Notes under the pieces: generated by a model
Told to the model about the DNA's origin: nothing
The model's input: only the letters and a program-made list of their open reading frames with translations
Database searches by the model: none
Translations under genes and position numbers: made by a program
From: Prevotella sp. tc2-28
GTDB lineage: Bacteria > Bacteroidota > Bacteroidia > Bacteroidales > Bacteroidaceae
DNA length: 64,000 nt
Reading direction: 5' to 3'
NCBI RefSeq assembly: GCF_900107705.1
Contig: NZ_FNRE01000004.1
Span: 124,001-188,000 of the forward strand
Shown: positions 1 to 64,000 of the stretch, piece after piece
Layout: each line of letters opens with the position of its first letter
Numbering within the stretch: the stretch's first letter is position 1

Positions 1-186
1 GTCACCTCATACATCGACCGACACACCGTACCTATATTGAAAGACTATCTGAATGATGAACGCCTGTCCCTCACCCAAATAGCCGACCTGATGAACTTCA
101 CGTCGCTCTCTTACTTCAGCCGCTATTGCACCAAGCACCTCGGTCAATCCCCCAGCGAATACCGCCTGAGTCTGCAGCCGAAGTAA
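1..186 (+). CDS. AraC-family transcriptional regulator, C-terminal end (5' truncated by window)
   Basis: Only the last 61 codons are present; the frame is open from base 1 to the TAA at 184-186. The peptide matches the second helix-turn-helix of AraC/XylS regulators: 'LSLTQIADLMNFTSLSYFSRYCTKHLG' in two parts (LSLTQIADLMNFTS, then SYFSRYCTKHLG) followed by the family ending QSPSEYR. It converges on the minus-strand operon ending at 191, leaving only 4 bp between stop codons. It could regulate that neighbouring operon, but nothing in the sequence proves this. The effector-binding domain lies outside the window. Confidence 0.85.
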   Translation, partial: VTSYIDRHTVPILKDYLNDERLSLTQIADLMNFTSLSYFSRYCTKHLGQSPSEYRLSLQPK

Positions 187-190
187 AACA

Positions 191-1228
191 TCATTTGTTA
201 CAGCAATTATTATTCAGTGCATCATATGTAGCATCATCTACTGGCTCACACCACTCGTTTGAAGCACCTTCTTGAACATCCTTATGATAGGTAAGGTGCT
301 GGAACCATGAGTCTTTCTGTGCTCCGTGCCAGTGCTTCACCTCGGCAGGGATGGCGATGACGGTGCCGGGAGTCATTTCGACGGCTTCCTTGCCCCATTC
401 CTGATACCAGCCGCGACCTGCAACGCAAATCAACACCTGCACTTGCTTGTGATGGATGTGCCAGTTGTTACGGCAACCCGGTTCGAAAGTAACGTTCATC
501 ACGCCACCACCAACATCAGCCAGATAGCTCTGGCCTATGAAGTACTTGCCGTAAGGATTAGGATCGCCTTTGGGCCATTTTGTGCTTAGGGTGTAGCCCT
601 CTTTGCAGAGCCATGCGCAGAGTTCATCCACTAGTTGCTGCGAGTTACCCATATTTACGGCACCCTGCTTGTGGGCGGCGAGTTGTGGGGCAACGCCTTC
701 CAAACCGCTCAGAGCAGCAACGGTAACTATCTCGCGATCGGCAGCAGAGAGCTGGTCGCCAGCGAAGATGTCACCAAAGAGGTGGGACTTCAGGTAGTAG
801 TCATCCTGCGGACAGAACTCGTAGTTGAAGGGCTTTCCTGAGAGCTGCGTCTGGTTCTTGGTACCCAGTTCGTAGGCCTTCTTGGCATCGTCCCATTCTG
901 CGGGGCGTGTCCAAGGCTTGCCCTCCTGCCAGACCCCCTCCAAACCTCCCCGAGGGGAGGCTTCCAATACCTTACTCAGCACTCCAAGTGCATTCAGCGA
1001 ACGCGGAAAACCCGTGTAGGCATAGAGTTGTGAGAAAGCCTCCTTCAGCTCGTTGACGGTTACACCATTGTCGAGTGCCATGCGTACGGCAGTCTCCAAA
1101 CGGTTCATATCACCCTGTGCCATCAGGCAGGCACATGCTGCCAATCCCCGCTGACGCTCGGTCAGCGTCTGACCGTTTGCTGTTACCATAGTCATCATGA
1201 TTAATATAGCAAAAAATAATCTTCTCAT
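191..1228 (-). CDS. Secreted carboxymuconolactone decarboxylase-like protein fused to a cupin domain
   Basis: 345 residues with an N-terminal signal peptide (MRRLFFAILIMMTMVTANG). Two carboxymuconolactone decarboxylase (CMD/AhpD-like) segments follow, at about residues 20-90 and 155-215. A C-terminal cupin lies at about 225-320, with metal-ligand-type histidines in WHIHHKQVQVL and the second cupin motif PGTVIAIPAEVKHWHG. CMD-cupin fusions are common beside flavodoxin and alcohol dehydrogenase genes in Bacteroidales; the substrate is unknown, and detoxification of reactive carbonyl or peroxide compounds is a guess. It is last in a three-gene operon, one base after the hydrolase gene. A GC-rich palindrome (931-962) is inserted in frame between the two CMD segments, giving the stretch SPRGGLEGVW. 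Confidence 0.85.
   Translation of the reverse strand: MRRLFFAILIMMTMVTANGQTLTERQRGLAACACLMAQGDMNRLETAVRMALDNGVTVNELKEAFSQLYAYTGFPRSLNALGVLSKVLEASPRGGLEGVWQEGKPWTRPAEWDDAKKAYELGTKNQTQLSGKPFNYEFCPQDDYYLKSHLFGDIFAGDQLSAADREIVTVAALSGLEGVAPQLAAHKQGAVNMGNSQQLVDELCAWLCKEGYTLSTKWPKGDPNPYGKYFIGQSYLADVGGGVMNVTFEPGCRNNWHIHHKQVQVLICVAGRGWYQEWGKEAVEMTPGTVIAIPAEVKHWHGAQKDSWFQHLTYHKDVQEGASNEWCEPVDDATYDALNNNCCNK
931..962. repeat. GC-rich palindromic element within the CMD-cupin gene
   Basis: It holds a perfect 7-bp hairpin, CCTCCCC-GA-GGGGAGG at 945-960, preceded by a C-rich arm. It resembles the larger elements in the permease and amidohydrolase genes of this window and keeps the reading frame open. Confidence 0.6.
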
Positions 1229-1229
1229 A

Positions 1230-2351
1230 TTACTTCAAATTCTTCGTAAAGAACTCTGCCAATGTGTCCCAAGGAATCATGTTCTTGGACTGCCCTTGTC
1301 CTGCCTTTTCTTCGTAGCCGCCATCGTAGAGGTCGCAGTGAGAGGCATCTGGTATGATGAGCAGCTGCTTGTTCTCGGGATTGGGATTTGGCTCACCAAC
1401 AAACTTGTAACCCTCAGCTTTGCCATCCACCATATAGTGATAGGCAGCCTCGCCAAAGTAGCGTGAGTGGGCGTCAGCACCGTGCATCACGAGAACGGCC
1501 GATCGGATCTCGTTGATGTAGTAGAGGAATCGGCTGTTGGCATAGGCCTGCGTACCGATGACACGCCAGCCGTCGTTAGAGTTGCCCGAGCGCTTGTGAT
1601 AGCCACGTGGGGTCTTATAGTAGTCGTAGTAGTCGTGCACGAAACGGGGTGCCTGTGGTGGCACGGTGTCCAGCACACCGCCTGCCATCGCGTTAGGGTC
1701 GGTGAGGCGTTGTTTTGAAAGGTTCTCACGGTTTCTGTGGCGCCACTGTTCGTTATCGAAAGCATCGTTGTAGTCGTTGCCGCTGACACGCGTCATATCA
1801 TACATCGTTGAGGCTACGGTTGCCTTGATGCGAGTATCGGTAGCGGCAGCATTAAGTGCTATGCCACCCCATCCGCAGATACCGATGATGCCAATCTTCT
1901 CGGCATCCACATTGTCTTGCTTCGACAGGAAATCGACAGCAGCCATAAAGTCCTCGGTATTGATGTCGGGTGAAGCCGTGCGACGCGGTTCACCGCTACT
2001 TTCACCCGTATAAGAAGGGTCGAAAGCCAGTGCCACGAAACCACGCTCTGCCATCTTCATGGCATAGAGTCCACTGCACTGCTCCTTGACGGCTCCGAAA
2101 GGACCAGAGACGGCGATGGCTGCCATCTTACCTTTGCTATCCTTCGGAATATAAAGGTCGGCAGCTAAAGTCAGCCCATACTGTGTCTTAAACGTCACCT
2201 TTTGGTGGTTCACCTTTTCGCTCAGCGGGAACACCTTGTCCCACTCCTGAGTCAATTCCAGTTCATGTTTCATATTGTTATTAGTAGTTTGTTTGTTGTT
2301 GCACGCCACGAGCATCCCGCCCAGCAGCATTGCGATGAATATTTTTCTCAT
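1230..2351 (-). CDS. Alpha/beta hydrolase lipoprotein (dienelactone hydrolase/YcjY-like)
   Basis: 373 residues. The N-terminus is a lipoprotein signal with Cys17 in MLVAC. The nucleophile elbow is IGICGWGG at about 157-163, placing Cys159 where most hydrolases have Ser; Cys at this position also occurs in dienelactone hydrolases. An acidic residue (MHGADAHSRYF, about 290) and a late His (IPDASHCDLYDGG, about 345) complete a plausible triad. It is likely membrane-anchored in the periplasm or facing the cell exterior. The gene overlaps the upstream flavodoxin gene by 4 bp and is followed after one base by the CMD-cupin gene, so the three are translationally coupled. The physiological ester or lactone substrate cannot be read from sequence. 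Confidence 0.85.
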   Translation of the reverse strand: MRKIFIAMLLGGMLVACNNKQTTNNNMKHELELTQEWDKVFPLSEKVNHQKVTFKTQYGLTLAADLYIPKDSKGKMAAIAVSGPFGAVKEQCSGLYAMKMAERGFVALAFDPSYTGESSGEPRRTASPDINTEDFMAAVDFLSKQDNVDAEKIGIIGICGWGGIALNAAATDTRIKATVASTMYDMTRVSGNDYNDAFDNEQWRHRNRENLSKQRLTDPNAMAGGVLDTVPPQAPRFVHDYYDYYKTPRGYHKRSGNSNDGWRVIGTQAYANSRFLYYINEIRSAVLVMHGADAHSRYFGEAAYHYMVDGKAEGYKFVGEPNPNPENKQLLIIPDASHCDLYDGGYEEKAGQGQSKNMIPWDTLAEFFTKNLK

Positions 2352-3421
2352 AATATAACTTTTTTACCATTCTTGACATATATCCCTTTTGAAGGGTTCT
2401 CCACTTTCACGCCATTCAGAGAATAATATTCTCCATTTTCCAAACGATTACCATTGACGCTCTTGATGGCGGTCGTACCTGAAGTAAGCGAAAGTGTCAC
2501 ACTGATGTTGTTTTGGCCTGCTTTGAGAAAAGTGCGTAGTTCACTCTCTGACAGTCCGTCGATATGTCCTAAACGAGTATAGCTCCAAGAGTTTGAATCA
2601 TAGAAGATACAGATGTTGCTGCCGTTATAAAGCACGATGTCTCCGGGTAGGGCTGTCATCTGCTCATTTTTCGTTGTCAGCGATCTGCCCAAAGCCCCCC
2701 AAATCTCGAAATTGTTGTCGTTGAGCGTTACCGTGATGGGCGCGCTCTGTAGTGCAGCAACCAACTCGCGCGTTGCGTCATTATCGACCAGTGTCACGCT
2801 TTGCGTCTGTCCGCCGATAGTGATATACATCTTATCCATAGTAGTTTGTGCTTTATCGAAATTAAGCGTCTTGAGCCAGTCTTCAATCAGCGAGGCACGA
2901 TTCCCGTGGTTGCTGGCGTTAATCCACAAAGCTTCACCCATCCACGTGACATGAGGCAATAACCTCTCGGCATCACTTACCACATCGCTGATGCCGCTGC
3001 TGGCACTCGACACAATCATGCCGACGTGTTTCCCTGCCATCTGAGAGGCTCTCTGAAACAGGTAAGACTGCATGATGGCAGCCATCTGACTCCACCACAA
3101 CGGGGTGACAATGATGACGTTCTGGTAGTCGCTGAGCGATGTCGTTACAGGGTCGATAGCTGGGTAACTGCTGGCATTGTTGGGATTAGCCTTGATGGCA
3201 TTCAGCAACTGAGTACCAAGGGCATAATTGTTTGCCTCGTACCTTAGTCCCTTTTCAGCAGGCTGAATCTCCAGCACGTCAGCCTCTATCTGACTGGTCA
3301 GCGTATTTACTATCTCACGGCAGTTACCTGTATAGCTGTAATATACCACAAGCGTCTTGGCTGTTGCGTCTGTGCTCAGCAATGAAAGCATGGCGCTAAG
3401 GAATAAAATCAATCTTTTCAT
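2348..3421 (-). CDS. Exported flavodoxin-family protein with Bacteroidales C-terminal tail
   Basis: 357 residues from the ATG at 3421, preferred over the ATG at 3430 because the protein then starts with a clean signal peptide (MKRLILFLSAMLSLLS). The flavodoxin fold begins at about residue 23 with TLVVYYSYTGNCREIV, the FMN phosphate loop. A WWSQMAA segment and a further ~150-residue C-terminal part follow, ending with YYSLNGVKVENPSKGIYVKN, a tail type frequent on secreted Bacteroidales proteins. It is the first gene of the operon running to 191. Its promoter (TACCTTTGC at 3457-3465 on this strand) lies in a block duplicated upstream of the alcohol dehydrogenase operon. An exported flavodoxin is unusual; a quinone or nitro-compound reductase role is only inferred. 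Confidence 0.85.
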   Translation of the reverse strand: MKRLILFLSAMLSLLSTDATAKTLVVYYSYTGNCREIVNTLTSQIEADVLEIQPAEKGLRYEANNYALGTQLLNAIKANPNNASSYPAIDPVTTSLSDYQNVIIVTPLWWSQMAAIMQSYLFQRASQMAGKHVGMIVSSASSGISDVVSDAERLLPHVTWMGEALWINASNHGNRASLIEDWLKTLNFDKAQTTMDKMYITIGGQTQSVTLVDNDATRELVAALQSAPITVTLNDNNFEIWGALGRSLTTKNEQMTALPGDIVLYNGSNICIFYDSNSWSYTRLGHIDGLSESELRTFLKAGQNNISVTLSLTSGTTAIKSVNGNRLENGEYYSLNGVKVENPSKGIYVKNGKKVIL

Positions 3422-3440
3422 CGTTATCATTATTTTTTTG

Positions 3441-3537
3441 TTTTAAGTTTCTGGGTGCAAAGGTACGCATATAATTTAATATTGGTGTTACACAAATTAG
3501 CTGATGATATACCAATTTTGCAGATAGTGCTTAAAAA
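3441..3537 (-). promoter_or_regulatory. Promoter/operator of the flavodoxin operon, copy 1 of a duplicated regulatory block
   Basis: Contains the -7 element TACCTTTGC (3457-3465, minus strand) but no TTTG at the usual -33 distance. Upstream of it lies a conserved block with CAAATT at about 3493-3498 and ATACCAATTTT at about 3509-3519. Roughly 80% of the block is repeated at 13468-13566 upstream of the alcohol dehydrogenase gene, in the same orientation relative to its gene. The position just upstream of a -33-less promoter fits an activator site, for example for an AraC-family protein. Confidence 0.7.
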
Positions 3538-3563
3538 ATCTTGATTGCCGATGTTGGTGTACT

Positions 3564-4466
3564 TTATACTCTTTTATAATTGCCTGGCGTCATGCCGGTG
3601 AGGCGACGGAAGTATTTTGAGAAGAATGAGGGATTGGCAAAATGCATCTCATCGGCAATCTGTGCTGCAGGTTTATCCGTGTGGCGCAGTTCTATTTTTA
3701 TACGCGTGATGAGGGCACGGTCTATCCAGTCTTTGGCTGTGGTGCCGCTGGTTTGGCGGATGACGGTAGTCAGGTAGCGCTCGGTGAGACACATGCGCTC
3801 GGCGTAATAGCCTATCTGATGATGCTCGGTGCAATGCTGGGTGACCAGTTGAAGGAAGCGATCGAAGATGGTCTGCTCGGTCGAACGACTGCTGGCCTGT
3901 TGGTCGACCTGCTGCTGGAACAGCTGGTTGTAGTGGTGCATCTGGGCTGCCACGAGGGCTGTGACGGTGGGACGGTGATAGTCTGCGGTGGCATGAACCA
4001 CCTGCCAGATGGTGTCCATAATATGTATGGCTGTAGCAATATCTTCTTCACTGGCGGGTATTTGGAAATCACGCACCTGACCATTGAAGGCCGACGGCAT
4101 CTGTCCCTGCGCAAAGGGCATGGGGAAGTTAGAAAAAAGTCCCATTCCGAAGATGCGGAAGTCGGGCGACAGACGCTTGGGATGGATGATGGTGCCAGGA
4201 CCGATATAGACGAGTGTGCCGCTCGTAAGGTGGCGGTCTTGTAGGTTAATGTTGATGTCAGCCTCGCCGTTCATGATGATGCCCAAACGGTGATCATTGA
4301 TGGTAAAAGGTGGCTTTTGGCGTATCAGCAGACTGAACACCGTGCTGTCGCCGCGAACCATTGCCAGTTCGCTATTCATGAATACATGCTCTCGGATCTG
4401 CGAGAGGTGTGGTGTGAGGATGTCGCGCATTCGTGTGGCATCCATCAGTTGCGGTTGTCTGTTCAT
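3564..4466 (-). CDS. AraC-family transcriptional regulator
   Basis: 300 residues from ATG 4466. An upstream in-frame ATG at 4499 is rejected because a -7 element (TATCTTTGC, 4486-4494 minus strand) falls inside that extension; AAAAGGA 6-7 bases before 4466 supports the chosen start. The N-terminal half is a cupin-like sensor region (GTLVYIGPGTIIHPKR). The last ~100 residues carry the two AraC helix-turn-helix units (IGYYAERMCLTERYLTTVIR, then ADEMHFANPSFFSKYFRR) and end GMTPGNYKRV. It diverges from the TolC-HlyD-ABC operon and sits upstream of the flavodoxin operon, so it is the natural candidate regulator of one or both. Confidence 0.9.
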   Translation of the reverse strand: MNRQPQLMDATRMRDILTPHLSQIREHVFMNSELAMVRGDSTVFSLLIRQKPPFTINDHRLGIIMNGEADININLQDRHLTSGTLVYIGPGTIIHPKRLSPDFRIFGMGLFSNFPMPFAQGQMPSAFNGQVRDFQIPASEEDIATAIHIMDTIWQVVHATADYHRPTVTALVAAQMHHYNQLFQQQVDQQASSRSTEQTIFDRFLQLVTQHCTEHHQIGYYAERMCLTERYLTTVIRQTSGTTAKDWIDRALITRIKIELRHTDKPAAQIADEMHFANPSFFSKYFRRLTGMTPGNYKRV

Positions 4467-4485
4467 AATACGTCCTTTTTTGTTG

Positions 4486-4494
4486 GCAAAGATA
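4486..4494 (-). promoter_or_regulatory. Promoter -7 element for the AraC gene
   Basis: TATCTTTGC on the minus strand matches the Bacteroidetes TAnnTTTG consensus, 20 bases before the chosen start codon. Confidence 0.6.
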
Positions 4495-4591
4495 ATCATT
4501 TTCCGCGAAACAATGCTCTGTTTATGTATAAATCGAACAAAAAGGACATTTTTTCATCCCTGTGGATAACGCATATATGAAAATAACGATG

Positions 4592-4600
4592 TAGTTTTGC
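4592..4600 (+). promoter_or_regulatory. Promoter -7 element for the efflux operon
   Basis: TAGTTTTGC, 26 bases before the ATG at 4627. It shares a ~160-bp divergent intergenic region with the AraC gene, the usual place for AraC operators. Confidence 0.6.
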
Positions 4601-4626
4601 ATACGGAATTCAATGACAAAATTGCT

Positions 4627-5895
4627 ATGAAAAAGTTAATGTTAGTTTTGATGATGCTGCCGATGCTGGCGTCGGGACAGACGCTGGAAGAATGTCAGCA
4701 GGCAGCAGAGAGCAATTATCCGCTGATACAACAGTACGGACTCATCGAGAAGACCACTCAGTTGACGGTATCCAACATCCAAAAGGGATGGCTACCGCAA
4801 GTATCGGCATCAGCACAGGCAACGTATCAGAGCGATGTGATGGCATGGCCTGATGGTATGAAATCGATGTTAAGTGGTATGGGCGTCGATGTTAAGGGAC
4901 TGAAGAAAGACCAGTACCGTGTGGGTATCGATTTACAGCAGACCATCTATGATGGTGGTGTTATAGGCAGTCAGAAGCGCATTGCTCGTGAACAGGGCAA
5001 GGTGCAGACAGCACAGAACGAAGTGAATATTTATAATGTTCGCAGGCGTGTCAACGAGATGTATTTCGGATTGCTGTTGCTTGAAGAACAGATAAAGTTG
5101 AACAATGACCTACAGACATTGTTGGCAGGCAACGAACGCAAACTGGAGTCGATGACCAAACGGGGCACAGCAGCCGAGAGCGACCTGCAGAATGTGAAGG
5201 CAGAGCGTCTTAACGCGATACAGAAAGCCACCGAACTGGCATCGCAGAAGCAGATGTTACAGCGCATGCTGAGTACATTCTGCGGCATAGAGGTCAAGGG
5301 CGTTCAGAAACCAAACATTAACGGGAACGCTAACGGGAACGAGAACCGTCGTCCGGAACTGAAGGCGCTGGATGCACAGATCAGCGTGCTGAATGCTCAG
5401 GAGAAAGCACTCAACGCAGCGCTGATGCCGAAGGTAGGCGTGTTTGCTCAGGGCTTCTACGGTTATCCGGGCCTGAATATGTTTGAGGATATGATGCGCC
5501 ACAAATGGAGCTTGAACGGCATCGTCGGTGCACGGGTAACGTGGAACATCGGTGCCCTCTATACTCGCAAGAACGACAAGGCAAAACTGCAGTTGCAGCG
5601 TGATATGACAGAAAACAACCGGGAGGTATTCCTCTTCAATAACAACCTGGAACAGATTCAGCAGCACGAGAACATTGCACGCTATCAGAAGCTGATGGCT
5701 CAAGACGGAGATATTATCTCGCTGCGACAGTCTGTGAGAAAAGCGGCAGAGTCGAAGCTGGCACACGGCATCATCGACGTGAACGACCTGGTGCGCGAAA
5801 TCAATCAGGAGCATGCTGCTTGCGTGCAACAGTCTGTACATGAGATTGAAATGCTGAAAGAGATATATGATAATAAATACACGACTAATAATTAA
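4627..5895 (+). CDS. TolC-family outer membrane efflux channel
   Basis: 422 residues from ATG 4627; a TTG 30 bases upstream is rejected because it overlaps the -7 element. A signal peptide (MKKLMLVLMMLPMLASG) is followed by long alpha-helical, Gln- and Ala-rich hairpins typical of the outer membrane efflux protein (OEP) fold, for example TLEECQQAAESNYPLIQQYG at the mature N-terminus, the standard opening of Bacteroidetes TolC homologues. It forms the outer membrane exit duct of the export system encoded by the next genes. The next gene starts 4 bases after its stop, and the operon is transcribed away from the AraC regulator. Confidence 0.9.
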   Translation: MKKLMLVLMMLPMLASGQTLEECQQAAESNYPLIQQYGLIEKTTQLTVSNIQKGWLPQVSASAQATYQSDVMAWPDGMKSMLSGMGVDVKGLKKDQYRVGIDLQQTIYDGGVIGSQKRIAREQGKVQTAQNEVNIYNVRRRVNEMYFGLLLLEEQIKLNNDLQTLLAGNERKLESMTKRGTAAESDLQNVKAERLNAIQKATELASQKQMLQRMLSTFCGIEVKGVQKPNINGNANGNENRRPELKALDAQISVLNAQEKALNAALMPKVGVFAQGFYGYPGLNMFEDMMRHKWSLNGIVGARVTWNIGALYTRKNDKAKLQLQRDMTENNREVFLFNNNLEQIQQHENIARYQKLMAQDGDIISLRQSVRKAAESKLAHGIIDVNDLVREINQEHAACVQQSVHEIEMLKEIYDNKYTTNN

Positions 5896-5899
5896 GACT

Positions 5900-6790
5900 A
5901 TGCAAAAGATATATGTATTGGCAGGTTTGGCGCTGATGATGGCATCCTGCGGAGGTAATGAGAAAGACTACGATGCAACAGGTACGTTTGAGGCTACCGA
6001 AACAACCGTGTTTGCTGAACAGAGTGGGGCATTGCTGTCATTCGATTTGGAAGAGGGCGACAAGATGGAGGCTAATCGCCAGGTGGGACTTATTGATACC
6101 ACACAGATTTGGCTCAAGATTAAGCAGACTGATGCTACCAAGGCTGTGTACCAGAGCCAGAAACCTGATATGGAGCGCCAGATTGCAGCCACTCGCCAGC
6201 AGTTGGCTAAGGCTCAGCAAGATGAGGAGCGCTACAGAGAACTCGTTGCTGATGGAGCTGCTCCATCAAAGATGTTTGATGATGCCACGAGTAAGGTGAA
6301 GGTGCTTCAGAAGCAGTTGGATGCTCAGGTATCATCATTGAGCACCAGCATCCAGTCTCTCAACAAGCAGACAGCAGCTGCTGATGTGCAGAAAGCACAG
6401 TTGCTGGATATGTTGCGCAAGTGTCACATCATGACACCTACCAAGGGAACCATACTTGATAAGTATGTGGAGCAGGGTGAGTTTGTGAGTGTTGGCAAAC
6501 CTCTGTTTAAGATTGCCAATACTGAGCAGATGAAACTGCGTGCTTATGTCACCTCAGTCCAGTTGCAGAACATCAAGATAGGGCAGAAGGTAAAGGTGTT
6601 TGCCGACTATGGTGATAGTCAGCGCAAAGAGTATGCAGGCACCATCAGTTGGATATCTTCTCGTTCTGAGTTTACGCCTAAGACCATCCTTACCGATGAC
6701 GAGCGTGCCGACCTGGTATATGCCGTTAAGGTGGCTATCAAGAATGATGGCTTCGTAAAGATTGGTATGTATGGCGAAGTGAAACTTTAG
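5900..6790 (+). CDS. HlyD/RND-type membrane fusion lipoprotein (periplasmic adaptor)
   Basis: 296 residues from ATG 5900; the longer reading from 5867 overlaps the TolC gene and lacks a signal. The N-terminus is a lipoprotein signal with Cys17 (LALMMASCGG). A biotinyl-lipoyl-like half (VFAEQSGALLSFDLEEGDKM), a coiled-coil hairpin (about residues 85-175) and a second lipoyl half (GTILDKYVEQGEFVSVGKPL) follow, then a beta-barrel domain. This is the architecture of YbhG/HlyD adaptors that join an ABC-2 exporter to TolC. The final ~85 bases belong to a 307-bp tandem duplication, but the gene itself is intact. Confidence 0.9.
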   Translation: MQKIYVLAGLALMMASCGGNEKDYDATGTFEATETTVFAEQSGALLSFDLEEGDKMEANRQVGLIDTTQIWLKIKQTDATKAVYQSQKPDMERQIAATRQQLAKAQQDEERYRELVADGAAPSKMFDDATSKVKVLQKQLDAQVSSLSTSIQSLNKQTAAADVQKAQLLDMLRKCHIMTPTKGTILDKYVEQGEFVSVGKPLFKIANTEQMKLRAYVTSVQLQNIKIGQKVKVFADYGDSQRKEYAGTISWISSRSEFTPKTILTDDERADLVYAVKVAIKNDGFVKIGMYGEVKL

Positions 6791-7318
6791 TTGATAATAA
6801 TGGATGCAATAGTAGTTAATAATGTGTCGAAGTCATACGGACAGGTGCAGGCACTCAGCGATGTGTCGTTCTCTGTCGGCAAGGGCGAGGTCTTCGGACT
6901 TATTGGCCCTGATGGTGCAGGTAAGACGTCGATGTTTCGCATCCTCTGTTCGCTGTTGCTGCCTGATAAGGGTAGTGCAACGGTAGATGGCTTTGATGTG
7001 GTGAAGCAGATGTGCCGACCTGGTATATGCCGTTAAGGTGGCTATCAAGAATGATGGCTTCGTAAAGATTGGTATGTATGGCGAAGTGAAACTTTAGTTG
7101 ATAATAATGGATGCAATAGTAGTTAATAATGTGTCGAAGTCATACGGACAGGTGCAGGCACTCAGCGATGTGTCGTTCTCTGTCGGCAAGGGCGAGGTCT
7201 TCGGACTTATTGGCCCTGATGGTGCAGGTAAGACGTCGATGTTTCGCATCCTCTGTTCGCTGTTGCTGCCTGATAAGGGTAGTGCAACGGTAGATGGCTT
7301 TGATGTGGTGAAGCAGAT
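6705..7318 (+). repeat. Exact 307-bp tandem duplication (copies 6705-7011 and 7012-7318)
   Basis: The end of the adaptor gene plus the first ~200 bases of the ABC ATPase gene occur twice in direct tandem. Positions offset by 307 bases match with no difference I could find, from GTGCCGACC at 6705/7012 to AAGCAGATG ending at 7012/7319, with a single-base overlap at the junction. The second copy reads into the full ATPase gene; the first leaves a truncated ATPase start. Confidence 0.95.
6800..7036 (+). pseudogene. Truncated duplicate of the ABC ATPase 5' end
   Basis: The ATG at 6800 opens a 78-codon frame identical to the start of the ATPase at 7107, including the Walker A motif GPDGAGKTS. It then runs into the second repeat copy and ends after KQMCRPGICR. 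Without Walker B and the signature it cannot be a working ATPase. It exists only because of the tandem duplication. Confidence 0.85.
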
Positions 7319-8606
7319 GCACGATGTGCGTAGCAGGGTGGGCTATATGCCTGGCAAATTCTCGCTCTATCAGGACCTCACCATCGAGGAAAACCTGAAA
7401 TTCTTTGCCACCCTTTTTGGCACCACCGTTGATGAAGGCTACGACTGCATCAAGGCTATCTATTCGCAAATAGAGCGTTTCAAAGACCGTAAGGCTGGTG
7501 CTCTCTCAGGAGGTATGAAACAGAAACTGGCGCTCTCATGTGCCCTGGTTCATCAGCCCAGTGTCCTCTTCCTCGACGAGCCTACTACAGGTGTTGATCC
7601 CGTGAGTCGTAAGGAGTTGTGGGAGATGTTGCTGTCGCTGAAGGAAAGTGGTATCACCATTGTTGCCTCAACGCCGTATCTCGATGAAGTACGCTGCTGC
7701 GAACGCGTAGCTTTTCTGGACCAGGGAAAGGTGCGCGGCATAGGCACTCCTGATGATATCCTCACCCAGTTTGCCAGTATCTTCAATCCCCCAGGCATCG
7801 ATAAAAGTGAAGAGTTCTTTGCAGAGCAAAGCGGCGAAGCCGAGCGAAGAGTGAAGAGTGAAGAGTTGGAAAATGTCATCGAGGTGGAACACTTGGTAAA
7901 AGCCTTTGGCTCGTTCCATGCCGTTGACGACATCTCGTTCAGCGTTAAGAAAGGCGAGATATTCGGATTCTTGGGTGCTAATGGTGCTGGCAAGACGACA
8001 GCGATGCACATGCTGACAGGTCTGAATCAACCCACCAGTGGAACGGGTAGGGTGGTAGGTTTCGACATTCGTACGGAATATGAACAAATCAAGAAGCACA
8101 TAGGCTATATGTCGCAGCGCTTCTCGCTTTATGAAGACCTGACTGTTGCCGAGAATATCCGTCTCTTTGCAGGTATCTATGGCATGAAAAGTGAAGAGAT
8201 AAGAGTGAAGAGTGAAGAATTGCTGCGCCGTCTTAACTTTACTGACCATGCAAACGATTTGGTGGGTTCTTTACCATTAGGTTGGAAGCAGAAGCTGGCC
8301 TTCTCTGTCTCGATATTCCACGACCCAGGTGTGGTGTTCCTCGACGAACCCACGGGTGGTGTCGATCCTGCCACACGTCGTCAGTTCTGGGAACTTATCT
8401 ATGACGCTGCCCGTCGTGGCATCACCGTTTTTGTAACCACACACTATATGGACGAGGCGGAATATTGTGACCGTATCTCTATCATGGTGGACGGCAAAAT
8501 CAGCGCTCTCGGCACACCCGATGAACTGAAACAGCGTCTCCACCAGCCTGATATGGACCACGTATTTACCTATCTGGCCCGCCAGGCCACGAGGTCGTCA
8601 GACTAA
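7107..8606 (+). CDS. ABC exporter ATPase with two fused nucleotide-binding domains (YbhF-like)
   Basis: 499 residues from ATG 7107 (a TTG lies 9 bases upstream). The first ABC domain (about 5-225) has Walker A GPDGAGKTS, signature LSGGMKQKLALS and Walker B VLFLDEPTTGVDP. The second (about 255-490) has GANGAGKTT, a degenerate signature LPLGWKQKLAFS and VVFLDEPTGGVDP. Twin-domain ATPases of this kind pair with two ABC-2 permeases, encoded just downstream, plus HlyD and TolC partners. The inter-domain linker and a helix of domain 2 contain Lys-Ser-Glu-Glu stretches encoded by GAAGAGT heptamer repeats. The stop overlaps the downstream ATG (TAATG). Confidence 0.93.
   Translation: MDAIVVNNVSKSYGQVQALSDVSFSVGKGEVFGLIGPDGAGKTSMFRILCSLLLPDKGSATVDGFDVVKQMHDVRSRVGYMPGKFSLYQDLTIEENLKFFATLFGTTVDEGYDCIKAIYSQIERFKDRKAGALSGGMKQKLALSCALVHQPSVLFLDEPTTGVDPVSRKELWEMLLSLKESGITIVASTPYLDEVRCCERVAFLDQGKVRGIGTPDDILTQFASIFNPPGIDKSEEFFAEQSGEAERRVKSEELENVIEVEHLVKAFGSFHAVDDISFSVKKGEIFGFLGANGAGKTTAMHMLTGLNQPTSGTGRVVGFDIRTEYEQIKKHIGYMSQRFSLYEDLTVAENIRLFAGIYGMKSEEIRVKSEELLRRLNFTDHANDLVGSLPLGWKQKLAFSVSIFHDPGVVFLDEPTGGVDPATRRQFWELIYDAARRGITVFVTTHYMDEAEYCDRISIMVDGKISALGTPDELKQRLHQPDMDHVFTYLARQATRSSD
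7846..7866 (+). repeat. In-frame heptamer repeat (GAAGAGT x3)
   Basis: Three perfect GAAGAGT units inside the linker between the two ATPase domains. The unit is the reverse complement of ACTCTTC, close to the ACTCTTA-type repeat at 9742-9769. A second, less regular run lies at about 8187-8218 in the same gene. Confidence 0.7.
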
Positions 8607-8633
8607 TGGTCAATGTTCAATGGTCAATGTTCA
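8606..8633 (+). repeat. Two 14-bp tandem units at the permease start
   Basis: ATGGTCAATGTTCA is repeated exactly twice (8606-8619 and 8620-8633) between the ATPase stop and the likely permease start. It creates several alternative in-frame ATG codons. Confidence 0.85.
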
Positions 8634-8638
8634 ATGAA

Positions 8639-9739
8639 ATGAAACAGTTTATAGCATTTGTAATCAAGGAAACCAAGCACATCCTGCGCGACAAGCGTAC
8701 GATGCTGATACTCTTCGGCATGCCTGTGGTGATGATGCTGCTCTTCGGCTTTGCCATCAGCACTGATGTGAAGAATGTGCGCACGGTGGTGGTCACCTCT
8801 GAAATGTCGCCTCGCACGCAGCAGGCTGTAGAACGATTGGCACAATCGGAATATTTTATTATCACGCAGACGGTGAACACACCACAGGAAGCCGAACTGC
8901 TCATCCGTAGTCAGAAGGCCGATATGAGCCTCACCCCCAGCCCCTCTCCGATTGGCGAGGGGAGTAGTAACCTTCAGTGGCAAATCATGGTTGACGGTAG
9001 CGACCCCAATATGGCTCAGCAATGGACCACATACGCCCAAAGCATACTGTCTCAGCCAGTTGACGGCAAACACTATTCACTCCCCTCGCCCTTTGGAGAG
9101 GGGCTGGGGGTGAGGCTCCTCTACAATCCCCAGATGCGCTCCGCCTACAACTTCGTGCCAGCTATCATGGGTATGCTATTGATGCTCATTTGTGCTATGA
9201 TGACCTCAATATCGATTGTCCGCGAAAAGGAGAAAGGTACAATGGAGGTGCTGTTAGTATCGCCCGTTAAACCCTTGATGGTTATCATGGCTAAGGCAGT
9301 GCCCTATCTGGTGCTGGCCTTTGGCATCCTCATCACCATCTTGCTGATGGCGCGTTTCGTGCTGGGAGTGCCCTTAGCAGGTTCGCTGTTCTGGATATTA
9401 GCCGTGAGTACTCTCTATATTCTGTTGGCACTTTCGTTAGGGCTACTCATCTCTAACATAGCACAAACGCAACTTGTAGCCCTGCTGCTCTCGGCTATGG
9501 TACTGCTCATGCCTGTGGTGATGCTGTCGGGTATGTTGTTCCCTGTAGAGTCGATGCCAACTATCCTGCAATGGATATCGGCCATCGTGCCGCCTCGCTA
9601 TTATATCGAGGCTATGCGCAAGCTGATGATTATGGGCGTGGGTATAGGTGAAGTGGCTCGCGAGGTGATTGTGCTGGCAATTATGACGGTAGTGCTGCTC
9701 GCCATCGCCCTGAAGAAGTTCAAGCAGCGCCTGGAGTGA
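8639..9739 (+). CDS. ABC-2 type transporter permease (first of two)
   Basis: 366 residues from ATG 8639. An ATG at 8606 overlapping the ATPase stop would add 11 residues encoded by a tandem repeat, so the later start is preferred; coupling from 8606 remains possible. The layout is that of ABC-2 permeases: one membrane helix (MLILFGMPVVMMLLFGFAIS), a large extracytoplasmic domain, then five helices from about residue 180. The segment REKEKGTMEVLLVSPVKP is the family signature. The outer loop carries two in-frame GC-rich palindromic elements in inverted orientation (8927-8965 and 9079-9117), seen as PSPSPIGEGSS and LPSPFGEGLGVR. Confidence 0.9.
   Translation: MKQFIAFVIKETKHILRDKRTMLILFGMPVVMMLLFGFAISTDVKNVRTVVVTSEMSPRTQQAVERLAQSEYFIITQTVNTPQEAELLIRSQKADMSLTPSPSPIGEGSSNLQWQIMVDGSDPNMAQQWTTYAQSILSQPVDGKHYSLPSPFGEGLGVRLLYNPQMRSAYNFVPAIMGMLLMLICAMMTSISIVREKEKGTMEVLLVSPVKPLMVIMAKAVPYLVLAFGILITILLMARFVLGVPLAGSLFWILAVSTLYILLALSLGLLISNIAQTQLVALLLSAMVLLMPVVMLSGMLFPVESMPTILQWISAIVPPRYYIEAMRKLMIMGVGIGEVAREVIVLAIMTVVLLAIALKKFKQRLE
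8927..8965 (+). repeat. GC-rich palindromic element, left arm in permease 1
   Basis: 39 bp containing CCTCACCCCCAGCCCCTCTCC and a closing GGCGAGGGG arm. It matches the reverse complement of 9079-9117 at about 36 of 39 positions and is translated in frame. Confidence 0.85.
9079..9117 (-). repeat. GC-rich palindromic element, right arm in permease 1
   Basis: Inverted copy of 8927-8965, 113 bp away. The transcript could form a long stem within the coding region. The frame stays open. Confidence 0.85.
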
Positions 9740-9741
9740 TA

Positions 9742-9769
9742 TTAACTCTTAACTCTTAATTCTTAACTA
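9742..9769 (+). repeat. Heptamer spacer repeat (TTAACTC type, four units)
   Basis: TTAACTC, TTAACTC, TTAATTC, TTAACTA fill the whole gap between the two permease genes; the last base of the run is the A of the second permease's ATG. Confidence 0.85.
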
Positions 9770-10869
9770 TGATAAAATATCTCATACAAAAAGAGTTCCT
9801 GCAGATACGCCGTAATGCGTTTCTGCCAAGGCTCATCGTCATATTCCCCATCGTCATCATGTGTGTGATGCCATGGGTAATGCAGATGGAAGTTAAGAAT
9901 GTCGTGGTAGATGTGGTTGACATAGACCATACCATGGAGTCGCAGCGCTTGGTACAGCAGGTTGCTGCTTCCAACTATTTCATCTTTGGTGGACAAAAAG
10001 CCACCTATGCCGAGGCGATGAAAGACATAGAGAAGGGTAAGGCAGACGTTATTCTTGAGATACGCGACGGCAAGTATCTCATTGCTGCCAATGCCGTCAA
10101 TGGTACCAAGGGAGCGATGGGTAGTGCCTATCTGAGTCAGATAATAAGACCCACCCCCCAGCCCCTCCCTGTAATGGAGGGGAGTAGCAATTCTCAAGGG
10201 CAAAAGATATCTGCTCCCTCCCTCACAGGGAGGGTTGGGGGTGGGTCTCTTCTTCTCTATAACAAAGGTCAGGACTACAAACTCTTCATGATTCCCGCTC
10301 TGTTTGCCATTGTGATGATGCTGATGACGGGCTTCCTGCCCACACTCAATATCGTTGGTGAGAAGGAGGCTGGTACCATCGAACAGATCAACGTTACACC
10401 TGTCTCTAAGTGGTCGTTCATCCTCGCGAAACTCATCCCTTACTGGCTTATCGCGCTATTTATCATTACCGTGTGCCTGCTGTTAGCGTGGATTGTCTAT
10501 GGCATTACACCTGCTGGCCCAGTGTGGCTCATCTATGTGCTTGCCATGCTGCTGGCGCTGTTCTTCTCGTCATTCGGACTCATCGTGTCCAACTATTCCG
10601 ACACCATGCAGCAGGCGATGTTCGTGATGTGGTTCTTTGTGGTGAACATCATGCTGCTCTCGGGACTGTTCACCCCCACGCGCTCTATGCCCCAGTGGGC
10701 GTATCTGACCACCTATATCAACCCCATGCACTACTTTATCGAAGCCATCCGCACCGTCTTTATCCGTGGTGGCGGACTGCACGAAACAGCCCACCAGGTC
10801 TTAGCCCTTGCGGGCATCGGTACGCTGATGGGCTGTTGGGCCGTACAGAGCTACAAAAAGAATAGTTAA
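9769..10869 (+). CDS. ABC-2 type transporter permease (second of two)
   Basis: 366 residues. An N-terminal helix (LIVIFPIVIMCVMPWVMQME) is followed by an extracytoplasmic domain and five further helices, with the family segment GEKEAGTIEQINVTPVSKW at about residue 203. It is paired with the preceding permease and the twin ATPase in a tripartite drug or lipid exporter of the YbhFSR kind. The extracytoplasmic loop contains another inverted pair of GC-rich elements (10147-10187 and 10213-10249) read in frame as PTPQPLPVMEGSS and APSLTGRVGGGS. It is the last gene of the operon; the next gene converges on it. Confidence 0.9.
   Translation: MIKYLIQKEFLQIRRNAFLPRLIVIFPIVIMCVMPWVMQMEVKNVVVDVVDIDHTMESQRLVQQVAASNYFIFGGQKATYAEAMKDIEKGKADVILEIRDGKYLIAANAVNGTKGAMGSAYLSQIIRPTPQPLPVMEGSSNSQGQKISAPSLTGRVGGGSLLLYNKGQDYKLFMIPALFAIVMMLMTGFLPTLNIVGEKEAGTIEQINVTPVSKWSFILAKLIPYWLIALFIITVCLLLAWIVYGITPAGPVWLIYVLAMLLALFFSSFGLIVSNYSDTMQQAMFVMWFFVVNIMLLSGLFTPTRSMPQWAYLTTYINPMHYFIEAIRTVFIRGGGLHETAHQVLALAGIGTLMGCWAVQSYKKNS
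10147..10187 (+). repeat. GC-rich palindromic element, left arm in permease 2
   Basis: Begins AGACCCACCCCCCAGCCCC and ends with GGAGGGGAGTAGC. It is close to the element at 11259-11299 and inversely related to 10213-10249. Confidence 0.8.
10213..10249 (-). repeat. GC-rich palindromic element, right arm in permease 2
   Basis: The reverse complement begins AGACCCACCCCCAACCCTCC, matching 10147-10187. The 25-bp spacer between the arms is coding. Confidence 0.8.
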
Positions 10870-10880
10870 TCTAAGGCCGG

Positions 10881-10920
10881 AGCTGGCAGCCTGACATATC
10901 GTCCGAGGGTGTCCAGCTCA
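10881..10920. terminator. Possible hairpin between convergent operons
   Basis: GAGCTGG and CCAGCTC arms, seven pairs with a long loop, lie between the converging permease and amidohydrolase genes. There is no T-run, so this is weak. Confidence 0.3.
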
Positions 10921-10934
10921 GCAGTGACATCATA

Positions 10935-12287
10935 CTATCTCTGTTTTTTGAATATCAGTTTCATGGTCTCGGGGTCGAGTGGCTTCATGGTGGGCAGTTT
11001 CAGGTCTTTCACCATGTGAAGCGTGCCCTGCTTGTACTTCTGGAAGTGCTCTGTCTTCAGATGTTGCTGATAAGTTTCATCAGAGGCGTAGATTTCAAGA
11101 ATGCGAATCTTTGTAGAGTCTTCGGCACTCTGCATGGGGAACAGGCAGACGACACCAGGCTCGCGCTCTATACTCAGGCGATCTACCTCGTTGGCAAAAG
11201 CTAAGTATTCCTGCAAATACTGTGGATAGACCTCAATCTCAGCAATGCGGACAAGAGGAGACCCTCCCCCTTGCCCCTCCCTGTGATGGAGGGGAGTAGA
11301 TAGTGATTGGGTGAGGCTTTGGGCATTCTTCCATAGAATCATCTCCTTGAACGGTGCGAGGTCTGGCTCTTTCGATAGATAGTCCTTCATCCTCGCCAGA
11401 CTCTGCGTGAACACCTGCGGAGCGACGTATGGATAGTCGGAACCGTAGAGCAGGTGGTCGGGCGTGGTGATGGTGAGCAACATGCGGATTACCTCAGGTG
11501 AGTGTGCACCAGCAAGGTCGTAATAGAGGGTGCGGAGGTTGGCTTCATAGTCAATCTCGCCCACCATCTTGTTTGTCTGCATCACAGGCGTCAACGACTT
11601 CATGCGTGGGATAGCCAACGGCAGATAGGCACCGCAATGGGGCACCACCACCTTTATATGATTATAGCGAGCCAACACATTGCGTGAAATCATGTTCGAC
11701 ACGGCACGGGTGGTTTCCGAGAGATATTCCTGCATAGCGAGTGGTGTCTGTTGCATCACCTGCTTATTTACGGGTTCTGGGCAATGGGGATGCAGAATCA
11801 CCACGGCCTTACGCTCATTCAACACAGAGAAAAGCGTGTCAAGTTCGGGTGCACCAAGATACTGTCCGCCAACATTCGTTGCCAACTTAATGCCGTCAGC
11901 CTTCAGTACGTCGAGCGCATACTTCACCTCCTCAATGGCTTTCGAGACATCGGGCAGCGGTAGGGCAGCACAGAACAGGAATCGTCCTGGGTGCTCCTTC
12001 TTGATGCGAGCGGCAGCCTCATTGGTCTGTCTCACCACCTCTGCAGACGAAGGTTGTGGAGCCGCCAATGTCAACACCGATGTCTCGACACCAGCCTCGT
12101 CCATCCATTTCAGATGATTCTCCACATTGTACTTTGGCAAGGGGAATCCCTCGTCCATCACACGTCCCTCTGTTTCCAGAGCCGACACAAACTCAGGAGT
12201 GATGATGTGGCTGTGCACATCAATCACGCCCTGAGCGAATCCGTTTGCTGCTATCATAAGACCCAGCAATAATGCTTTGGTTTTCAA
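10935..12287 (-). CDS. Exported amidohydrolase fused to an antibiotic-biosynthesis-monooxygenase (ABM) domain
   Basis: 450 residues from a TTG start at 12287, two bases after the alcohol dehydrogenase stop. That start gives a good signal peptide (MKTKALLLGLMIAANGFAQ); the next ATG would cut into it. The amidohydrolase_2 domain (about 20-335) has metal ligands VIDVHSHI, a middle His in VVPHCGAY and the Asp of LLYGSDYPY, as in decarboxylating hydrolases. The ABM domain (about 350-440; EIEVYPQYLQEYLAFANEV, then HLKTEHFQKYK) resembles YgiN/LsrG-type quinol monooxygenases. The junction is exactly a GC-rich palindromic element (11259-11299), so two once-separate genes may have been joined by it. 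Substrate unknown. Confidence 0.85.
   Translation of the reverse strand: MKTKALLLGLMIAANGFAQGVIDVHSHIITPEFVSALETEGRVMDEGFPLPKYNVENHLKWMDEAGVETSVLTLAAPQPSSAEVVRQTNEAAARIKKEHPGRFLFCAALPLPDVSKAIEEVKYALDVLKADGIKLATNVGGQYLGAPELDTLFSVLNERKAVVILHPHCPEPVNKQVMQQTPLAMQEYLSETTRAVSNMISRNVLARYNHIKVVVPHCGAYLPLAIPRMKSLTPVMQTNKMVGEIDYEANLRTLYYDLAGAHSPEVIRMLLTITTPDHLLYGSDYPYVAPQVFTQSLARMKDYLSKEPDLAPFKEMILWKNAQSLTQSLSTPLHHREGQGGGSPLVRIAEIEVYPQYLQEYLAFANEVDRLSIEREPGVVCLFPMQSAEDSTKIRILEIYASDETYQQHLKTEHFQKYKQGTLHMVKDLKLPTMKPLDPETMKLIFKKQR
11259..11299. repeat. GC-rich palindromic element at the domain junction of the amidohydrolase-ABM gene
   Basis: Plus-strand GACCCTCCCCCTTGCCCCTC with closing arm GGAGGGGAGTAG, nearly the same as 10147-10187. 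Because the gene is on the minus strand it is translated in the other orientation, as TPLHHREGQGGGSPL, yet remains open. Confidence 0.85.
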
Positions 12288-12289
12288 TT

Positions 12290-13456
12290 TTAAAGACTGT
12301 CTTTGAGTACCTTGACTACTTCGTCACGATTTAGGATGTAGTAACCACCCTGGCAGATAGGACAAGCATCGGCCATTCCTTCAATCAGTTCTGGCTTGGC
12401 ACCACAGTCGGTGATATTCATTGCAAGACCCAGTTCGCGCATCCACTGTTCCATTGTCTCCAGACCTTCCATCGCAACCTGTTCGTCAGTTTTACCATCA
12501 GCAGAAACGTTCCATACATTCATTGCCAGACGCTTGAACTTCTGCACGGCATCGGGCGACTTGCTGATGAGCAGACGGTAATAGGCTCCGCTGACGGCTG
12601 CGAGTGTATGACCATGAGTGGCATCAGTAAATGCAGCCACTGCCTGTCCCAGCATGTGCACCATCCAGTCGGTAGCCTTGGCACGGTCGATGAGGGTGTT
12701 GAGTGCCCAAGTGGCAGTCCACATGATGTTTGAACGAGCCTCGTAGTCCTCGGGGTTGACAATCGCCTTGCGTGAACTGACGATGAGTGAGCGCATCAGA
12801 CCTTCGGCAATGTAGTCGCTGGTGTTGTCGTCAGTACCAGAGAGATATTGCTCCAGGATGTGACTCATAATATCATAGATGCCTGCCACCATCTGATACT
12901 TGGGAACAGTAAAGGTGAAACGAGGATTGAGGATGGAGAAGTCGGGGTTGCGGAAGTTATAGAAAAGTTTGCGGTTCTCCGTATGGCTGGAGATCACCGA
13001 ACAACTGTCCATCTCAGAGCCAGTGCCAGCCATTGTCAGCACACAACCCACAGGAATCCAACGGCAAGTCATAGGCTGCCAGTTTTTGAAGTAGTACTCC
13101 CAAGGATCACCATCGTACCAAGCACTTCCGGCTACGGCCTTACAATAGTCAACGGTAGAGCCACCACCTACACCAAGGATGAAATCCACATTCTCCTTGC
13201 GCGCCATGTGAGCACCCTCCAACACCTTTTCTATAGTAGGATTAGGCATCACACCTGCAATCTCAATGACGTCGCATCCGGCTTTCTGCAACTCAGCCAT
13301 CACCTGGTCGTAGATGCCGTTGCGCTTGATGCTGCCGCCGCCATAGCAGAGCATAATTTTCTTGCCATAGTTCTTCAGTTCTTCACTCAGTTTGCTTAAA
13401 GAATCCTCACCGAAGTGCAACTTCGTAGGATTGTGGAATGTAAAATTGCCTAACAT
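12290..13456 (-). CDS. Iron-containing alcohol dehydrogenase (YqhD/BdhA-like)
   Basis: 388 residues from ATG 13456. An upstream ATG at 13498 is rejected because the promoter -7 element lies within that extension; MLGNFTFHNPTKLHFGE is the usual family start. The nucleotide-binding loop is FILGVGGGSTVDYCKA (about 95-110). Metal ligands are visible as YDIMSHILEQ (Asp and His), VHMLGQ and THGHTLA. The family reduces butyraldehyde and other reactive aldehydes, normally with NADPH. The gene is first in a two-gene operon with the amidohydrolase, and its upstream region duplicates that of the flavodoxin operon, suggesting a shared aldehyde or redox stress response (inference). Confidence 0.93.
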   Translation of the reverse strand: MLGNFTFHNPTKLHFGEDSLSKLSEELKNYGKKIMLCYGGGSIKRNGIYDQVMAELQKAGCDVIEIAGVMPNPTIEKVLEGAHMARKENVDFILGVGGGSTVDYCKAVAGSAWYDGDPWEYYFKNWQPMTCRWIPVGCVLTMAGTGSEMDSCSVISSHTENRKLFYNFRNPDFSILNPRFTFTVPKYQMVAGIYDIMSHILEQYLSGTDDNTSDYIAEGLMRSLIVSSRKAIVNPEDYEARSNIMWTATWALNTLIDRAKATDWMVHMLGQAVAAFTDATHGHTLAAVSGAYYRLLISKSPDAVQKFKRLAMNVWNVSADGKTDEQVAMEGLETMEQWMRELGLAMNITDCGAKPELIEGMADACPICQGGYYILNRDEVVKVLKDSL

Positions 13457-13467
13457 GTTTTTTATCG

Positions 13468-13566
13468 TTTTAAAGTTTCTGGGTGCAAAGGTACGCACAT
13501 TATTTTATATAGGTATTACACAAATTGGCTGACAATATACCAATTTCGCAGAGAGTGCTTTAAAAA
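13468..13566 (-). promoter_or_regulatory. Promoter/operator of the alcohol dehydrogenase operon, copy 2 of the duplicated block
   Basis: The -7 element TACCTTTGC is at 13485-13493 (minus strand). The upstream part contains AATTGG and CCAATT arms around 13523-13544 and GAGAGTGCTT at 13551-13560. It parallels 3441-3537 almost base for base, including the TTTCTGGGTGCAAAGGTACG segment next to the -7 element. Confidence 0.7.
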
Positions 13567-13590
13567 GAAAAAAAATATACCATTATTAGA

Positions 13591-14448
13591 CTATTTTCCG
13601 CATCTTGTAGAAGCAATAGCAGCCTTGACTTGAGCCATGTTACTACGCGAGACAGGGAGGGATTCGTGGCATTGTCTGATAAGCAACTGGGTGGAGCCGG
13701 AATGTGAGACGATTTGCTCGACCTGACCAAGGTTGACCAGGAAGGCGCGATGGCAGCGAACAATCATCGGATAGTCCTGTAGCGTTTCCTCCATCTGTTT
13801 CATCGTGGTGCGAAGCATATCAGAACGCACTTGCCCGTCGTGCAGATGATTAACCTTGACATAGTTGCCCACGGCCTCAATATATAGTAGGTGGGAAATC
13901 TGGAGCGTCACCGATTCGTTGGTCGAGCCAGTGAGGGTAAGCTCCTGGAGGCGGGGTTCCTGCATTTCCTTCAACTCTTTGTTCAGCTGTCTCAGCTCTT
14001 CCAGTTCCATCGCCAGATACTTGTTTCGGAACTTAAAACGCCAGTATAGGCCGATGGCAAAGGATAGAAAAGCAATGATTGCCAGCGTCTCTATATAGTT
14101 GCTCAGCGAGAGCCGATTGCTCTCAACCAGACTGCTCATTACAAAGTGGCGATACAGACAGATTAATAGTGCCACCAAAAGTGTGTTGATGAACTGAAAG
14201 CGCAAATTGCGACTAATGATATAGTTGATGCCGCGATCGTAGGAGCGAGGCATACGTACAATGTGTCGCAGAATGACCTCTGTGATAAAACAGCTGAACA
14301 AGCCTAACACAAAAAGGCCCAGCAGATGCAGAAAGGTCTGCCATCGTTCTGCATCAAGTCCGAAGGGCTTGAAGATCGCAATCGCCAGTATGATGAAAGC
14401 GGTACTGATGAATCGGATGCTGATGGTTTCTTTGTGACTTTTGTTCAT
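13591..14448 (-). CDS. Membrane-bound LytTR-family transcriptional regulator
   Basis: 285 residues. Four membrane helices occupy about 10-135 (for example FISTAFIILAIAIFKPFGL and LHLLGLFVLGLFSCFITEV). A short coiled coil (LEELRQLNKELKEMQE) and a C-terminal LytTR DNA-binding domain follow (about 180-280; LLYIEAVGNYVKVNHL, then MIVRCHRAFLVNLGQVEQI). No response-regulator receiver domain is present, so signalling is presumably through the membrane part, as in other single-protein LytTR regulators of Bacteroidetes. It diverges from the transglutaminase-like gene, its likeliest target. A -7 element (TAACTTTGC, 14455-14463 minus strand) lies just upstream. Confidence 0.9.
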   Translation of the reverse strand: MNKSHKETISIRFISTAFIILAIAIFKPFGLDAERWQTFLHLLGLFVLGLFSCFITEVILRHIVRMPRSYDRGINYIISRNLRFQFINTLLVALLICLYRHFVMSSLVESNRLSLSNYIETLAIIAFLSFAIGLYWRFKFRNKYLAMELEELRQLNKELKEMQEPRLQELTLTGSTNESVTLQISHLLYIEAVGNYVKVNHLHDGQVRSDMLRTTMKQMEETLQDYPMIVRCHRAFLVNLGQVEQIVSHSGSTQLLIRQCHESLPVSRSNMAQVKAAIASTRCGK

Positions 14449-14454
14449 ACGGCG

Positions 14455-14463
14455 GCAAAGTTA
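14455..14463 (-). promoter_or_regulatory. Promoter -7 element of the LytTR gene
   Basis: TAACTTTGC on the minus strand, 6 bases before the start codon, implying a very short leader. Confidence 0.5.
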
Positions 14464-14512
14464 CGAAATAAAACTGACATTCGTCACATTTCCATGCCGT
14501 TTATCCCACAAA

Positions 14513-14545
14513 TTTGGAATACACTGCAACTATTCATACCTTTGC
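14513..14545 (+). promoter_or_regulatory. Promoter of the transglutaminase-like gene
   Basis: TTTG at 14513-14516, a 20-bp spacer, then TACCTTTGC at 14537-14545. The -33 box lies inside CCACAAATTTGGAATAC, which is similar to the same region of the promoter at 16796-16828. Confidence 0.75.
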
Positions 14546-14576
14546 AACGTCGAAATAATAAAAATATTCGGAAGAT

Positions 14577-15800
14577 ATGAAAACAATGAGATTATTGGCA
14601 GTATTGGCCATTGCTTTTATGAGTGTAACGAGCATGAAGGCTCAGAGTCAGCGAATGATGGAGTTCCAGAATGAGTTTAGCAAGTATCAGACACAATATC
14701 GTGAGCTGATGCATAGTGGAAAGCACAAGGAGGCGATGGCTCCGCTGGCAAGTTGTATCGCAATGCTCGACACCACCACGATTTTCAAGATATCGCCCAT
14801 CCCCGAGGCTGCCATCAAGGAGCAGAAGGGACTGCTGTACTACGACTATGCGTGCTGCTATGCACTGGTGGGGCAGAAGACGAAGGCGCTTGCGGCACTG
14901 GAGAAGTCAGTCCTGCTGGGCTACAAGGATTACAATAATATAGTGAACGACAATGACCTCCGCTCGCTGCGCAAGGACAAGAAATATCAGGCGCTGCTGG
15001 CTCAGGTGAACGACCGTCATCCCCTCAGTGTGCTGAAAAAATCGGCTCCATACGCTAAGGCCCAGCAAGACATTCTGTTCCGTTATCAACCTAAAGAGTC
15101 GAAGAACCTACGCATGGTTCGCGACTATTTCAAGCTTGACTCTGTAGTCGGGCAGGGCGACGAACTCTCGAAGATTATCAATCTGCTGCACTTTGCCCAC
15201 GACAACATCCGCCACGACGGAGGTAACCAGGCGTTTGCAGAGTTGGATGCCATCGACCTTTATAACTATTACAAGACTACCGGTAAGGGCGTGAACTGTC
15301 GCCAGCTGGCCATATCGCTCTGCGAGATGTACCTGTCGATGGGCATCCCGGCCCGCTATGTGACCTGCATGCCAGCCGATTCGCTCGACTATGAGTGCCA
15401 TGTGATTAACACCGTGTGGTCGGAGCAGTTGCAGAAATGGCTTTACATCGACCCCACGATGGATGCCTGGGTGACAGACGAGAACGGCACGATGCTCAGC
15501 ATCGCCGAGGTGCGAGAGCGGCTCATCAACGACCAACCCTTGGTGCTCTGCGAGACTGCTAACTGGAACCACGAGTCGCAACAGACAAAGGAATACTATT
15601 TGGAGACCTACATGGCAAAGAACCTGTACTACTTCGTTTGCAAGAAGCTGAACCGCTTTAATCCTGAGAGCCTCTATCGCAACAACGACCCTGCAGATGA
15701 CGTCAGGCTCATACCCGTTGGTTTCGTCAACAACAACTGGAAGTGCGACACCACTACTGACTCAGAGGTGTTCTGGGCAAAACCAAAGAAAGAACAATGA
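14577..15800 (+). CDS. Exported transglutaminase-like protein with N-terminal TPR-like region
   Basis: 407 residues with a signal peptide (MKTMRLLAVLAIAFMSVTSMKA). Residues ~25-150 are helical and TPR-like (YDYACCYALVGQKTKALAAL). The transglutaminase core has Cys in GVNCRQLAISLCEMY (about 240), His in YECHVINTVW (about 277) and Asp in LYIDPTMDAW (about 292), the complete catalytic triad. Family members act as cysteine proteases or cross-linking enzymes; the substrate is unknown. It stands alone, divergent from the LytTR regulator, and is probably periplasmic or surface located. Confidence 0.88.
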   Translation: MKTMRLLAVLAIAFMSVTSMKAQSQRMMEFQNEFSKYQTQYRELMHSGKHKEAMAPLASCIAMLDTTTIFKISPIPEAAIKEQKGLLYYDYACCYALVGQKTKALAALEKSVLLGYKDYNNIVNDNDLRSLRKDKKYQALLAQVNDRHPLSVLKKSAPYAKAQQDILFRYQPKESKNLRMVRDYFKLDSVVGQGDELSKIINLLHFAHDNIRHDGGNQAFAELDAIDLYNYYKTTGKGVNCRQLAISLCEMYLSMGIPARYVTCMPADSLDYECHVINTVWSEQLQKWLYIDPTMDAWVTDENGTMLSIAEVRERLINDQPLVLCETANWNHESQQTKEYYLETYMAKNLYYFVCKKLNRFNPESLYRNNDPADDVRLIPVGFVNNNWKCDTTTDSEVFWAKPKKEQ

Positions 15801-15935
15801 ATATCCGTTTGTACGGAGGCGCTACAGTTGATGTTAGACCATATCTGACAAACGACTGACATCAAATCGCTCATCAGTACCAAGGTGAGAACAGACCAAT
15901 TAGAGTATTAAGATTAGAACTTAACAAATAAAGAT

Positions 15936-16670
15936 ATGATGGATAAGAAATTATGTCAGAGTTGCGGCATGCCGCTAACCGAAGATGTTCTCGGCACGAA
16001 TGCCGACGGCAGTAAGAATGAAGATTACTGCATGTACTGCTATAAGGATGGAAAATTCTTGCAGGAATGTACGATGGAAGAGATGATTGAGCATTGTGCT
16101 CAATTTGTGAATGCCGTTAATGAAGGGTTGGAAAAAACCATCACCAAAGAGGAATATATTGGCATGATGAAAACGTATTTCCCCCAATTGAAGCGTTGGC
16201 GCCAAACGTTGGATGTTAGTAACGATGAAGTCATGAATGTCAACCCCGCTTTGGCAGGTGTTAAAGAACTCATTGCACAGATGGCAGACAAACTGCCCAT
16301 CGCTTACATCTCATCAGTAGACCAAGAAGGTTTTCCATGGACCAAAGCCATGTTGAAACCACGCAAGTGTGAGGGTATCAAAACCTTCTACTTTACAACC
16401 AACACATTCTCAATACGTGTGGCTCATTACAAGGCTAATCCCAAGGCAAGCATCTATTTCTGCGATGCCAAAGGCTTCAAGGGCATGATGCTGCGGGGCA
16501 CGATGGAGGTACTGACGGATGCCGCCTCGAAAGAGATGATCTGGCACAATGGGGACGAGCAGTACTATCCCGGTGGTGTAACCGACCCAAACTACTGCGT
16601 CTTGAAGTTCACCGCAACTGACGGCCGTTTCTACAGTGATTTCTATCCACGTAGTTTCGTGATTGAGTAA
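15936..16670 (+). CDS. Zinc-ribbon protein fused to a pyridoxamine 5'-phosphate oxidase-like domain
   Basis: 244 residues; ATGs at 15936 and 15939 are both possible. The N-terminus is a four-cysteine zinc ribbon (CQSCGMP, then DYCMYCYKDG) typical of the 'putative zinc ribbon domain' family, followed by a helical part. From about residue 115 a split-barrel flavin- or haem-binding fold follows (LPIAYISSVDQEGFPWTKAM, then ASIYFCDAKGFKGMMLRGTM), as in general-stress FMN-binding proteins. The cofactor is not certain. A 135-bp non-coding gap precedes it, with no clear -7 element. Confidence 0.85.
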   Translation: MMDKKLCQSCGMPLTEDVLGTNADGSKNEDYCMYCYKDGKFLQECTMEEMIEHCAQFVNAVNEGLEKTITKEEYIGMMKTYFPQLKRWRQTLDVSNDEVMNVNPALAGVKELIAQMADKLPIAYISSVDQEGFPWTKAMLKPRKCEGIKTFYFTTNTFSIRVAHYKANPKASIYFCDAKGFKGMMLRGTMEVLTDAASKEMIWHNGDEQYYPGGVTDPNYCVLKFTATDGRFYSDFYPRSFVIE

Positions 16671-16795
16671 TGTTCTAACAGGGAAAGAGACACGTAGTAA
16701 CAGGGAGGGAAGCGGTATTTTCCACAGGCGCAGATGGTAATTATCTGTGAGATTGCGTGCCGTTTGTCGCAAAAACATACGGAATGTTCCAGAAA

Positions 16796-16828
16796 TTTGG
16801 AGTATTCCGCAACAATTCGTAACTTTGC
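16796..16828 (+). promoter_or_regulatory. Promoter of the CAT-like gene
   Basis: TTTG at 16796-16799, a 20-bp spacer, then TAACTTTGC at 16820-16828. The region CCAGAAATTTGGAGTAT around the -33 box resembles the promoter at 14513-14545. Confidence 0.75.
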
Positions 16829-16847
16829 AGTCGAAAACAGATAAATA

Positions 16848-17465
16848 ATGAAACAAGAAATCAATCCCAAAGAGACAAATCGGGCTATCGCCTTCGAGCT
16901 GTGGATGAAATCGCCTATGCCGATGGTGACGGTTACCAAGACTTTCGACGTGACGCGACTTTGTAAGGTTAGTCGGCGACGCGGGCTGAAATTCAACATG
17001 CTGCTCTGCTGGTGCATCGGCAAGGCTGCATCAGGGATAGAAGAGTTTTACATGTTGCCCCAGTATGGGAAGGTGTACAAATATGACTGTATGGCCATCA
17101 ATGTGATAGTGGATAATATAAAGGGTGGACTCAGTTTCTGCGACGTTGCTGTCTGCGCTGATCTGGAAGCGTTTAATGCCAATTACCTGCATCTGACAGA
17201 GACCGTCAGGCAGACCTGTCAGGACATATTAGGCGATGAAGCCGTGTCAGTCGGTACGTCGGCAGTGATTGTCACGGAACTTGACAGCATTGTCAACCAG
17301 TACAGCGGCATCTACACGAATCCCTTCCTGGCATGGGGTCGATACCACAGGGGATGGCTGAAGACGACGCTTCCCATCTCTTTCCAGTTCCATCACGCCC
17401 AGATGGACGGCTCACACGCCGCCCGATTCTTGGAAGAATTGCAAAAGACAATCAATTTAATATGA
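16848..17465 (+). CDS. Chloramphenicol acetyltransferase-family acyltransferase
   Basis: 205 residues. The catalytic segment FQFHHAQMDGSHAARFLEEL near the C-terminus corresponds to the CAT HHxxxDG motif with the active-site His, and NMLLCWCIGKAASG matches the usual helix after the first strand. CAT family members acetylate chloramphenicol with acetyl-CoA, but many Bacteroidetes members have unknown acceptors, so resistance should not be assumed. The gene lies 15 bp before an AraC-family regulator in the same direction, so the two may be co-transcribed. Confidence 0.85.
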   Translation: MKQEINPKETNRAIAFELWMKSPMPMVTVTKTFDVTRLCKVSRRRGLKFNMLLCWCIGKAASGIEEFYMLPQYGKVYKYDCMAINVIVDNIKGGLSFCDVAVCADLEAFNANYLHLTETVRQTCQDILGDEAVSVGTSAVIVTELDSIVNQYSGIYTNPFLAWGRYHRGWLKTTLPISFQFHHAQMDGSHAARFLEELQKTINLI

Positions 17466-17480
17466 ATCTTTGCCACCGAT

Positions 17481-18374
17481 ATGCGGAATATTTTAAAGGT
17501 TGAAACTCCTAACGACTACGCCCGTTTTGTGGATGCACCCGTATTGCACCCATTGATCAGTATTATCCATTATGACGAGTTGGCGCCCTTCCGTCATAGT
17601 CTGAACAACTATGGCGTGTATGGGTTGTTCATTCAGCGACAGTTCCCCTTCAACCTTTCTTATGGCATGAGGAAATTGCAGGTGAGTGATGGCTCCATCA
17701 TTGCTGTGGAACCCGGACAGATAGGAGGTTTGGAAGATAACGGCGAGCGCATCTCGTTGTGTGGCTGGGTGCTATTGTGGTCGCCCGAACTGTTGCACGG
17801 CTCCGAGCTGGAACGCCAGATTGGCCACTATCAGTTCTTTTCGTATTTCTTCGATGGTTCGCTGCGCATGGAGCCCGACGAATGGCTCTGCATCACGCAG
17901 TTGGTGACTCAGATGCGACAAGAATTGCAGACACACGAGGATTCGCCGTCCTTAAGAAAAGTGCTGCTGGCTTATCTGCGACTGATACTGGAATACTGCA
18001 ACCGCATCTACCAGCGTCAATTGTCGGAAGAGGATAGGGGAGAAACCGACCTGCTGAAGCGCTTTCACAACCTGCTGCAAACCTATTTCCGCGAGAACCA
18101 CCAACTGTCGCAAGGCTTGCCAACCGTCACCTGGTGCGCTTCCCAATTAGCTTATTCGCCCCGTTATTTTGGTGACATAGTCCACAAAGCCACGGGCGGC
18201 ACAGCTATTGGCTACATCCACAACTATGTCATCAACCAGGCAAAGAGTCTGCTGATGCAGGGACACAATATCAGCGAGACCTCCCGCCTGTTGGGTTTTG
18301 ACTTTCCCCATCATTTCACCCGCCTTTTTAAGCGCATCACGGGAATTACTCCCAGCGAGTTTGTAAGGAAATAG
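17481..18374 (+). CDS. AraC-family transcriptional regulator
   Basis: 297 residues. The N-terminal ~180 residues form a cupin-like sensor (GSIIAVEPGQIGG, then CGWVLLWSPELLHGS), as in the Bacteroidetes regulators that accompany oxidoreductases. The C-terminal ~100 residues carry the two AraC helix-turn-helix units (WCASQLAYSPRYFGDIVHK, then ISETSRLLGFDFPHHFTRLF) and end GITPSEFVRK. It follows the CAT-like gene by 15 bp. A 21-bp triplicate repeat starts two bases after its stop codon. Confidence 0.9.
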   Translation: MRNILKVETPNDYARFVDAPVLHPLISIIHYDELAPFRHSLNNYGVYGLFIQRQFPFNLSYGMRKLQVSDGSIIAVEPGQIGGLEDNGERISLCGWVLLWSPELLHGSELERQIGHYQFFSYFFDGSLRMEPDEWLCITQLVTQMRQELQTHEDSPSLRKVLLAYLRLILEYCNRIYQRQLSEEDRGETDLLKRFHNLLQTYFRENHQLSQGLPTVTWCASQLAYSPRYFGDIVHKATGGTAIGYIHNYVINQAKSLLMQGHNISETSRLLGFDFPHHFTRLFKRITGITPSEFVRK

Positions 18375-18375
18375 A

Positions 18376-18434
18376 GATTACTCCGAAAGAAAATCTGATT
18401 ACTCCGAAAGAAAATCCGATTACTCCGAAAGTAG
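18376..18434 (+). repeat. 21-bp direct repeat, 2.8 units
   Basis: GATTACTCCGAAAGAAAATC plus one base is repeated at 18376, 18397 and 18418, the last copy diverging after GATTACTCCGAAAG. It lies directly after the AraC stop codon, without spacers, so it is a tandem repeat and not a CRISPR. Confidence 0.9.
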
Positions 18435-18571
18435 CAACACTGGCCTGGCACGAGTTGAAGTAAGAAACCATACTGTGATATAAAGTGAAAAAACAACTTT
18501 CACAAGATTAAGTGGGAGGTGGGTAGAAATTAATAAATTGATACTGTTTTGCGTAAAAAAGTGGCGAATTG

Positions 18572-18604
18572 TTTGTGTGTTTCGGCAAAAATATGTAATT
18601 TTGC
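18572..18604 (+). promoter_or_regulatory. Promoter of the leucine operon
   Basis: TTTG at 18572-18575, a 20-bp spacer, then TAATTTTGC at 18596-18604. This places the transcript start just before the leader ORF at 18620. Confidence 0.8.
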
Positions 18605-18619
18605 AGTCGAATTAAGAAA

Positions 18620-18712
18620 ATGGAGAAGAAAATGAAACAGCTTAACCTGATTAGCAACCTGATTATTATTCGACTGCGTGGCGTGGCCGGAAGTGATAAG
18701 GTATGCATATAA
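18620..18712 (+). CDS. Leu/Ile/Val-rich leader peptide of the leucine operon
   Basis: 30 codons from ATG 18620 (a second in-frame ATG is at 18632), ending TAA 18710-18712. The core LNLISNLIIIRLRGVAG holds four Leu, five Ile and one Val; two further branched-chain codons (GTA, ATA) lie at the end. This composition, the position between promoter and leuA and the downstream alternative hairpins are the hallmarks of a branched-chain amino acid attenuation leader. Ribosome pausing at the Leu/Ile codons would free the segment 18687-18696 encoded by the ORF's own 3' part. It is too short for normal gene finders. The peptide itself probably has no other function. Confidence 0.8.
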   Translation: MEKKMKQLNLISNLIIIRLRGVAGSDKVCI

Positions 18713-18758
18713 TAATATAGGTAGAGCTATAAATGATATGAGCCTTTCTCACTTCCGG
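18687..18758 (+). promoter_or_regulatory. Antiterminator pairing of the leu leader
   Basis: CCGGAAGTGA at 18687-18696, inside the leader ORF, is perfectly complementary to TCACTTCCGG at 18749-18758. The latter forms the loop and inner stem of the downstream hairpin, so the two structures exclude each other. Confidence 0.75.
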
Positions 18759-18771
18759 GTGTGAAAGGCTC
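18740..18771 (+). terminator. Attenuator hairpin before leuA
   Basis: GAGCCTTTCTCAC (18740-18752) pairs with GTGTGAAAGGCTC (18759-18771), 12 of 13 positions, around a TTCCGG loop. The following CGTTTG is a poor T-run, so termination efficiency is uncertain. Confidence 0.65.
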
Positions 18772-18815
18772 GTTTGCAATATTAAGAATCAAGTAACACA
18801 AAAATAGAGATTATT

Positions 18816-20312
18816 ATGAGTGACAGATTGTTTATTTTCGACACGACGCTTCGCGACGGCGAACAGGTACCAGGATGCCAGTTGAACACGGTAGAGAAAA
18901 TCCAGGTTGCCAAGGCGCTGGAACAGTTGGGCGTTGACGTGATTGAGGCAGGATTCCCCATCTCGTCGCCAGGTGATTTCAACTCGGTGATAGAAATATC
19001 TAAGGCTGTGACATGGCCTACCATTTGTGCGCTGACACGAGCCGTGCAGAAGGATATCGACGTGGCTGCCGATGCGCTGCAATATGCCAAGCGAAAGCGC
19101 ATCCACACGGGTATTGGTACGAGCGACTCGCACATCAAGTATAAATTCAACTCAAACCGCGAGGAGATTATCGAGCGCGGCGTGGCTGCCGTGAAGTATG
19201 CCAAGAAATTCGTGGAGGACGTGGAGTTCTACTGCGAGGACGCCGGCCGCACGGAGAACGAGTACCTGGCCCGCGTGGTAGAAGCTGTGATTGCTGCCGG
19301 AGCTACGGTGGTGAACATTCCCGATACGACGGGCTACTGTCTGCCTCAGGAGTACTTCGAGAAAATCAAGTATCTGAAGGAGCACGTGTCGAACATCGAC
19401 AAGGCCATCATATCCACCCACTGCCACAACGACCTGGGCATGGCAACAGCTAACACGTTTAACGGTGTGATGGGCGGTGCCCGACAGGTGGAGGTGACCA
19501 TCAATGGTATTGGTGAGCGTGCCGGCAACACCTCGTTAGAGGAGATAGCCATGATACTGAAATGTCATAAGGGACTAGGCATCGACACGAATATCAACAC
19601 GACGAAGATTTATCCGACGAGTCGTATGGTGTCGAGTCTGATGAACATGCCCGTTCAGCCTAACAAGGCTATTGTGGGTCGTAATGCCTTTGCACACTCC
19701 AGCGGCATCCACCAGGACGGTGTGCTGAAGAACGTGCAGACCTACGAGATTATGAATCCAAAGGATGTGGGCATCGACGACAACAGTATCGTACTGACTG
19801 CCCGTAGCGGACGTGCCGCACTGAAGCATCGCCTGAGTGTGAACGGTGTGGAAGTGGACGAGCAGAAGCTGGACAAGATATACGAGAAGTTCCTGCAGTT
19901 GGCTGACCAGAAGAAGGAAGTGAACGACGCCGACGTGCTGATGTTGGCTGGTGCCGACACAGCCGAGGCACATGCTGTGAAGCTCGACTTCCTGCAGGTG
20001 ACCACCGGCAAGGGCGTGAAGAGTGTCGCTTCCATCGGTCTGGACATCTCAGGACAGAAGTTCGAGGCTGCAGCTTCGGGTAACGGTCCTGTTGACGCCG
20101 CCATCAAGGCCCTGAAGAAGATTATCATGAAGCAGATGACGCTGAAGGAATTCACCATCCAAGCCATCTCGAAAGGCTCGGACGATGTGGGTAAGGTACA
20201 CATGCAGGTGGAGTACGACGGCAGCATCTACTACGGTTTCGGTGCCAACACTGACATTGTGACCGCTTCCGTTGAGGCATATATCGACTGTATTAACAAG
20301 TTTAAGAGATAA
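18816..20312 (+). CDS. leuA: 2-isopropylmalate synthase
   Basis: 498 residues. It condenses acetyl-CoA with 2-oxoisovalerate, the first committed step of leucine synthesis. The HMGL-like barrel starts [19 protein letters not shown] and carries the metal-binding HCHNDLGMA motif. [11 protein letters not shown] follows, and a C-terminal leucine-binding regulatory domain occupies about 380-498, so feedback control by leucine is expected. It is the first structural gene after the attenuated leader; leuC starts 12 bp after its stop. Length and motifs are those of long-form bacterial LeuA. Confidence 0.96.
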
Positions 20313-20324
20313 AAGACCCTCCCG

Positions 20325-21719
20325 ATGAATACGTTATTTGACAAAATATGGGACAAGCACGTGGTGCAAGTCGTAGAAGACGGTCCCACCCAGTTGTATA
20401 TCGACAGACTGTACTGTCATGAGGTCACCTCACCCCAGGCTTTCGACGGCATGCGTGCCCGCGGACTGAAATGCTTCCGTCCCGACCATATCTACTGCAT
20501 GCCGGATCATAACACACCGACACACGACCAGGATAAACCGATTGAAGACCCCGTAAGTGCCAAGCAAGTTTCGACGCTGGCACAGAACGCCAAGGATTTC
20601 GGACTGACACACTACGGCATGATGGACAAGTCGAACGGTATTATCCACGTAGTAGGTCCGGAGAAGGGGCTGTCACTGCCCGGTATGACCATCGTCTGCG
20701 GTGACTCGCACACATCGACACATGGTGCAATGGGAGCCGTAGCCTTCGGTATCGGCACCTCTGAAGTAGAGATGGTTATGGCTTCACAATGTATCCTGCA
20801 GCAGAAACCAAAGTCGATGCGCATCAACATCAACGGAAAGCTGCAGGCAGGCGTTACTGCCAAGGACGTTGCCCTCTATTTGATGGCTCAATTGACGACA
20901 TCAGGTGCTACAGGCTATTTCGTTGAGTACAGCGGTGACGTGGTGAAGAACCTGACGATGGAAGGTCGACTGACGCTCTGCAACCTCTCTATCGAAATGG
21001 GTGCGCGCGGAGGTTTCGTGGCTCCCGACGAGGTGACCTTCGAATACCTGAAAGATAAGGAATTCGCACCCAAGGGTGACGAGTGGGACAAGGCTGTGGC
21101 TTACTGGAAGACACTGAAGAGCGGCGATGATGCTGTGTTCGATAAGGAGCTGACTTTCGATGCCAAAGATATAGAGCCCCGCATCACCTACGGCACCAAC
21201 CCCGGCATGGGCATAGGTATTACCGAGGCAATTCCTCAGACCGCCCAGGAGGCTAAGTCGCCCGAGCAGGGATTCCAGAAGGCGCTGAACTATATGGGCT
21301 TCAAGGCTGGTGAGAAACTGCTGGGTAAGAAGATTGATTACGTATTCCTGGGTGCCTGCACCAACGGGCGCATCGAGGACTTCCGCGCTTTTGCCAGCAT
21401 CGTCAAAGGTCGCAAGAAGTCTGATAGCGTGGTGGCATGGCTCGTGCCAGGTTCGTGGGCTGTCGACCGTCAGATTCGTGAGGAAGGATTGGATAAGGTA
21501 CTGGAGGCTGTCGGGTTCGAGATTCGTCAGCCAGGCTGTTCGGCCTGTTTGGCCATGAACGACGATAAGGTACCTGCCGGCAAGTATGCCGTATCCACTT
21601 CGAACCGTAACTTTGAAGGCCGTCAGGGACCCGGTTCACGAACCATCCTCTGTTCGCCCTTAGTAGCTGCCGCTGCAGCTGTCACTGGAGTAATAACCGA
21701 CCCAAGAACATTATTATGA
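20325..21719 (+). CDS. leuC: 3-isopropylmalate dehydratase, large subunit
   Basis: 464 residues, the standard size. An aconitase-family iron-sulfur enzyme that isomerises 2- to 3-isopropylmalate with LeuD. Cluster cysteines are visible in [13 protein letters not shown] and [12 protein letters not shown], and the substrate-binding stretch [13 protein letters not shown] is intact. Its stop overlaps the leuD start by four bases (ATGA), giving translational coupling of the two subunits. Confidence 0.96.
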
Positions 21720-22312
21720 AACAGAAATTCAATGTTATCACATCAACGTGTGTACCCCTCCAGTTGGAGAACGTAGACACCGACCAGATTATACCTGCCC
21801 GTTTTCTCAAAGCTACTACCCGCGAGGAGAAATTCTTTGGCGACAACCTGTTTCGCGACTGGCGATATAATGCCGACGGCACACTGAACAAGAACTTTGT
21901 GCTCAACGACCCGACCTACGGCGGATGTATCCTCGTTGCAGGCAAGAACTTCGGCAATGGCTCTAGTCGTGAGCATGCCGCATGGGCTATTGCCGGCTAT
22001 GGATTCCGCGTGGTCATCTCGTCGTTCTTCGCAGATATCCACAAGAACAACGAACTGAACAACTTCGTGCTGCCTGTAGTGGTTTCGGAGGAATTCCTGG
22101 CAGAGCTGTTCGACAGTATCAAGCAGAACCCAAAGATGGAAGTGGAAGTGGATCTGCCCAACCAGATCGTAACCAACAAAGCCACGGGCAGACAGGAGAA
22201 GTTTGAAATCAACGGATATAAGAAACATTGTCTGATGAACGGACTCGACGATATCGACTTCCTCGTGGAGAACAAAGACAAAATAGAAGCGTGGGAACAG
22301 CACAACAAGTAA
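21716..22312 (+). CDS. leuD: 3-isopropylmalate dehydratase, small subunit
   Basis: 198 residues. The swivelling domain partner of LeuC, with [14 protein letters not shown] near the N-terminus and the conserved [17 protein letters not shown]. The end [14 protein letters not shown] overlaps the next gene's start by about 20 bases. The subunit is expected to be soluble and cytoplasmic. Confidence 0.96.
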
Positions 22313-23868
22313 ACGCCTATCAGCGTATAGCTCCTTTCGTCGAGATTATGGACTCGACGCTTCGTGACGGTGAACAGACCAACGGCGTCAGTTTCCTGCC
22401 CCACGAGAAACTCGTGATGGCGCGCAAGCTGTTGCACGACGTCAATGTAGACCGTATCGAAGTCGCCTCGGCACGTGTGTCGGAAGGCGAGAAGGAGGCA
22501 GTGACGAAAATCTGCCGCGCTGCTGAACAGGTGGGGCGTCTGGAACGCGTTGAGGTATTGGGATTCGTCGATGGCGGCAAGTCTGTTGACTGGATCAGCG
22601 AGTGCGGTGGACGAGTCATCAACCTCTTGGCAAAGGGCTCGCTAAAGCACTGTACGCATCAGTTGCATAAGTCGCCCGAGGAGCATATTGCCGACATCCG
22701 TCAAGAGGTAGCCTATGCTCATGAGAAGGGGATGAAGGTTAACCTGTATCTGGAGGACTGGTCGAACGGCATGAAGGACTCGCCCGACTATGTGTATCAG
22801 ATAATGGACGCACTGTCGGCTGATACACAAGAGCCAATAGCCCGTTTCATGTTGCCCGACACGCTGGGTGTTATGAATCCGTTGCAGGTCATTGAGTATT
22901 TCCGCAAGATGATGAAACGGTATCCGGAAGTACACTTTGACTTCCATGCCCATAACGACTACGATCTGGCTGTCAGCAATTCACTGGCTGCTGTGTTGAG
23001 CGGTGCCAAAGGACTACACGTTACCGTGAATGGGTTAGGGGAGCGTTGTGGCAATGCACCACTGGCCTCCGTACAAGCCATCTTGAAGGACCAGTTCCAC
23101 GCAAAGACGAACATTGTGGAAAGTCAGTTGAACGACATCTCGCGCATGGTGGAGAGTTTCAGCGGCATTGCTGTCGCTCCCAACCAGCCTATCGTTGGTG
23201 AGAATGTGTTTACGCAGGTGGCTGGTGTGCATGCTGATGGAGACTCGAAAGACAAACTCTATTATAACGAACTGATTCCTGAGCGTTTCGGACGCAAGCG
23301 TGAATATGCTTTGGGTAAGAACTCAGGCAAAGCCAACATTGCCAAGAATCTGGAGAAACTGGGACTTGAACTGACTCCAGAACAGACACGCCGTGTGACG
23401 CAGCGCATTACCGAACTCGGTGACAAGAAGGAGATTGTGACACAGGAAGACCTGCCGTATATTGTCAGCGATGTGCTGAAGCATGATGGGTCGGACGATA
23501 AGGTGAAACTGATCAGTTATGTGGTGAACACATCGTATGGACTGAAACCTGGTGCCAATATCCGTGTGGAGATTAACGGCAAACAGTATGAGGCCGGATC
23601 GACCGGTGACGGACAATATGACGCCTTCGTGAAAGCGCTGCGCTACATCTACAAGAAATACTTGGACCGTACGTTCCCCATCCTTGCCAATTATCAGGTG
23701 AGCATCCCGCCGGGCGGACGTACCGACGCTTTGGTGCAGACTGTCATTACATGGCATTACAAGGATGGTTTCCTGCGTACCCGCGGATTGGACGCTGACC
23801 AGACGGAAGCAGCTATTAAAGCGACGTTTAAGATGCTGAACATCGTGGAGAATGAATTAACGAAATAA
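22291..23868 (+). CDS. Second HMGL-family synthase: citramalate or 2-isopropylmalate synthase-like, with LeuA regulatory domain
   Basis: About 525 residues from GTG 22291, chosen because it gives a 22-bp overlap with leuD and a normal-length N-terminus before VEIMDSTLRDGEQTNGVSF; the longest reading starts at a TTG at 22228. The barrel has FDFHAHNDYDLAVSN as metal site and NGLGERCGNAPLASV. A regulatory domain follows from about 390. A second synthase inside a leu operon is often a citramalate synthase (pyruvate plus acetyl-CoA, feeding isoleucine via LeuCDB), which would explain the Ile codons in the leader. An isopropylmalate synthase paralogue cannot be excluded from sequence. Confidence 0.85.
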   Translation: MGTAQQVNAYQRIAPFVEIMDSTLRDGEQTNGVSFLPHEKLVMARKLLHDVNVDRIEVASARVSEGEKEAVTKICRAAEQVGRLERVEVLGFVDGGKSVDWISECGGRVINLLAKGSLKHCTHQLHKSPEEHIADIRQEVAYAHEKGMKVNLYLEDWSNGMKDSPDYVYQIMDALSADTQEPIARFMLPDTLGVMNPLQVIEYFRKMMKRYPEVHFDFHAHNDYDLAVSNSLAAVLSGAKGLHVTVNGLGERCGNAPLASVQAILKDQFHAKTNIVESQLNDISRMVESFSGIAVAPNQPIVGENVFTQVAGVHADGDSKDKLYYNELIPERFGRKREYALGKNSGKANIAKNLEKLGLELTPEQTRRVTQRITELGDKKEIVTQEDLPYIVSDVLKHDGSDDKVKLISYVVNTSYGLKPGANIRVEINGKQYEAGSTGDGQYDAFVKALRYIYKKYLDRTFPILANYQVSIPPGGRTDALVQTVITWHYKDGFLRTRGLDADQTEAAIKATFKMLNIVENELTK

Positions 23869-23892
23869 CGAATAATAAATAATAAAAGGAAT

Positions 23893-24954
23893 ATGAAACT
23901 GAAAATTGCCGTTCTGCCGGGCGATGGTATCGGACCGGAGATTATGAAACAAGGCGTAGCCGTCATGGACGCTATCGCCCAGAAGTTTGGACACGAGTTT
24001 GAATATGAGGAAGCCCTTGTTGGCGCTACTGCTATCGATGCGGTAGGCGATCCTTATCCTGAGGCAACCCACCAGGTGTGCATGAATGCTGATGCCGTAC
24101 TGTTTGCTGCTGTCGGAGACTTGAAATACGACAACAACCCCACGGCCAAGGTGCGCCCAGAACAGGGACTGTTAGCCATGCGCAAGAAGTTAGGTCTCTT
24201 TGCCAACGTGCGTCCAGTAGCTACGTTCGACTGCCTGTTACACAAGTCGCCGCTGAAAGACGAATTGTTGCGTGGCGCAGACTTCGTCGTTATCCGTGAG
24301 TTGACCGGTGGTATGTATTTCGGAGAGAAATACCAAGACAACGACAAGGCTTACGACACCGATATCTATACGCGTCCGGAGATAGAGCGCATTCTGAAGG
24401 TAGCTTTTGAGATGGCGATGACCCGTAATAAGCACCTGACGGTTGTCGATAAGGCAAATGTGCTGGCTTCAAGCCGTTTGTGGCGCCAGATTGCCAAGGA
24501 GATGGAGCCCCAGTATCCCGAGGTGAATACCGACTATATGTTCATTGATAATGCCTCAATGCGTGTGCTGACGGAGCCCACCTTCTTCGATGTGGTAGTG
24601 ACCGAGAATACCTTTGGCGACATTCTTACTGACGAGACTTCTTGCATCACCGGTTCTATGGGTCTGCAGCCTTCTTCTTCGCTGGGTGAACACACACCGT
24701 TGTTCGAACCTGTTCACGGTTCATGGCCTCAGGCTAAGGGACAGAACCTCGCCAACCCGTTGGCACAGATTCTCTCTGCTGCCATGTTGTTGGAGCACTT
24801 CGGACTGACCACCGAGGGCAAACTGATTCGTGAGGCTGTCAACGCATCACTGGATGCCAACGTTCGCACACCGGAAATCCAGGTTGAAGGTGGTGAAAAA
24901 TATGGTACCAAGGAGGTCGGTGCATGGATAGTAGACTATATCGTAAAGGCCTGA
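23893..24954 (+). CDS. leuB: 3-isopropylmalate dehydrogenase
   Basis: 353 residues. Oxidatively decarboxylates 3-isopropylmalate with NAD+ to give 2-oxoisocaproate. The N-terminal motif [12 protein letters not shown], the substrate segment [13 protein letters not shown] and the metal-binding DNASMRVL and [13 protein letters not shown] stretches are all intact. It completes the leucine pathway of the operon. Its last 31 bases overlap the start of the next gene in another frame. Confidence 0.96.
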
Positions 24955-25631
24955 TAGCGCTGCTTGTTGCGATTTTGTCACTGCATTCTGTACAAGTGCA
25001 GTCCCAGCAACAGGACAGCCAGCGTTGGCGCGATTCGTTGACGGTGCTCAACCAAGCCATTGCAACCCAGCCATGGTCGACAGATTTGCACTTGCGTAAG
25101 GCGGCTGCCAACCTGGAACTGAAGCAGTGGCAGTATTCCATTGACGAGTATAATCTTGTCCTGCAGAAAGAGCCTCGCAATGCAGCAGCCATGTTCTATC
25201 GCGCCTATGCCAACACTCATCTGCGTCGTTTCGACTTGGCACGTAATGACCTCAACGACTTGCTGGTGTATTATCCTCGTCATTTCGAAGGTCGACTCTC
25301 GTTGGCTGTCATCCTGCAGCATACAGGGAAACGTCAGGATGCACTGGATCAGTTGAATCAGACTATTCAACTATATCCCGACTCGGCTGTGGCTTATGCC
25401 GCACGAGCCAATGTAGAACGTGACATGAAGCAGGATGAGGCAGCGCTCTACGATTGGCAGAAGGCTGAGCAACTGGATGAACGCAACCCGCTATATGTTG
25501 TGTCTCATGTAGACTTGCTGCTGGTATTGGAACGTAGAACGGAAGTGCGTAAGGTGTTGGATGATGCTGTGAAGCGCGGCATTCCGCGCGGGATGTTGTT
25601 GGAATGGTACGAAAAGTGTAAAAGGAAATGA
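24924..25631 (+). CDS. Exported TPR-repeat protein in the leu operon
   Basis: 235 residues. Signal peptide with hydrophobic core [17 protein letters not shown], then about five tetratricopeptide units ([39 protein letters not shown]). The start lies 31 bases inside leuB and the end overlaps the next gene by four bases, so it is bound into the operon. TPR units suggest protein binding in the periplasm; nothing links it biochemically to leucine synthesis. Confidence 0.8.
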
Positions 25632-26329
25632 AGAAGAATACATTCAAGATACCATCTAAGCACCAGTATGTCGTTGGCTTCTTTGTTGTTGTCGCCCTGT
25701 TGGCTGTGGGCAAACACCTGCTGTCAGACGGAGATGCATCAGAGGTACCTCAGGCAGTTGAACAGCAGGCGAGTTTCAAACCGCATCGTATCTGGAGTGT
25801 GCCTAGTTACAAAAACGCATTTCCCGATGGACAGGATGTACAAATTCTGGCTGCTGAGAAAAACGGAGTACGCCCGGTACAGAATAGAGAGAATGCAGAG
25901 AAACGCATGAAGGAGCTGGTCTATGTGGCTGCCAACCCGTATTTCCATGTGGATAAGCTGAAGAGTTCAATTCCTTACCTGGTGCCCCGTGCTGCTGTTT
26001 TGCTACAGGACATTGGACAGTCGTTCTACGACAGCCTTTATATGAAGGGCGTTCCCTTGAACCAGTTAATAGTGACCAGTGTTTTACGTTCGATGGAAGA
26101 CGTACAACGTTTGCAACGCCACAACCAGAATGCTACGGAACGTTCTTGTCATCTTTTTGGCACCACTTTCGATATTTGTTACAACCGCTATCATCCAATT
26201 GTCAAACCCGTGCGGGATGATACACTGAAGTGGGTGCTCAGTGAAGTGTTGCGTGACAAACGTGAAGAAGGACGATGCTATGTGAAATACGAAGTGAAGC
26301 AAGGTTGCTTCCATATCACGGTAAGATAA
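25628..26329 (+). CDS. DUF5715 family protein (peptidase M15-like fold suspected)
   Basis: 233 residues with one N-terminal membrane helix (VVGFFVVVALLAVGKHLL). The conserved block LIVTSVLRSMEDVQRLQRHN followed by SCHLFGTTFDICYNRY resembles the substrate-binding layout of DD-carboxypeptidase/M15 peptidases (RT.ED..RL..HN, then H..G.A.D), which is why the family has been thought cell-wall related. His and Asp ligands are visible, but activity is not established. It is the last gene of the leu transcript, followed directly by a strong terminator. Confidence 0.8.
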   Translation: MKKNTFKIPSKHQYVVGFFVVVALLAVGKHLLSDGDASEVPQAVEQQASFKPHRIWSVPSYKNAFPDGQDVQILAAEKNGVRPVQNRENAEKRMKELVYVAANPYFHVDKLKSSIPYLVPRAAVLLQDIGQSFYDSLYMKGVPLNQLIVTSVLRSMEDVQRLQRHNQNATERSCHLFGTTFDICYNRYHPIVKPVRDDTLKWVLSEVLRDKREEGRCYVKYEVKQGCFHITVR

Positions 26330-26330
26330 T

Positions 26331-26364
26331 AAAAAGAGGTAAGATTTCATTCTTACCTCTTTTT
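26331..26364. terminator. Bidirectional intrinsic terminator
   Basis: A perfect 14-bp stem, AAAAAGAGGTAAGA and TCTTACCTCTTTTT, around TTTCAT. It ends both the leu operon and the opposing ABC-secA unit. Confidence 0.93.
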
Positions 26365-26374
26365 ATTTTGTTCT

Positions 26375-27076
26375 TTATTCTGCTCCGAAATATTCTTGGA
26401 GTTCGGCCGTAGCGGAGCCTTCAACATTGGACAAGTCGCGGATAATCTGTCCGTGTTCCAGCAGGGCAATACGCGTTGAGATATCCACCGTGTGTTGAAG
26501 GTTATGACTGGAAATGATCACGGTGGCATGCGTCTCACGGGCATAGTCGCTGATGAGGTGTTTTAGCACCAATTGACTCGTTGGGTCGAGGAAGTTGAAA
26601 GGCTCGTCGAGAATCACCGTCTGTGGCTTGCGCAACAAGGCGGAGATAATACCGACCTTTTGCTTGTTACCTGCCGAGAGGTTACGGATGAGCTTCTTCT
26701 GTCCGAAAATCTCGCCACCAGCAAAGCGTTCGAAGTCTTCAAGACGATGGTTGACGTCGGTCTGTGTCATGCCCGATATCTTACCCAGGAAAGAAAAATA
26801 CTCTTCGGGGGTAAGGAAGTCGATGAGGAAGCCTTCGTCGATATGAGCCCCGACGTTATTTTTCCATTCCTCGCTTTCTGCAGGATTAATGTCATCAATG
26901 GTGACACTTCCCTCGTCGGCCTTGAGTAGGTCGAGCAATAGGCGGAAGAGTGTTGTCTTGCCCGCTCCGTTGTTTCCTACCAGTCCTAGGATGTTGCCGT
27001 TGTTGATGGTAAACGACGGTATATCACAGGCACAGGTGTCGCCAAAGTGCTTCTTCAGTCCTTCTATCTTAATCAT
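26375..27076 (-). CDS. ABC transporter ATP-binding protein
   Basis: 233 residues from ATG 27076, which overlaps the secA stop (ATGA); a longer reading from 27097 lies inside secA and is not needed. Walker A is GNNGAGKTT, the signature [11 protein letters not shown] and Walker [14 protein letters not shown]. The order matches single-domain ATPases of ABC-2 exporters or lantibiotic-type systems. No permease gene is adjacent, so its partner is unknown. Co-transcription with secA is suggested by the overlap. Confidence 0.88.
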
Positions 27077-30000
27077 ACGAGTCCCCTTCCGTGACAATTC
27101 TTGAATTTCTTACCCGATCCACAAGGACATGGATCGTTGCGTCCAGGCATTTTATCCTTGATGATAGGTGTGCGAGGCTGCTGAGCACGTGTGTCTTGAG
27201 CAGCAGCGGCAGCCTGATTAGGATCCGTCATCTGTTCCTGTGTCAGGTTCTGCTTTGACTCGGTATACTGCTGGCGCTGGGTGTGCTCCTCAGGAGCGGC
27301 TTCCTGCACCTGTTGCATCTCAGGAATCTGAGCACGCATCAGAATGCTGACAGATCGGTTGTTCATGGTGTTCACCATGTTGTCGAACAGTTTGACAGAC
27401 TCGAGTTTGAAGATGAGCAACGGGTCTTTTTGTTCGTAGGAGGCGTTCTGAACGGAATGTTTCAACTCATCCAGTTCACGGAGGTTCTCCTTCCATGCGT
27501 CGTCAATGATGTGGAGCAGGATTTGCTTCTCAAACTCCTTGACAACCGACTTACACTCAGTATCGTAAGCCTCTTTGAGGTTACACGGAATATTGTACAT
27601 GCGGCGTCCATCAGTTAGGGGAACTACGATGCGTTCGTACATCTGACCCTGTGTCTCGTAGACCTGCTTGATGACAGGCATGGCAACCTCCTGAACATGT
27701 TCCATCTTACGCTTGAAATTACCCATAGCCACCTGGAAAGTCTCTTCTGCCAGGTCTTCATGGTTCTTGTTGATGAACTCATCGCTGGAGAATGGACACT
27801 CCATAGCGAATATCTTGATGAACTGTTCTTTGCAGCCTTCGTAGTCATTGTTCTCGATGATGCTGGCGACACGGTCCCAGATGGTATTTGAGATGTCCAT
27901 ACCGATGCGCTCGCCCATCAAGGCGTGGCGACGCTTCGAATACACAACGGTACGCTGCTTGTTCATCACATCGTCGTACTCCAGCAAACGCTTACGGATA
28001 CCGAAGTTGTTCTCCTCAACTTTCTTTTGGGCACGTTCCACCTGTTTGGTAATCATTGAACTTTCGAGAACCTCGCCCTCTTTGAAGCCCAGACGGTCCA
28101 TTACAGAGGCAATACGCTCCGAACCGAACAGACGCATCAGCTTGTCTTCCAGTGAGATGAAGAACAGCGAAGACCCCGGGTCACCTTGACGACCGGCACG
28201 ACCGCGCAACTGTCGGTCTACACGACGTGACTCATGGCGCTCTGTACCAATGATGGCCAAACCACCGGCAGCCTTAACCTCAGGCGACAGCTTGATATCA
28301 GTACCACGACCTGCCATGTTGGTGGCGATAGTTACGGCACCCTTACCATTGGTGCTCTGTCCGGCCAGTGCCACGATGTCAGCCTCTTTCTGGTGCAGTT
28401 TTGCGTTCAGTACCTGATGAGGGATACCCTCGCGCTTGCCAGTCTCGGAATTAACATACATATCGAGCATGCGGCTTAGCAACTCTGATATCTCTACCGA
28501 TGTGGTACCAATCAGTGTCGGACGGCCAGCATTACGCATTCTTACAACCTCGTCGATAACAGCCTTATACTTCTCGCGTGCCGTCTTGTAGATACGGTCG
28601 TCCATATCATCTCGGATAACGGGTTTGTTGGTGGGAATCTCGACAACGTCCAACTTGTAGATATCCCAGAACTCACCGGCCTCGGTAGAAGCGGTACCCG
28701 TCATACCTGCCAACTTATGATACATACGGAAGTAGTTCTGCAGTGTGATAGTTGCAAAGGTCTGCGTGGCAGCCTCAACCTTTACGTGCTCCTTGGCCTC
28801 TACGGCCTGATGCAGTCCGTCTGACCAGCGTCGGCCCTCCATGATACGGCCTGTCTGTTCGTCAACAATCTTGACTTCGCCGTCAATAACCACATATTCG
28901 TCGTCCTTGTTGAACATGCAGTAAGCCTTCAGCAACTGCTGTAAGGTGTGAACACGCTCAGACTGTACGGCATAGTGCTGCAAGAGTTCGTCCTTCTTGT
29001 TGACACGTTCTTCGTCAGTCAGCGAGGCATCGCCTTCCAATGCAGACAGCTGGGCGGTGATGTCAGGCAGTACGAACAGTTCGGCATCGTTTACCTGGTT
29101 AGCCAGCCAGGCAGTACCCTTATCCGTCAGGTCGCAGGAGTTCAGTTTCTCGTCAACGACGAAATACAACGGTTCGGTGACCTCTGGCATACGACGGTTG
29201 TTGTTCTCCATGTAGATGCCCTCGGTCTTGAGCATTCCGCTCTTGATACCGTCCTCAGAGAGGTATTTGATAAGGGGTTTGTTCTTAGGCATCGATTTGT
29301 GTGAACGATATAGCGCCAGGAAGCCTTCGTCCTGTAGCTTCTGGTCGTTTTTCTCACGACCTTCGGAAATTTTTTGCTTGGCCTCGGCCAGATACTGGGT
29401 AGCCAGCTGACGCTGTACACCAACAAGTTTCTCTACCAGTGGCTGGTATTCCTCAAACATCTGGTCATCGCCCTTAGGTACGGGACCAGAGATGATAAGC
29501 GGCGTGCGGGCATCGTCAATCAGCACGGAGTCAACCTCGTCGACGATAGCATAGTTATGGGCGCGTTGTACGAGGTCGGCAGGTGAGATGGCCATATTGT
29601 CGCGCAGATAGTCGAAGCCGAACTCATTGTTTGTACCGAAGGTGATATCAGCTTGGTAGGCACGGCGACGTTCCTCGGAGTTGGGACGGTGCTTGTCGAT
29701 GCAGTCGACGCTGAGTCCGTGGAACATGTATAATGGTCCCATCCACTCAGAGTCACGCTTGGCCAGATAATCGTTCACGGTAACTACGTGGACACCATTT
29801 CCCGTAAGGGCATTGAGGAAGACTGGCAGCGTGGCTACCAGCGTCTTTCCTTCACCAGTTGCCATCTCGGCAATCTTACCTTGGTGCAGTACGACACCAC
29901 CGAATAGCTGTACGTCGTAGTGTACCATTTCCCATTTTAGATCGTTGCCACCGGCAGTCCAGTGGTTATGGTAGATAGCCAGATTACCGTCGATAGTAAT

Positions 30001-30438
30001 GAAGTCTTTATTGGGGTCGGCTGCCAGTTCTCGGTCGAAGTCGGTAGCTGTTACGACGGTCTCCTCATTCTCGGCAAAGCGACGGGCTGTCTCCTTGACG
30101 ATAGAGAACACCTCGGGCATCACCTCATCGAGAGCCTTCTCATAAATATCTAGAACTTCCTTCTCCAGTTTGTCGATCTGAGCGAAAATGTCGGCACGTT
30201 CGTCAATGGGCGTGTCCTCAATGGTTGCCTTTAGTTTCTCAATCTCTTCTTTCTGCTTGGCGGCGGAGTCCTGGACTTGGCGTTGAATGTCCTTGGTGCG
30301 TTGACGCAGTTGGTCGTTGTTCAGTTTCTGTATTTCGGGGTAGACGGTTTTCACCTTCTCCACCAGAGGCTGGATGAGCTTCATGTCACGCGAAGACTTG
30401 TCGCCGAACAATGAGCGTAAAATCTTGTTGAAATTCAT
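27073..30438 (-). CDS. secA: Preprotein translocase ATPase SecA
   Basis: 1,121 residues from ATG 30438; an upstream ATG at 30486 is rejected because the promoter -7 element overlaps it. It drives post-translational export through SecYEG. Visible parts are the DEAD-like motor ([34 protein letters not shown]), the helicase half ([34 protein letters not shown]) and the C-terminal SEC-C zinc motif [16 protein letters not shown]. Bacteroidetes SecA proteins are long like this one because of insertions relative to E. coli. The Gln/Ala-rich linker before the tail is low complexity. Confidence 0.97.
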
Positions 30439-30482
30439 ATCTATTTTATTATCGTTTATTCCTATATTATTACATACGGGGT

Positions 30483-30491
30483 GCAAAAGTA
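30483..30491 (-). promoter_or_regulatory. Promoter -7 element of secA
   Basis: TACTTTTGC on the minus strand, 44 bases before the chosen start. Confidence 0.6.
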
Positions 30492-30535
30492 CTAAAAAAA
30501 TCGCAAATCCGCAATAAAAACACGCATCTTCTTTC

Positions 30536-31726
30536 TTATTTCTGCACTTTTAACTTCCAGTTGGCATATGATTGCAGTAACAAACATAGTGCCAAGAAAT
30601 AAATCCCCTCTGCATAATGCTGAAAAAACATGCCAACGAGGAATAAAACAGCCAAAATGGCAGTTATCTGCCAATAGCGGGTATTCCGATGCCTGATAAC
30701 AGGCCAAAGATAGAACAGGGGTAGGGGATTAAACAGAATAATTTGCAGGTTCAGGCTGACCGTAGGGTGTTGTGAGAATAACATCAGTGTCAGTACGATG
30801 CCGATGATGCTCGTCAGAAGCATCAGCATCACGTCCCACCATACGAAAACCCGTTTCTGACGGTATTCTATTAAGAAGATAACCACACTGACGGCCAAGA
30901 GTATAAGACTGCAGGCGAGGGGAGTGATCGGAAAATCCTCCTGTATCATCTGCACCCCGGCAGGAACGGCAATGCGGCGCTCTTTAACCAACGGACGATA
31001 GTTGCCGTTAGTATAGATTTGAGCGTGGTCGAAGTCGTAGAGCAGGTTATCAGGAAGAAATTCTTGCTGCATTCTGGTTGTCCGAAAATCTGCTTTAATA
31101 CCAAGCAGGATGTCGTTACCGAAACGTGACCACGGATTATTCTGAGTCATGCTGTGAATCATTTCGCGGTAAGATGGTGCATATTCTTCACGCTCAGTGT
31201 ATTCCAATTTTCCGCTAATGCTTTTCTCAATAATGTCTCGAGCCTTTGTCGTACAGTTATTATAAAAATAGTTATAGCGATAGATGCGGTTCTCCGGTCG
31301 TAAATTTTCATCGAGTAATTCCTTCAATTTTGCCTTTTCCTGTGAGGTAAGGTCCAACACCTGTTCCGTCACCATACTGCCAAAACGTCGGTACTCTTCC
31401 TGGAAATAACGATAAGGTATGCCCCCCAGTTCATAGTCCGTCAGTCCGAAGACGAAACGGATGACAAAGAAAGGAGCCTTGAAATTGAAAATTCCCCAGT
31501 TAAAGGCGATGTCTGATTCTGTCTCCTGATGCACGTCGTGCCACCTGAGTGCGGTGTGCCCATAGAGACTGTACACTTCATCATGAGGCTGACAAGTGAG
31601 CAAAGAAACCTCTACCGAGTCAAAATACTCCACCCGGTAGTCCTTGTTTGCAAACGCCTTTTGAGTTGTTAAAACGACTGCTGAAAGCAGTAAAAATGTT
31701 CTAAAAATGATTTTTAAATGTTTCAC
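30536..31726 (-). CDS. DUF4105 (Lnb N-terminal type) membrane protein
   Basis: 396 residues from a GTG start at 31726, with a signal sequence ([21 protein letters not shown]). The periplasmic DUF4105 domain (about 30-250) has [19 protein letters not shown] and [14 protein letters not shown]; the His and Cys are likely catalytic. Four to five membrane helices follow from about 280. DUF4105-type proteins of Bacteroidetes have been connected with lipoprotein N-acylation (Lnb); I assign that role by family resemblance only. It has its own promoter (TAATTTTGC, 31730-31738 minus strand). Confidence 0.82.
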
Positions 31727-31783
31727 GATGCAAAATTAACCTATATTTTCCACTTAACGTGCGTTTATTTCGTTTTTTTTCAA

Positions 31784-31792
31784 TAATTTTGC
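31784..31792 (+). promoter_or_regulatory. Promoter -7 element of the OMP-lptC operon
   Basis: TAATTTTGC, 33 bases before the ATG at 31825, divergent from the DUF4105 promoter. Confidence 0.6.
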
Positions 31793-31824
31793 AACCCGAA
31801 ATCGAATAGTATAAAAAAGAATCA

Positions 31825-33144
31825 ATGAAAAAACGAATATTTTCAGGCTTGCTGCTGGCAGTTGTGTCTCTCTCTTCTGTGGCACAGGTAAGTACGACAC
31901 TCTCACCGTACAGTCAGTTCGGACTGGGTGTGTTGGCTGACCAGTCGCAAGGATTTAACCGCGGTATGAATGGCTTGGCTTTGGGTATGCGCAGTGGTAA
32001 AATTGTTAATGTGCAGAATCCTGCTTCCTATTCAGCCGTTGATTCACTGACCATGATATTCGATGTGGGTGTGTCAGGTCAGATTACCAATTTCAAGGAG
32101 AACGGACGTCGTTTGAACTCCAAGACAGCCAACTTCGACTATGCCGTTGCAGCCTTTCGCCTGTTGCCTAAGGTTGGTTTTAGCTTTGGCGTTATGCCTT
32201 ATTCCAATGTGGGATATGACTTCTATTCTGCCAAATACACCAATTGGGACCGTCAGTATGCTTCAGAGAGCTACTATAATGTGCGTTACAATGGTGACGG
32301 TGGTTTCAGTCAGGTCTTCGTCGGTATGGGTTGGGAAGTTTTGAAAGGACTCTCCGTTGGTGCAAATGTGTCCTATTTCTGGGGCAAGTACACCAAGGAT
32401 ATCATGATATACAGCAGCGATACCTACGTCAATACGCAGACCAAGACGTATTCTACTTCTATCAGCAGCTATAAGCTGGACTTCGGCTTACAGTATCAGC
32501 AGGCATTGGATAAGAAGAACTTGTTGACGGTAGGCGCAACAGTCGGTTTGGGACATAACCTTGGTGGACAGGCCAGCATGTCGATGGTCAGTACCAACAA
32601 CCAGACTTCCGTGTCGCAGACTACACGCGACAGCATACCTGATGCCTTTAAGCTGCCTCTCACGCTGGGCATTGGTGCATCGGTACGACACAACAACCGT
32701 CTGACGGTAGGTGCCGACTATACGTTCCAGAAATGGGGTTCGATAGACTATCCGATGCAGACAAGTAATGTCACTGCTGATCATAAACTGGGCTACCAGC
32801 TGGTCGGTAATCAGTTGCGTGACCGTCATAAGGTGACGGTAGGTGCCGACTGGATTCCCAACCCTACAGGTCGAAAATTCCTTGGACATGTCCATTACCG
32901 TTTTGGTGCCTCCTATGCTACACCTTATTATAATGTAGGTGATGTGAAAGGACCTCGTGAACTGAGTATCAGTGCCGGTTTCGGTATTCCCCTCGTCAAT
33001 ACATGGAACAACCGCTCTACGCTGAACATCAGTGCACAGTGGGTCAACAGGTCAGCTGACAACCTGATTCGCGAGAATTCATTCCGCCTGAATATCGGTC
33101 TGACGTTCAACGAGCGTTGGTTTGCTAAATGGAAGGTCGACTAA
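31825..33144 (+). CDS. Outer membrane beta-barrel protein (FadL/PorV-like, function unknown)
   Basis: 439 residues with a signal peptide (MKKRIFSGLLLAVVSLSSVAQ). Alternating hydrophobic and aromatic strands with Gly/Asn turns run throughout (YSQFGLGVLADQSQGFNRGM near the start, SFRLNIGLTFNERWFAKWKV at the end), as expected for an outer membrane barrel ending in an aromatic strand. It overlaps lptC by 16 bases, so it may serve envelope biogenesis; a transport role is not proven. Confidence 0.75.
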   Translation: MKKRIFSGLLLAVVSLSSVAQVSTTLSPYSQFGLGVLADQSQGFNRGMNGLALGMRSGKIVNVQNPASYSAVDSLTMIFDVGVSGQITNFKENGRRLNSKTANFDYAVAAFRLLPKVGFSFGVMPYSNVGYDFYSAKYTNWDRQYASESYYNVRYNGDGGFSQVFVGMGWEVLKGLSVGANVSYFWGKYTKDIMIYSSDTYVNTQTKTYSTSISSYKLDFGLQYQQALDKKNLLTVGATVGLGHNLGGQASMSMVSTNNQTSVSQTTRDSIPDAFKLPLTLGIGASVRHNNRLTVGADYTFQKWGSIDYPMQTSNVTADHKLGYQLVGNQLRDRHKVTVGADWIPNPTGRKFLGHVHYRFGASYATPYYNVGDVKGPRELSISAGFGIPLVNTWNNRSTLNISAQWVNRSADNLIRENSFRLNIGLTFNERWFAKWKVD

Positions 33145-33824
33145 TTCCTATATTCCTCGTATCCGTAGTATGCTGGCTCGGCTCCTGTACGGAGCAGCAG
33201 TCACATACGGCACCGGCTGTTCATGATCGTGACTCTGCCTCGATGATGACCAGCTATGGAGTGAATACGCTTATTAGCGACTCGGGAGTCATCAAATACC
33301 GAATCGTGACAGAGCGTTGGGATGTCAACACCGTAAAGAACCCACCGAGGTGGACTTTTGAGAAGGGAATCTTCATGGAACAGTTTGACGAGAAGTTCCA
33401 TATCGAAGGCTACATACAGGCCGACAGTGCCTGGTATTACGACCAGCAGAAACTATGGGAACTGCGCGGGCGCGTTCATATCCGCAATGTCAACGGACTG
33501 GTGTTCCGTAGCGAGGAACTGTTTTGGGACGGTATCAAACACGAGTTCTATTCATATAAGTTCTCGCGTGTCGTTACCCCTGAGCGAACAATGGAAGGTA
33601 CATTTTTCCGTAGTGACGAACACATGACACATTACGAGGTAACCAATTCTGTAGGTTCGTTCCTGACAAGTGACATGGAAGGAGAGCAAGATAACGGCCA
33701 ACAACAGCCGGCAACCAACGGTCAGAAACCTGCTACTGCCGACACCGCCAAGGTGGAAGTTCCCGTTCGTCAGGCCGCTACGCGCCATCGTGCCACTCAA
33801 CACACCAACAACTTCAAGCCATGA
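33129..33824 (+). CDS. lptC: LPS export protein LptC (lipoprotein-type)
   Basis: 231 residues. The N-terminus ends in a lipobox-like Cys20 (VSVVCWLGSCTEQ), unlike the uncleaved anchor of E. coli LptC. The beta-jellyroll core contains IKYRIVTERWDVN, EKFHIEGYIQADSAWYYDQ and VRFRSEE-like strands (NGLVFRSEELFWD), matching LptC of Bacteroidetes, which carries LPS across the periplasm with LptA/B/F/G. A ~50-residue low-complexity Gln/Ala/Thr tail follows. It overlaps both neighbours. Confidence 0.85.
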   Translation: MEGRLIPIFLVSVVCWLGSCTEQQSHTAPAVHDRDSASMMTSYGVNTLISDSGVIKYRIVTERWDVNTVKNPPRWTFEKGIFMEQFDEKFHIEGYIQADSAWYYDQQKLWELRGRVHIRNVNGLVFRSEELFWDGIKHEFYSYKFSRVVTPERTMEGTFFRSDEHMTHYEVTNSVGSFLTSDMEGEQDNGQQQPATNGQKPATADTAKVEVPVRQAATRHRATQHTNNFKP

Positions 33825-35092
33825 CGAATCTGATTATAGGACTCATCATCACCATGATATTCTCCGCCTTCTTTTCCGGGATGGAGATAGCCTTTGTGTC
33901 AAGTAACCGGCTTAGGGCAGAGATGGATCGTGAGAAAAACGGACTGGCCCAGCAGGCAATAGACGTGTTCTACCGCCATCCTAATAACTTCGTCTCGACG
34001 ATGCTGGTGGGCAATAATATAGCACTGGTTATCTACGGTATACTTTTTGCGCGTATCTTCGATGCCACCTTGTTCTATTCACTCAGCGACGGGGCCCGTG
34101 TGACGGCAGATACGTTACTGTCTACCGCTGTGGTGCTGTTCACTGGTGAGTTTCTGCCAAAGACGGTGTTTAAGTCTAGTCCGAACACCATGCTGACCAT
34201 CTTTGCTGTACCGGCATATATCTGTTATGTGGTGCTGTGGCCTGTCTCCCGTTTCGCCACGTTGTTGTCGCGCGGCTTGCTCCGACTGATTGGTGTGAAG
34301 ATGCCCAAGGAGACCGAGGACAAGGAGTTTACGAAAGTCGACCTCGACTATCTGGTGCAGTCGAGCATTGACAATGCCAAGGACGATGCCGAGATAGAGG
34401 AAGAGGTAAAAATCTTCCATAATGCCCTGGACTTTTCCGACACGAAGGTACGCGACTGTATGGTTCCCCGTACGGAAATAGTGGCTGTCGACATAGACGA
34501 ATGCACCATCGACGAACTGAAACGTAAGTTTATTGAGAGCGGACACTCCAAGGTGGTGGTCTATCGCGAGGATATCGACCATATCATCGGTTATGTGCAC
34601 TCCTCTGAGCTTTTCAAGCCGTTTACCGACATTTCCAAGCATATCCAGACGATGCCTTATGTCCCTGAGACGATGGCGGCTCAGAAGATGATGCAGACAT
34701 TCATGCAGCAGAAGAAGTCGTTGGGTGTTGTCGTTGATGAATTTGGCGGTACCAGCGGACTGGTGTCTTTGGAGGATATTGTCGAGGAGATATTCGGTGA
34801 TATCGAGGATGAGCACGATAATACGAAATATGTTGCCAAGCAGTTGGATGAGCATGAATATATGCTGTCAGCCCGTTTGGAGATAGAGAAGGTTAACGAG
34901 CTTTTTGACCTCGACTTGCCAGAGAGTGACGACTATATGACAGTCGGAGGCCTCATCCTCCATGAGTACCAGTCGTTCCCGAAGCTGAACGAGGTGGTGA
35001 AAATAGGGTGTTTTGAGTTTAAGATAGTCAAGAATACACAGACGAAAATAGAACTTGTAAGGCTGAAAATAGCGGATAATCACGAAAGATAA
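33821..35092 (+). CDS. CNNM/CorC-type hemolysin family protein (GldE-like)
   Basis: 423 residues. The N-terminal CNNM membrane domain (about 1-190) begins IIGLIITMIFSAFFSGMEIA and is followed by two CBS domains (MVPRTEIVAVDIDECTIDEL, then LGVVVDEFGGTSGLVSLEDI) and a CorC/HlyC C-terminal domain. Members are linked to Mg2+/Co2+ handling, and in gliding Bacteroidetes the GldE members to motility; no gliding genes are near, so ion homeostasis is likelier. Starts within the lptC stop (ATGA). Confidence 0.9.
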   Translation: MTNLIIGLIITMIFSAFFSGMEIAFVSSNRLRAEMDREKNGLAQQAIDVFYRHPNNFVSTMLVGNNIALVIYGILFARIFDATLFYSLSDGARVTADTLLSTAVVLFTGEFLPKTVFKSSPNTMLTIFAVPAYICYVVLWPVSRFATLLSRGLLRLIGVKMPKETEDKEFTKVDLDYLVQSSIDNAKDDAEIEEEVKIFHNALDFSDTKVRDCMVPRTEIVAVDIDECTIDELKRKFIESGHSKVVVYREDIDHIIGYVHSSELFKPFTDISKHIQTMPYVPETMAAQKMMQTFMQQKKSLGVVVDEFGGTSGLVSLEDIVEEIFGDIEDEHDNTKYVAKQLDEHEYMLSARLEIEKVNELFDLDLPESDDYMTVGGLILHEYQSFPKLNEVVKIGCFEFKIVKNTQTKIELVRLKIADNHER

Positions 35093-35146
35093 TTCGTTAA
35101 AACATTAATTTTCGCAAAAACATGGTGTGTTTTGAGCGGAATTTTG

Positions 35147-35155
35147 TAATTTTGC
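35147..35155 (+). promoter_or_regulatory. Promoter -7 element of the foldase gene
   Basis: TAATTTTGC, 46 bases upstream of the start codon. Confidence 0.55.
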
Positions 35156-35201
35156 AGGCTGAAATTGAAAATAATAACAAAATAAAAATTAATAGCTAAA
35201 A

Positions 35202-37343
35202 ATGGCAGCAATTGGAAAAATCAGAAGCTGGGGACCAGTACTCGCTACGGTGATTGGTCTGGCCCTCTTTGCATTCATCGCTGAAGAGATGTTCCGTTCT
35301 TGTGAGGCTACGAGCAATGAGCGCCGTCAGCAAGTAGGCGAAGTGTTAGGAAAGAAAATTTCAGTACAGGAGTTCCAGTCAATGGTTGACGAGTACCAGG
35401 AGGTCATCAAGATGACTCAAGGTCGCGACAATCTGTCTGAGGATGAGCTCAATCAGGTAAAGGATCAGGTTTGGCAGCAGTTTGTCAACAATACCATCCT
35501 CGAGGCTGAGGCTGAGAAGGTAGGTCTTACCGTCACCGATCAGGAGATGCAGAACCTCTTGAAGGCTGGTACCAATCCGATGTTGATGCAGACTCCGTTC
35601 GTTAACCAGCAGACTGGTCGTTTTGAGGTCAGCCAGCTCACCAAGTTCCTTGACGACTACAAGAAGATGAAGTCACAGGACAACGCACAGATGATGGAGC
35701 AGTACGAGCGCATCTATCAGTACTGGAAGTTTATGGAGAAGACCATCCGTCAGCAGGTGCTGGCAGGCAAGTATCAGCAGCTGTTGGCTCAGTGCTTGCT
35801 CTCCAACCCCGTATCAGCCAAGATGGCTTTCGACGCTCAGAACACCGAGAGCGATGTGATGCTGGCAGCTCTTCCCTACAGCAGCATCAAGGATACTGAG
35901 GTTCAGGTCAGCGATGCTGATATCAAGGATAAGTACAATGCCCAGAAGGAGATGTTCAAGCAGTATGTTGAGTCACGTGACATCAAGTATGTTGACTTCC
36001 AGGTTGTTGCCTCTAAGGGCGACCGCGACGCACTGATGAAGACGATGAAGGAGGCTCAGCAGCAGCTCTCTGCCGGTGTTGCTCCTGCAGAGGCCGTTCG
36101 CAAGGCTCAGTCTCAGGTTGCCTACACTGGCATCTTCGCTACCCGCAATGCTTTCCCCTCAGACATCGCAGCTAAGATTGATTCAATGGCTGTCGGTCAG
36201 GTTACCTCTCCTTTCGAGACTGCATATGACAACACCTATAACGTAGTGAAGCTCGTCAACAAGACCATGCTTCCCGACTCTGTTGAATACCGTCAGATTC
36301 AGGTTGGTGGTGAGACCGCTGAGGCAGCTCGCAAGACTGCCGACAGTATCTACACCGCTTTGCAGGGTGGTGCTGACTTCGAGGCTATTGCTAAGAAATA
36401 TGGTCAGACAGGTGCCAAGCAGTGGATGACATCAGCCATGTATGAGCGTGCTCAGACCATTGATGCCGATACGAAGAATTATATCCAGACATTGAACAAC
36501 CTGGAGGCTGGTCAGCTGAAGAACCTCGAGTTCTCACAGGGCAATATCGTCATGCAGGTTACTGCTCGCAAGGCCTTCGTTGCCAAGTACGACGTAGCAG
36601 TTGTCAAGCACACCATTGACTTCTCAAAGTCTACATACTCTGAAGCTTACAACAAGTTCAGCCAGTTTGTCAGCGAGAACAACACCATTGAAGGTCTGGA
36701 GAAGAACGCCCAGAAATTCGGTTTCCGTGTTCAGGAGCGTCAGGACCTCTACAACTCAGAGCATAATGTAGTAGGTGTCCGTTCTACCCGCGAGGCTATG
36801 AAGTGGATTTTTGAGGCTAAGGCCGGTCAGGTATCACCGCTCTACGAGTGTGGCAACAACGACCACCTGTTGGTTATCGGTCTTACCAACATTCATCCTG
36901 TTGGCTATCGCGACATGGAGAGTGTGAAGGAGCAGTTGAAGCAGGAAGTTATCCGCGACAAGAAGTTTGACAAGGCTGCTGAGAAGCTGGCTGGTGTGAA
37001 GGATATTGCAGGTGCCAAGGCTAAGGGTGCCGTTGTCGATACCGTTCGTCAGATCACATTCTCTGCTCCTGTCTTCGTTCAATCTGCCGGTGCCAGCGAG
37101 CCCGCTCTGAGTGGTGCTGTTTCCGCTTTGAAGCAGGGTCAGTTCAGCGCAGCTCCCGTCAAGGGTAACGGTGCAGCATACCTGTTCCAGGTTATCGCCC
37201 AGAAGCAGCGTCAGGGTGCTAAGTTCGACGAGAAACAGCAGTCACAGCAGCAACGCCAGATGGCTATGCAGGCCGCCAGCCGTTTCATGAACGAGCTTTA
37301 CCTGAAGGCTAACGTGGTAGACAACCGCTATCTGTTCTTCTAA
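35202..37343 (+). CDS. PpiD/SurA-like periplasmic peptidyl-prolyl isomerase
   Basis: 713 residues. An uncleaved N-terminal anchor (GPVLATVIGLALFAFIAEEM) precedes a SurA_N-type chaperone domain (VLGKKISVQEFQSMVDEYQ). A parvulin-like segment follows at about 335-480 (FATRNAFPSDIAAKIDSMAV, SPFETAYDNTYNVVKL) with a second partial one. It should help fold outer membrane and exported proteins. The residue composition is strongly Gln/Ala/Lys-rich with very regular codons, as in highly expressed genes. Confidence 0.9.
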   Translation: MAAIGKIRSWGPVLATVIGLALFAFIAEEMFRSCEATSNERRQQVGEVLGKKISVQEFQSMVDEYQEVIKMTQGRDNLSEDELNQVKDQVWQQFVNNTILEAEAEKVGLTVTDQEMQNLLKAGTNPMLMQTPFVNQQTGRFEVSQLTKFLDDYKKMKSQDNAQMMEQYERIYQYWKFMEKTIRQQVLAGKYQQLLAQCLLSNPVSAKMAFDAQNTESDVMLAALPYSSIKDTEVQVSDADIKDKYNAQKEMFKQYVESRDIKYVDFQVVASKGDRDALMKTMKEAQQQLSAGVAPAEAVRKAQSQVAYTGIFATRNAFPSDIAAKIDSMAVGQVTSPFETAYDNTYNVVKLVNKTMLPDSVEYRQIQVGGETAEAARKTADSIYTALQGGADFEAIAKKYGQTGAKQWMTSAMYERAQTIDADTKNYIQTLNNLEAGQLKNLEFSQGNIVMQVTARKAFVAKYDVAVVKHTIDFSKSTYSEAYNKFSQFVSENNTIEGLEKNAQKFGFRVQERQDLYNSEHNVVGVRSTREAMKWIFEAKAGQVSPLYECGNNDHLLVIGLTNIHPVGYRDMESVKEQLKQEVIRDKKFDKAAEKLAGVKDIAGAKAKGAVVDTVRQITFSAPVFVQSAGASEPALSGAVSALKQGQFSAAPVKGNGAAYLFQVIAQKQRQGAKFDEKQQSQQQRQMAMQAASRFMNELYLKANVVDNRYLFF

Positions 37344-37364
37344 TAGAGAAAGAATAATCCAAAT

Positions 37365-37394
37365 AAAAAAGAGAGGTTCGCGCCTCTCTTTTTT
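37365..37394. terminator. Bidirectional intrinsic terminator
   Basis: AAAAAAGAGAGG and CCTCTCTTTTTT around TTCGCG, between the convergent foldase and tex genes. Confidence 0.92.
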
Positions 37395-39532
37395 TATTTC
37401 TTCATCCCCTTCATGCTGAGTGATATTCGTTGTCTGCGCAGGTCTATGCCTATCACGCGGACCCTGACATGTTGGTGTAGCCGTACTACCTGGGTGGGGT
37501 CGCTGACGAAGCGGTCAGCCAGTTGCGATACATGTACCAGTCCGTCCTGATGGACGCCGATGTCTACGAAGGCACCGAAGTTGGTGATGTTGGTCACGAT
37601 GCCTGGCAATTCCATGCCTTCGCGCAGGTCGTCGATGGTCTGCACGCTGGCGTCGAACTCAAACTCCTCTATTTGCTCGCGGGGGTCACGTCCGGGCTTT
37701 TCCAGCTCTTTCATGATGTCGGTGAGGGTAGGCAGTCCGATATCGTCCGTCACATAATGTTTGATGTCTATTTGTGCCCGTTTTTCGGGATGGCTGATAA
37801 GGTCGCTGACGGTGCAGTGGCAGTCTTGAGCCATCTTTTCGACGACGCTGTAGCTCTCCGGGTGTACGGCTGAGTTGTCTAACGGGTTCTTGGCATTGGG
37901 AATGCGTAGGAAACCGGCACATTGCTGGTAGGCTGCAGGTCCCAGTCGCGGAACCTTCTTCAGTTGTGCGCGCGAGGTGAATGCACCATTCTCACGACGG
38001 TAGTCAACGATGTTCTGTGCCAGTACAGGTCCCAGTCCGCTGACATAGGTCAGCAGTTGTTGCGAGGCCGTGTTCAGGTTGACACCTACCAAGTTGACAC
38101 AGCTCTCTACGGTATGGTCGAGCGAGTGTTTGAGCTTCGTCTGGTCCACATCGTGCTGGTACTGTCCTACACCGATGCTCTTGGGGTCTATCTTCACCAG
38201 TTCGGCAAGCGGGTCCATCAGTCGGCGCCCGATGCTCACGGCACCACGTACGGTGACATCCTCGTCCGGAAACTCGTCGCGTGCCACTTTCGAGGCGGAG
38301 TATACCGATGCTCCGTCTTCGCTGACGACGTAGACAGCAATGTCTTTCGTGACATCACTGACAAACTCCTTGGTCTCCCTGCTGGCTGTTCCGTTGCCGA
38401 TGGCAATGGCCTCAATCTGGTATTTCTTAATCATCTCCTGCATGTGGACAGAAGCCTGCATGCGGTGGTTCACAGGCGGGTGGGGGAAGATAGCCTCATG
38501 GTGCAGCAAGTTGCCTTGTGCATCCAGACACACCACCTTGCAACCCGTTCGGAAGCCAGGGTCCACACCCATGACACGTTTCTGGCCGAGTGGGGCAGAG
38601 AGCAGTAGCTGGCGCAGGTTCTCAGCAAACACACGGATGGCTTCCTCGTCGGCCTTCTCCTTGCTCATATTGGTGAACTCCGTCTCTATCGAAGGCAGCA
38701 ACAACCGCTTGTATCCGTCCTCTACCGCCTCGCCAACCAGTCGTTGGCAGGATCCGTTTCCTCGCACAAAGTTGTGTTGTAAACGTTGAATGGCCTCTTC
38801 GTCGTCAATGGTCAGACTGATACGCAGGATTCCCTCGCTCTGACCACGCAACATCGCCAGCATGCGATGACTGGAACAGCGCTTCAGCGGTTCTTCCCAT
38901 TCAAAGTAGTCGCTATATTTCTGTGCCTCGTCAGTGTCTTTCTTCGCCTTGACCACCTTCGACTCGATGAATGCCTCGCGTCGGAAAGCAGAACGTACCT
39001 GGTTGCGGGACCGCTCATCTTCGCTGACCTGTTCGGCAATGATGTCCTGAGCACCTTTGATAGCATCTGTTGCAGTGGCGATGTCGCCCTTGACGAAGCG
39101 TTTGGCAACCTGTTCCGGGTTGGCTTCACGCTGCATCATCAGGAGGGTGGCTAGCGGTTCCAGTCCTTGTTCTCTGGCTACCTGTGCCCTTGTGCGTCGT
39201 TTGGGCTTGTAGGGCAGGTAGATATCTTCGAGGGTGGTCATCTCCCAGCAGTCGTCAATGCGTTTCTGCAACTCAGGCGTCATCTTCTGCTGTTCGGAAA
39301 TGGTCTTGATAATGGTCTCCTTGCGCTTGGCAATCTCTTGCAGTCGTTCCTTACGGTCACTGATGGCTGTTATCTGTACCTCGTCCAGTCCGCCGGTGCG
39401 CTCTTTGCGGTAGCGTGATATAAATGGTATCGTACAGCCTTCGTCCAGCAGTTTCAGCGTGTTCTCCACCGCATGCTCCGACAGATGCAGTTCGCCGGCT
39501 ATCAGTCGTGTGAATATCTTGATGTTTTCCAT
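37394..39532 (-). CDS. tex: Tex family RNA-binding protein (S1 domain)
   Basis: 712 residues. Order of domains: N-terminal helical Tex_N (TIPFISRYRKERTGGLDEVQ), YqgF/RuvX-like nuclease fold (VMGVDPGFRTGCKVVCLDAQ), helix-hairpin-helix pair (YVSGLGPVLAQNIVDYRREN) and a C-terminal S1 domain (GIVTNITNFGAFVDIGVHQD). Tex proteins bind nucleic acids and influence transcription; the precise role is unsettled. It is followed on the same strand by the GAF-type reductase gene upstream at 39544-40005. Confidence 0.94.
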   Translation of the reverse strand: MENIKIFTRLIAGELHLSEHAVENTLKLLDEGCTIPFISRYRKERTGGLDEVQITAISDRKERLQEIAKRKETIIKTISEQQKMTPELQKRIDDCWEMTTLEDIYLPYKPKRRTRAQVAREQGLEPLATLLMMQREANPEQVAKRFVKGDIATATDAIKGAQDIIAEQVSEDERSRNQVRSAFRREAFIESKVVKAKKDTDEAQKYSDYFEWEEPLKRCSSHRMLAMLRGQSEGILRISLTIDDEEAIQRLQHNFVRGNGSCQRLVGEAVEDGYKRLLLPSIETEFTNMSKEKADEEAIRVFAENLRQLLLSAPLGQKRVMGVDPGFRTGCKVVCLDAQGNLLHHEAIFPHPPVNHRMQASVHMQEMIKKYQIEAIAIGNGTASRETKEFVSDVTKDIAVYVVSEDGASVYSASKVARDEFPDEDVTVRGAVSIGRRLMDPLAELVKIDPKSIGVGQYQHDVDQTKLKHSLDHTVESCVNLVGVNLNTASQQLLTYVSGLGPVLAQNIVDYRRENGAFTSRAQLKKVPRLGPAAYQQCAGFLRIPNAKNPLDNSAVHPESYSVVEKMAQDCHCTVSDLISHPEKRAQIDIKHYVTDDIGLPTLTDIMKELEKPGRDPREQIEEFEFDASVQTIDDLREGMELPGIVTNITNFGAFVDIGVHQDGLVHVSQLADRFVSDPTQVVRLHQHVRVRVIGIDLRRQRISLSMKGMKK

Positions 39533-39543
39533 CCTGTTGCTTG

Positions 39544-40005
39544 TTATTGGTAAATGGTTTCGGTCAGCAGTTGGCAGACGGCTTCCAGTCCTTCCTGGTC
39601 AGTGGCGTCGAAGGTGCCGAGCTTCTCGCTGTCAATATCCAAGACGGCAACGACCTCGTGTTCCTTATTATATATAGGGACGACAATCTCGCTCTTCGAT
39701 TCGGAGCTGCAGGCGATGTGTCCTGGAAACTGCTCCACATCAGTCACAACCTGGGTTCGGCGCTCAGCCCATGCTGTTCCGCAGACACCCCTTCCGTGGG
39801 CAATATGATAACAGGCTACAGGTCCCTGGAATGCTCCTAACAGCAGTTCACCATTCACCACGCGGTAGAAACCAGTCCACCAGAAGTGGAAGGTCTGGTG
39901 AATCAGTGCAGCTGTGTTGGCCATCACGCTAGTCTCGTCCGTTTCTCCCTGTATGAGTCCGCTCAGTTGGAGCAGTAACTCACGGTATTGTTCTTTCTTG
40001 TCCAT
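39544..40005 (-). CDS. GAF-domain free methionine-(R)-sulfoxide reductase (fRMsr)
   Basis: 153 residues, a single GAF domain. The fRMsr pattern is clear: FWWTGFYRVVNGELLLGAFQ, then HGRGVCGTAWAERRTQVV, and HIACSSESKSEIVVP with catalytic cysteines in the VCGTA and ACSS segments. It reduces free Met-R-sulfoxide with thioredoxin. It stands 11 bp before tex and 6 bp after the small membrane protein gene, so the three may form one unit. Confidence 0.9.
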   Translation of the reverse strand: MDKKEQYRELLLQLSGLIQGETDETSVMANTAALIHQTFHFWWTGFYRVVNGELLLGAFQGPVACYHIAHGRGVCGTAWAERRTQVVTDVEQFPGHIACSSESKSEIVVPIYNKEHEVVAVLDIDSEKLGTFDATDQEGLEAVCQLLTETIYQ

Positions 40006-40011
40006 CTTGCT

Positions 40012-40191
40012 TTAATATAAACTGTCCCGCTTGATACTGTGAATGTGTAGCACGATACCCAGTAGGATACAAACCAGTCCTGTGAGCAACATTCCGTTGT
40101 GATGGGAAAGATGCCCGAAACGAGTTGCCGCAAGTACCAAAGTACCTAAGACAATCAGAATCAGACCGATGTTTTTGCCGATTTTCTTCAT
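40012..40191 (-). CDS. Small two-helix membrane protein
   Basis: 59 residues from ATG 40191 to TAA 40012-40014. Two hydrophobic helices, IGLILIVLGTLVLAATRF and MLLTGLVCILLGIVLHI, are joined by GHLSHHNG, with a Lys-rich N-terminus and KRDSLY tail. A -7 element (TACTTTTGC, 40210-40218 minus strand) sits 19 bases upstream, and the gene precedes the fRMsr gene by 6 bp. Proteins of this type are widespread in Bacteroidales and have no known function. Confidence 0.75.
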   Translation of the reverse strand: MKKIGKNIGLILIVLGTLVLAATRFGHLSHHNGMLLTGLVCILLGIVLHIHSIKRDSLY

Positions 40192-40262
40192 GAAAACGTT
40201 AAATTTTAGGCAAAAGTACGAAATTATTATGAATTATACATTAAGAATTGCAAATTATTTCG

Positions 40263-40271
40263 TACCTTTGC
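40263..40271 (+). promoter_or_regulatory. Promoter -7 element of the rpsF operon
   Basis: TACCTTTGC, 46 bases before the rpsF start; transcribes away from the small membrane protein gene. Confidence 0.65.
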
Positions 40272-40317
40272 AGCCGCAAATTGCAAAAATAACATTTTTT
40301 TATTTAATTAAAGTAGT

Positions 40318-40662
40318 ATGAATCAATACGAAACCGTTTTCATTTTGACTCCCGTTTTGTCTGATGAACAGATGAAGGAAACGGTCGCTAAATTCAAGAA
40401 GGTTCTGACCGATAAGGGTGCAGAGATTCTGAACGAAGAGGCCTGGGGACTGAAGAAGATGGCTTATGCTATCCAGAAGAAATCCACTGGCTTCTACTGC
40501 CTGATGGAATTCAAGGCTGAGCCAGAAGTGATTAAAGTTTTGGAGACTGCCTTCCGTCGTGACGAGAAGATTATCCGTTTCCAAACAGTTAAGCTTGACA
40601 AGTATGCCATCGAGTATGCTGAGAAGCGTCGTAACAAACTTGGTAAAAAAGAGGAGGCTTAA
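40318..40662 (+). CDS. rpsF: 30S ribosomal protein S6
   Basis: 114 residues. Starts [19 protein letters not shown] and contains [20 protein letters not shown], both diagnostic of S6, which pairs with S18 on the platform of the 30S subunit. It is first in the rpsF-rpsR-rplI operon. No ssb gene lies between rpsF and rpsR, unlike many Firmicutes. Confidence 0.97.
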
Positions 40663-40665
40663 ATT

Positions 40666-40932
40666 ATGGCACAAGAATCAGAAATCCGTTATCTGAACGC
40701 TCCTTCTATCGACACGAAGAAGAAGAAGTACTGCCGCTTCAAGAAGAGTGGTATCAAGTACATTGACTACAAGGATCCCGAGTTCCTGAAGAAGTTCCTG
40801 AACGAGCAGGGTAAGATTCTGCCCCGTCGTATCACCGGTACCTCTTTGAAGTATCAGCGCCGCGTGGCTCAGGCTGTTAAGCGTGCACGCCAGATCGCTC
40901 TGCTGCCTTATGTAACTGACATGATGAAATAA
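40666..40932 (+). CDS. rpsR: 30S ribosomal protein S18
   Basis: 88 residues. [40 protein letters not shown] and the closing [10 protein letters not shown] are the S18 signature. It lies three bases after rpsF and binds S6 in the 30S platform. Confidence 0.97.
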
Positions 40933-40950
40933 TTAAGGAGGAGGACGAAT

Positions 40951-41478
40951 ATGGAAATTATACTGAAAGAAGATATTATCGGACTGGGATATAAGAACGA
41001 TATCGTAAACGTTAAGTCCGGCTATGGTCGTAACTACCTGATTCCTCAGGGTAAGGGTGTTATTGCTTCTCCTATGGCTAAGAAGATTCTCGCTGAGAAC
41101 CTGAAGCAGCAGGCTCACAAGCTGGCTGCCCTGAAGGCTGATGCAGAGAAGAAGGCAGAGTCACTCAGTGGTGTTGCTCTGTGCATTGCCGCCAAGGTTA
41201 GCGCTACCGGTCAGCTCTATGGTTCTGTAGGTGCCAATCAGGTTGCTGAGGAACTGAAGAAGCTTGGCAAGGAGGTTGATCGTAAGATCATCACCATGAA
41301 GGATGCTAAGACCGTTGGTGATTTCGTAGCACTTGTACACTTCCACAAGGAGGTTACTGTTGAAATCCCCGTTAAGGTTGTTGCCGAGGGTGCTCCCGTT
41401 GAGGAGAAGAAGGCAGAGGCTCCCGTTGCTGAAGCAGAGGCTCCCGTTGTTGAGGAGGCTGCTCCCGTAGAGGAATAA
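40951..41478 (+). CDS. rplI: 50S ribosomal protein L9 with acidic C-terminal extension
   Basis: 175 residues. The N-terminal L9 domain (MEIILKEDIIGLGYKNDIVN, GRNYLIPQGKGVIAS) and C-terminal rRNA-binding domain are complete by about residue 147. The extra ~25 residues are a Glu/Ala/Pro/Val repeat (EAPVAEAEAPVVEEAAPVEE) encoded by near-tandem GAGGCTCCCGTT-like units. Such tails vary between related species. It is the last gene of the operon, followed by a strong terminator. Confidence 0.96.
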   Translation: MEIILKEDIIGLGYKNDIVNVKSGYGRNYLIPQGKGVIASPMAKKILAENLKQQAHKLAALKADAEKKAESLSGVALCIAAKVSATGQLYGSVGANQVAEELKKLGKEVDRKIITMKDAKTVGDFVALVHFHKEVTVEIPVKVVAEGAPVEEKKAEAPVAEAEAPVVEEAAPVEE

Positions 41479-41510
41479 TCCGCTGTAAAGCAAATCATAG
41501 TTATTATACA

Positions 41511-41549
41511 AAAGAAAGAGGCTTCTCGCAATGAGAAGCCTCTTTCTTT
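41511..41549. terminator. Bidirectional intrinsic terminator after rplI
   Basis: A perfect 17-bp stem, AAAGAAAGAGGCTTCTC and its complement, around GCAAT. Confidence 0.94.
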
Positions 41550-41562
41550 GTTCCTTTCCTTC

Positions 41563-41855
41563 TTACTTAACGATCAGTTTGTTGCCGTTATGGATGTATA
41601 GGCCTTTCTGTGTCGGCTTGCCCACGATGCGACGACCGCTGAGGTCGTAGTATATGTTGCTGTCAGTACCTTCGGCAACCTTCACGGAGCTTACCGCCGT
41701 TGTACCATTATACATATAGATTGTCGGATCGTTATAGGTCACCATGACAATATCATCATCCAGTACACCCACACTGAGCTTGTACATGATGCCCTCCTTC
41801 AGATTCTTGAAGCCGAAATTGCCAGAGGGACTGTCTCCCCCCTTGGCGTCATGGC
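41563..41855 (-). pseudogene. C-terminal tail separated from the S37 peptidase by a frameshift
   Basis: Directly after the peptidase stop, another frame encodes ~95 residues with no start of its own, ending in IYYDLSGRRIVGKPTQKGLY and HNGNKLIVK, the typical tail of secreted Bacteroidales proteins. Changing the ATATATATA run at 41859-41867 by one TA unit joins both frames into one ORF (RTYILGHDAKGGDSPSGNFG). The tail could be the end of the peptidase (sequencing error, mutation or slippage) or a remnant of another gene. Confidence 0.6.
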
Positions 41856-43205
41856 CTAATATATATAGGTTCTGATGTAATCCATCACCTCTTGCTTCAC
41901 ATCGGCCGGACAATAGGCTGGGTCATTGATCTTGGGGCTATGGACACCTATAGGGTTGATGATCATCTTGGCGTTGGGGCCTATCTTTTCAGGCTTACCA
42001 GCCGACCATGGGTCGTCTTGTGAATAGTAGAAAAGAAGGGGTACGGTGGAGTTGACAAAGAAGTTCTTGGACATATCGGTACGGACGCTGTTGTCGTAGT
42101 ACTTCACCAGCCAGCGGTCTTCACTGTGCAACTCGGACGGCAGCACATTCTCTGGCTTGAAACTGGTGCCCTCCAACAGATCGGCGAAGTAGTCGTAGCC
42201 TACGTTGGGGAAACCTTGTTCCTTTGCACAATCCACGAAGTAGGTATAGAGGTCTTTGTTTCTGAAACCAGCAATATTATTGCAAATCGCCGCTACTAAT
42301 GAGCTCTCTGTCTCGATGATAGACTCTATACCCTTTTTCTGCTTGCTGGGGAGCGTGTACTGAAACAATGTGAAGAAGGTGTCGAAGGTATTATAAACAT
42401 ATTCGGCAAACGACGGAACGGGTAGTTCCTTTTTCTTAAACTCCTCGCAGGCTTTCTTATAGAATCCCTCTTCACCATCCTTAAGAGCGATGCGAATACT
42501 CTCTTTCATGATGTCGCGCAGTTCTTTGGTGCTTACCTCGTTAAAGAGATATTCTCCGTAGCGTTTGTCGTCAAGACTTAAGTTGAAAGGTGAACAGAAG
42601 GCTGCGGCCAAATCCATATCGCCTGGATAATAATAGGCATAATCTATTGAGGACTCGCCACTCTTGCTGGTGCCAAAGCTCATCCACTTCCCCTTGAAGA
42701 TAGGCTTCAGGGCCAGATAGACGGCGTGGAGGTCGGCTGAGGCCTGGGCGCTCGTTTCAAACTCCCACTTCCCTCTGTCCTGATTGAAGGATTCGCCGAA
42801 GTTGCGATGCTCCACGTGCACCATGTTTGCTTTCAGGTTGATTCCAATATCTTCAGCATCATGGAATTGTTTCCAAATATAACCCTCCGTCACCAGGATG
42901 GTGGGGCGGTCGAACCCTCGGAACAGGATGCTCACCTTCTGCTTGAATTTGTCAGCGTCGGGCTGGTTGTGGTTTACAGGCTGTTCAATAAACATACTGT
43001 ATTGCGAGAGGTAATCCAGTTCACCCTTCTTCTTCCTCTCCATCGCCTCCTTGTCTGGATTCTCCTTGATGTCCGAGAAGAGGTGAGTGTTGGCCAGCGC
43101 CTCCTCGAGGGTTGTGTTAACAACAGGGTTGTCGCTATTGTCAGTACACGACGCGATGCTCAGGGCTATCACCAGAAGCATCCAAAGTTTTAAAGTATTC
43201 TTCAT
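41856..43205 (-). CDS. Peptidase S37-type lipoprotein (prolyl tripeptidyl/aminopeptidase-like)
   Basis: 449 residues with a lipobox (ALSIASCTDN, Cys20). The alpha/beta hydrolase core has the nucleophile elbow FGTSKSGESS at about 175, an Asp in YYSQDDPWSAG (about 395) and a His in GVHSPKINDP (about 424), consistent with a Ser-Asp-His triad. S37 enzymes remove short peptides from N-termini, often proline-linked. Expected on the cell surface or in the periplasm. The stop lies in a TA dinucleotide run, and a tail in another frame follows (41563-41855). Confidence 0.82.
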   Translation of the reverse strand: MKNTLKLWMLLVIALSIASCTDNSDNPVVNTTLEEALANTHLFSDIKENPDKEAMERKKKGELDYLSQYSMFIEQPVNHNQPDADKFKQKVSILFRGFDRPTILVTEGYIWKQFHDAEDIGINLKANMVHVEHRNFGESFNQDRGKWEFETSAQASADLHAVYLALKPIFKGKWMSFGTSKSGESSIDYAYYYPGDMDLAAAFCSPFNLSLDDKRYGEYLFNEVSTKELRDIMKESIRIALKDGEEGFYKKACEEFKKKELPVPSFAEYVYNTFDTFFTLFQYTLPSKQKKGIESIIETESSLVAAICNNIAGFRNKDLYTYFVDCAKEQGFPNVGYDYFADLLEGTSFKPENVLPSELHSEDRWLVKYYDNSVRTDMSKNFFVNSTVPLLFYYSQDDPWSAGKPEKIGPNAKMIINPIGVHSPKINDPAYCPADVKQEVMDYIRTYIY

Positions 43206-43225
43206 TGCCTAAACTATAGTTTACT

Positions 43226-43234
43226 GCAAAGATA
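43226..43234 (-). promoter_or_regulatory. Promoter -7 element of the S37 peptidase gene
   Basis: TATCTTTGC on the minus strand, 20 bases before the start codon. Confidence 0.6.
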
Positions 43235-43362
43235 CATATTTTTTTAGAACAGACAAGGTGATAGCCGTTTTTTTGAAAATCTTTGTCAGAATAAATGGTG
43301 GTGACAAAGCCGGTAACCGTACAAATGGACAGTGATATTAGTTTTAATTTCATAAAAAATGG

Positions 43363-43394
43363 TTTGGATGTTCAGAATAATTGTGTATCTTTGC
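43363..43394 (+). promoter_or_regulatory. Promoter of the mechanosensitive channel gene
   Basis: TTTG at 43363-43366, a 19-bp spacer, then TATCTTTGC at 43386-43394. A textbook Bacteroidetes promoter. Confidence 0.8.
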
Positions 43395-43433
43395 ACCTGA
43401 CAATCAAATTTTGCTAGTATTTAGATAGACAAT

Positions 43434-46115
43434 ATGAAAAAGTCTCTGCTCGCGATAACCCTTGCAATATGTGTGTGCTCCCTCCCGCTCATGGCTGTCG
43501 TGAGTGGCCGTTCGTTGACGAATACGCTAAAAGACCTTTGCGCGGAACTGCAAGCTGCCTACCAACAGCGCTCAGCTGCACAGCAGCGTTTCAATGAGGA
43601 TTTTGAAGGCCAGCACAAGAAGATGATTGACGTCATTACCGAGTCAAACGAACTGTCGATCCTGCTCTACACGCAGGAACAGGAGATGACGTTCGACCTT
43701 GCCTACGCTTTGAAGAAGGTGACTGCCGACTACAAAGACTTCAACGCGAACCGCAGACCCTATGATCACATTGTCAGCAATCTGAACTATGAGATAGACC
43801 GCAATGCCCGACTCATCGAGGCTCTGCGCCGACTGCCACCGATGAAGAAGGAGATAGAGGTGGAAATCGTGCCCGACAGCCTGTTGTATCGCAACGACTC
43901 ATTGGACGTCCACCTGACAGACTCGCTCTCATCATTGGAAAAGGAGGTTATCAGGATTGCCTTTAAGGATTCGCTATCGGCTCCCTTTGTTCTCGACTCA
44001 ATTGGTGAGACACTGCGTGACTCCTGCATCTTCTTCGTTTCTGAAATCCTGAAGATGAATGCCAAAAACCGCGCTACCGTAATAGCCGACAGCACACACT
44101 ATCAAGAGGCATATCTGCGTTTGAAGGAAACCTACGACTATGCCGTTACACGCTATCGGGAACTAGAACGTTATATCTTTGTGGATGGGCAGACACCATT
44201 CTTGGAAATTATGGCTAATCCCGGTTACTATTGGGAGAAAGCCAAGGTCGACTTGCGTGGACAGTATAGCCTCAAGGAATTAGACAGGTGTCTCGATGAA
44301 AGCGACCGTGATAAATCTGCTGCTGAGAAAGATGATGATGATGCCACTTTCTTCCAGCATCTATCCAGCAAGGCTGAGAATACGTTGTTGTTGATTATCT
44401 GTGTCTTTCAGGTTGTCGTTTTGGCTTTCTTCTGGCTGCTGATGCTGCTGGTGCTCTGGCTGCTATACCGCTATACCCGGCTGAAACGCTATGTCCCCAA
44501 GAAGAAGTTGTCCATCATTTCGATACTGACGGGTACCATCATCTACTTCCTGGTGTTTGGCTTCTCCTTGTATGGCGACGAATACATTAATCTGGGCGTA
44601 GAGCACGTCAATACCTTCCTGTGGCTACTCATAGCCATCTCAGCATCACTGCTGCTACGCGTCAAGCCCGACCAGTTCCGACAAGGTTTCCTGCTCTATT
44701 CTGCCACATTCCTGGTGGTTCTGATCATCATTTCCTGTCGCATCACCTTCGTGCCTGACAAGCTAATGGTCATCCTGTTTCCACCTATCCTGGCGCTCGT
44801 CGTCATTTGGCAGTTATGCTGCTGTATTTGGGTCAGCGGGAAAGCTACATCCATCGACCGCACGTTGGGGTGGGGTGCATTAGCCGTCTATCTGGTCGCT
44901 TTCGTATTTGCCTTCCTGGGCTATACCTTTGTGTCATTGCTCATTCTGGTGTGGTGGTATTTCCTGTTGGCTGCCTGGCTGACAGTCGTCTGCATCCAGG
45001 ACCTGTTAAACCGATACAAAGAACGCTGGCTGGACAAGCGGGTTGACAGCATGCGCAAACGCATCACCTACGTGTCGGGCGAAGACCGCGAGTCGTTGCT
45101 CTTTGGCGCCACCTGGTTCTACGACCTCATCCGTCAGGTGGTCATCCCAGCCCTCGTGCTGTTCTCCCTGCCGTTGTGCGTGCGCCTGTCGTTAAGCATC
45201 TTCGACTTTGACGACCTGTTCGTCAAGTTTTACGAGAATCCCTTTGTCCATCTCTCCGACGCCAATGGGATTGAGACATTAAGAGTCTCTGCGCGGAGCA
45301 TTGTCTATCTGTTGGCATTCTTCTTTGTCCTGCGTTATGTCAGTCGCGCTGTTCACGCCACATGGCAATATGCCCGCTACTTTACCTTCATGCACAAGCA
45401 TAACCGCACCTCCATACGTCCCAATGAGATCAACCTGTCGTTGGGCAACAGTATTATCAGCGTACTCATCTGGATGCTATTTGCGATGGTTGTCATTTCC
45501 GTATGGCAGATTCCTACTGGCTCACTCGGCTTGATTGCGGGAGGTTTGTCGGCAGGTATCGGTCTTGCACTGAAAGACGTTATCAACAACTTCATCTACG
45601 GCATCCAGCTGATGGGTGGACGCCTGCGAGTAGGCGACTGGATTGAGTGCGACGGCATTCGTGGCAAGGTGACAGCCATCAACTATCAGTGCGTACAGGC
45701 TGAGACCATCGAAGGCACGGAAATGTCATTCCTCAACTCGTCGCTCTTCGGCAAGAACTTCAATAATCTCACTCGCAACAATTCGTATGAACTTACCACC
45801 ATCACCGTAGGCGTGGCCTATGGTACCGATATCAAACATGTGCGCCAAGTGTTGATAGACGGTATGCAGAAAATGCGTACCAAGGATCATTACGGCCGTG
45901 AGATAGTCGATCCCAAGTACGGCATCAATGTAGTCGTCGGCCAGATGAGCGATAGCGCTGTGGATATCAATGTGAAGCAATATGTGCTGGTGGCAGAGCG
46001 TATCGGCTATGCGGACCGTGCCAAGGAAGTGATTTACGAAACCCTCACTGACGCAGGCATCTCCATCCCCTTCCCGCAGTGTGAAGTACATCTAGTCTCT
46101 GACGCAAAGGAATAA
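43434..46115 (+). CDS. Large MscS-family mechanosensitive channel
   Basis: 893 residues. Signal peptide (ITLAICVCSLPLMAVVSG), then a ~270-residue periplasmic helical region rich in Asp/Ser, as in MscK/YbdG-like large channels. About ten membrane helices from ~310 follow. The MscS pore and vestibule are at about 690-885: GSLGLIAGGLSAGIGLALKD is the pore helix with Gly/Ala packing, followed by GGRLRVGDWIECDGIRGKVT. It should open on hypo-osmotic shock. Single-gene unit with its own promoter and terminator. Confidence 0.92.
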   Translation: MKKSLLAITLAICVCSLPLMAVVSGRSLTNTLKDLCAELQAAYQQRSAAQQRFNEDFEGQHKKMIDVITESNELSILLYTQEQEMTFDLAYALKKVTADYKDFNANRRPYDHIVSNLNYEIDRNARLIEALRRLPPMKKEIEVEIVPDSLLYRNDSLDVHLTDSLSSLEKEVIRIAFKDSLSAPFVLDSIGETLRDSCIFFVSEILKMNAKNRATVIADSTHYQEAYLRLKETYDYAVTRYRELERYIFVDGQTPFLEIMANPGYYWEKAKVDLRGQYSLKELDRCLDESDRDKSAAEKDDDDATFFQHLSSKAENTLLLIICVFQVVVLAFFWLLMLLVLWLLYRYTRLKRYVPKKKLSIISILTGTIIYFLVFGFSLYGDEYINLGVEHVNTFLWLLIAISASLLLRVKPDQFRQGFLLYSATFLVVLIIISCRITFVPDKLMVILFPPILALVVIWQLCCCIWVSGKATSIDRTLGWGALAVYLVAFVFAFLGYTFVSLLILVWWYFLLAAWLTVVCIQDLLNRYKERWLDKRVDSMRKRITYVSGEDRESLLFGATWFYDLIRQVVIPALVLFSLPLCVRLSLSIFDFDDLFVKFYENPFVHLSDANGIETLRVSARSIVYLLAFFFVLRYVSRAVHATWQYARYFTFMHKHNRTSIRPNEINLSLGNSIISVLIWMLFAMVVISVWQIPTGSLGLIAGGLSAGIGLALKDVINNFIYGIQLMGGRLRVGDWIECDGIRGKVTAINYQCVQAETIEGTEMSFLNSSLFGKNFNNLTRNNSYELTTITVGVAYGTDIKHVRQVLIDGMQKMRTKDHYGREIVDPKYGINVVVGQMSDSAVDINVKQYVLVAERIGYADRAKEVIYETLTDAGISIPFPQCEVHLVSDAKE

Positions 46116-46134
46116 CAAGACCTGAATATACGGA

Positions 46135-46175
46135 AAATGGGGCTGTCCACACAAGGGCAGCCCCATTTCTCTTTT
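46135..46175 (+). terminator. Intrinsic terminator of the channel gene
   Basis: AAATGGGGCTGTCC pairs with GGGCAGCCCCATTT (one G-T), followed by CTCTTTTTT. Confidence 0.92.
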
Positions 46176-46233
46176 TTGTCACCACCGTCCGCTTAGAGCA
46201 GTGCCAGTGGTCCGTGACCCATGCACGTTTAGA

Positions 46234-46250
46234 GCCCCTTGGTAAGGGGC
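46234..46250 (-). terminator. Hairpin after the smalltalk gene
   Basis: GCCCCTT-GGT-AAGGGGC, two bases past the stop codon on the minus strand; no clear T-run. Confidence 0.4.
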
Positions 46251-46252
46251 GG

Positions 46253-46363
46253 CTATAATGCGGGGTTATAGCCTATACACGATACTGTCCCAAATGCCGT
46301 CAGCGCAGCCGTCAGAATACTGACAATGAACTGCAAAATCGTCTTCCAAGTCTCTTTCTTCAT
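46253..46363 (-). CDS. Smalltalk protein
   Basis: 36 residues from ATG 46363. MKKETWKTILQFIVSILTAA followed by LTAFGTVSCIGYNPAL matches the short Bacteroidales 'smalltalk' family: a Lys/Trp N-terminus, one hydrophobic helix and a lipobox-like TVSC. Function unknown; a tiny lipoprotein or membrane peptide is likely. It lies downstream of an HU-like gene, its common neighbour, separated by an 8-bp repeat tract. Confidence 0.8.
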   Translation of the reverse strand: MKKETWKTILQFIVSILTAALTAFGTVSCIGYNPAL

Positions 46364-46376
46364 AGATTAAATATTA

Positions 46377-46416
46377 ATTCTTCAATTCTTCAATTCTTCA
46401 ATTTTTCAATTCTTCA
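46377..46416. repeat. Octamer tandem repeat (ATTCTTCA x5)
   Basis: Five contiguous ATTCTTCA units, the fourth as ATTTTTCA, filling most of the gap between the HU-like gene and the smalltalk gene. Confidence 0.9.
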
Positions 46417-46417
46417 C

Positions 46418-46969
46418 TTACCCTTCGTCCACGCCGTCTACGATGCTACCGCTGTCACCACCACCCTGGTTCCCGTTCCCGTTATCGTTATCGTTCCCGT
46501 TCCCGTTATCGTTCCCGTTCTCCGGATCCTCCACGTCGCCGCTGTCGTCGGAGGTCACGCGCTTCAGCACGTTGCCGTCCTCGTCCAGGCAGGTAATCTG
46601 GATGGAAGTGTTCTTCAGCTCGTCCTTCAGCTCCACGTTAGGCGTGAAGATGATGCGGCGCACGCTGATGAGGCTGGTCTTTACGTCCTCGAGGTCGGCA
46701 ACGGCCTTCGAGCGGACGCCGAAGCGCATGGTTCCCAGTCCGGGCAGAGGGATGGAGTGACCTTCGGTCGCCCACGTACGGATTACTTCACCTGCAGCAT
46801 CCCAAGCCGCCTTGATCACACCTGCAGAGATTCCGCTGTGGGTGCTGGCCTCCGCGAACACCTTCTTCTCCTGGATGGGGATGTAGAGGTCGGGACGCAT
46901 CACGAACTTCTTGCCAGGATTCTTACCCAATTTCACTTCACGTCGTTGTGCAATTACTTTAATAGCCAT
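46418..46969 (-). CDS. HU-like DNA-binding protein with low-complexity tail
   Basis: 183 residues. The Bacteroidales-type HU-related domain (about 1-125) starts MAIKVIAQRREVKLGKNPGK and contains GISAGVIKAAWDAAGEVIRT and PLPGLGTMRFGVRSKAV. A ~35-residue Gly/Asn/Asp repeat tail (GNDNGNGNDNDNGNGNQGGG) follows, encoded by 6-base units. It may shape DNA architecture, but DNA binding of this subgroup is inferred by similarity. It is followed by the smalltalk gene. Confidence 0.88.
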   Translation of the reverse strand: MAIKVIAQRREVKLGKNPGKKFVMRPDLYIPIQEKKVFAEASTHSGISAGVIKAAWDAAGEVIRTWATEGHSIPLPGLGTMRFGVRSKAVADLEDVKTSLISVRRIIFTPNVELKDELKNTSIQITCLDEDGNVLKRVTSDDSGDVEDPENGNDNGNGNDNDNGNGNQGGGDSGSIVDGVDEG

Positions 46970-47024
46970 AATTTTTAATAATAAGTTAGTTAGACATTTG
47001 TAAATAATTTTGTTAATACTCTCG

Positions 47025-47204
47025 TTATCGCCTTGTTTCGCTTCCAGAAGGCGCTGTTAAGGAAAACAATTGCTTAGGCAGGACTCCGACTTTAACTGTT
47101 GAATCAATCGGTATCAGTAAAGAATCACATAAGGGCGATATAGCAAATAATCTAGTTACAAAACAGAGAGATAGAAGTATTAATAATGCTCTTTTTCGTT
47201 TCAT
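47025..47204 (-). CDS. Possible small exported protein (uncertain)
   Basis: 59 residues from ATG 47204. It opens with a signal-peptide-like MKRKRALLILLSLCFVTRLF; the rest (SPLCDSLLIPIDSTVKVGVL and 12 further residues before the RR end) matches nothing I recognise. A -7 element (TATTTTTGC, 47253-47261 minus strand) precedes it, and the HU-like gene follows 55 bp later. It could be a real leader-like gene, a truncated secreted protein or chance. Confidence 0.3.
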   Translation of the reverse strand: MKRKRALLILLSLCFVTRLFAISPLCDSLLIPIDSTVKVGVLPKQLFSLTAPSGSETRR

Positions 47205-47571
47205 TTCAGAATGAGAATTTATCACTTTGATGACTATTATTCAACTTACTTTGCAAAAATACAAAAAAAGAGTGGCAAAATTGACTTAGTAATTTTTTTT
47301 TTGAGGAAAAGAACGTTATTTTTCAATTTATTCATTGAATTTTGCTTGAAAAATGCTATCTTTGCCGTATAAAAATTGTATTTGATATGGTAACTAAAGA
47401 TCTGAACCGTTTGTAAATTAGTATGTCTAAGCATTCAGAATACACGTCTGATTGTCACGCTTGGTTATTGATAAGTCTTGAAAATCAGCAGTTTATATAT
47501 CTTTTTGATAATGCGTAAGTCTTATTTTAGTAGTTCCACTTTTGGATATGATTACCATTTTTGGAAATAAA

Positions 47572-47713
47572 ATTGGCGCAAAATGTTTTAGATAAAATAT
47601 ACAAGTCGATTTCTTGGTATTTTGTAATGATGTAATTACTTAAGAATCAGATGCTTGCAACTGGTTTCCATCTAAAGATTCTTAATTTGATTTTGCGCCA
47701 ATTTTGCGCCAAT
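47572..47713. repeat. ATTTTGCGCCAAT repeats (one inverted, two direct)
   Basis: ATTGGCGCAAAAT at 47572-47584 is the reverse complement of ATTTTGCGCCAAT, which occurs twice with an 11-bp period at 47690-47702 and 47701-47713. The arrangement resembles arm-type binding sites of tyrosine recombinases. Confidence 0.7.
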
Positions 47714-47788
47714 ATTTCCTGTTTTAACACATAATCGTTGGAATTTAAGTTAAAATTAAGTTAACATCTTAATTTAAGGATAAAAAGG

Positions 47789-47821
47789 AAAACCTTGTAA
47801 GTTGTTGACCTACAAGGTTTT
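47789..47821 (-). terminator. Terminator downstream of the tRNA fragment
   Basis: AAAACCTTGTA and TACAAGGTTTT, an 11-bp perfect stem, followed on the minus strand by CCTTTTT. It lies directly after the tRNA 3' end, as a tRNA terminator would. Confidence 0.8.
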
Positions 47822-47826
47822 GTGAG

Positions 47827-47868
47827 GGTGCCCGGACGGACTCGAACCGTCGACATTCAGAACCACAA
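47827..47868 (-). other. 3' half of a tRNA-His(GTG) gene; attachment site of the integrated element
   Basis: On the minus strand the sequence runs from an anticodon loop TTGTGGT, through a variable loop and a perfect T-arm (GACGG-TTCGAGT-CCGTC), to the acceptor strand CGGGCAC plus discriminator C. The matching 5' acceptor strand GTGCCCG and D-arm are absent upstream, so no full tRNA is here. A tRNA 3' half cut at the anticodon loop, followed by its terminator, is the typical att remnant left on one side of a tRNA-targeting element. Confidence 0.8.
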
Positions 47869-47934
47869 GCACTGATGCCGATTCTCTCGGACTCCCTTTG
47901 TACAGTGCAAAAACACGATAGTCTCAAAACAGCG

Positions 47935-47956
47935 TTTGCGGCTATTTTGCGGCTAT
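47935..47956 (+). repeat. TTTGCGGCTAT direct repeat, two units
   Basis: Two exact 11-bp units with no spacer, 67 bp inside the element from the att core. Flanking ACGATAG (47914-47920) and CTATCGT (47953-47959) form an inverted pair. Confidence 0.8.
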
Positions 47957-48026
47957 CGTTATTTCGGGATTGAAATTTGCAATTTGGCACTTTTGTTTCT
48001 TTAACTTAAATTGTTAAATTTCATTA

Positions 48027-48581
48027 CTACTTCGAAGTAAGGTCATCAAGATGCTTTCTCAATGCTTTTTCAAGCTCATTTTTGCTACCTTTCTCCAGCT
48101 CCAGTAAGGAAAGAATCCTGTCGGTTTCTTCCTGTGCTTTGGTCAAATGTTGCTGTGCATTGGACAAATGTTGTTGCTCATTAGCTATCAACTGATGAGC
48201 GAATCCAATTTGTTTTGCAAGCTCGGCCATGGTCTTACCGTTAGTAAACATCTGGTCGATGAGTTTATCAAGTGACGATGGACTAGCGGAAAAAGATGAT
48301 GGTGCGTCCTCGTCTTCTGTTTGAACACTTTCCTTGCCAAACAATCCCTGCCTTGTATTGCGAGGCTCGCAGATCATCTCACCATCACCTGTTTTGAACC
48401 ACGTTTCATCGATGTCGTTGTAGATGGCAAGGATTCTCTGGACGGCCTTTTTGGAAAGGTCACGTCCTTCACTTCTTGATTTTCCAATCATCCCTATTGA
48501 AAATCCAAGGTCTTTAGTTGCACGATTGTCGTTCAGATGCTTGAACGTCATGTACTCGTCGAATCTGTCGATAATTCTCAT
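48027..48581 (-). CDS. Phage-repressor-like helix-turn-helix regulator with coiled-coil tail
   Basis: 184 residues. The N-terminal ~75 residues are an XRE-type helix-turn-helix (FDEYMTFKHLNDNRATKDLG, then GMIGKSRSEGRDLSKKAVQR, LAIYNDIDETWFKTGDGEM), of the kind seen in phage and ICE repressors of Bacteroidales. Residues ~115-180 form a coiled coil with Gln-His repeats (LIANEQQHLSNAQQHLTKAQ). It diverges from the 48773 gene across a ~190-bp region with overlapping opposed promoters, so it probably represses the element's lytic-type or transfer genes. Confidence 0.85.
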   Translation of the reverse strand: MRIIDRFDEYMTFKHLNDNRATKDLGFSIGMIGKSRSEGRDLSKKAVQRILAIYNDIDETWFKTGDGEMICEPRNTRQGLFGKESVQTEDEDAPSSFSASPSSLDKLIDQMFTNGKTMAELAKQIGFAHQLIANEQQHLSNAQQHLTKAQEETDRILSLLELEKGSKNELEKALRKHLDDLTSK

Positions 48582-48672
48582 ATTTCAGTGAAAATATTTA
48601 AATTTCTGTTAATCTGTCTTTATAAACATAGAATATTTAGCGTTTTACTTTGAAGAATTAGAAGTTTTAACG

Positions 48673-48734
48673 TACCTTTGCGGCCGATTTCAAAATTCTC
48701 CGAACAGGATAACGCAAATTCTGCTGCAAAGATA
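48673..48734. promoter_or_regulatory. Divergent ICE promoters between repressor and small HTH genes
   Basis: TACCTTTGC at 48673-48681 reads rightwards; TATCTTTGC on the minus strand at 48726-48734 reads towards the repressor. The two transcripts would overlap and the elements face each other, an arrangement suited to a genetic switch. Confidence 0.65.
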
Positions 48735-48772
48735 AACAAAATTTTTAAATTTCAAAACAAAAAGACGAAAAA

Positions 48773-49027
48773 ATGTTGAACTTAGGTACAAAATTTCAGC
48801 AAATGAGGCAAAAAAGGATAGAAGATTTCTGCCGTGATTATATCACGTTTGCTCCTGAAATAAAGGCAAAGCAGGTTTCTGCATGGAAAGTTGTCTGCCA
48901 AATTGCAGAAAAGTATGAAGTTGCGCCAAATACCGTCTTTACTGCTTTGAGAAATAAGAAGTTTTATTGTGGCAAACAGAATCCCGTCTGTCAGGAGGCG
49001 ATGGATAAGTACATCAAAAATTTATAG
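48773..49027 (+). CDS. Small helix-turn-helix-like protein
   Basis: 84 residues, mostly helical and basic. KVVCQIAEKYEVAPNTVFTA followed by LRNKKFY looks like a helix-turn-helix. It is first in the rightward early operon, six bases before the next gene, and a DNA-binding control role (Cro/activator-like) is inferred from position. I do not recognise the family. Confidence 0.6.
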   Translation: MLNLGTKFQQMRQKRIEDFCRDYITFAPEIKAKQVSAWKVVCQIAEKYEVAPNTVFTALRNKKFYCGKQNPVCQEAMDKYIKNL

Positions 49028-49032
49028 AAAAT

Positions 49033-49323
49033 ATGGAAATTTCACTCTCAGATTTGAAACGTATCATCACCACTGCTGCTGAAATTGGCGTGGAAAACTA
49101 TATGAAAGTTAGAGATCCAGAGTCAGATATGATGAAGCAGGCTGATGCCAAACGCTATCTCTCGAAACTCGGAATCCAGCCGGTCATGCTTCACAAGTGG
49201 GCAGACCAAAAGCTACTTACCCCCGTCAAGACAGGGGATGCCCAAAATTCGCCTGTCATGTACTCTCTTGCTGAGATTAAGCAGGTGATATTCAGTTTGC
49301 AGACATTTCAGTTGATACGATAG
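49033..49323 (+). CDS. Winged-helix excisionase/MerR-like protein
   Basis: 96 residues. QADAKRYLSKLGIQPVMLHK followed by WADQKLLTPVKTGDAQNSPV and MYSLAEIKQVI resembles the MerR-type winged helix used by recombination directionality factors. It could be the ICE excisionase or a regulator; small size and location near the att end support the first. Confidence 0.65.
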   Translation: MEISLSDLKRIITTAAEIGVENYMKVRDPESDMMKQADAKRYLSKLGIQPVMLHKWADQKLLTPVKTGDAQNSPVMYSLAEIKQVIFSLQTFQLIR

Positions 49324-49335
49324 CTCCGAATTATC

Positions 49336-50406
49336 ATGGACCAGATTGATCTCATCTTAGACAAGACCAACGGAGGATTAAAAGTCTTCCAGGAATATCT
49401 CGGTAAAACCGTTGCTCCTGGAGTGAAGTTTAAGAATCCGTTCTACGATGATACCAGAGCCAGCTGCAACTTGTATTATGGCAAGAAATGCGGCAGGTAT
49501 TTCCTCGTAGATTTCGGCGACAGTACTCTTCGAGGTGACTGTTTCTGGTTTGTCGCCAGATGGGAGAATCTGGATGCCAAGAATGATTTTGATGAAATAC
49601 TTCGTTTGATTGACAGGAAGCTATGCCTGAACATTTTCGACGATAGAAAACCGATCCTTGCGTCAAATAACAGTAAGCCTGTGGTTGTGCTTGCCAATGA
49701 CCATCAGAACGTTCCCAGTAAGGAACTGCCTTTTGAGATTGTGACAAATGCGTCACTGTCACAACTTGATTTACAGTACTGGGGGCAGTATGGCATCGAC
49801 AGCGCAACGTTAGCTAAATTCTCGGTCGTTAGTGTGAAAGCATTCCATTCCCGTCGGTCGGACGGAACCCCATATAGTATTTGCGATGATGGTCATCCGT
49901 TCTTTGGCTACTTCTTTAACGAGGGAAAGGGTGTGAAGATATACAGGCCAGGACAGCAGATGCGCTTTGTCTATGCCGGTCACCTCCCCCATCCCTACGT
50001 CTTCGGACTGAACCAGCTGCCTCCAACGGGCGATGTGCTTTACATCACTGGCGGCGAGAAGGATGTTCTCAGTCTCTCTTCACATGGTTTTCATACGATT
50101 TGTTTAAATAGCGAGACGGCGAAGGTTCCTGAGAATCTTTTGCCGTCTCTTCGCGAGCGGTTCAGCCACATCGCCATTCTCTACGACATGGACGATACTG
50201 GGCGCAAGGAGTCGGCAAACCGTATGAATGAGCTGAAAGAACATGACTGTCCGAGTGTCCTTAATATCGAGTTGCCTCTCTGCGGCAGCAAACAGGAGAA
50301 GGACATCTCGGATTTCTTCCGCCTTGGGCATACTGTCGATGAATTGAAAGACTTAACGGAAGAGGCCATTACAAAACAATGTCAAAGCTACCATAGAATG
50401 CGATGA
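49336..50406 (+). CDS. Toprim-domain primase-like protein
   Basis: 356 residues. The N-terminus (VKFKNPFYDDTRASCNLYYG, then YFLVDFGDSTLRGDCFWFVA) mirrors the DNA primase zinc-ribbon domain but lacks its cysteines. The Toprim core at about 230-310 has the catalytic Glu in YITGGEKDVLSL and the DxD in AILYDMDDTGRKESA. It is likely a primase-type enzyme for the ICE's own replication or strand processing after transfer. It overlaps the next gene by four bases. Confidence 0.8.
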   Translation: MDQIDLILDKTNGGLKVFQEYLGKTVAPGVKFKNPFYDDTRASCNLYYGKKCGRYFLVDFGDSTLRGDCFWFVARWENLDAKNDFDEILRLIDRKLCLNIFDDRKPILASNNSKPVVVLANDHQNVPSKELPFEIVTNASLSQLDLQYWGQYGIDSATLAKFSVVSVKAFHSRRSDGTPYSICDDGHPFFGYFFNEGKGVKIYRPGQQMRFVYAGHLPHPYVFGLNQLPPTGDVLYITGGEKDVLSLSSHGFHTICLNSETAKVPENLLPSLRERFSHIAILYDMDDTGRKESANRMNELKEHDCPSVLNIELPLCGSKQEKDISDFFRLGHTVDELKDLTEEAITKQCQSYHRMR

Positions 50407-51032
50407 GTACTGAAAACGGCGAGTTAAGAAGGCGGCTTGGACTAAAACATGCTGTCAAGGTACGTAAGAATGATAGATTCAGCAAAAGTGATCGTGCTTT
50501 GCTGAAAGATTACAATCTTGACGAGAAAGAGGTGTCAAAATACTGTTCAAGCGTTGATTTCGAGTGTATGAACCGCTGCTTTCACGGCATTGGCATCAGG
50601 AATCTGCACAATGGTCTGGAGTTTTTCAACGATGATGAGTTTGTCACGCCTAAGACCATTGGCGTTTCAGGTCTTATTGTTATAGTAAACACCATGTCTC
50701 AGCCGAAACGTTCATGCCTGATGTTCATGGACTTCAAGGATTTGCTGGCCTATCTTACGCTGAGGAAGCACTATCCAGCGGTAGCGATGACCAGAGTACC
50801 CAAGAAGTCTGACTATATCGTTCTAAACGAGATTGAGAACTGGCAGTACCTGTTTGCAAGAATTGGTGAATACGACACAATATATTGTTTCTTTCCCAAT
50901 ACGGATTTCGGAGGCACGCTAACCAAGACCATCGATTCGCTTCATGAGGGAAAGACAGTAGATTACTCGACCCTCTACCCCGGCTGCAAATCACTTACAG
51001 ACTATCTCCAGTTACAAAAAGGACGCATATAA
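50403..51032 (+). CDS. Toprim-like protein with degenerate active site
   Basis: 209 residues. VSGLIVIVNTMSQPKRSCLM and FMDFKDLLAYLTLRKHY, then TIYCFFPNTDFGGTLTKTI correspond to the Toprim_2 layout of ICE and plasmid primase-like proteins, but the usual Glu is Asp (MDFKD) and the DxD is replaced by PNTDFGG. It may be a structural partner of the preceding protein. Overlaps it by four bases (ATGA). Confidence 0.65.
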   Translation: MSTENGELRRRLGLKHAVKVRKNDRFSKSDRALLKDYNLDEKEVSKYCSSVDFECMNRCFHGIGIRNLHNGLEFFNDDEFVTPKTIGVSGLIVIVNTMSQPKRSCLMFMDFKDLLAYLTLRKHYPAVAMTRVPKKSDYIVLNEIENWQYLFARIGEYDTIYCFFPNTDFGGTLTKTIDSLHEGKTVDYSTLYPGCKSLTDYLQLQKGRI

Positions 51033-51084
51033 ATAGACATTCTTGGCTATCCAAAGCAGTTATAATAAAAGTTAAATTATGGTC

Positions 51085-51131
51085 TATACTCTGCGGAATC
51101 TTTAAATTTTTGCCACTTTCCGCAGAGTATA
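51085..51131 (+). repeat. Palindromic hairpin, left copy flanking the ATPase-nuclease gene
   Basis: TATACTCTGCGGAA (51085-51098) and TTCCGCAGAGTATA (51118-51131) form a perfect 14-bp stem with a 19-nt loop. The whole hairpin is present again in reverse orientation at 52607-52653. Confidence 0.95.
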
Positions 51132-51144
51132 AGCATATTTTTTG

Positions 51145-51153
51145 TATCTTTGC
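51145..51153 (+). promoter_or_regulatory. Promoter -7 element of the ATPase-nuclease gene
   Basis: TATCTTTGC, 21 bases before the chosen start; the -33 position falls in the right arm of the left hairpin. Confidence 0.6.
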
Positions 51154-51174
51154 AGTCACAAAACGTATCTGAAC

Positions 51175-52596
51175 ATGCTGATAGGTAGAAAAAAGGAACA
51201 AGAGCAGCTTCTCAGCGCAATGCGTGAGGAAGATTCGATGTTTGTGGCTGTGTATGGTCGCAGACGTGTTGGCAAGACATATCTTGTCAGAGAAACATTC
51301 GCCAACAATTTTACTTTCTATCATACGGGATTGGCAAAATCGCCGATGAAAAAGCAACTGGCTGCCTGGAAATTGTCACTTCGTGAGTACGGCATGAAGA
51401 AACCCGCAATGCCAAAGACCTGGCTTGAAGCTTTTGATATGTTGAAAGACATTATCCGGCAATCCGAAGAACCCAAGAAAATCATTTTCATTGATGAAAT
51501 GCCTTGGATGGATACCCAACGCTCAGGGTTCATTCCTGCATTGGAGAATTTCTGGAACGGGTGGGCCTCGGCCAGAAAAGACATTATCCTCATCATCTGT
51601 GGTTCGGCAACCTCTTGGATTATCAACAAAGTAATCAAAGATCATGGCGGGCTACACAATCGGGTAAACACGAAGATTCACTTGCAACCCTTCACCATGA
51701 ATGAATGCGAGAAATACGCCATTCACAGGAAACTGGGCATGAATCGCCGCCAATTGATGGAGTGCTATATGGTGATGGGAGGCATTCCATTCTATTGGTC
51801 GAAACTTGAACGAGGCTTAAGCCTTGCCCAGAACATCGACAACCTTTTTTTCAACCCAGACGGCGAACTTGTCAACGAGTTTAACGAGCTTTATGCCTCA
51901 CTATTCAAGAATCCTGCGCCATACATCAAAGTCGTCAATACCCTTGGAACCAAGCGCATAGGAATGACGCGCGAGGAACTTATCACCGAAGGCCGTCTGT
52001 CGGATAACGGAAAGTTGTCCGAGATACTTGAAGACCTCGAAGCCTGTGGCTTTATCCGCAGATACAAAGCCTTTGGTCAGAGATTGAAAGGCGCGATGTT
52101 CCAGCTTATCGACTCATATACATTATTTTATTATAGGTTCATCAAGCAGAACAGACAGGACGATGAACACTTCTGGTCATCCCAGGCGGGCACCCCCATC
52201 TATTACAACTGGTGCGGTTTGGCCTTTGAGCGCATCTGCCTGCTCCATGTCTCTCAGATCAAGAAAGCCCTTGGCATATATGGAACCATCAGCACCGTCT
52301 GCTCTTGGCGTTCATGCAATAGTGCCGCAGGTCAGAAGGGAGCGCAGATAGACTTGTTGATAGACCGTAGCGACAATGTGATTGACATCTGCGAGATGAA
52401 GTTTACAAAAGAGCCGTATGAGATGGATGCTACTGAGGATGCCAAGATACAAAACCGTCGTTCTCGATTCATAGAAGAATCTGGAACGGACAAAGCCATC
52501 CATCTTGTTCTGGTATCAGCTGCAGGAGTAAAGCGCAACAGCTATTCTGACGAATTCCAGTCAGTAATCACTGCTGAATCATTGTTTGATGCATAA
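51175..52596 (+). CDS. AAA ATPase with DUF234-type PD-(D/E)XK nuclease-like C-terminus
   Basis: 473 residues from ATG 51175; an upstream ATG at 51142 lies across the -7 element. The archaeal-type ATPase domain has Walker A YGRRRVGKTYLV (about 27-38) and Walker B KKIIFIDEMPWMD (about 95-107), with sensor-like IICGSATSW. A winged-helix region follows (TREELITEGRLSDNGKLSEI), then the DUF234 domain with AAGQKGAQIDLLIDRSDNVI and DICEMKFTKEP, giving a D...ExK nuclease motif. Such proteins are common on mobile DNA, and their role is unknown. The gene sits alone between inverted copies of one palindromic hairpin. Confidence 0.88.
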   Translation: MLIGRKKEQEQLLSAMREEDSMFVAVYGRRRVGKTYLVRETFANNFTFYHTGLAKSPMKKQLAAWKLSLREYGMKKPAMPKTWLEAFDMLKDIIRQSEEPKKIIFIDEMPWMDTQRSGFIPALENFWNGWASARKDIILIICGSATSWIINKVIKDHGGLHNRVNTKIHLQPFTMNECEKYAIHRKLGMNRRQLMECYMVMGGIPFYWSKLERGLSLAQNIDNLFFNPDGELVNEFNELYASLFKNPAPYIKVVNTLGTKRIGMTREELITEGRLSDNGKLSEILEDLEACGFIRRYKAFGQRLKGAMFQLIDSYTLFYYRFIKQNRQDDEHFWSSQAGTPIYYNWCGLAFERICLLHVSQIKKALGIYGTISTVCSWRSCNSAAGQKGAQIDLLIDRSDNVIDICEMKFTKEPYEMDATEDAKIQNRRSRFIEESGTDKAIHLVLVSAAGVKRNSYSDEFQSVITAESLFDA

Positions 52597-52606
52597 AAAA
52601 ATAGCC

Positions 52607-52653
52607 TATACTCTGCGGAAAGTGCCAAAATTTGATAGATTCCGCAGAGTATA
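52607..52653 (-). repeat. Palindromic hairpin, right copy flanking the ATPase-nuclease gene
   Basis: The same 14-bp arms as at 51085-51131 (52607-52620 and 52640-52653), with loop AGTGCCAAAATTTGATAGA matching the reverse complement of the left loop at most positions. Inner flanks of both copies share an A-rich AAAAAATA stretch. Confidence 0.95.
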
Positions 52654-52777
52654 GGCGTGTTTTTTCGAGTATGTGAAGAGATTGAGTCCACAAAACACTT
52701 TCTTATGAGGCATAAGGCTGATACATCTTATGTATCACACCTATTGCCATCATCAGAAATTGAGAAGTTTGTTTGTT

Positions 52778-53179
52778 CTACTTGCAGAGTGTCTGTAAGT
52801 CAATATCGACATTTTGCTTGTTAGCAATTGCCAAAAGGTTCTGCAGATGGTGCACATATAGCACCTCGACTTCACGGAAATGAGGTTCTCCGTCAAAAAC
52901 GACCTTATTGCTGTCGCCAAGCAAAGGATGAATGTACGTGATGGGATTGGTTAAGGTTTTTACCCATCCGTTCTTCTCCAGCAATTCTGCAGTCAGAGGC
53001 ACAGGATCCAGCCCGTCAGGAATCAGCGTCACCACATCCTCTGGCGACGGGTCATCAGCACAAAACAAATTCCCTTCAACGTGTATGCCATCCTCTTCTT
53101 TGTAAAGGGCCGTCACTTGCGCTATGTCCTTACTGCTTCTTACCCATGCCCCTATTGTCAGTTCTTTACTATTTACCAT
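52778..53179 (-). CDS. Hypothetical ICE/phage-associated protein
   Basis: 133 residues, acidic, no signal or membrane segment. GAWVRSSKDIAQVTALYKEE suggests a small beta domain at the start; LTAELLEKNGWVKTLTNPIT and the closing YVHHLQNLLAIANKQNVDID are of a type seen in Bacteroidales phage and ICE cargo. The function is not known. It is transcribed against the surrounding genes; the -7 element TACTTTTGC (53475-53483 minus strand) implies a ~290-nt structured leader. Confidence 0.65.
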   Translation of the reverse strand: MVNSKELTIGAWVRSSKDIAQVTALYKEEDGIHVEGNLFCADDPSPEDVVTLIPDGLDPVPLTAELLEKNGWVKTLTNPITYIHPLLGDSNKVVFDGEPHFREVEVLYVHHLQNLLAIANKQNVDIDLQTLCK

Positions 53180-53747
53180 CTTATATATTTTGTGTTATTT
53201 TTGTAATCAGAATTGATTTCTGCAGGTATTAACCTACATTTCCGTATACCTATGGGTACAGGAACAATCAAATAATACCAAATATGTAATACGAACTACC
53301 CTCAAAGGTATGTCAGAACTATGCATACCTCATGTATGGAAGCCATCTCACATGAGCCAAGAACTGTGGCTTCCATCCCTTCTGATTTGTAAACCCGGAA
53401 TACTTTGTTATCCTTACCATATAAACTTTTTTACTTGTCTTCACGGAAATTCCGTACAGAACTGTATTGCGGGTGCAAAAGTAATGATTTTCATTGAATA
53501 TATAGTAATAATTTGGATAAGTTTAAACCTTTTAACTTATATTATGCAATCACCTCTTAATATTCATTGTATTCAAAATAATTTTATGCTAAATCAGGAA
53601 CGTATTTCTAACATCAATCTCCAAAATGTCTGTATTCACCCTCCAAAATGTTAAAATTTCAATTTTTTCTAATAATTCCTGCTTGATTTCTAAAATTGTA
53701 GTTCCTTTGCAGCCGAAAAGATTAATTATTTAAAGGATAACAGAAAA
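53180..53747. other. 568-bp structured intergenic region before the tra operon
   Basis: No convincing gene. It contains a 10-bp stem ATGGAAGCCA/TGGCTTCCAT with a 21-nt loop (53336-53376), the palindrome ACGGAAATTCCGT (53443-53455) and a minus-strand -7 element (53475-53483). The right end has a C-T-T-T-G-C-rich promoter-like stretch (about 53700-53712) before the tra operon. A leader RNA, a small regulatory RNA or a transfer origin are possible. Confidence 0.5.
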
Positions 53748-54248
53748 ATGAGCGCATTCGCAATTTTTGCAGTTGTACTGACTTTCGCCTACGCGATATA
53801 TTATGCGGTGGTGATTTTCATGGACATGACCCGCAACGAAGGTCAGAAAAGTGAAATGGAAGACATTGACATTCCTGGCATGGCATCAAAGGTTCCTGAC
53901 GAGCCTCCTACAGAAGTTGTCGAGACTGAGGATGGCCGTTATGCCATTCCCAAGTCTGGTGAGGGAGCTAATGCCGATAATGCCGGAGAATCCAAAACGA
54001 AAACTAGCCAGAAGCAGCCCGATCAGCAGCCGACTTCAACTGGTTCTACTTCTGCTGACAAGCCAGCAGCACCGGCCACATCAGGCAATACTGCCGATAA
54101 AGTGATTCAGAAGCTGGAGAATGAGATGCATCCCGTTCCTGTGGAGTCAGAAGCAGAGTTCTTCACGGATGAGATGCTTGGCATCCTGGCCAGCGGTGGT
54201 GTTACACCTGCCGGACAGCAGATTGATGCAAAACAGATGACCTATTAA
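53748..54248 (+). CDS. Single-pass membrane protein at the head of the tra operon (TraD-like position)
   Basis: 166 residues. One N-terminal membrane helix (FAIFAVVLTFAYAIYYAVVI) is followed by an extended Pro/Thr/Ser/Ala/Lys region and an acidic end (MHPVPVESEAEFFTDEMLGI). Position directly before traE-type genes corresponds to the small membrane proteins upstream of traE in CTnDOT-like elements; sequence alone does not establish homology. Confidence 0.6.
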   Translation: MSAFAIFAVVLTFAYAIYYAVVIFMDMTRNEGQKSEMEDIDIPGMASKVPDEPPTEVVETEDGRYAIPKSGEGANADNAGESKTKTSQKQPDQQPTSTGSTSADKPAAPATSGNTADKVIQKLENEMHPVPVESEAEFFTDEMLGILASGGVTPAGQQIDAKQMTY

Positions 54249-54261
54249 CTATTGTACGGCT

Positions 54262-54633
54262 ATGGCATCAAGAGGAGTAAGAATCATCATCACCTTATTA
54301 TATATAATATGTGTGACGGCACCAGTATCGGCACAGTCCCTTGTTGACGGTGGTGCAGTGGACTATAACATGGGAGCCGAGGGACTATATAACATGACGG
54401 AGTTCCTATTGGTAATGATGCATTACGTAACCCTTGTGGTCTTTTGCATAGGTGCTCTTACTGCCCTCGTTGATGCCTTTCAGATCTATGTCAAGATGAA
54501 CAATCAGGAAGGTGACGTATCCAAGAGCATTTTGAAACTCTTTGGGGCCTGCGTGTTCCTGCTGATAGCCACCTACGTCCTGCCTGGATTCTTCGGCATA
54601 GTACGGTCAGACAATGTGATGTTCAGTTGGTAA
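54262..54633 (+). CDS. traE: TraE-like conjugation protein (DUF4134), copy 1
   Basis: 123 residues. Signal peptide (ITLLYIICVTAPVSAQ), then two membrane helices (MHYVTLVVFCIGALTALVDA, SILKLFGACVFLLIATYVLP) bracketing the family hallmark YVKMNNQEGDVSKSI. DUF4134/TraE proteins belong to the type IV-like mating pore of Bacteroidetes ICEs and resemble VirB2-type small membrane subunits. A second, diverged copy follows at 54738. Confidence 0.85.
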   Translation: MASRGVRIIITLLYIICVTAPVSAQSLVDGGAVDYNMGAEGLYNMTEFLLVMMHYVTLVVFCIGALTALVDAFQIYVKMNNQEGDVSKSILKLFGACVFLLIATYVLPGFFGIVRSDNVMFSW

Positions 54634-54638
54634 GAACC

Positions 54639-54652
54639 ACTCCTTCGGGAGT
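54639..54652 (+). terminator. Small UUCG hairpin between traE copies
   Basis: ACTCC-TTCG-GGAGT directly after the traE copy 1 stop; a T-run appears only ~10 bases later, so it may tune expression more than end transcription. Confidence 0.4.
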
Positions 54653-54660
54653 CCCTATAT

Positions 54661-54700
54661 TCGTTTTTTAATCTATAAGTTTTTTCGTTTTTTAATCTAT
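54661..54700 (+). repeat. Two direct copies of a T-rich 16-mer
   Basis: TCGTTTTTTAATCTAT occurs at 54661-54676 and 54685-54700, with a related third stretch after it, between the two traE genes. Confidence 0.8.
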
Positions 54701-54737
54701 CGGTTTTTTATAAACTTCATTAAATTACAAAAAACAA

Positions 54738-55154
54738 ATGGTTATTAAAAATTTCGTGAATTGTGTAAAAAGAGGTGTTAAATCAGGATTTAACAAGGTG
54801 ATGGACAGCCGTCCTGTACGTTGCTGTGTAGGTGTCGCTCTTGGCTTGTTCGCCAGTACGTGCAAGGCATTGGCAGACAGTGGCGCAGGCTACGAGGCTG
54901 GTAAGAACGCCATCAGCCAGGCATCTGAGCAGATTGCCCAGTACGTCCCCATCGCCACCAAGCTCTGCTATGCCATTGCTGGTGTCGTGGCCATCGTCGG
55001 TGCCATCTCTGTTTACGTGAAGATGAACAACGAGGAGCAGGATGTCAAGAAGTCGATTATGATGATCATCGGTGCTTGTGTGTTCCTGATTGCAGCAGCT
55101 CAGGCTCTGCCTCTGTTCTTCGGTATTGAAGATGGTGTAATCACAGGCTTCTAA
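54738..55154 (+). CDS. traE: TraE-like conjugation protein (DUF4134), copy 2
   Basis: 138 residues. Longer basic N-terminus, then a signal-like helix (CCVGVALGLFASTCKALA) and the DUF4134 core: two helices around YVKMNNEEQDVKKSIMM, nearly the same motif as in copy 1. It is the canonical traE partner because traF begins on its last base. Two differing traE genes in tandem suggest a major and a minor subunit of one pore (inference). Confidence 0.88.
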   Translation: MVIKNFVNCVKRGVKSGFNKVMDSRPVRCCVGVALGLFASTCKALADSGAGYEAGKNAISQASEQIAQYVPIATKLCYAIAGVVAIVGAISVYVKMNNEEQDVKKSIMMIIGACVFLIAAAQALPLFFGIEDGVITGF

Positions 55155-55453
55155 TGAATCAATTCGCAAACAACGATTATCCGGAATACCCAGTATTCAA
55201 GGGGCTGCAAAGGCCCCTTGAATTCATGGGGCTCCGAGGTCGCTACATCTACTGGGCAGCCAGCACAGCAGGAGCGGCCATCTTGTCGTTCATCATCATC
55301 TATTCGCTCATGGGCTTCGTCATCGGCCTTATTGTGCTGACGGTCATCTGTGCCATTGGTATCTCGATGATTATCTTCAAGCAGATGAAGGGGCTTCACA
55401 CGAAGAAGGTGTATCACGGAATCCTCGTCTATAAGCGGGATTCGGAAATATAG
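55154..55453 (+). CDS. traF: TraF-like conjugation protein (DUF4133)
   Basis: 99 residues. YPVFKGLQRPLEFMGLRGRY is the DUF4133/TraF hallmark, followed by two membrane helices (AASTAGAAILSFIIIYSLMG, GLIVLTVICAIGISMIIF), a layout like VirB3. It shares one base with the traE copy 2 stop codon and precedes the traG ATPase gene, the expected order in CTnDOT-like operons. Confidence 0.92.
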   Translation: MNQFANNDYPEYPVFKGLQRPLEFMGLRGRYIYWAASTAGAAILSFIIIYSLMGFVIGLIVLTVICAIGISMIIFKQMKGLHTKKVYHGILVYKRDSEI

Positions 55454-55464
55454 GAATATTCGTA

Positions 55465-55494
55465 GCAATACGGAAATATATCAATAAGGTAATA
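55465..55494 (+). repeat. Intergenic 30-bp tra repeat, copy 1
   Basis: Begins GCAATACGGAAATATATC; 29 of 30 bases match 61956-61985. It fills the gap between traF and traG, next to further CGGAAATA-like units. Confidence 0.9.
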
Positions 55495-55522
55495 CAGTAA
55501 TATTTCAATATAAGAATACGCT

Positions 55523-58462
55523 ATGACCGTTTATGTCGTTTTGGTTTTCCTCTCCGTCCTTTGCGGAATGGCCGTGTCTGTCAAGGTTTTCGGCACGGGA
55601 GGCAAACGCTCTAAGGTCTTCGAGGATATCTACTTCTCCGTCGAGAATGTTGATGGTGTCGGCATCATCTACACCAAGACTGGCGACTACTCCGCACTGA
55701 TGGAGATACGCAATCCCGTGCAGAAATACTCTGCCGATACAGACAGTTATTATGAGTACTCCCAGCTCTTCACGAAGATCTGCCAGTCACTCGGCGAGGG
55801 CTATATCATCCAGAAACAGGATATCTTCATCCGCAAGAGTTTCGATGCGAAAGGCTTTATGAAAGGCAGTGCATCCTTCTTGTCACAGGCTTATTTCCGC
55901 TATTTCAATGGCAGGAAATACACGGATGTCAAGACAGTCCTCTGCATCACGCAGGAAAACAAGAAAAGCCGTCTCTTCACCTATGACAGCAAGAAATGGA
56001 ATGAGTTCCTTGACAAACTAAGCAAGGTTCATGACCAGTTCCATGATGCCGGTATGAAGGCTCAGTTCCTCAATGTGGAGAAATGCCGTGACTATGTTGA
56101 CCGCTATTTCGCCATGAACTTCCGCGATCCTGATTACTCGATGAGTAACTTCAAGGTTGATGGCGAAGACATCTGGATGGGTGACAGGCAATGCCGTGTG
56201 TTCAGTCTGGTGGACGTTGACAACATCAACCTGCCCACAGTCATTCGTCCTTATTCGCTGATGACGGTCAATAACAGTGAGATGCCTGTTGACCTGTTGG
56301 CAGGTATCGACAATATCCCCGGCATTGAGTCAGCCGTCTATAACCAGGTTATCTTCATGCCTAACCAGAAGCGGGAACTGGGAATGCTCGACAAGAAAAA
56401 GAACCGTCACAGCTCTATTCCCTCTCCCAGCAACCAGCTTGCCGTTGAGGATATCAAGAATGTGCAGAACATCATTGCCCGCGAGAACAAGCAGTTGGTC
56501 TATGCCCACTTCAACCTTGTCGTTACCGTTTCAAGGGATTCCAGCATGGCCAGGGTCACGAACTATCTGGAGAACTTCTTCAGTAAGATGAATATCCAGA
56601 TTTCCAAGCGTGCTTACAACCAGCTTGAACTGTTCGTTTCCAGTTTCCCCGGCAACTGTAGCCAGCTCAGTCCCGATTATGACCGTTTCCTGACGCTCAG
56701 CGATGCAGCCCTCTGCATGATGTATAAGGAGTGTCAGCAGAAAAGTGAGATGACTCCCCTGAAGTTCTGGTACACAGACCGTCAGGGTGTTCCCATATGT
56801 ATGGACTTCACGGGCAAGGAAGGTGCTGAGAAGATGACCGACAACTGTAACTACTTCGTCCTTGGCCCCAGTGGAAGCGGTAAGAGCTTCTTCATGAATA
56901 CTGTCATGCGCCAGTTCTTCGAGCAGCTGACGGATGTAGTCATTGTTGATGTCGGTAACAGTTATCAGGTGCTCTGTCAGGTTGCAGGAGGCATCTATAT
57001 CTCCTATACCAAGGAACATCCTATCTCCATGAATCCCTTCAAGGTCACGAAAGAGGAATATGACAAGAACTTCGATGAGAAGAAGAACTTCATCAAGAGC
57101 CTGATTTTCCTCATTTACAAAGGTCAGGAGGAATACACCAAGGTACAGGAAACGGTCTTGAACAAGGTCGTCTTCGAATACTACGAGGAATACTTCCATC
57201 CCTTCGATGGCTATAGCAAGGAAGAGCGCGAGGAGCTGCGCGAACGTCTGCGTCTGGCCGACAAGACCAGCGGAGCCTATGAGAAGTTCGTCAAGGAACA
57301 AAACGAGAAGTTCCGCCAGGAGCAGGAGGCCAAGGCTGCCGAGACCGACACCAAGACTGATGCCGAGGACGATTCAATGAGAGACCGCACGATGGAGAAA
57401 ATTGAGAAGCTGCGCAACCTGGCCAACGACCCTGCCGCTGCCGAGGGTGAGGTCATTGCTGCCAACCGCCAGATTCAGCGTCTCATGCCAGAGACCATGA
57501 AGGATCGTTATCTGATGGAGCTTGACCATCGCATCGACGAGATGGAGGAACGCCGGAAGGAACTGCGTGTTGAAAACCTTAGTTTCAACACCTTCTATGA
57601 GTTCTCCCTTCAGCGCATCCCCCAGCTTCTGGAGGAGATGAATCTGGATGCCTCCAAGTTCGACATCCATGACTATGCAGCCGTGCTCTCCACCTTCTAC
57701 AAGGGCGGCGAGTATGAGGAAACCCTCAATAGCGATATGGAAACCTCCCTCTTCGATGAGCGCTTCATCGTCTTCGAGTTAGACCAGATTAAGGATAATC
57801 CCGTACTGGCTCCTATCGTGCTGCTTATCATCATGGACGTTTTCACCCAGAAGATGCGTATCAAGAAATGCCGTAAGACGCTGGTGATTGAAGAGGCATG
57901 GAAAGCCATTGCCACCCCGTCGATGGCCGAATATATCCAGTACCTCTACAAGACTGCCCGTAAGCACTGGGCTTCCGTCGGTGTGGTCACTCAGGATATT
58001 CAGGACATCACGGGCAATAAGATTGTCAAGGATGCCATCATCAGCAACTCAGGCGTGTTTGTCCTGCTCGACCAGAGCAAGTTCAAGGAGAAGTTCGCGC
58101 CTATTGCCGATACCTTGGCCCTGACAGAGACCGACAAGAAAAAGATCTTCACCATCAACCGTCTGGAGAACAAGGAAGGTCGCGGACAGTTCAAGGAGGT
58201 CTTCATCAAGCGTGGTAATGTCAGCTTTGTCATCGGCGTGGAAGAGCCTCGCGAGTGCTATATGGCCTATACGACGGAGAAGATCGAGAAGGAAGGCCTG
58301 ATGCTCTATCATGACCAGCTTCATTGTGACTTCGGAGAGGCCATCCGTGCCTATTGTCAGGATTGGGAGCGCAGTGGCATCCAGAAACCTATCGAGTTTG
58401 CCCAGAAGGTAAAGGCGGAGGGAAGAGTTCTGAACCTTCCCCCGAAGAAATTTGCAGCTTAA
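55523..58462 (+). CDS. traG: TraG-family VirB4-like conjugation ATPase
   Basis: 979 residues. One N-terminal membrane helix, then a CagE/TrbE/VirB4 domain. Walker A is FVLGPSGSGKSFFMNTVM at about residue 450 and Walker B RKTLVIEEAWKAIATPS at about 790. An ~80-residue charged coiled insertion (around 590-670, KEEREELRERLRLADKTS onwards) separates them. It powers assembly of the mating pore and substrate transfer. The length is slightly above that of CTnDOT TraG (roughly 830), mostly because of the insertion. Confidence 0.94.
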   Translation: MTVYVVLVFLSVLCGMAVSVKVFGTGGKRSKVFEDIYFSVENVDGVGIIYTKTGDYSALMEIRNPVQKYSADTDSYYEYSQLFTKICQSLGEGYIIQKQDIFIRKSFDAKGFMKGSASFLSQAYFRYFNGRKYTDVKTVLCITQENKKSRLFTYDSKKWNEFLDKLSKVHDQFHDAGMKAQFLNVEKCRDYVDRYFAMNFRDPDYSMSNFKVDGEDIWMGDRQCRVFSLVDVDNINLPTVIRPYSLMTVNNSEMPVDLLAGIDNIPGIESAVYNQVIFMPNQKRELGMLDKKKNRHSSIPSPSNQLAVEDIKNVQNIIARENKQLVYAHFNLVVTVSRDSSMARVTNYLENFFSKMNIQISKRAYNQLELFVSSFPGNCSQLSPDYDRFLTLSDAALCMMYKECQQKSEMTPLKFWYTDRQGVPICMDFTGKEGAEKMTDNCNYFVLGPSGSGKSFFMNTVMRQFFEQLTDVVIVDVGNSYQVLCQVAGGIYISYTKEHPISMNPFKVTKEEYDKNFDEKKNFIKSLIFLIYKGQEEYTKVQETVLNKVVFEYYEEYFHPFDGYSKEEREELRERLRLADKTSGAYEKFVKEQNEKFRQEQEAKAAETDTKTDAEDDSMRDRTMEKIEKLRNLANDPAAAEGEVIAANRQIQRLMPETMKDRYLMELDHRIDEMEERRKELRVENLSFNTFYEFSLQRIPQLLEEMNLDASKFDIHDYAAVLSTFYKGGEYEETLNSDMETSLFDERFIVFELDQIKDNPVLAPIVLLIIMDVFTQKMRIKKCRKTLVIEEAWKAIATPSMAEYIQYLYKTARKHWASVGVVTQDIQDITGNKIVKDAIISNSGVFVLLDQSKFKEKFAPIADTLALTETDKKKIFTINRLENKEGRGQFKEVFIKRGNVSFVIGVEEPRECYMAYTTEKIEKEGLMLYHDQLHCDFGEAIRAYCQDWERSGIQKPIEFAQKVKAEGRVLNLPPKKFAA

Positions 58463-58474
58463 TATTTGTCAGTC

Positions 58475-61030
58475 ATGAAGATTCGTTTATATATCCTGTT
58501 AGCTTGCGTCCTCCTCTCCCATCGTGTGATGGCTGTTTATTACAGCATCAACATCGACTACAAGACAGCCGCTGCCATGATGGCTGCCTATAATGCGGAA
58601 GCTGCTGTTGAGCTGATGGGTGACGAGAGTGTCAGGGAGATGCTGAAGCATTACAAGAATGCAGAGATTGCTACGGCAGGCATCTTCCTGACCAAGTATA
58701 TGGATTATAAGCATCTTCGTGACGCTGGCAAGTTCAGCGATGCACAGGAGAATGCTTATTACAAGCGTATCTACCGTCTTGTCAGCCAGAATATCATCCC
58801 GAAGACCTGGGATGTGGCCAAGCTGATGATAAAGTACCCTGACAGTGCGCCTTACTGGGTTCCCTTCCTGATCAAGACCTGCGAGGACACCAAGAGCCTC
58901 TGTATGCAGTTCGAGAGTGTTGTCACCAATAACAAGCTCTCATTCGGCAGTATTCCGTTCCTCACCGTCAATCAGGATGTAAAGGAAATATTCGATATGT
59001 CCAAGCTCGGCGGTATGGACTGGGAGACCACCTTTGACAACCTTTCCACGATGGCAGACAGTATCACTGTGGATGACTTGAAGATGGATATGGAGGATAT
59101 TGCGGCTATGGGTGCTGCCTTGGCCAGTGCCGGTGGCGTTAATGAGCGGTTCTTCCAGAACAGCCGTGTCGGTCGTCTCTTCAATGGTGCTCCCCAGACC
59201 ATCTATTCACTTTATACGACGGCTGGCCAGTTTATGGATAACATATCAAGGGCTACGGCAGAAGGTGATATTCTGGGGCTGCTCGGAACTAACGACTCTA
59301 TTGCCTTGATTCATCTGTTTAATGTCGGCGAATACGATATTGACCAGTTTATCTCAGACTACGAGGCAAACGCCAACAACAGCTATTATACGCAGAGATA
59401 CTATATCTACAGTCAGGACTCAGGAAGCGAGACCCTGTGCCGCTATGAACCGCCGACGGACGACAACAGTGTGATTCACGGCTCAGAGTGGACGCGCTTT
59501 GACACCACCGATCCAAACTTCTATCCGAATGCCTCACAGCGTGAACTGGCCCTTTCCAACTCAGAGAACTATGCCGGTTGGTCACGCAGCCGTGTGAACC
59601 AGATGAACCAGTCAAATGACGGAAATCAGTATAACATCAGCTATTACCAGCATGCCTATATCATCAGCAGGAATGGCAATCAGAGGCAGAAGTCATACGC
59701 TTACTCTATCATGGTGACGAAGAGCTGGAACCATAAGGAAGAGGTCTATGAGGATGTCTATGACAGCTATAGTATGGATCTGAATGCCTTTCTTTCTACG
59801 ATGAATGCCAAACTGGACTACTATAACAAGCTGCATGAGGATGACGGTTCAGGCATCCGCTATTATCTGGGTATGGATAGCAAGAAATACTACCAGGCTA
59901 CCGATGCTGCCCACATCAAAGGCGTGTCATCGGTCATCTATACCGTTCATTGTACCGATGGCCAGAAACTTGGCGAAGGAAGCACCTCTTGGAAGGAAAA
60001 CGGCAATCAGGGAAAGTCCCTGAGTGAGGCCAGTAAGCGCTTCGCGATGGAAACCAGTCTCTCGGATGACGATGATCCTGTTGGGGAACTGGATGAAAAG
60101 CTTAGAGACAAGCAGAAGGTTATTGATGACCTCGAAAGTCAGATATCCGTTCTGGAAACGGAAAAGAACAATATATCCACCCAACTCCGTGACCTCGGCT
60201 ATGATGCAGATTTGATGGCCAAGTTCCGTGAGTTGGAGAGTCAGATTGATACCCTTGAAAAGCAGCTGAAGACTGCAAAGGATGAATATAAGCAGATCGA
60301 AGAGATACGCGACGAAGCCCTGAATGACTATGCCGACGTGGAAGATGAGAAGACCCGCATTCCCGCCATCATGCATGATGTCCAGGCAGCCTACCATATC
60401 ACTTGGGATGGTGAAGGCTACTGGAGCGGCTATGAATATATCAGGAAGGGAAAGATGAGCGGTATGGAGAGTATCGTTACCTTCCGTGCCAAGCTCAGTC
60501 TCGCACGTAAGCCCAGCTATTTCCTTGGCATCCGCTATCACCGTGCCATCCTCCAGATTGACTGGGAGCTGACTACCGAATACAGCTATTCGGATGTTGT
60601 GGATATGATGGAGCTGGATATGGATATTACCGATGAGGAACGTGCGCAGATTGTCAATCAGCGACTGTCAGAGCTGGCACAGGATTATCCGTCTTGTACT
60701 GTTGAAGCAGACTACAGGAAAGGCAAACAGATAGATGCCGAGGAAGAGGATGGGATGCCCCATTTGCTTTGGGCCAGTGACCGTCTGGCCATTGCCCGTG
60801 ACATCGAATCGCGTCTTGTCAGCATCTATGCCAAGCTCGCCATGCTGGAGAGATATATCATGACTAGCAGAAGCCTGAAGAGTATGGTCATGAATACCAT
60901 TCTCAACGGCATCGACCACAGCAAGCGCCGTTCAATCGGCATTGAAGCCCTGAACAGATGGAAGGAAAGTGCCGGACAGGCTATGCTGCCCAGAAACAGA
61001 AGAGAGGAAGGAGAATATGCGGAAGATTAG
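58475..61030 (+). CDS. Large exported conjugation-operon protein of unknown function
   Basis: 851 residues from ATG 58475; a TTG 9 bases upstream is possible. Signal peptide (MKIRLYILLACVLLSHRVMA), no membrane helix later, and a strong coiled coil at about 540-640 (LRDKQKVIDDLESQISVLET). The middle is rich in Tyr/Asn/Ser. The C-terminus contains IGIEALNRWKESAGQAMLP, matched by the C-termini of two other exported proteins in this operon. It lies between traG and traJ, where CTnDOT-like elements encode TraH/TraI-type periplasmic proteins, but I see no clear similarity to them. Confidence 0.75.
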   Translation: MKIRLYILLACVLLSHRVMAVYYSINIDYKTAAAMMAAYNAEAAVELMGDESVREMLKHYKNAEIATAGIFLTKYMDYKHLRDAGKFSDAQENAYYKRIYRLVSQNIIPKTWDVAKLMIKYPDSAPYWVPFLIKTCEDTKSLCMQFESVVTNNKLSFGSIPFLTVNQDVKEIFDMSKLGGMDWETTFDNLSTMADSITVDDLKMDMEDIAAMGAALASAGGVNERFFQNSRVGRLFNGAPQTIYSLYTTAGQFMDNISRATAEGDILGLLGTNDSIALIHLFNVGEYDIDQFISDYEANANNSYYTQRYYIYSQDSGSETLCRYEPPTDDNSVIHGSEWTRFDTTDPNFYPNASQRELALSNSENYAGWSRSRVNQMNQSNDGNQYNISYYQHAYIISRNGNQRQKSYAYSIMVTKSWNHKEEVYEDVYDSYSMDLNAFLSTMNAKLDYYNKLHEDDGSGIRYYLGMDSKKYYQATDAAHIKGVSSVIYTVHCTDGQKLGEGSTSWKENGNQGKSLSEASKRFAMETSLSDDDDPVGELDEKLRDKQKVIDDLESQISVLETEKNNISTQLRDLGYDADLMAKFRELESQIDTLEKQLKTAKDEYKQIEEIRDEALNDYADVEDEKTRIPAIMHDVQAAYHITWDGEGYWSGYEYIRKGKMSGMESIVTFRAKLSLARKPSYFLGIRYHRAILQIDWELTTEYSYSDVVDMMELDMDITDEERAQIVNQRLSELAQDYPSCTVEADYRKGKQIDAEEEDGMPHLLWASDRLAIARDIESRLVSIYAKLAMLERYIMTSRSLKSMVMNTILNGIDHSKRRSIGIEALNRWKESAGQAMLPRNRREEGEYAED

Positions 61031-61199
61031 TAATGCCGTTTCAGCAGCCATTAGAAAGTGGACTGGCCGTTGGTTTGACGAAGACAACCAGCGTCTTGTC
61101 TGGTGTTTCTTCTATGTCTGCTATAGTGCCCTGCTGATGCTTCTCGGTTCGCTTCTGTTTATGATTCTGATAGACATTATGGAGGATTATAGCAAATGA
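61017..61199 (+). CDS. Small single-pass tra-operon membrane protein
   Basis: 60 residues from ATG 61017, overlapping the previous gene by 14 bases and the next by four. A basic amphipathic start (RKISNAVSAAIRKWTGRWF) precedes one helix (VCYSALLMLLGSLLFMILID). Size and position recall the short TraL-type proteins, but homology cannot be shown. Confidence 0.65.
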   Translation: MRKISNAVSAAIRKWTGRWFDEDNQRLVWCFFYVCYSALLMLLGSLLFMILIDIMEDYSK

Positions 61200-61954
61200 A
61201 AAGGAGAAAGACAAACATTTTAGGAAAGTGGCTTACCATTCTTGTCCTGGCGGTTGCCATGCCGCAGAACCTGATGGCTCAGTATAACTTTGACTTTGAG
61301 ACTGTCGAGGCACTTATCCGTGACCACAAGCGCATCCGTTCGGTGCTGATGGTCAGGGACGGTATCGAGCATGCCAATGAGGTGCTTCACCAGTATAGTA
61401 AGAAGTCCGTGGAGAATCACTATGAGGTCAATGTTGATCTCGATGAGTTCACACGGCTCTTCGATGTCCTTGATCTGATGGCCAGCAGTGCTACGACGGT
61501 CATCAATGCCGTTGATACCTATTCCGATGTGAAAAAACGTATCAACGACTACAAGACGCTGCTCAACGAATATAACGAGAAAATGTTGCTTCGGGGGAAT
61601 ATCATGCCTGGCGACACGATGATTATCAGCACAGGGACAAAGGCCGTCGAGCGGATCTATGAGGATGGCAAGAATATCTATACCTCGATGACCGCCATTG
61701 TCGCCTACGGCACAGGAAAGGTTCCCTGTAATACTGCCACGCTTCTGAGTATCGTCCAGCAGATTGACGAGTCCTTTGATGACATCCGTAAGACCCTGAA
61801 CACGGCCTATATGATCACATGGAGATACATTCAGCTTCGTCTGGCCTATTACAAGGCAGAGGTCTATAACAAGAGAAGTGTCCGCGAGGTCAGTACGGAA
61901 GCCTTGGAGCGATGGAAGGCATCCTCCAAAGATGCCCTGAGAAGAAGGAGATAA
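61196..61954 (+). CDS. Exported tra-operon protein sharing the RWK tail
   Basis: 252 residues. Signal peptide (WLTILVLAVAMPQNLMAQ) and a mostly helical mature part without membrane segments; no Cys-rich or enzymatic motif seen. It ends STEALERWKASSKDALRRRR, the same tail found on the 58475 and 61987 products. CTnDOT-type elements have a helical periplasmic TraI-type (DUF4141) protein at this position; the match is by location and general character. Confidence 0.65.
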   Translation: MKRRKTNILGKWLTILVLAVAMPQNLMAQYNFDFETVEALIRDHKRIRSVLMVRDGIEHANEVLHQYSKKSVENHYEVNVDLDEFTRLFDVLDLMASSATTVINAVDTYSDVKKRINDYKTLLNEYNEKMLLRGNIMPGDTMIISTGTKAVERIYEDGKNIYTSMTAIVAYGTGKVPCNTATLLSIVQQIDESFDDIRKTLNTAYMITWRYIQLRLAYYKAEVYNKRSVREVSTEALERWKASSKDALRRRR

Positions 61955-61955
61955 A

Positions 61956-61985
61956 GCAATACGGAAATATATCAATACGGTAATA
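61956..61985 (+). repeat. Intergenic 30-bp tra repeat, copy 2
   Basis: 29 of 30 bases match 55465-55494; it fills the gap between the 61196 and 61987 genes. Confidence 0.9.
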
Positions 61986-61986
61986 T

Positions 61987-62706
61987 ATGAATATGAAAAG
62001 ACAAACATTGATGATGGCCTTGCTATTCGCTGTATCGGCAGGAATCAAGGCGCAGAGTGTCACCTACAACCATGATGAGAGTGTTCAGAATCAGGTGACT
62101 ATTCAGGAAACAGGCGCAGGTAGTTTCACGCCGGATCTCTATTATGATGCGTTTCACAAGAGCTACCGCAACTGGGCACCAGAGCAGAACAAACTGTCCT
62201 TCCGCACACTGACTGTGGCCGCGATGAAACTGCAGGAACCCTATGCAGAGAAGATTGACTCCAATCTGACCAAGCGAATGAGGGTTGAAGCGGAAAACCT
62301 CCTTGACCGAGAGGTGGACGCTGCATGGCTGGTAGAGAAAGGTAAGGTCAACAGTGCCCTTTCCACCTTCAGGGAGCATGTTGAGAGCATCACCCTCAAT
62401 GGTGGCAACTACAAGACCTATGAAGACTGGAAAGAGACCTATGACATGGTTGTTTTCGGCATCCAGTGTATTCAGGACGGCTATATGCCAAACTCAGAAA
62501 GGGAGCAACAGTATATGCAGGCCTATAAGGATGTCCGTGCCAAGGATGTGAAGTTGGTCAAGCTGCTTTCCTTATTGAAGTCCAGCCACCATCACTACTG
62601 GAGTTCCCATACGCTGCAACGCAAGGAGAATGTGGTGCGCAACAGCGGACTGAACAGCCTGACCCGATGGAAGGATGCCGCTGTTCAGGCCATGCAGAGA
62701 AAGTAA
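61987..62706 (+). CDS. Exported tra-operon protein sharing the RWK tail
   Basis: 239 residues (in-frame ATG also at 61993). Signal peptide (TLMMALLFAVSAGIKAQ) then a helical protein with SFTPDLYYDAFHKSYRNWAP as the most distinctive segment. It ends SGLNSLTRWKDAAVQAMQRK, homologous to the tails of the two other exported proteins of the operon. It directly precedes traJ by 29 bp. Possibly a mating-pore scaffold component; function unknown. Confidence 0.65.
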   Translation: MNMKRQTLMMALLFAVSAGIKAQSVTYNHDESVQNQVTIQETGAGSFTPDLYYDAFHKSYRNWAPEQNKLSFRTLTVAAMKLQEPYAEKIDSNLTKRMRVEAENLLDREVDAAWLVEKGKVNSALSTFREHVESITLNGGNYKTYEDWKETYDMVVFGIQCIQDGYMPNSEREQQYMQAYKDVRAKDVKLVKLLSLLKSSHHHYWSSHTLQRKENVVRNSGLNSLTRWKDAAVQAMQRK

Positions 62707-62735
62707 CATTGTCTAATCAATAAAAGAAACAAGAT

Positions 62736-63887
62736 ATGCCAGATATTGGAGATGTGGAGCCGATGGTTGACCAAGCCTTTGAGTTCATGGGTGTCGGCCT
62801 CTTAGAAGATGAGATAGACGATGTTATTTTCCAGACAAACCAGTTCCTGCTGAATTCGGATTTTATTGGCTCAAACGGGCCTTTTTGGTGGATTCTCCAG
62901 ATGAGTATGTGCCTAGCAGCCCTGTTCTCAATCATCATGGCTGCAGGAATAACCTATAAGATGCAGGTCAGGCATGAGCCTCTTGATGTCCTGAAGATCC
63001 TGAAGGTGCTGGGTGTGTCTTTCATTATGATGTTCTGGTACCCGCCAACGACAACCGGCATCGGTCCCCAGAACGTGGACGGCAGCTTTTTGAGTCTGCT
63101 CTCATATATTCCCAACTGTATCGGTAGCTACACGAATGCTCTCTACGAGACCGAGGCAGCACAGGTACAGCAGAAGTATGATGAGGTAGTGCCATATATC
63201 AAGCAGCTCAATGACAGTGTGACAGCCAAGAGAGAGGAATACACCTTCCTGCTCGATAAGCTGAAGAATACCGATGACTCTGCCCTTGACATGGGAACTG
63301 CCGATGATATGAGACAGCAGGAAAAGGAGATTACGGCACAGTATGCCAAGGTTGTGACGGCTGGAACCATCGTGTTCCTCGACAAACTCCTGATGTTCCT
63401 CGCCCTGATTATCTACCGTATCGGCTGGTGGGCGACGATGTACGTCCAGCAGATCCTGTTGGGTATGCTGACTATCTTCGGCCCGATACAATGGGCGTTC
63501 TCCCTCCTTCCCAAGTGGGAAAGCTCCTGGGCGAAGTGGACTACACGATACCTGACAGTCCATTTCTACGGAGCCATGCTCTATTTCGTCGGCTTCTATG
63601 TCCTGCTGCTCTTTGACATTGTGCTCAGCGTACAGTTCGAGGACTTGAAAGCCGCTACGGATGTAGGCACGTCCGTTACGGAGTATATGGGTGATGCTTT
63701 CTTCTCAGCGGGTTATATGCTCGTGGCCAGTATCGTTGCCCTGAAATGTCTGAACCTCGTTCCAGACCTTGCCGCATGGATGATTCCAGAGGGTGACACA
63801 GCCTTCTCCACACGAAACTTCGGTGAGGGTGTTGCAGCACAGGCCAAGGCTAGTGCCACTGGTGTAATCGGATCAATAACAAGATAA
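62736..63887 (+). CDS. traJ: TraJ-like conjugation membrane protein
   Basis: 383 residues with several membrane helices: FWWILQMSMCLAALFSIIMA and VLGVSFIMMFWYPP at the start, a soluble coiled middle (about 140-205), then four helices including TMYVQQILLGMLTIFGPIQW and FALLPKWESSW-like FSLLPKWESSWAKWTTRYL. The layout is that of the VirB6-like TraJ of Bacteroidetes ICEs. Preceded by a 29-bp gap and followed by traK 12 bp later. Confidence 0.9.
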   Translation: MPDIGDVEPMVDQAFEFMGVGLLEDEIDDVIFQTNQFLLNSDFIGSNGPFWWILQMSMCLAALFSIIMAAGITYKMQVRHEPLDVLKILKVLGVSFIMMFWYPPTTTGIGPQNVDGSFLSLLSYIPNCIGSYTNALYETEAAQVQQKYDEVVPYIKQLNDSVTAKREEYTFLLDKLKNTDDSALDMGTADDMRQQEKEITAQYAKVVTAGTIVFLDKLLMFLALIIYRIGWWATMYVQQILLGMLTIFGPIQWAFSLLPKWESSWAKWTTRYLTVHFYGAMLYFVGFYVLLLFDIVLSVQFEDLKAATDVGTSVTEYMGDAFFSAGYMLVASIVALKCLNLVPDLAAWMIPEGDTAFSTRNFGEGVAAQAKASATGVIGSITR

Positions 63888-63899
63888 AAAAATAAAGAT

Positions 63900-64000
63900 A
63901 TGGTATTAAAGAATGTAGAGAACAAGATTAAGCTTGTGACGATTGTCTGCTCCATTTTCCTTGCAGGATGTATCGTTATCAGCCTTGGAGCCGTCTTTAC
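63900..64000 (+). CDS. traK: TraK-like conjugation protein, 5' end (truncated by window)
   Basis: The first 33 codons from ATG 63900: VLKNVENKIKLVTIVCSIFL then AGCIVISLGAVF. The N-terminal amphipathic start plus membrane anchor is the TraK/VirB8-like beginning, and it is the expected gene after traJ. The rest lies outside the window. Confidence 0.85.
   Translation, partial: MVLKNVENKIKLVTIVCSIFLAGCIVISLGAVF

Follow-up and report, generated by a model that had tools for sequence, protein, structure and literature searches.

The ATPase-nuclease gene described here, found between two inverted hairpins in a 64,000-nucleotide stretch of Prevotella sp. tc2-28 (the window), is in our reading a moving one-gene cassette of defence type that carries an operator-like palindrome, an interpretation to which we give a probability of about 0.55 and which we prefer to those that make the palindromes transposon ends, a pair of terminators or a landing site. 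The strongest new result is one of register: the spacing between the palindrome and the -7 promoter box downstream of it tends to take values whole helical turns apart. In addition, comparisons between genomes show that the family travels as a unit between target direct repeats of 25-120 bp, and from the family we infer the mobility of the window's own copy. PDC-S27, the family concerned, is a frequent candidate defence label, and the gene occurs in gut and rumen bacteria. One-gene insertions with long target repeats offer a tractable case of defence-gene spread in which no obvious transposase or integrase takes part, and the palindrome resembles a switch for the gene more than it does the terminus of a mobile element.

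The protein and the hairpin pair of the window

The gene occupies positions 51175-52596 on the forward strand (ATG at 51175, stop codon ending at 52596) and encodes a protein of 473 aa. The profile of PDC-S27, a candidate defence family of PADLOC, matches this protein over its full length (residues 2-471 of 473, 670.7 bits, E 2.9e-202) and is also matched by 75/75 homologues of set A2; by virtue of this family label the protein is a candidate for a role in phage defence. According to the accessible text of two publications, PDC-S27 stands among candidate systems, with 3503 archaeal and 4562 bacterial detections and with validation pending for most such candidates (PMC12988326), and with 2865 hits in one rumen survey (PMC13356809). 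That text is silent on palindromes and on one-gene insertion, both of which the window's family shows. Nothing on palindromes, control or spread of the family was found in the literature searched, a body of work that left most subscription papers and preprints outside its scope.

Residues 1-325 (51175-52149, forward strand) form the predicted STAND/AAA ATPase part. In an AlphaFold2 model (pLDDT 93) their fold is like that of the archaeal ATPases PAB2304 (2qen; Z 20.0, 298 aligned, rmsd 3.2) and SSO1545 (2fna_A; Z 19.3, 294 aligned, rmsd 3.1), which we take to be of the STAND type. The Pfam family ATPase_2 is matched by 40/40 homologues, and the Walker A/B residues G28, G33, K34, D107 and E108 are invariant. 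The match leaves out the C-terminal nuclease domain of the window's protein. This domain, residues 330-473 (52162-52593, forward strand), was folded alone with a pLDDT of 94 and gave modest matches to EndoMS (5gke_A; Z 8.4, 110 aligned, rmsd 3.3), 2vld_A (Z 8.2) and McrBC (6hz4_N; Z 7.2), the best Foldseek E value being an equally modest 1.6e-3. Residues Q391, D393, D400, E407 and K409 are invariant in 40 and in 75 sequences, and a D...ExK motif is present on the core fold. As modelled, the protein joins a STAND/AAA-type ATPase to a PD-(D/E)XK nuclease fold. Pfam DUF234 matches 4/40 homologues and not the window's protein itself, for which searches of PHROGs and NCBIfam also returned no family. 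With a dN/dS of 0.03-0.09 in 12 of 13 close homologue pairs and of 0.27 in the remaining, very close pair, the gene is, on these ratios, under purifying selection.

The two inverted hairpins that the first-pass annotation had seen around the gene are real. The upstream palindrome (51085-51131, forward strand) has perfect 14-bp arms and a 19-nt loop; the downstream one (52604-52656, reverse strand; 52607-52653 as first annotated) has a stem of 17 bp and no -7 box beside it. The right copy had been described as the reverse complement of the left, loop and inner flank included. An inverted match of 60 nt does relate positions 51084-51143 (forward strand), which reach up to the -7 box, to positions 52595-52654 (reverse strand), which begin at the stop codon, but the two are 87% complementary, and loop and inner flank are similar rather than identical. 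Three further points of the annotation held: the promoter starts just inside the left boundary, the -7 box TATCTTTG (51145-51152, forward strand) lying directly inside the left repeat; the setting is that of an ICE, with a weak Toprim match upstream and DUF4134, DUF4133 and TraG matches downstream; and no target duplication was found where it was looked for around the window's copy. The box is called a promoter on the strength of its motif TANNTTTG, presumably the Bacteroidales-type -7 box.

When up to 2 mismatches are allowed, the arm TATACTCTGCGGAA occurs at 4 places in the 64 kb, exactly the arms of the two hairpins (mean 0.33 in 100 shuffles, of which 0 reached 4), and no further exact copy exists in the 3.37-Mb genome; TATAATCTGCGTAA, which appeared in the genome search, belongs to an unrelated short repeat. 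As RNA, both hairpin regions give more stable folds than shuffled sequence, by 5.7 to 8.8 sd, on both strands. The search for known RNA families returned 2 sub-threshold mir-5583 matches alone, which were dismissed as chance. To the right of the right hairpin lies a 26-mer (52667-52692) that was found in 1/100 genomes, its own, and also in G090 (L128), upstream of the start of an ORF that reads by eye like an AAA_14/DUF4143 ATPase; its rarity rules it out as a common end.

Upstream palindromes of the homologues and promoter register

Homologues were surveyed in two sets. In a scan of the genus, 88/150 genomes had at least one match with an E value of 0.001 or lower, weak relatives counted, with up to 11 matches per genome; 94 genes, a part of the matches listed, make up the genus set. 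Named genomes hold at least 582 relatives, of which the best 80 were kept, mostly from Bacteroidales MAGs (relatives filed under other phyla may be binning errors), and viral contigs hold 11; the second set comprises 89 genes from these collections. Loci with less than 150 nt of flank were left out (2/94 and 2/89), which leaves 92 and 87. Five genes are common to both sets, and L026, in which another genome carries the same insertion as the window, was counted in the census of flank copies and omitted from the phasing and co-evolution counts.

The expectation that a hairpin pair would flank homologues elsewhere was borne out on one side of the gene. An upstream hairpin lies within 260 nt in 143/179 loci, but few loci (23) have copies on both sides. 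With second copies scoring below 40 counted as absent, a downstream copy was called in 24/179 loci (16 direct, 8 inverted), or 15 direct and 8 inverted without L088, a direct case in which a terminator-like target makes up the repeat. Other direct repeats lie near the gene in 20/179 loci, four of which (L187, L188, L225 and L235) are suspected to be decayed hairpin copies; repeats fitting neither class are present in 3/179, and 132/179 have none. The window's genome contains three homologues, each with its own, different hairpin pair, the other two being 51% and 42% identical. Upstream hairpins above the 99th percentile of the coding control belong to 73/92 and 66/87 homologues, compared with 17/159 ordinary, 1/26 Fic and 11/32 DUF4143 genes.

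Of the homologues, 88/94 and 61/89 have a TANNTTTG box in the 80 nt that precede the start, against 37/1000 random 80-mers. From the centre of the palindrome to this box the distance is 37 nt (37.0) in the window and 36-39 nt in 29/84 non-redundant loci that have palindrome and box. In the range of 42-74 nt, 33/35 loci fall within 2.5 nt of 37.5 + 10.5k (binomial p 4e-9), and 24/25 remain in phase when the proteins are thinned at 55% identity (p 2.5e-7), phase and +-2.5-nt window having been picked after the main peak was seen. Outside the tested ranges are 20/84 loci: 10 are nearer than 36 nt, 7 of them out of phase at 31-32 nt, and the remaining 10 are scattered beyond 74 nt. The distances also scatter in the small samples of DUF4143 (10), Fic (2) and ordinary (11) genes that have both features. 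A sigma-70 promoter scan was uninformative (4 found against 3.5 expected).

Such a register fits a palindrome that serves as a protein-binding operator of the promoter. Because the palindrome stays with the gene in close relatives, we infer that the operator is probably bound by the gene's own product; an element end would not need a helical register with the promoter. The hairpin is more conserved than the 40 nt preceding it at high protein identity (likeness 0.84 against 0.67 at 90-100%, and 0.65 against 0.53 at 80-90%); below about 80% identity, the palindromes scarcely exceed the preceding sequence in likeness. In loci with two hairpin copies, the repeated stretch stops short of the -7 box in 19/22, in keeping with the operator. 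Weighing against the operator are the stem changes in 96 close-homologue pairs, of which more are broken (198) than compensated (78; a further 51 are G-T), as well as the hairpins upstream of DUF4143 genes, the recurrence of the L108 palindrome behind such genes, the gene-free hairpins described below and the T-rich tracts that follow the upstream hairpin in 61/134 cases.

These T-rich tracts, together with the long stable stems, the A tract before and T tract after the window's right hairpin, and the gene-free copies behind a tRNA gene and a by-eye argS, could also mean that the hairpins are bidirectional terminators or insulators, shielding the gene from read-through and ending its transcript. 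That function strikes us as distinctly unlikely, since it leaves the helical register with the -7 box without a reason; the mean arm G+C is 0.38, and the rarity of such upstream hairpins at ordinary genes also speaks against it. At neither hairpin did a terminator scan make a call, but the 8-nt loop limit of the scan excludes both.

Across the family, the travelling cassette comprises roughly 100-200 nt of upstream sequence, the promoter and the gene, usually with the palindrome, and is inserted between direct repeats of its target, which by eye are gene 3' ends or terminator-like hairpins. On the operator view, binding of the palindrome by the gene's own product or by a gene-specific regulator would keep the nuclease gene nearly silent, and titration or activation of the protein, for instance by a phage, would switch it. 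Paralogues with different palindromes need not cross-regulate one another within a cell, and the second copy past the stop codon may be an optional extra binding site, as a rule without a -7 box. Other accessory genes of the genus are apparently inserted in a similar way.

Movement of the unit and its target repeats

Close homologues with 83-98% DNA identity share the unit and have unrelated flanks in 12/14 pairs. In those pairs the shared sequence extends for 104-181 nt before the start and for no more than 148 nt past the stop; one pair is cut on its right side by a contig end, and flank decay could add to the difference in the more diverged ones. The exceptions are L108/L110, a larger duplication, and L083/L086, which have an upstream gene in common. 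By eye, the cassettes of L083, L086 and L025 lie directly behind the end of a tyrosine recombinase gene.

Queries made of the two joined flanks returned junction-spanning matches, that is, empty sites, for 4/7 loci, three of them with both flanks. Compared with its empty site in G042, L108 is inserted at a 51-bp repeat (flanks 98.2% and 97.4%); L024 has a 25-bp repeat relative to G221 (97.6% and 95.0%), and L088 a repeat of about 55 bp relative to G077 (87% and 91%). The site of L048 in G007 is a partial one, with a repeat of about 120 bp within which the contig begins. Empty sites for L054, L098 and L087 were absent among the matches listed. Allelic sites without the unit are thus available for relatives and not for the window's copy, for which flank searches of 398 genomes recovered the same insertion in G120 and no empty site. 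G258, considered as one, is uninformative (about 70% alike, with flanks on different contigs).

A clear upstream hairpin is present in L108 and L024 only of these four loci, L088 having none that is clear and L048 a weak one. The inserts of L108 and L024 both begin well ahead of the upstream palindrome; that of L108 ends at the stop codon, without a right hairpin, and that of L024 includes both hairpins. The first-pass annotation had proposed a compact mobile module with palindromic ends, and of this the mobility stands, given the empty sites and the unrelated contexts, but the palindromes are poor candidates for ends, as the boundary of L108 and L024 lies outside the upstream palindrome and copies on both sides are rare.

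Flank repeats were counted at a score of 40 or more. Direct ones, hairpin copies included (and these are many), flank 20/92 and 28/87 ATPase-nuclease loci, against 5/2070 and 3/1848 for swapped flanks; the corresponding counts are 4/159 for ordinary genes (three on one stretch of a few kb), 4/26 for Fic and 3/32 for DUF4143 loci. Inverted repeats flank 10/92 and 12/87 ATPase-nuclease loci, against 8/2070 and 2/1848 for swapped flanks, and 2/159 ordinary, 0/26 Fic and 2/32 DUF4143 genes. Without the five duplicate genes and L026, the totals are 47/173 direct and 21/173 inverted. The Fic loci L317, L318, L302 and L313 and the DUF4143 loci L280 and L296 are flanked by direct repeats of about 45-200 bp. 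Fic and DUF4143 repeats are alike in kind, and that of L317 is by eye a duplicated tRNA 3' end. Long target repeats seem to be general to accessory single genes here.

The excess of direct repeats over swapped flanks and the empty sites with target repeats would both be expected of a self-mobilising element, whose ATPase-nuclease recognises the palindromes as its ends and drives its own insertion with long staggered target duplications. The presence of up to 11 matches per genome, the entry of both hairpins with L024 and a weak match to the profile of TnsC, a transposition ATPase (E 9.5e-4), point the same way. Self-mobilisation is nevertheless unproven, because such repeats also flank Fic and DUF4143 genes in the genus and are therefore not special to this protein. 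L108 went in without a right hairpin and L088 without any clear palindrome, no common terminal sequence was seen by eye among the inserts, whose boundaries vary, and the promoter phasing is left unexplained. We regard this reading as rather doubtful.

REP-RAYT and IS200/IS605 elements consist of one gene beside imperfect hairpins, and the single gene next to hairpins in the window resembles them in this respect. It differs in that its protein has no Pfam match to such a transposase, its hairpin is not dispersed over the genome, and its relatives have target repeats, which are not known for REP-RAYT or IS200/IS605 elements.

Gene-free hairpins and gene arrays

The window's hairpin, in the version with its 11 inner stem base pairs kept, was sought without regard to the gene in 388 genomes. 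It is present in 5/388: G000 and G120, with the gene, and G074, G265 and G296, without it. Wide occurrence without the gene, for example as ordinary terminators, would have refuted the first-pass proposal; the outcome is divided, with 3 of 5 carriers gene-free, only those 5 carriers among the 388 genomes, and homologues that usually have one palindrome rather than two. In G074 and G265 the solo hairpin occupies a common site that follows a tRNA gene. In G265 this gene is called as tRNA-His; the site in G074 has the matching 3' part of the tRNA only, and no tRNA is called there. These two genomes agree fully over a block of about 85 nt that contains the hairpin and differ in the flanks, and the core of the block is that of the window's right hairpin; the hairpin core is common to three genomes. 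The gene-free copies (L331, L333 and L332) lie beside the shared tRNA site or behind a gene that is by eye argS. No homologue of the window's protein was found within the 3-11 kb around the three solo hairpins; G074 has ATPase-nuclease homologues elsewhere in its genome. The L108 palindrome also follows DUF4143 ATPase genes, nearly identical in G042 and more changed in G045, and stands beside an AbiEii gene. Gene-free hairpins and DUF4143-linked palindromes are at odds with a palindrome that belongs strictly to a single gene.

A further reading makes the palindrome a landing site: a piece made of promoter and gene would enter next to a palindrome already in place and copy it, and the solo hairpins in 3 genomes would be empty sites. 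Second hairpin copies begin 0-30 nt past the stop in all loci but L210, and other target repeats often begin close past it too (0-148 nt); the repeated hairpin stretch stops short of the -7 box in 19/22 two-copy loci (two by a looser box); and the palindrome of L108 adjoins the DUF4143 and AbiEii genes just mentioned. We nonetheless consider such a landing site very unlikely. Palindromes accompany the gene into unrelated contexts and lie within the insert in L108 and L024, most loci have one palindrome only, and the empty G221 allele of L024, a locus with paired hairpins, has no palindrome at all (one case).

Two regions, G045:C1:2275009-2309351 (L334-L336) and G042:C9:73408-84659 (L337), are array-like, with a repeat of ~50 bp in one orientation. 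Between the repeats lie a 200-aa gene without Pfam match and DUF4143 ATPases, to which an ATPase-nuclease gene is added in G045 and an AbiEii gene with the gene before it in G042. The repeat of L108 is one of these ~50-bp array repeats, and G045 has an extra PDC-S27 cassette where G042 is empty. Integrons are arrays of single-gene cassettes with one recombination site, and single genes split by a ~50-bp repeat in G045 and G042 recall them; in contrast to one recombination site, the repeats that flank ATPase-nuclease genes vary between loci. It is tempting, if rather improbable, to see in this a traffic of integrase-free cassettes in Bacteroidales, in which unrelated single defence-type genes would enter gene 3' ends and build arrays split by copies of the landing site, the fast-changing palindrome of the ATPase-nuclease gene being both an operator and a mark left behind or copied at the far end. 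DUF4143 domain matches number 28 to 35 per genome in G045, G042 and G072, which marks a strongly amplified ATPase family.
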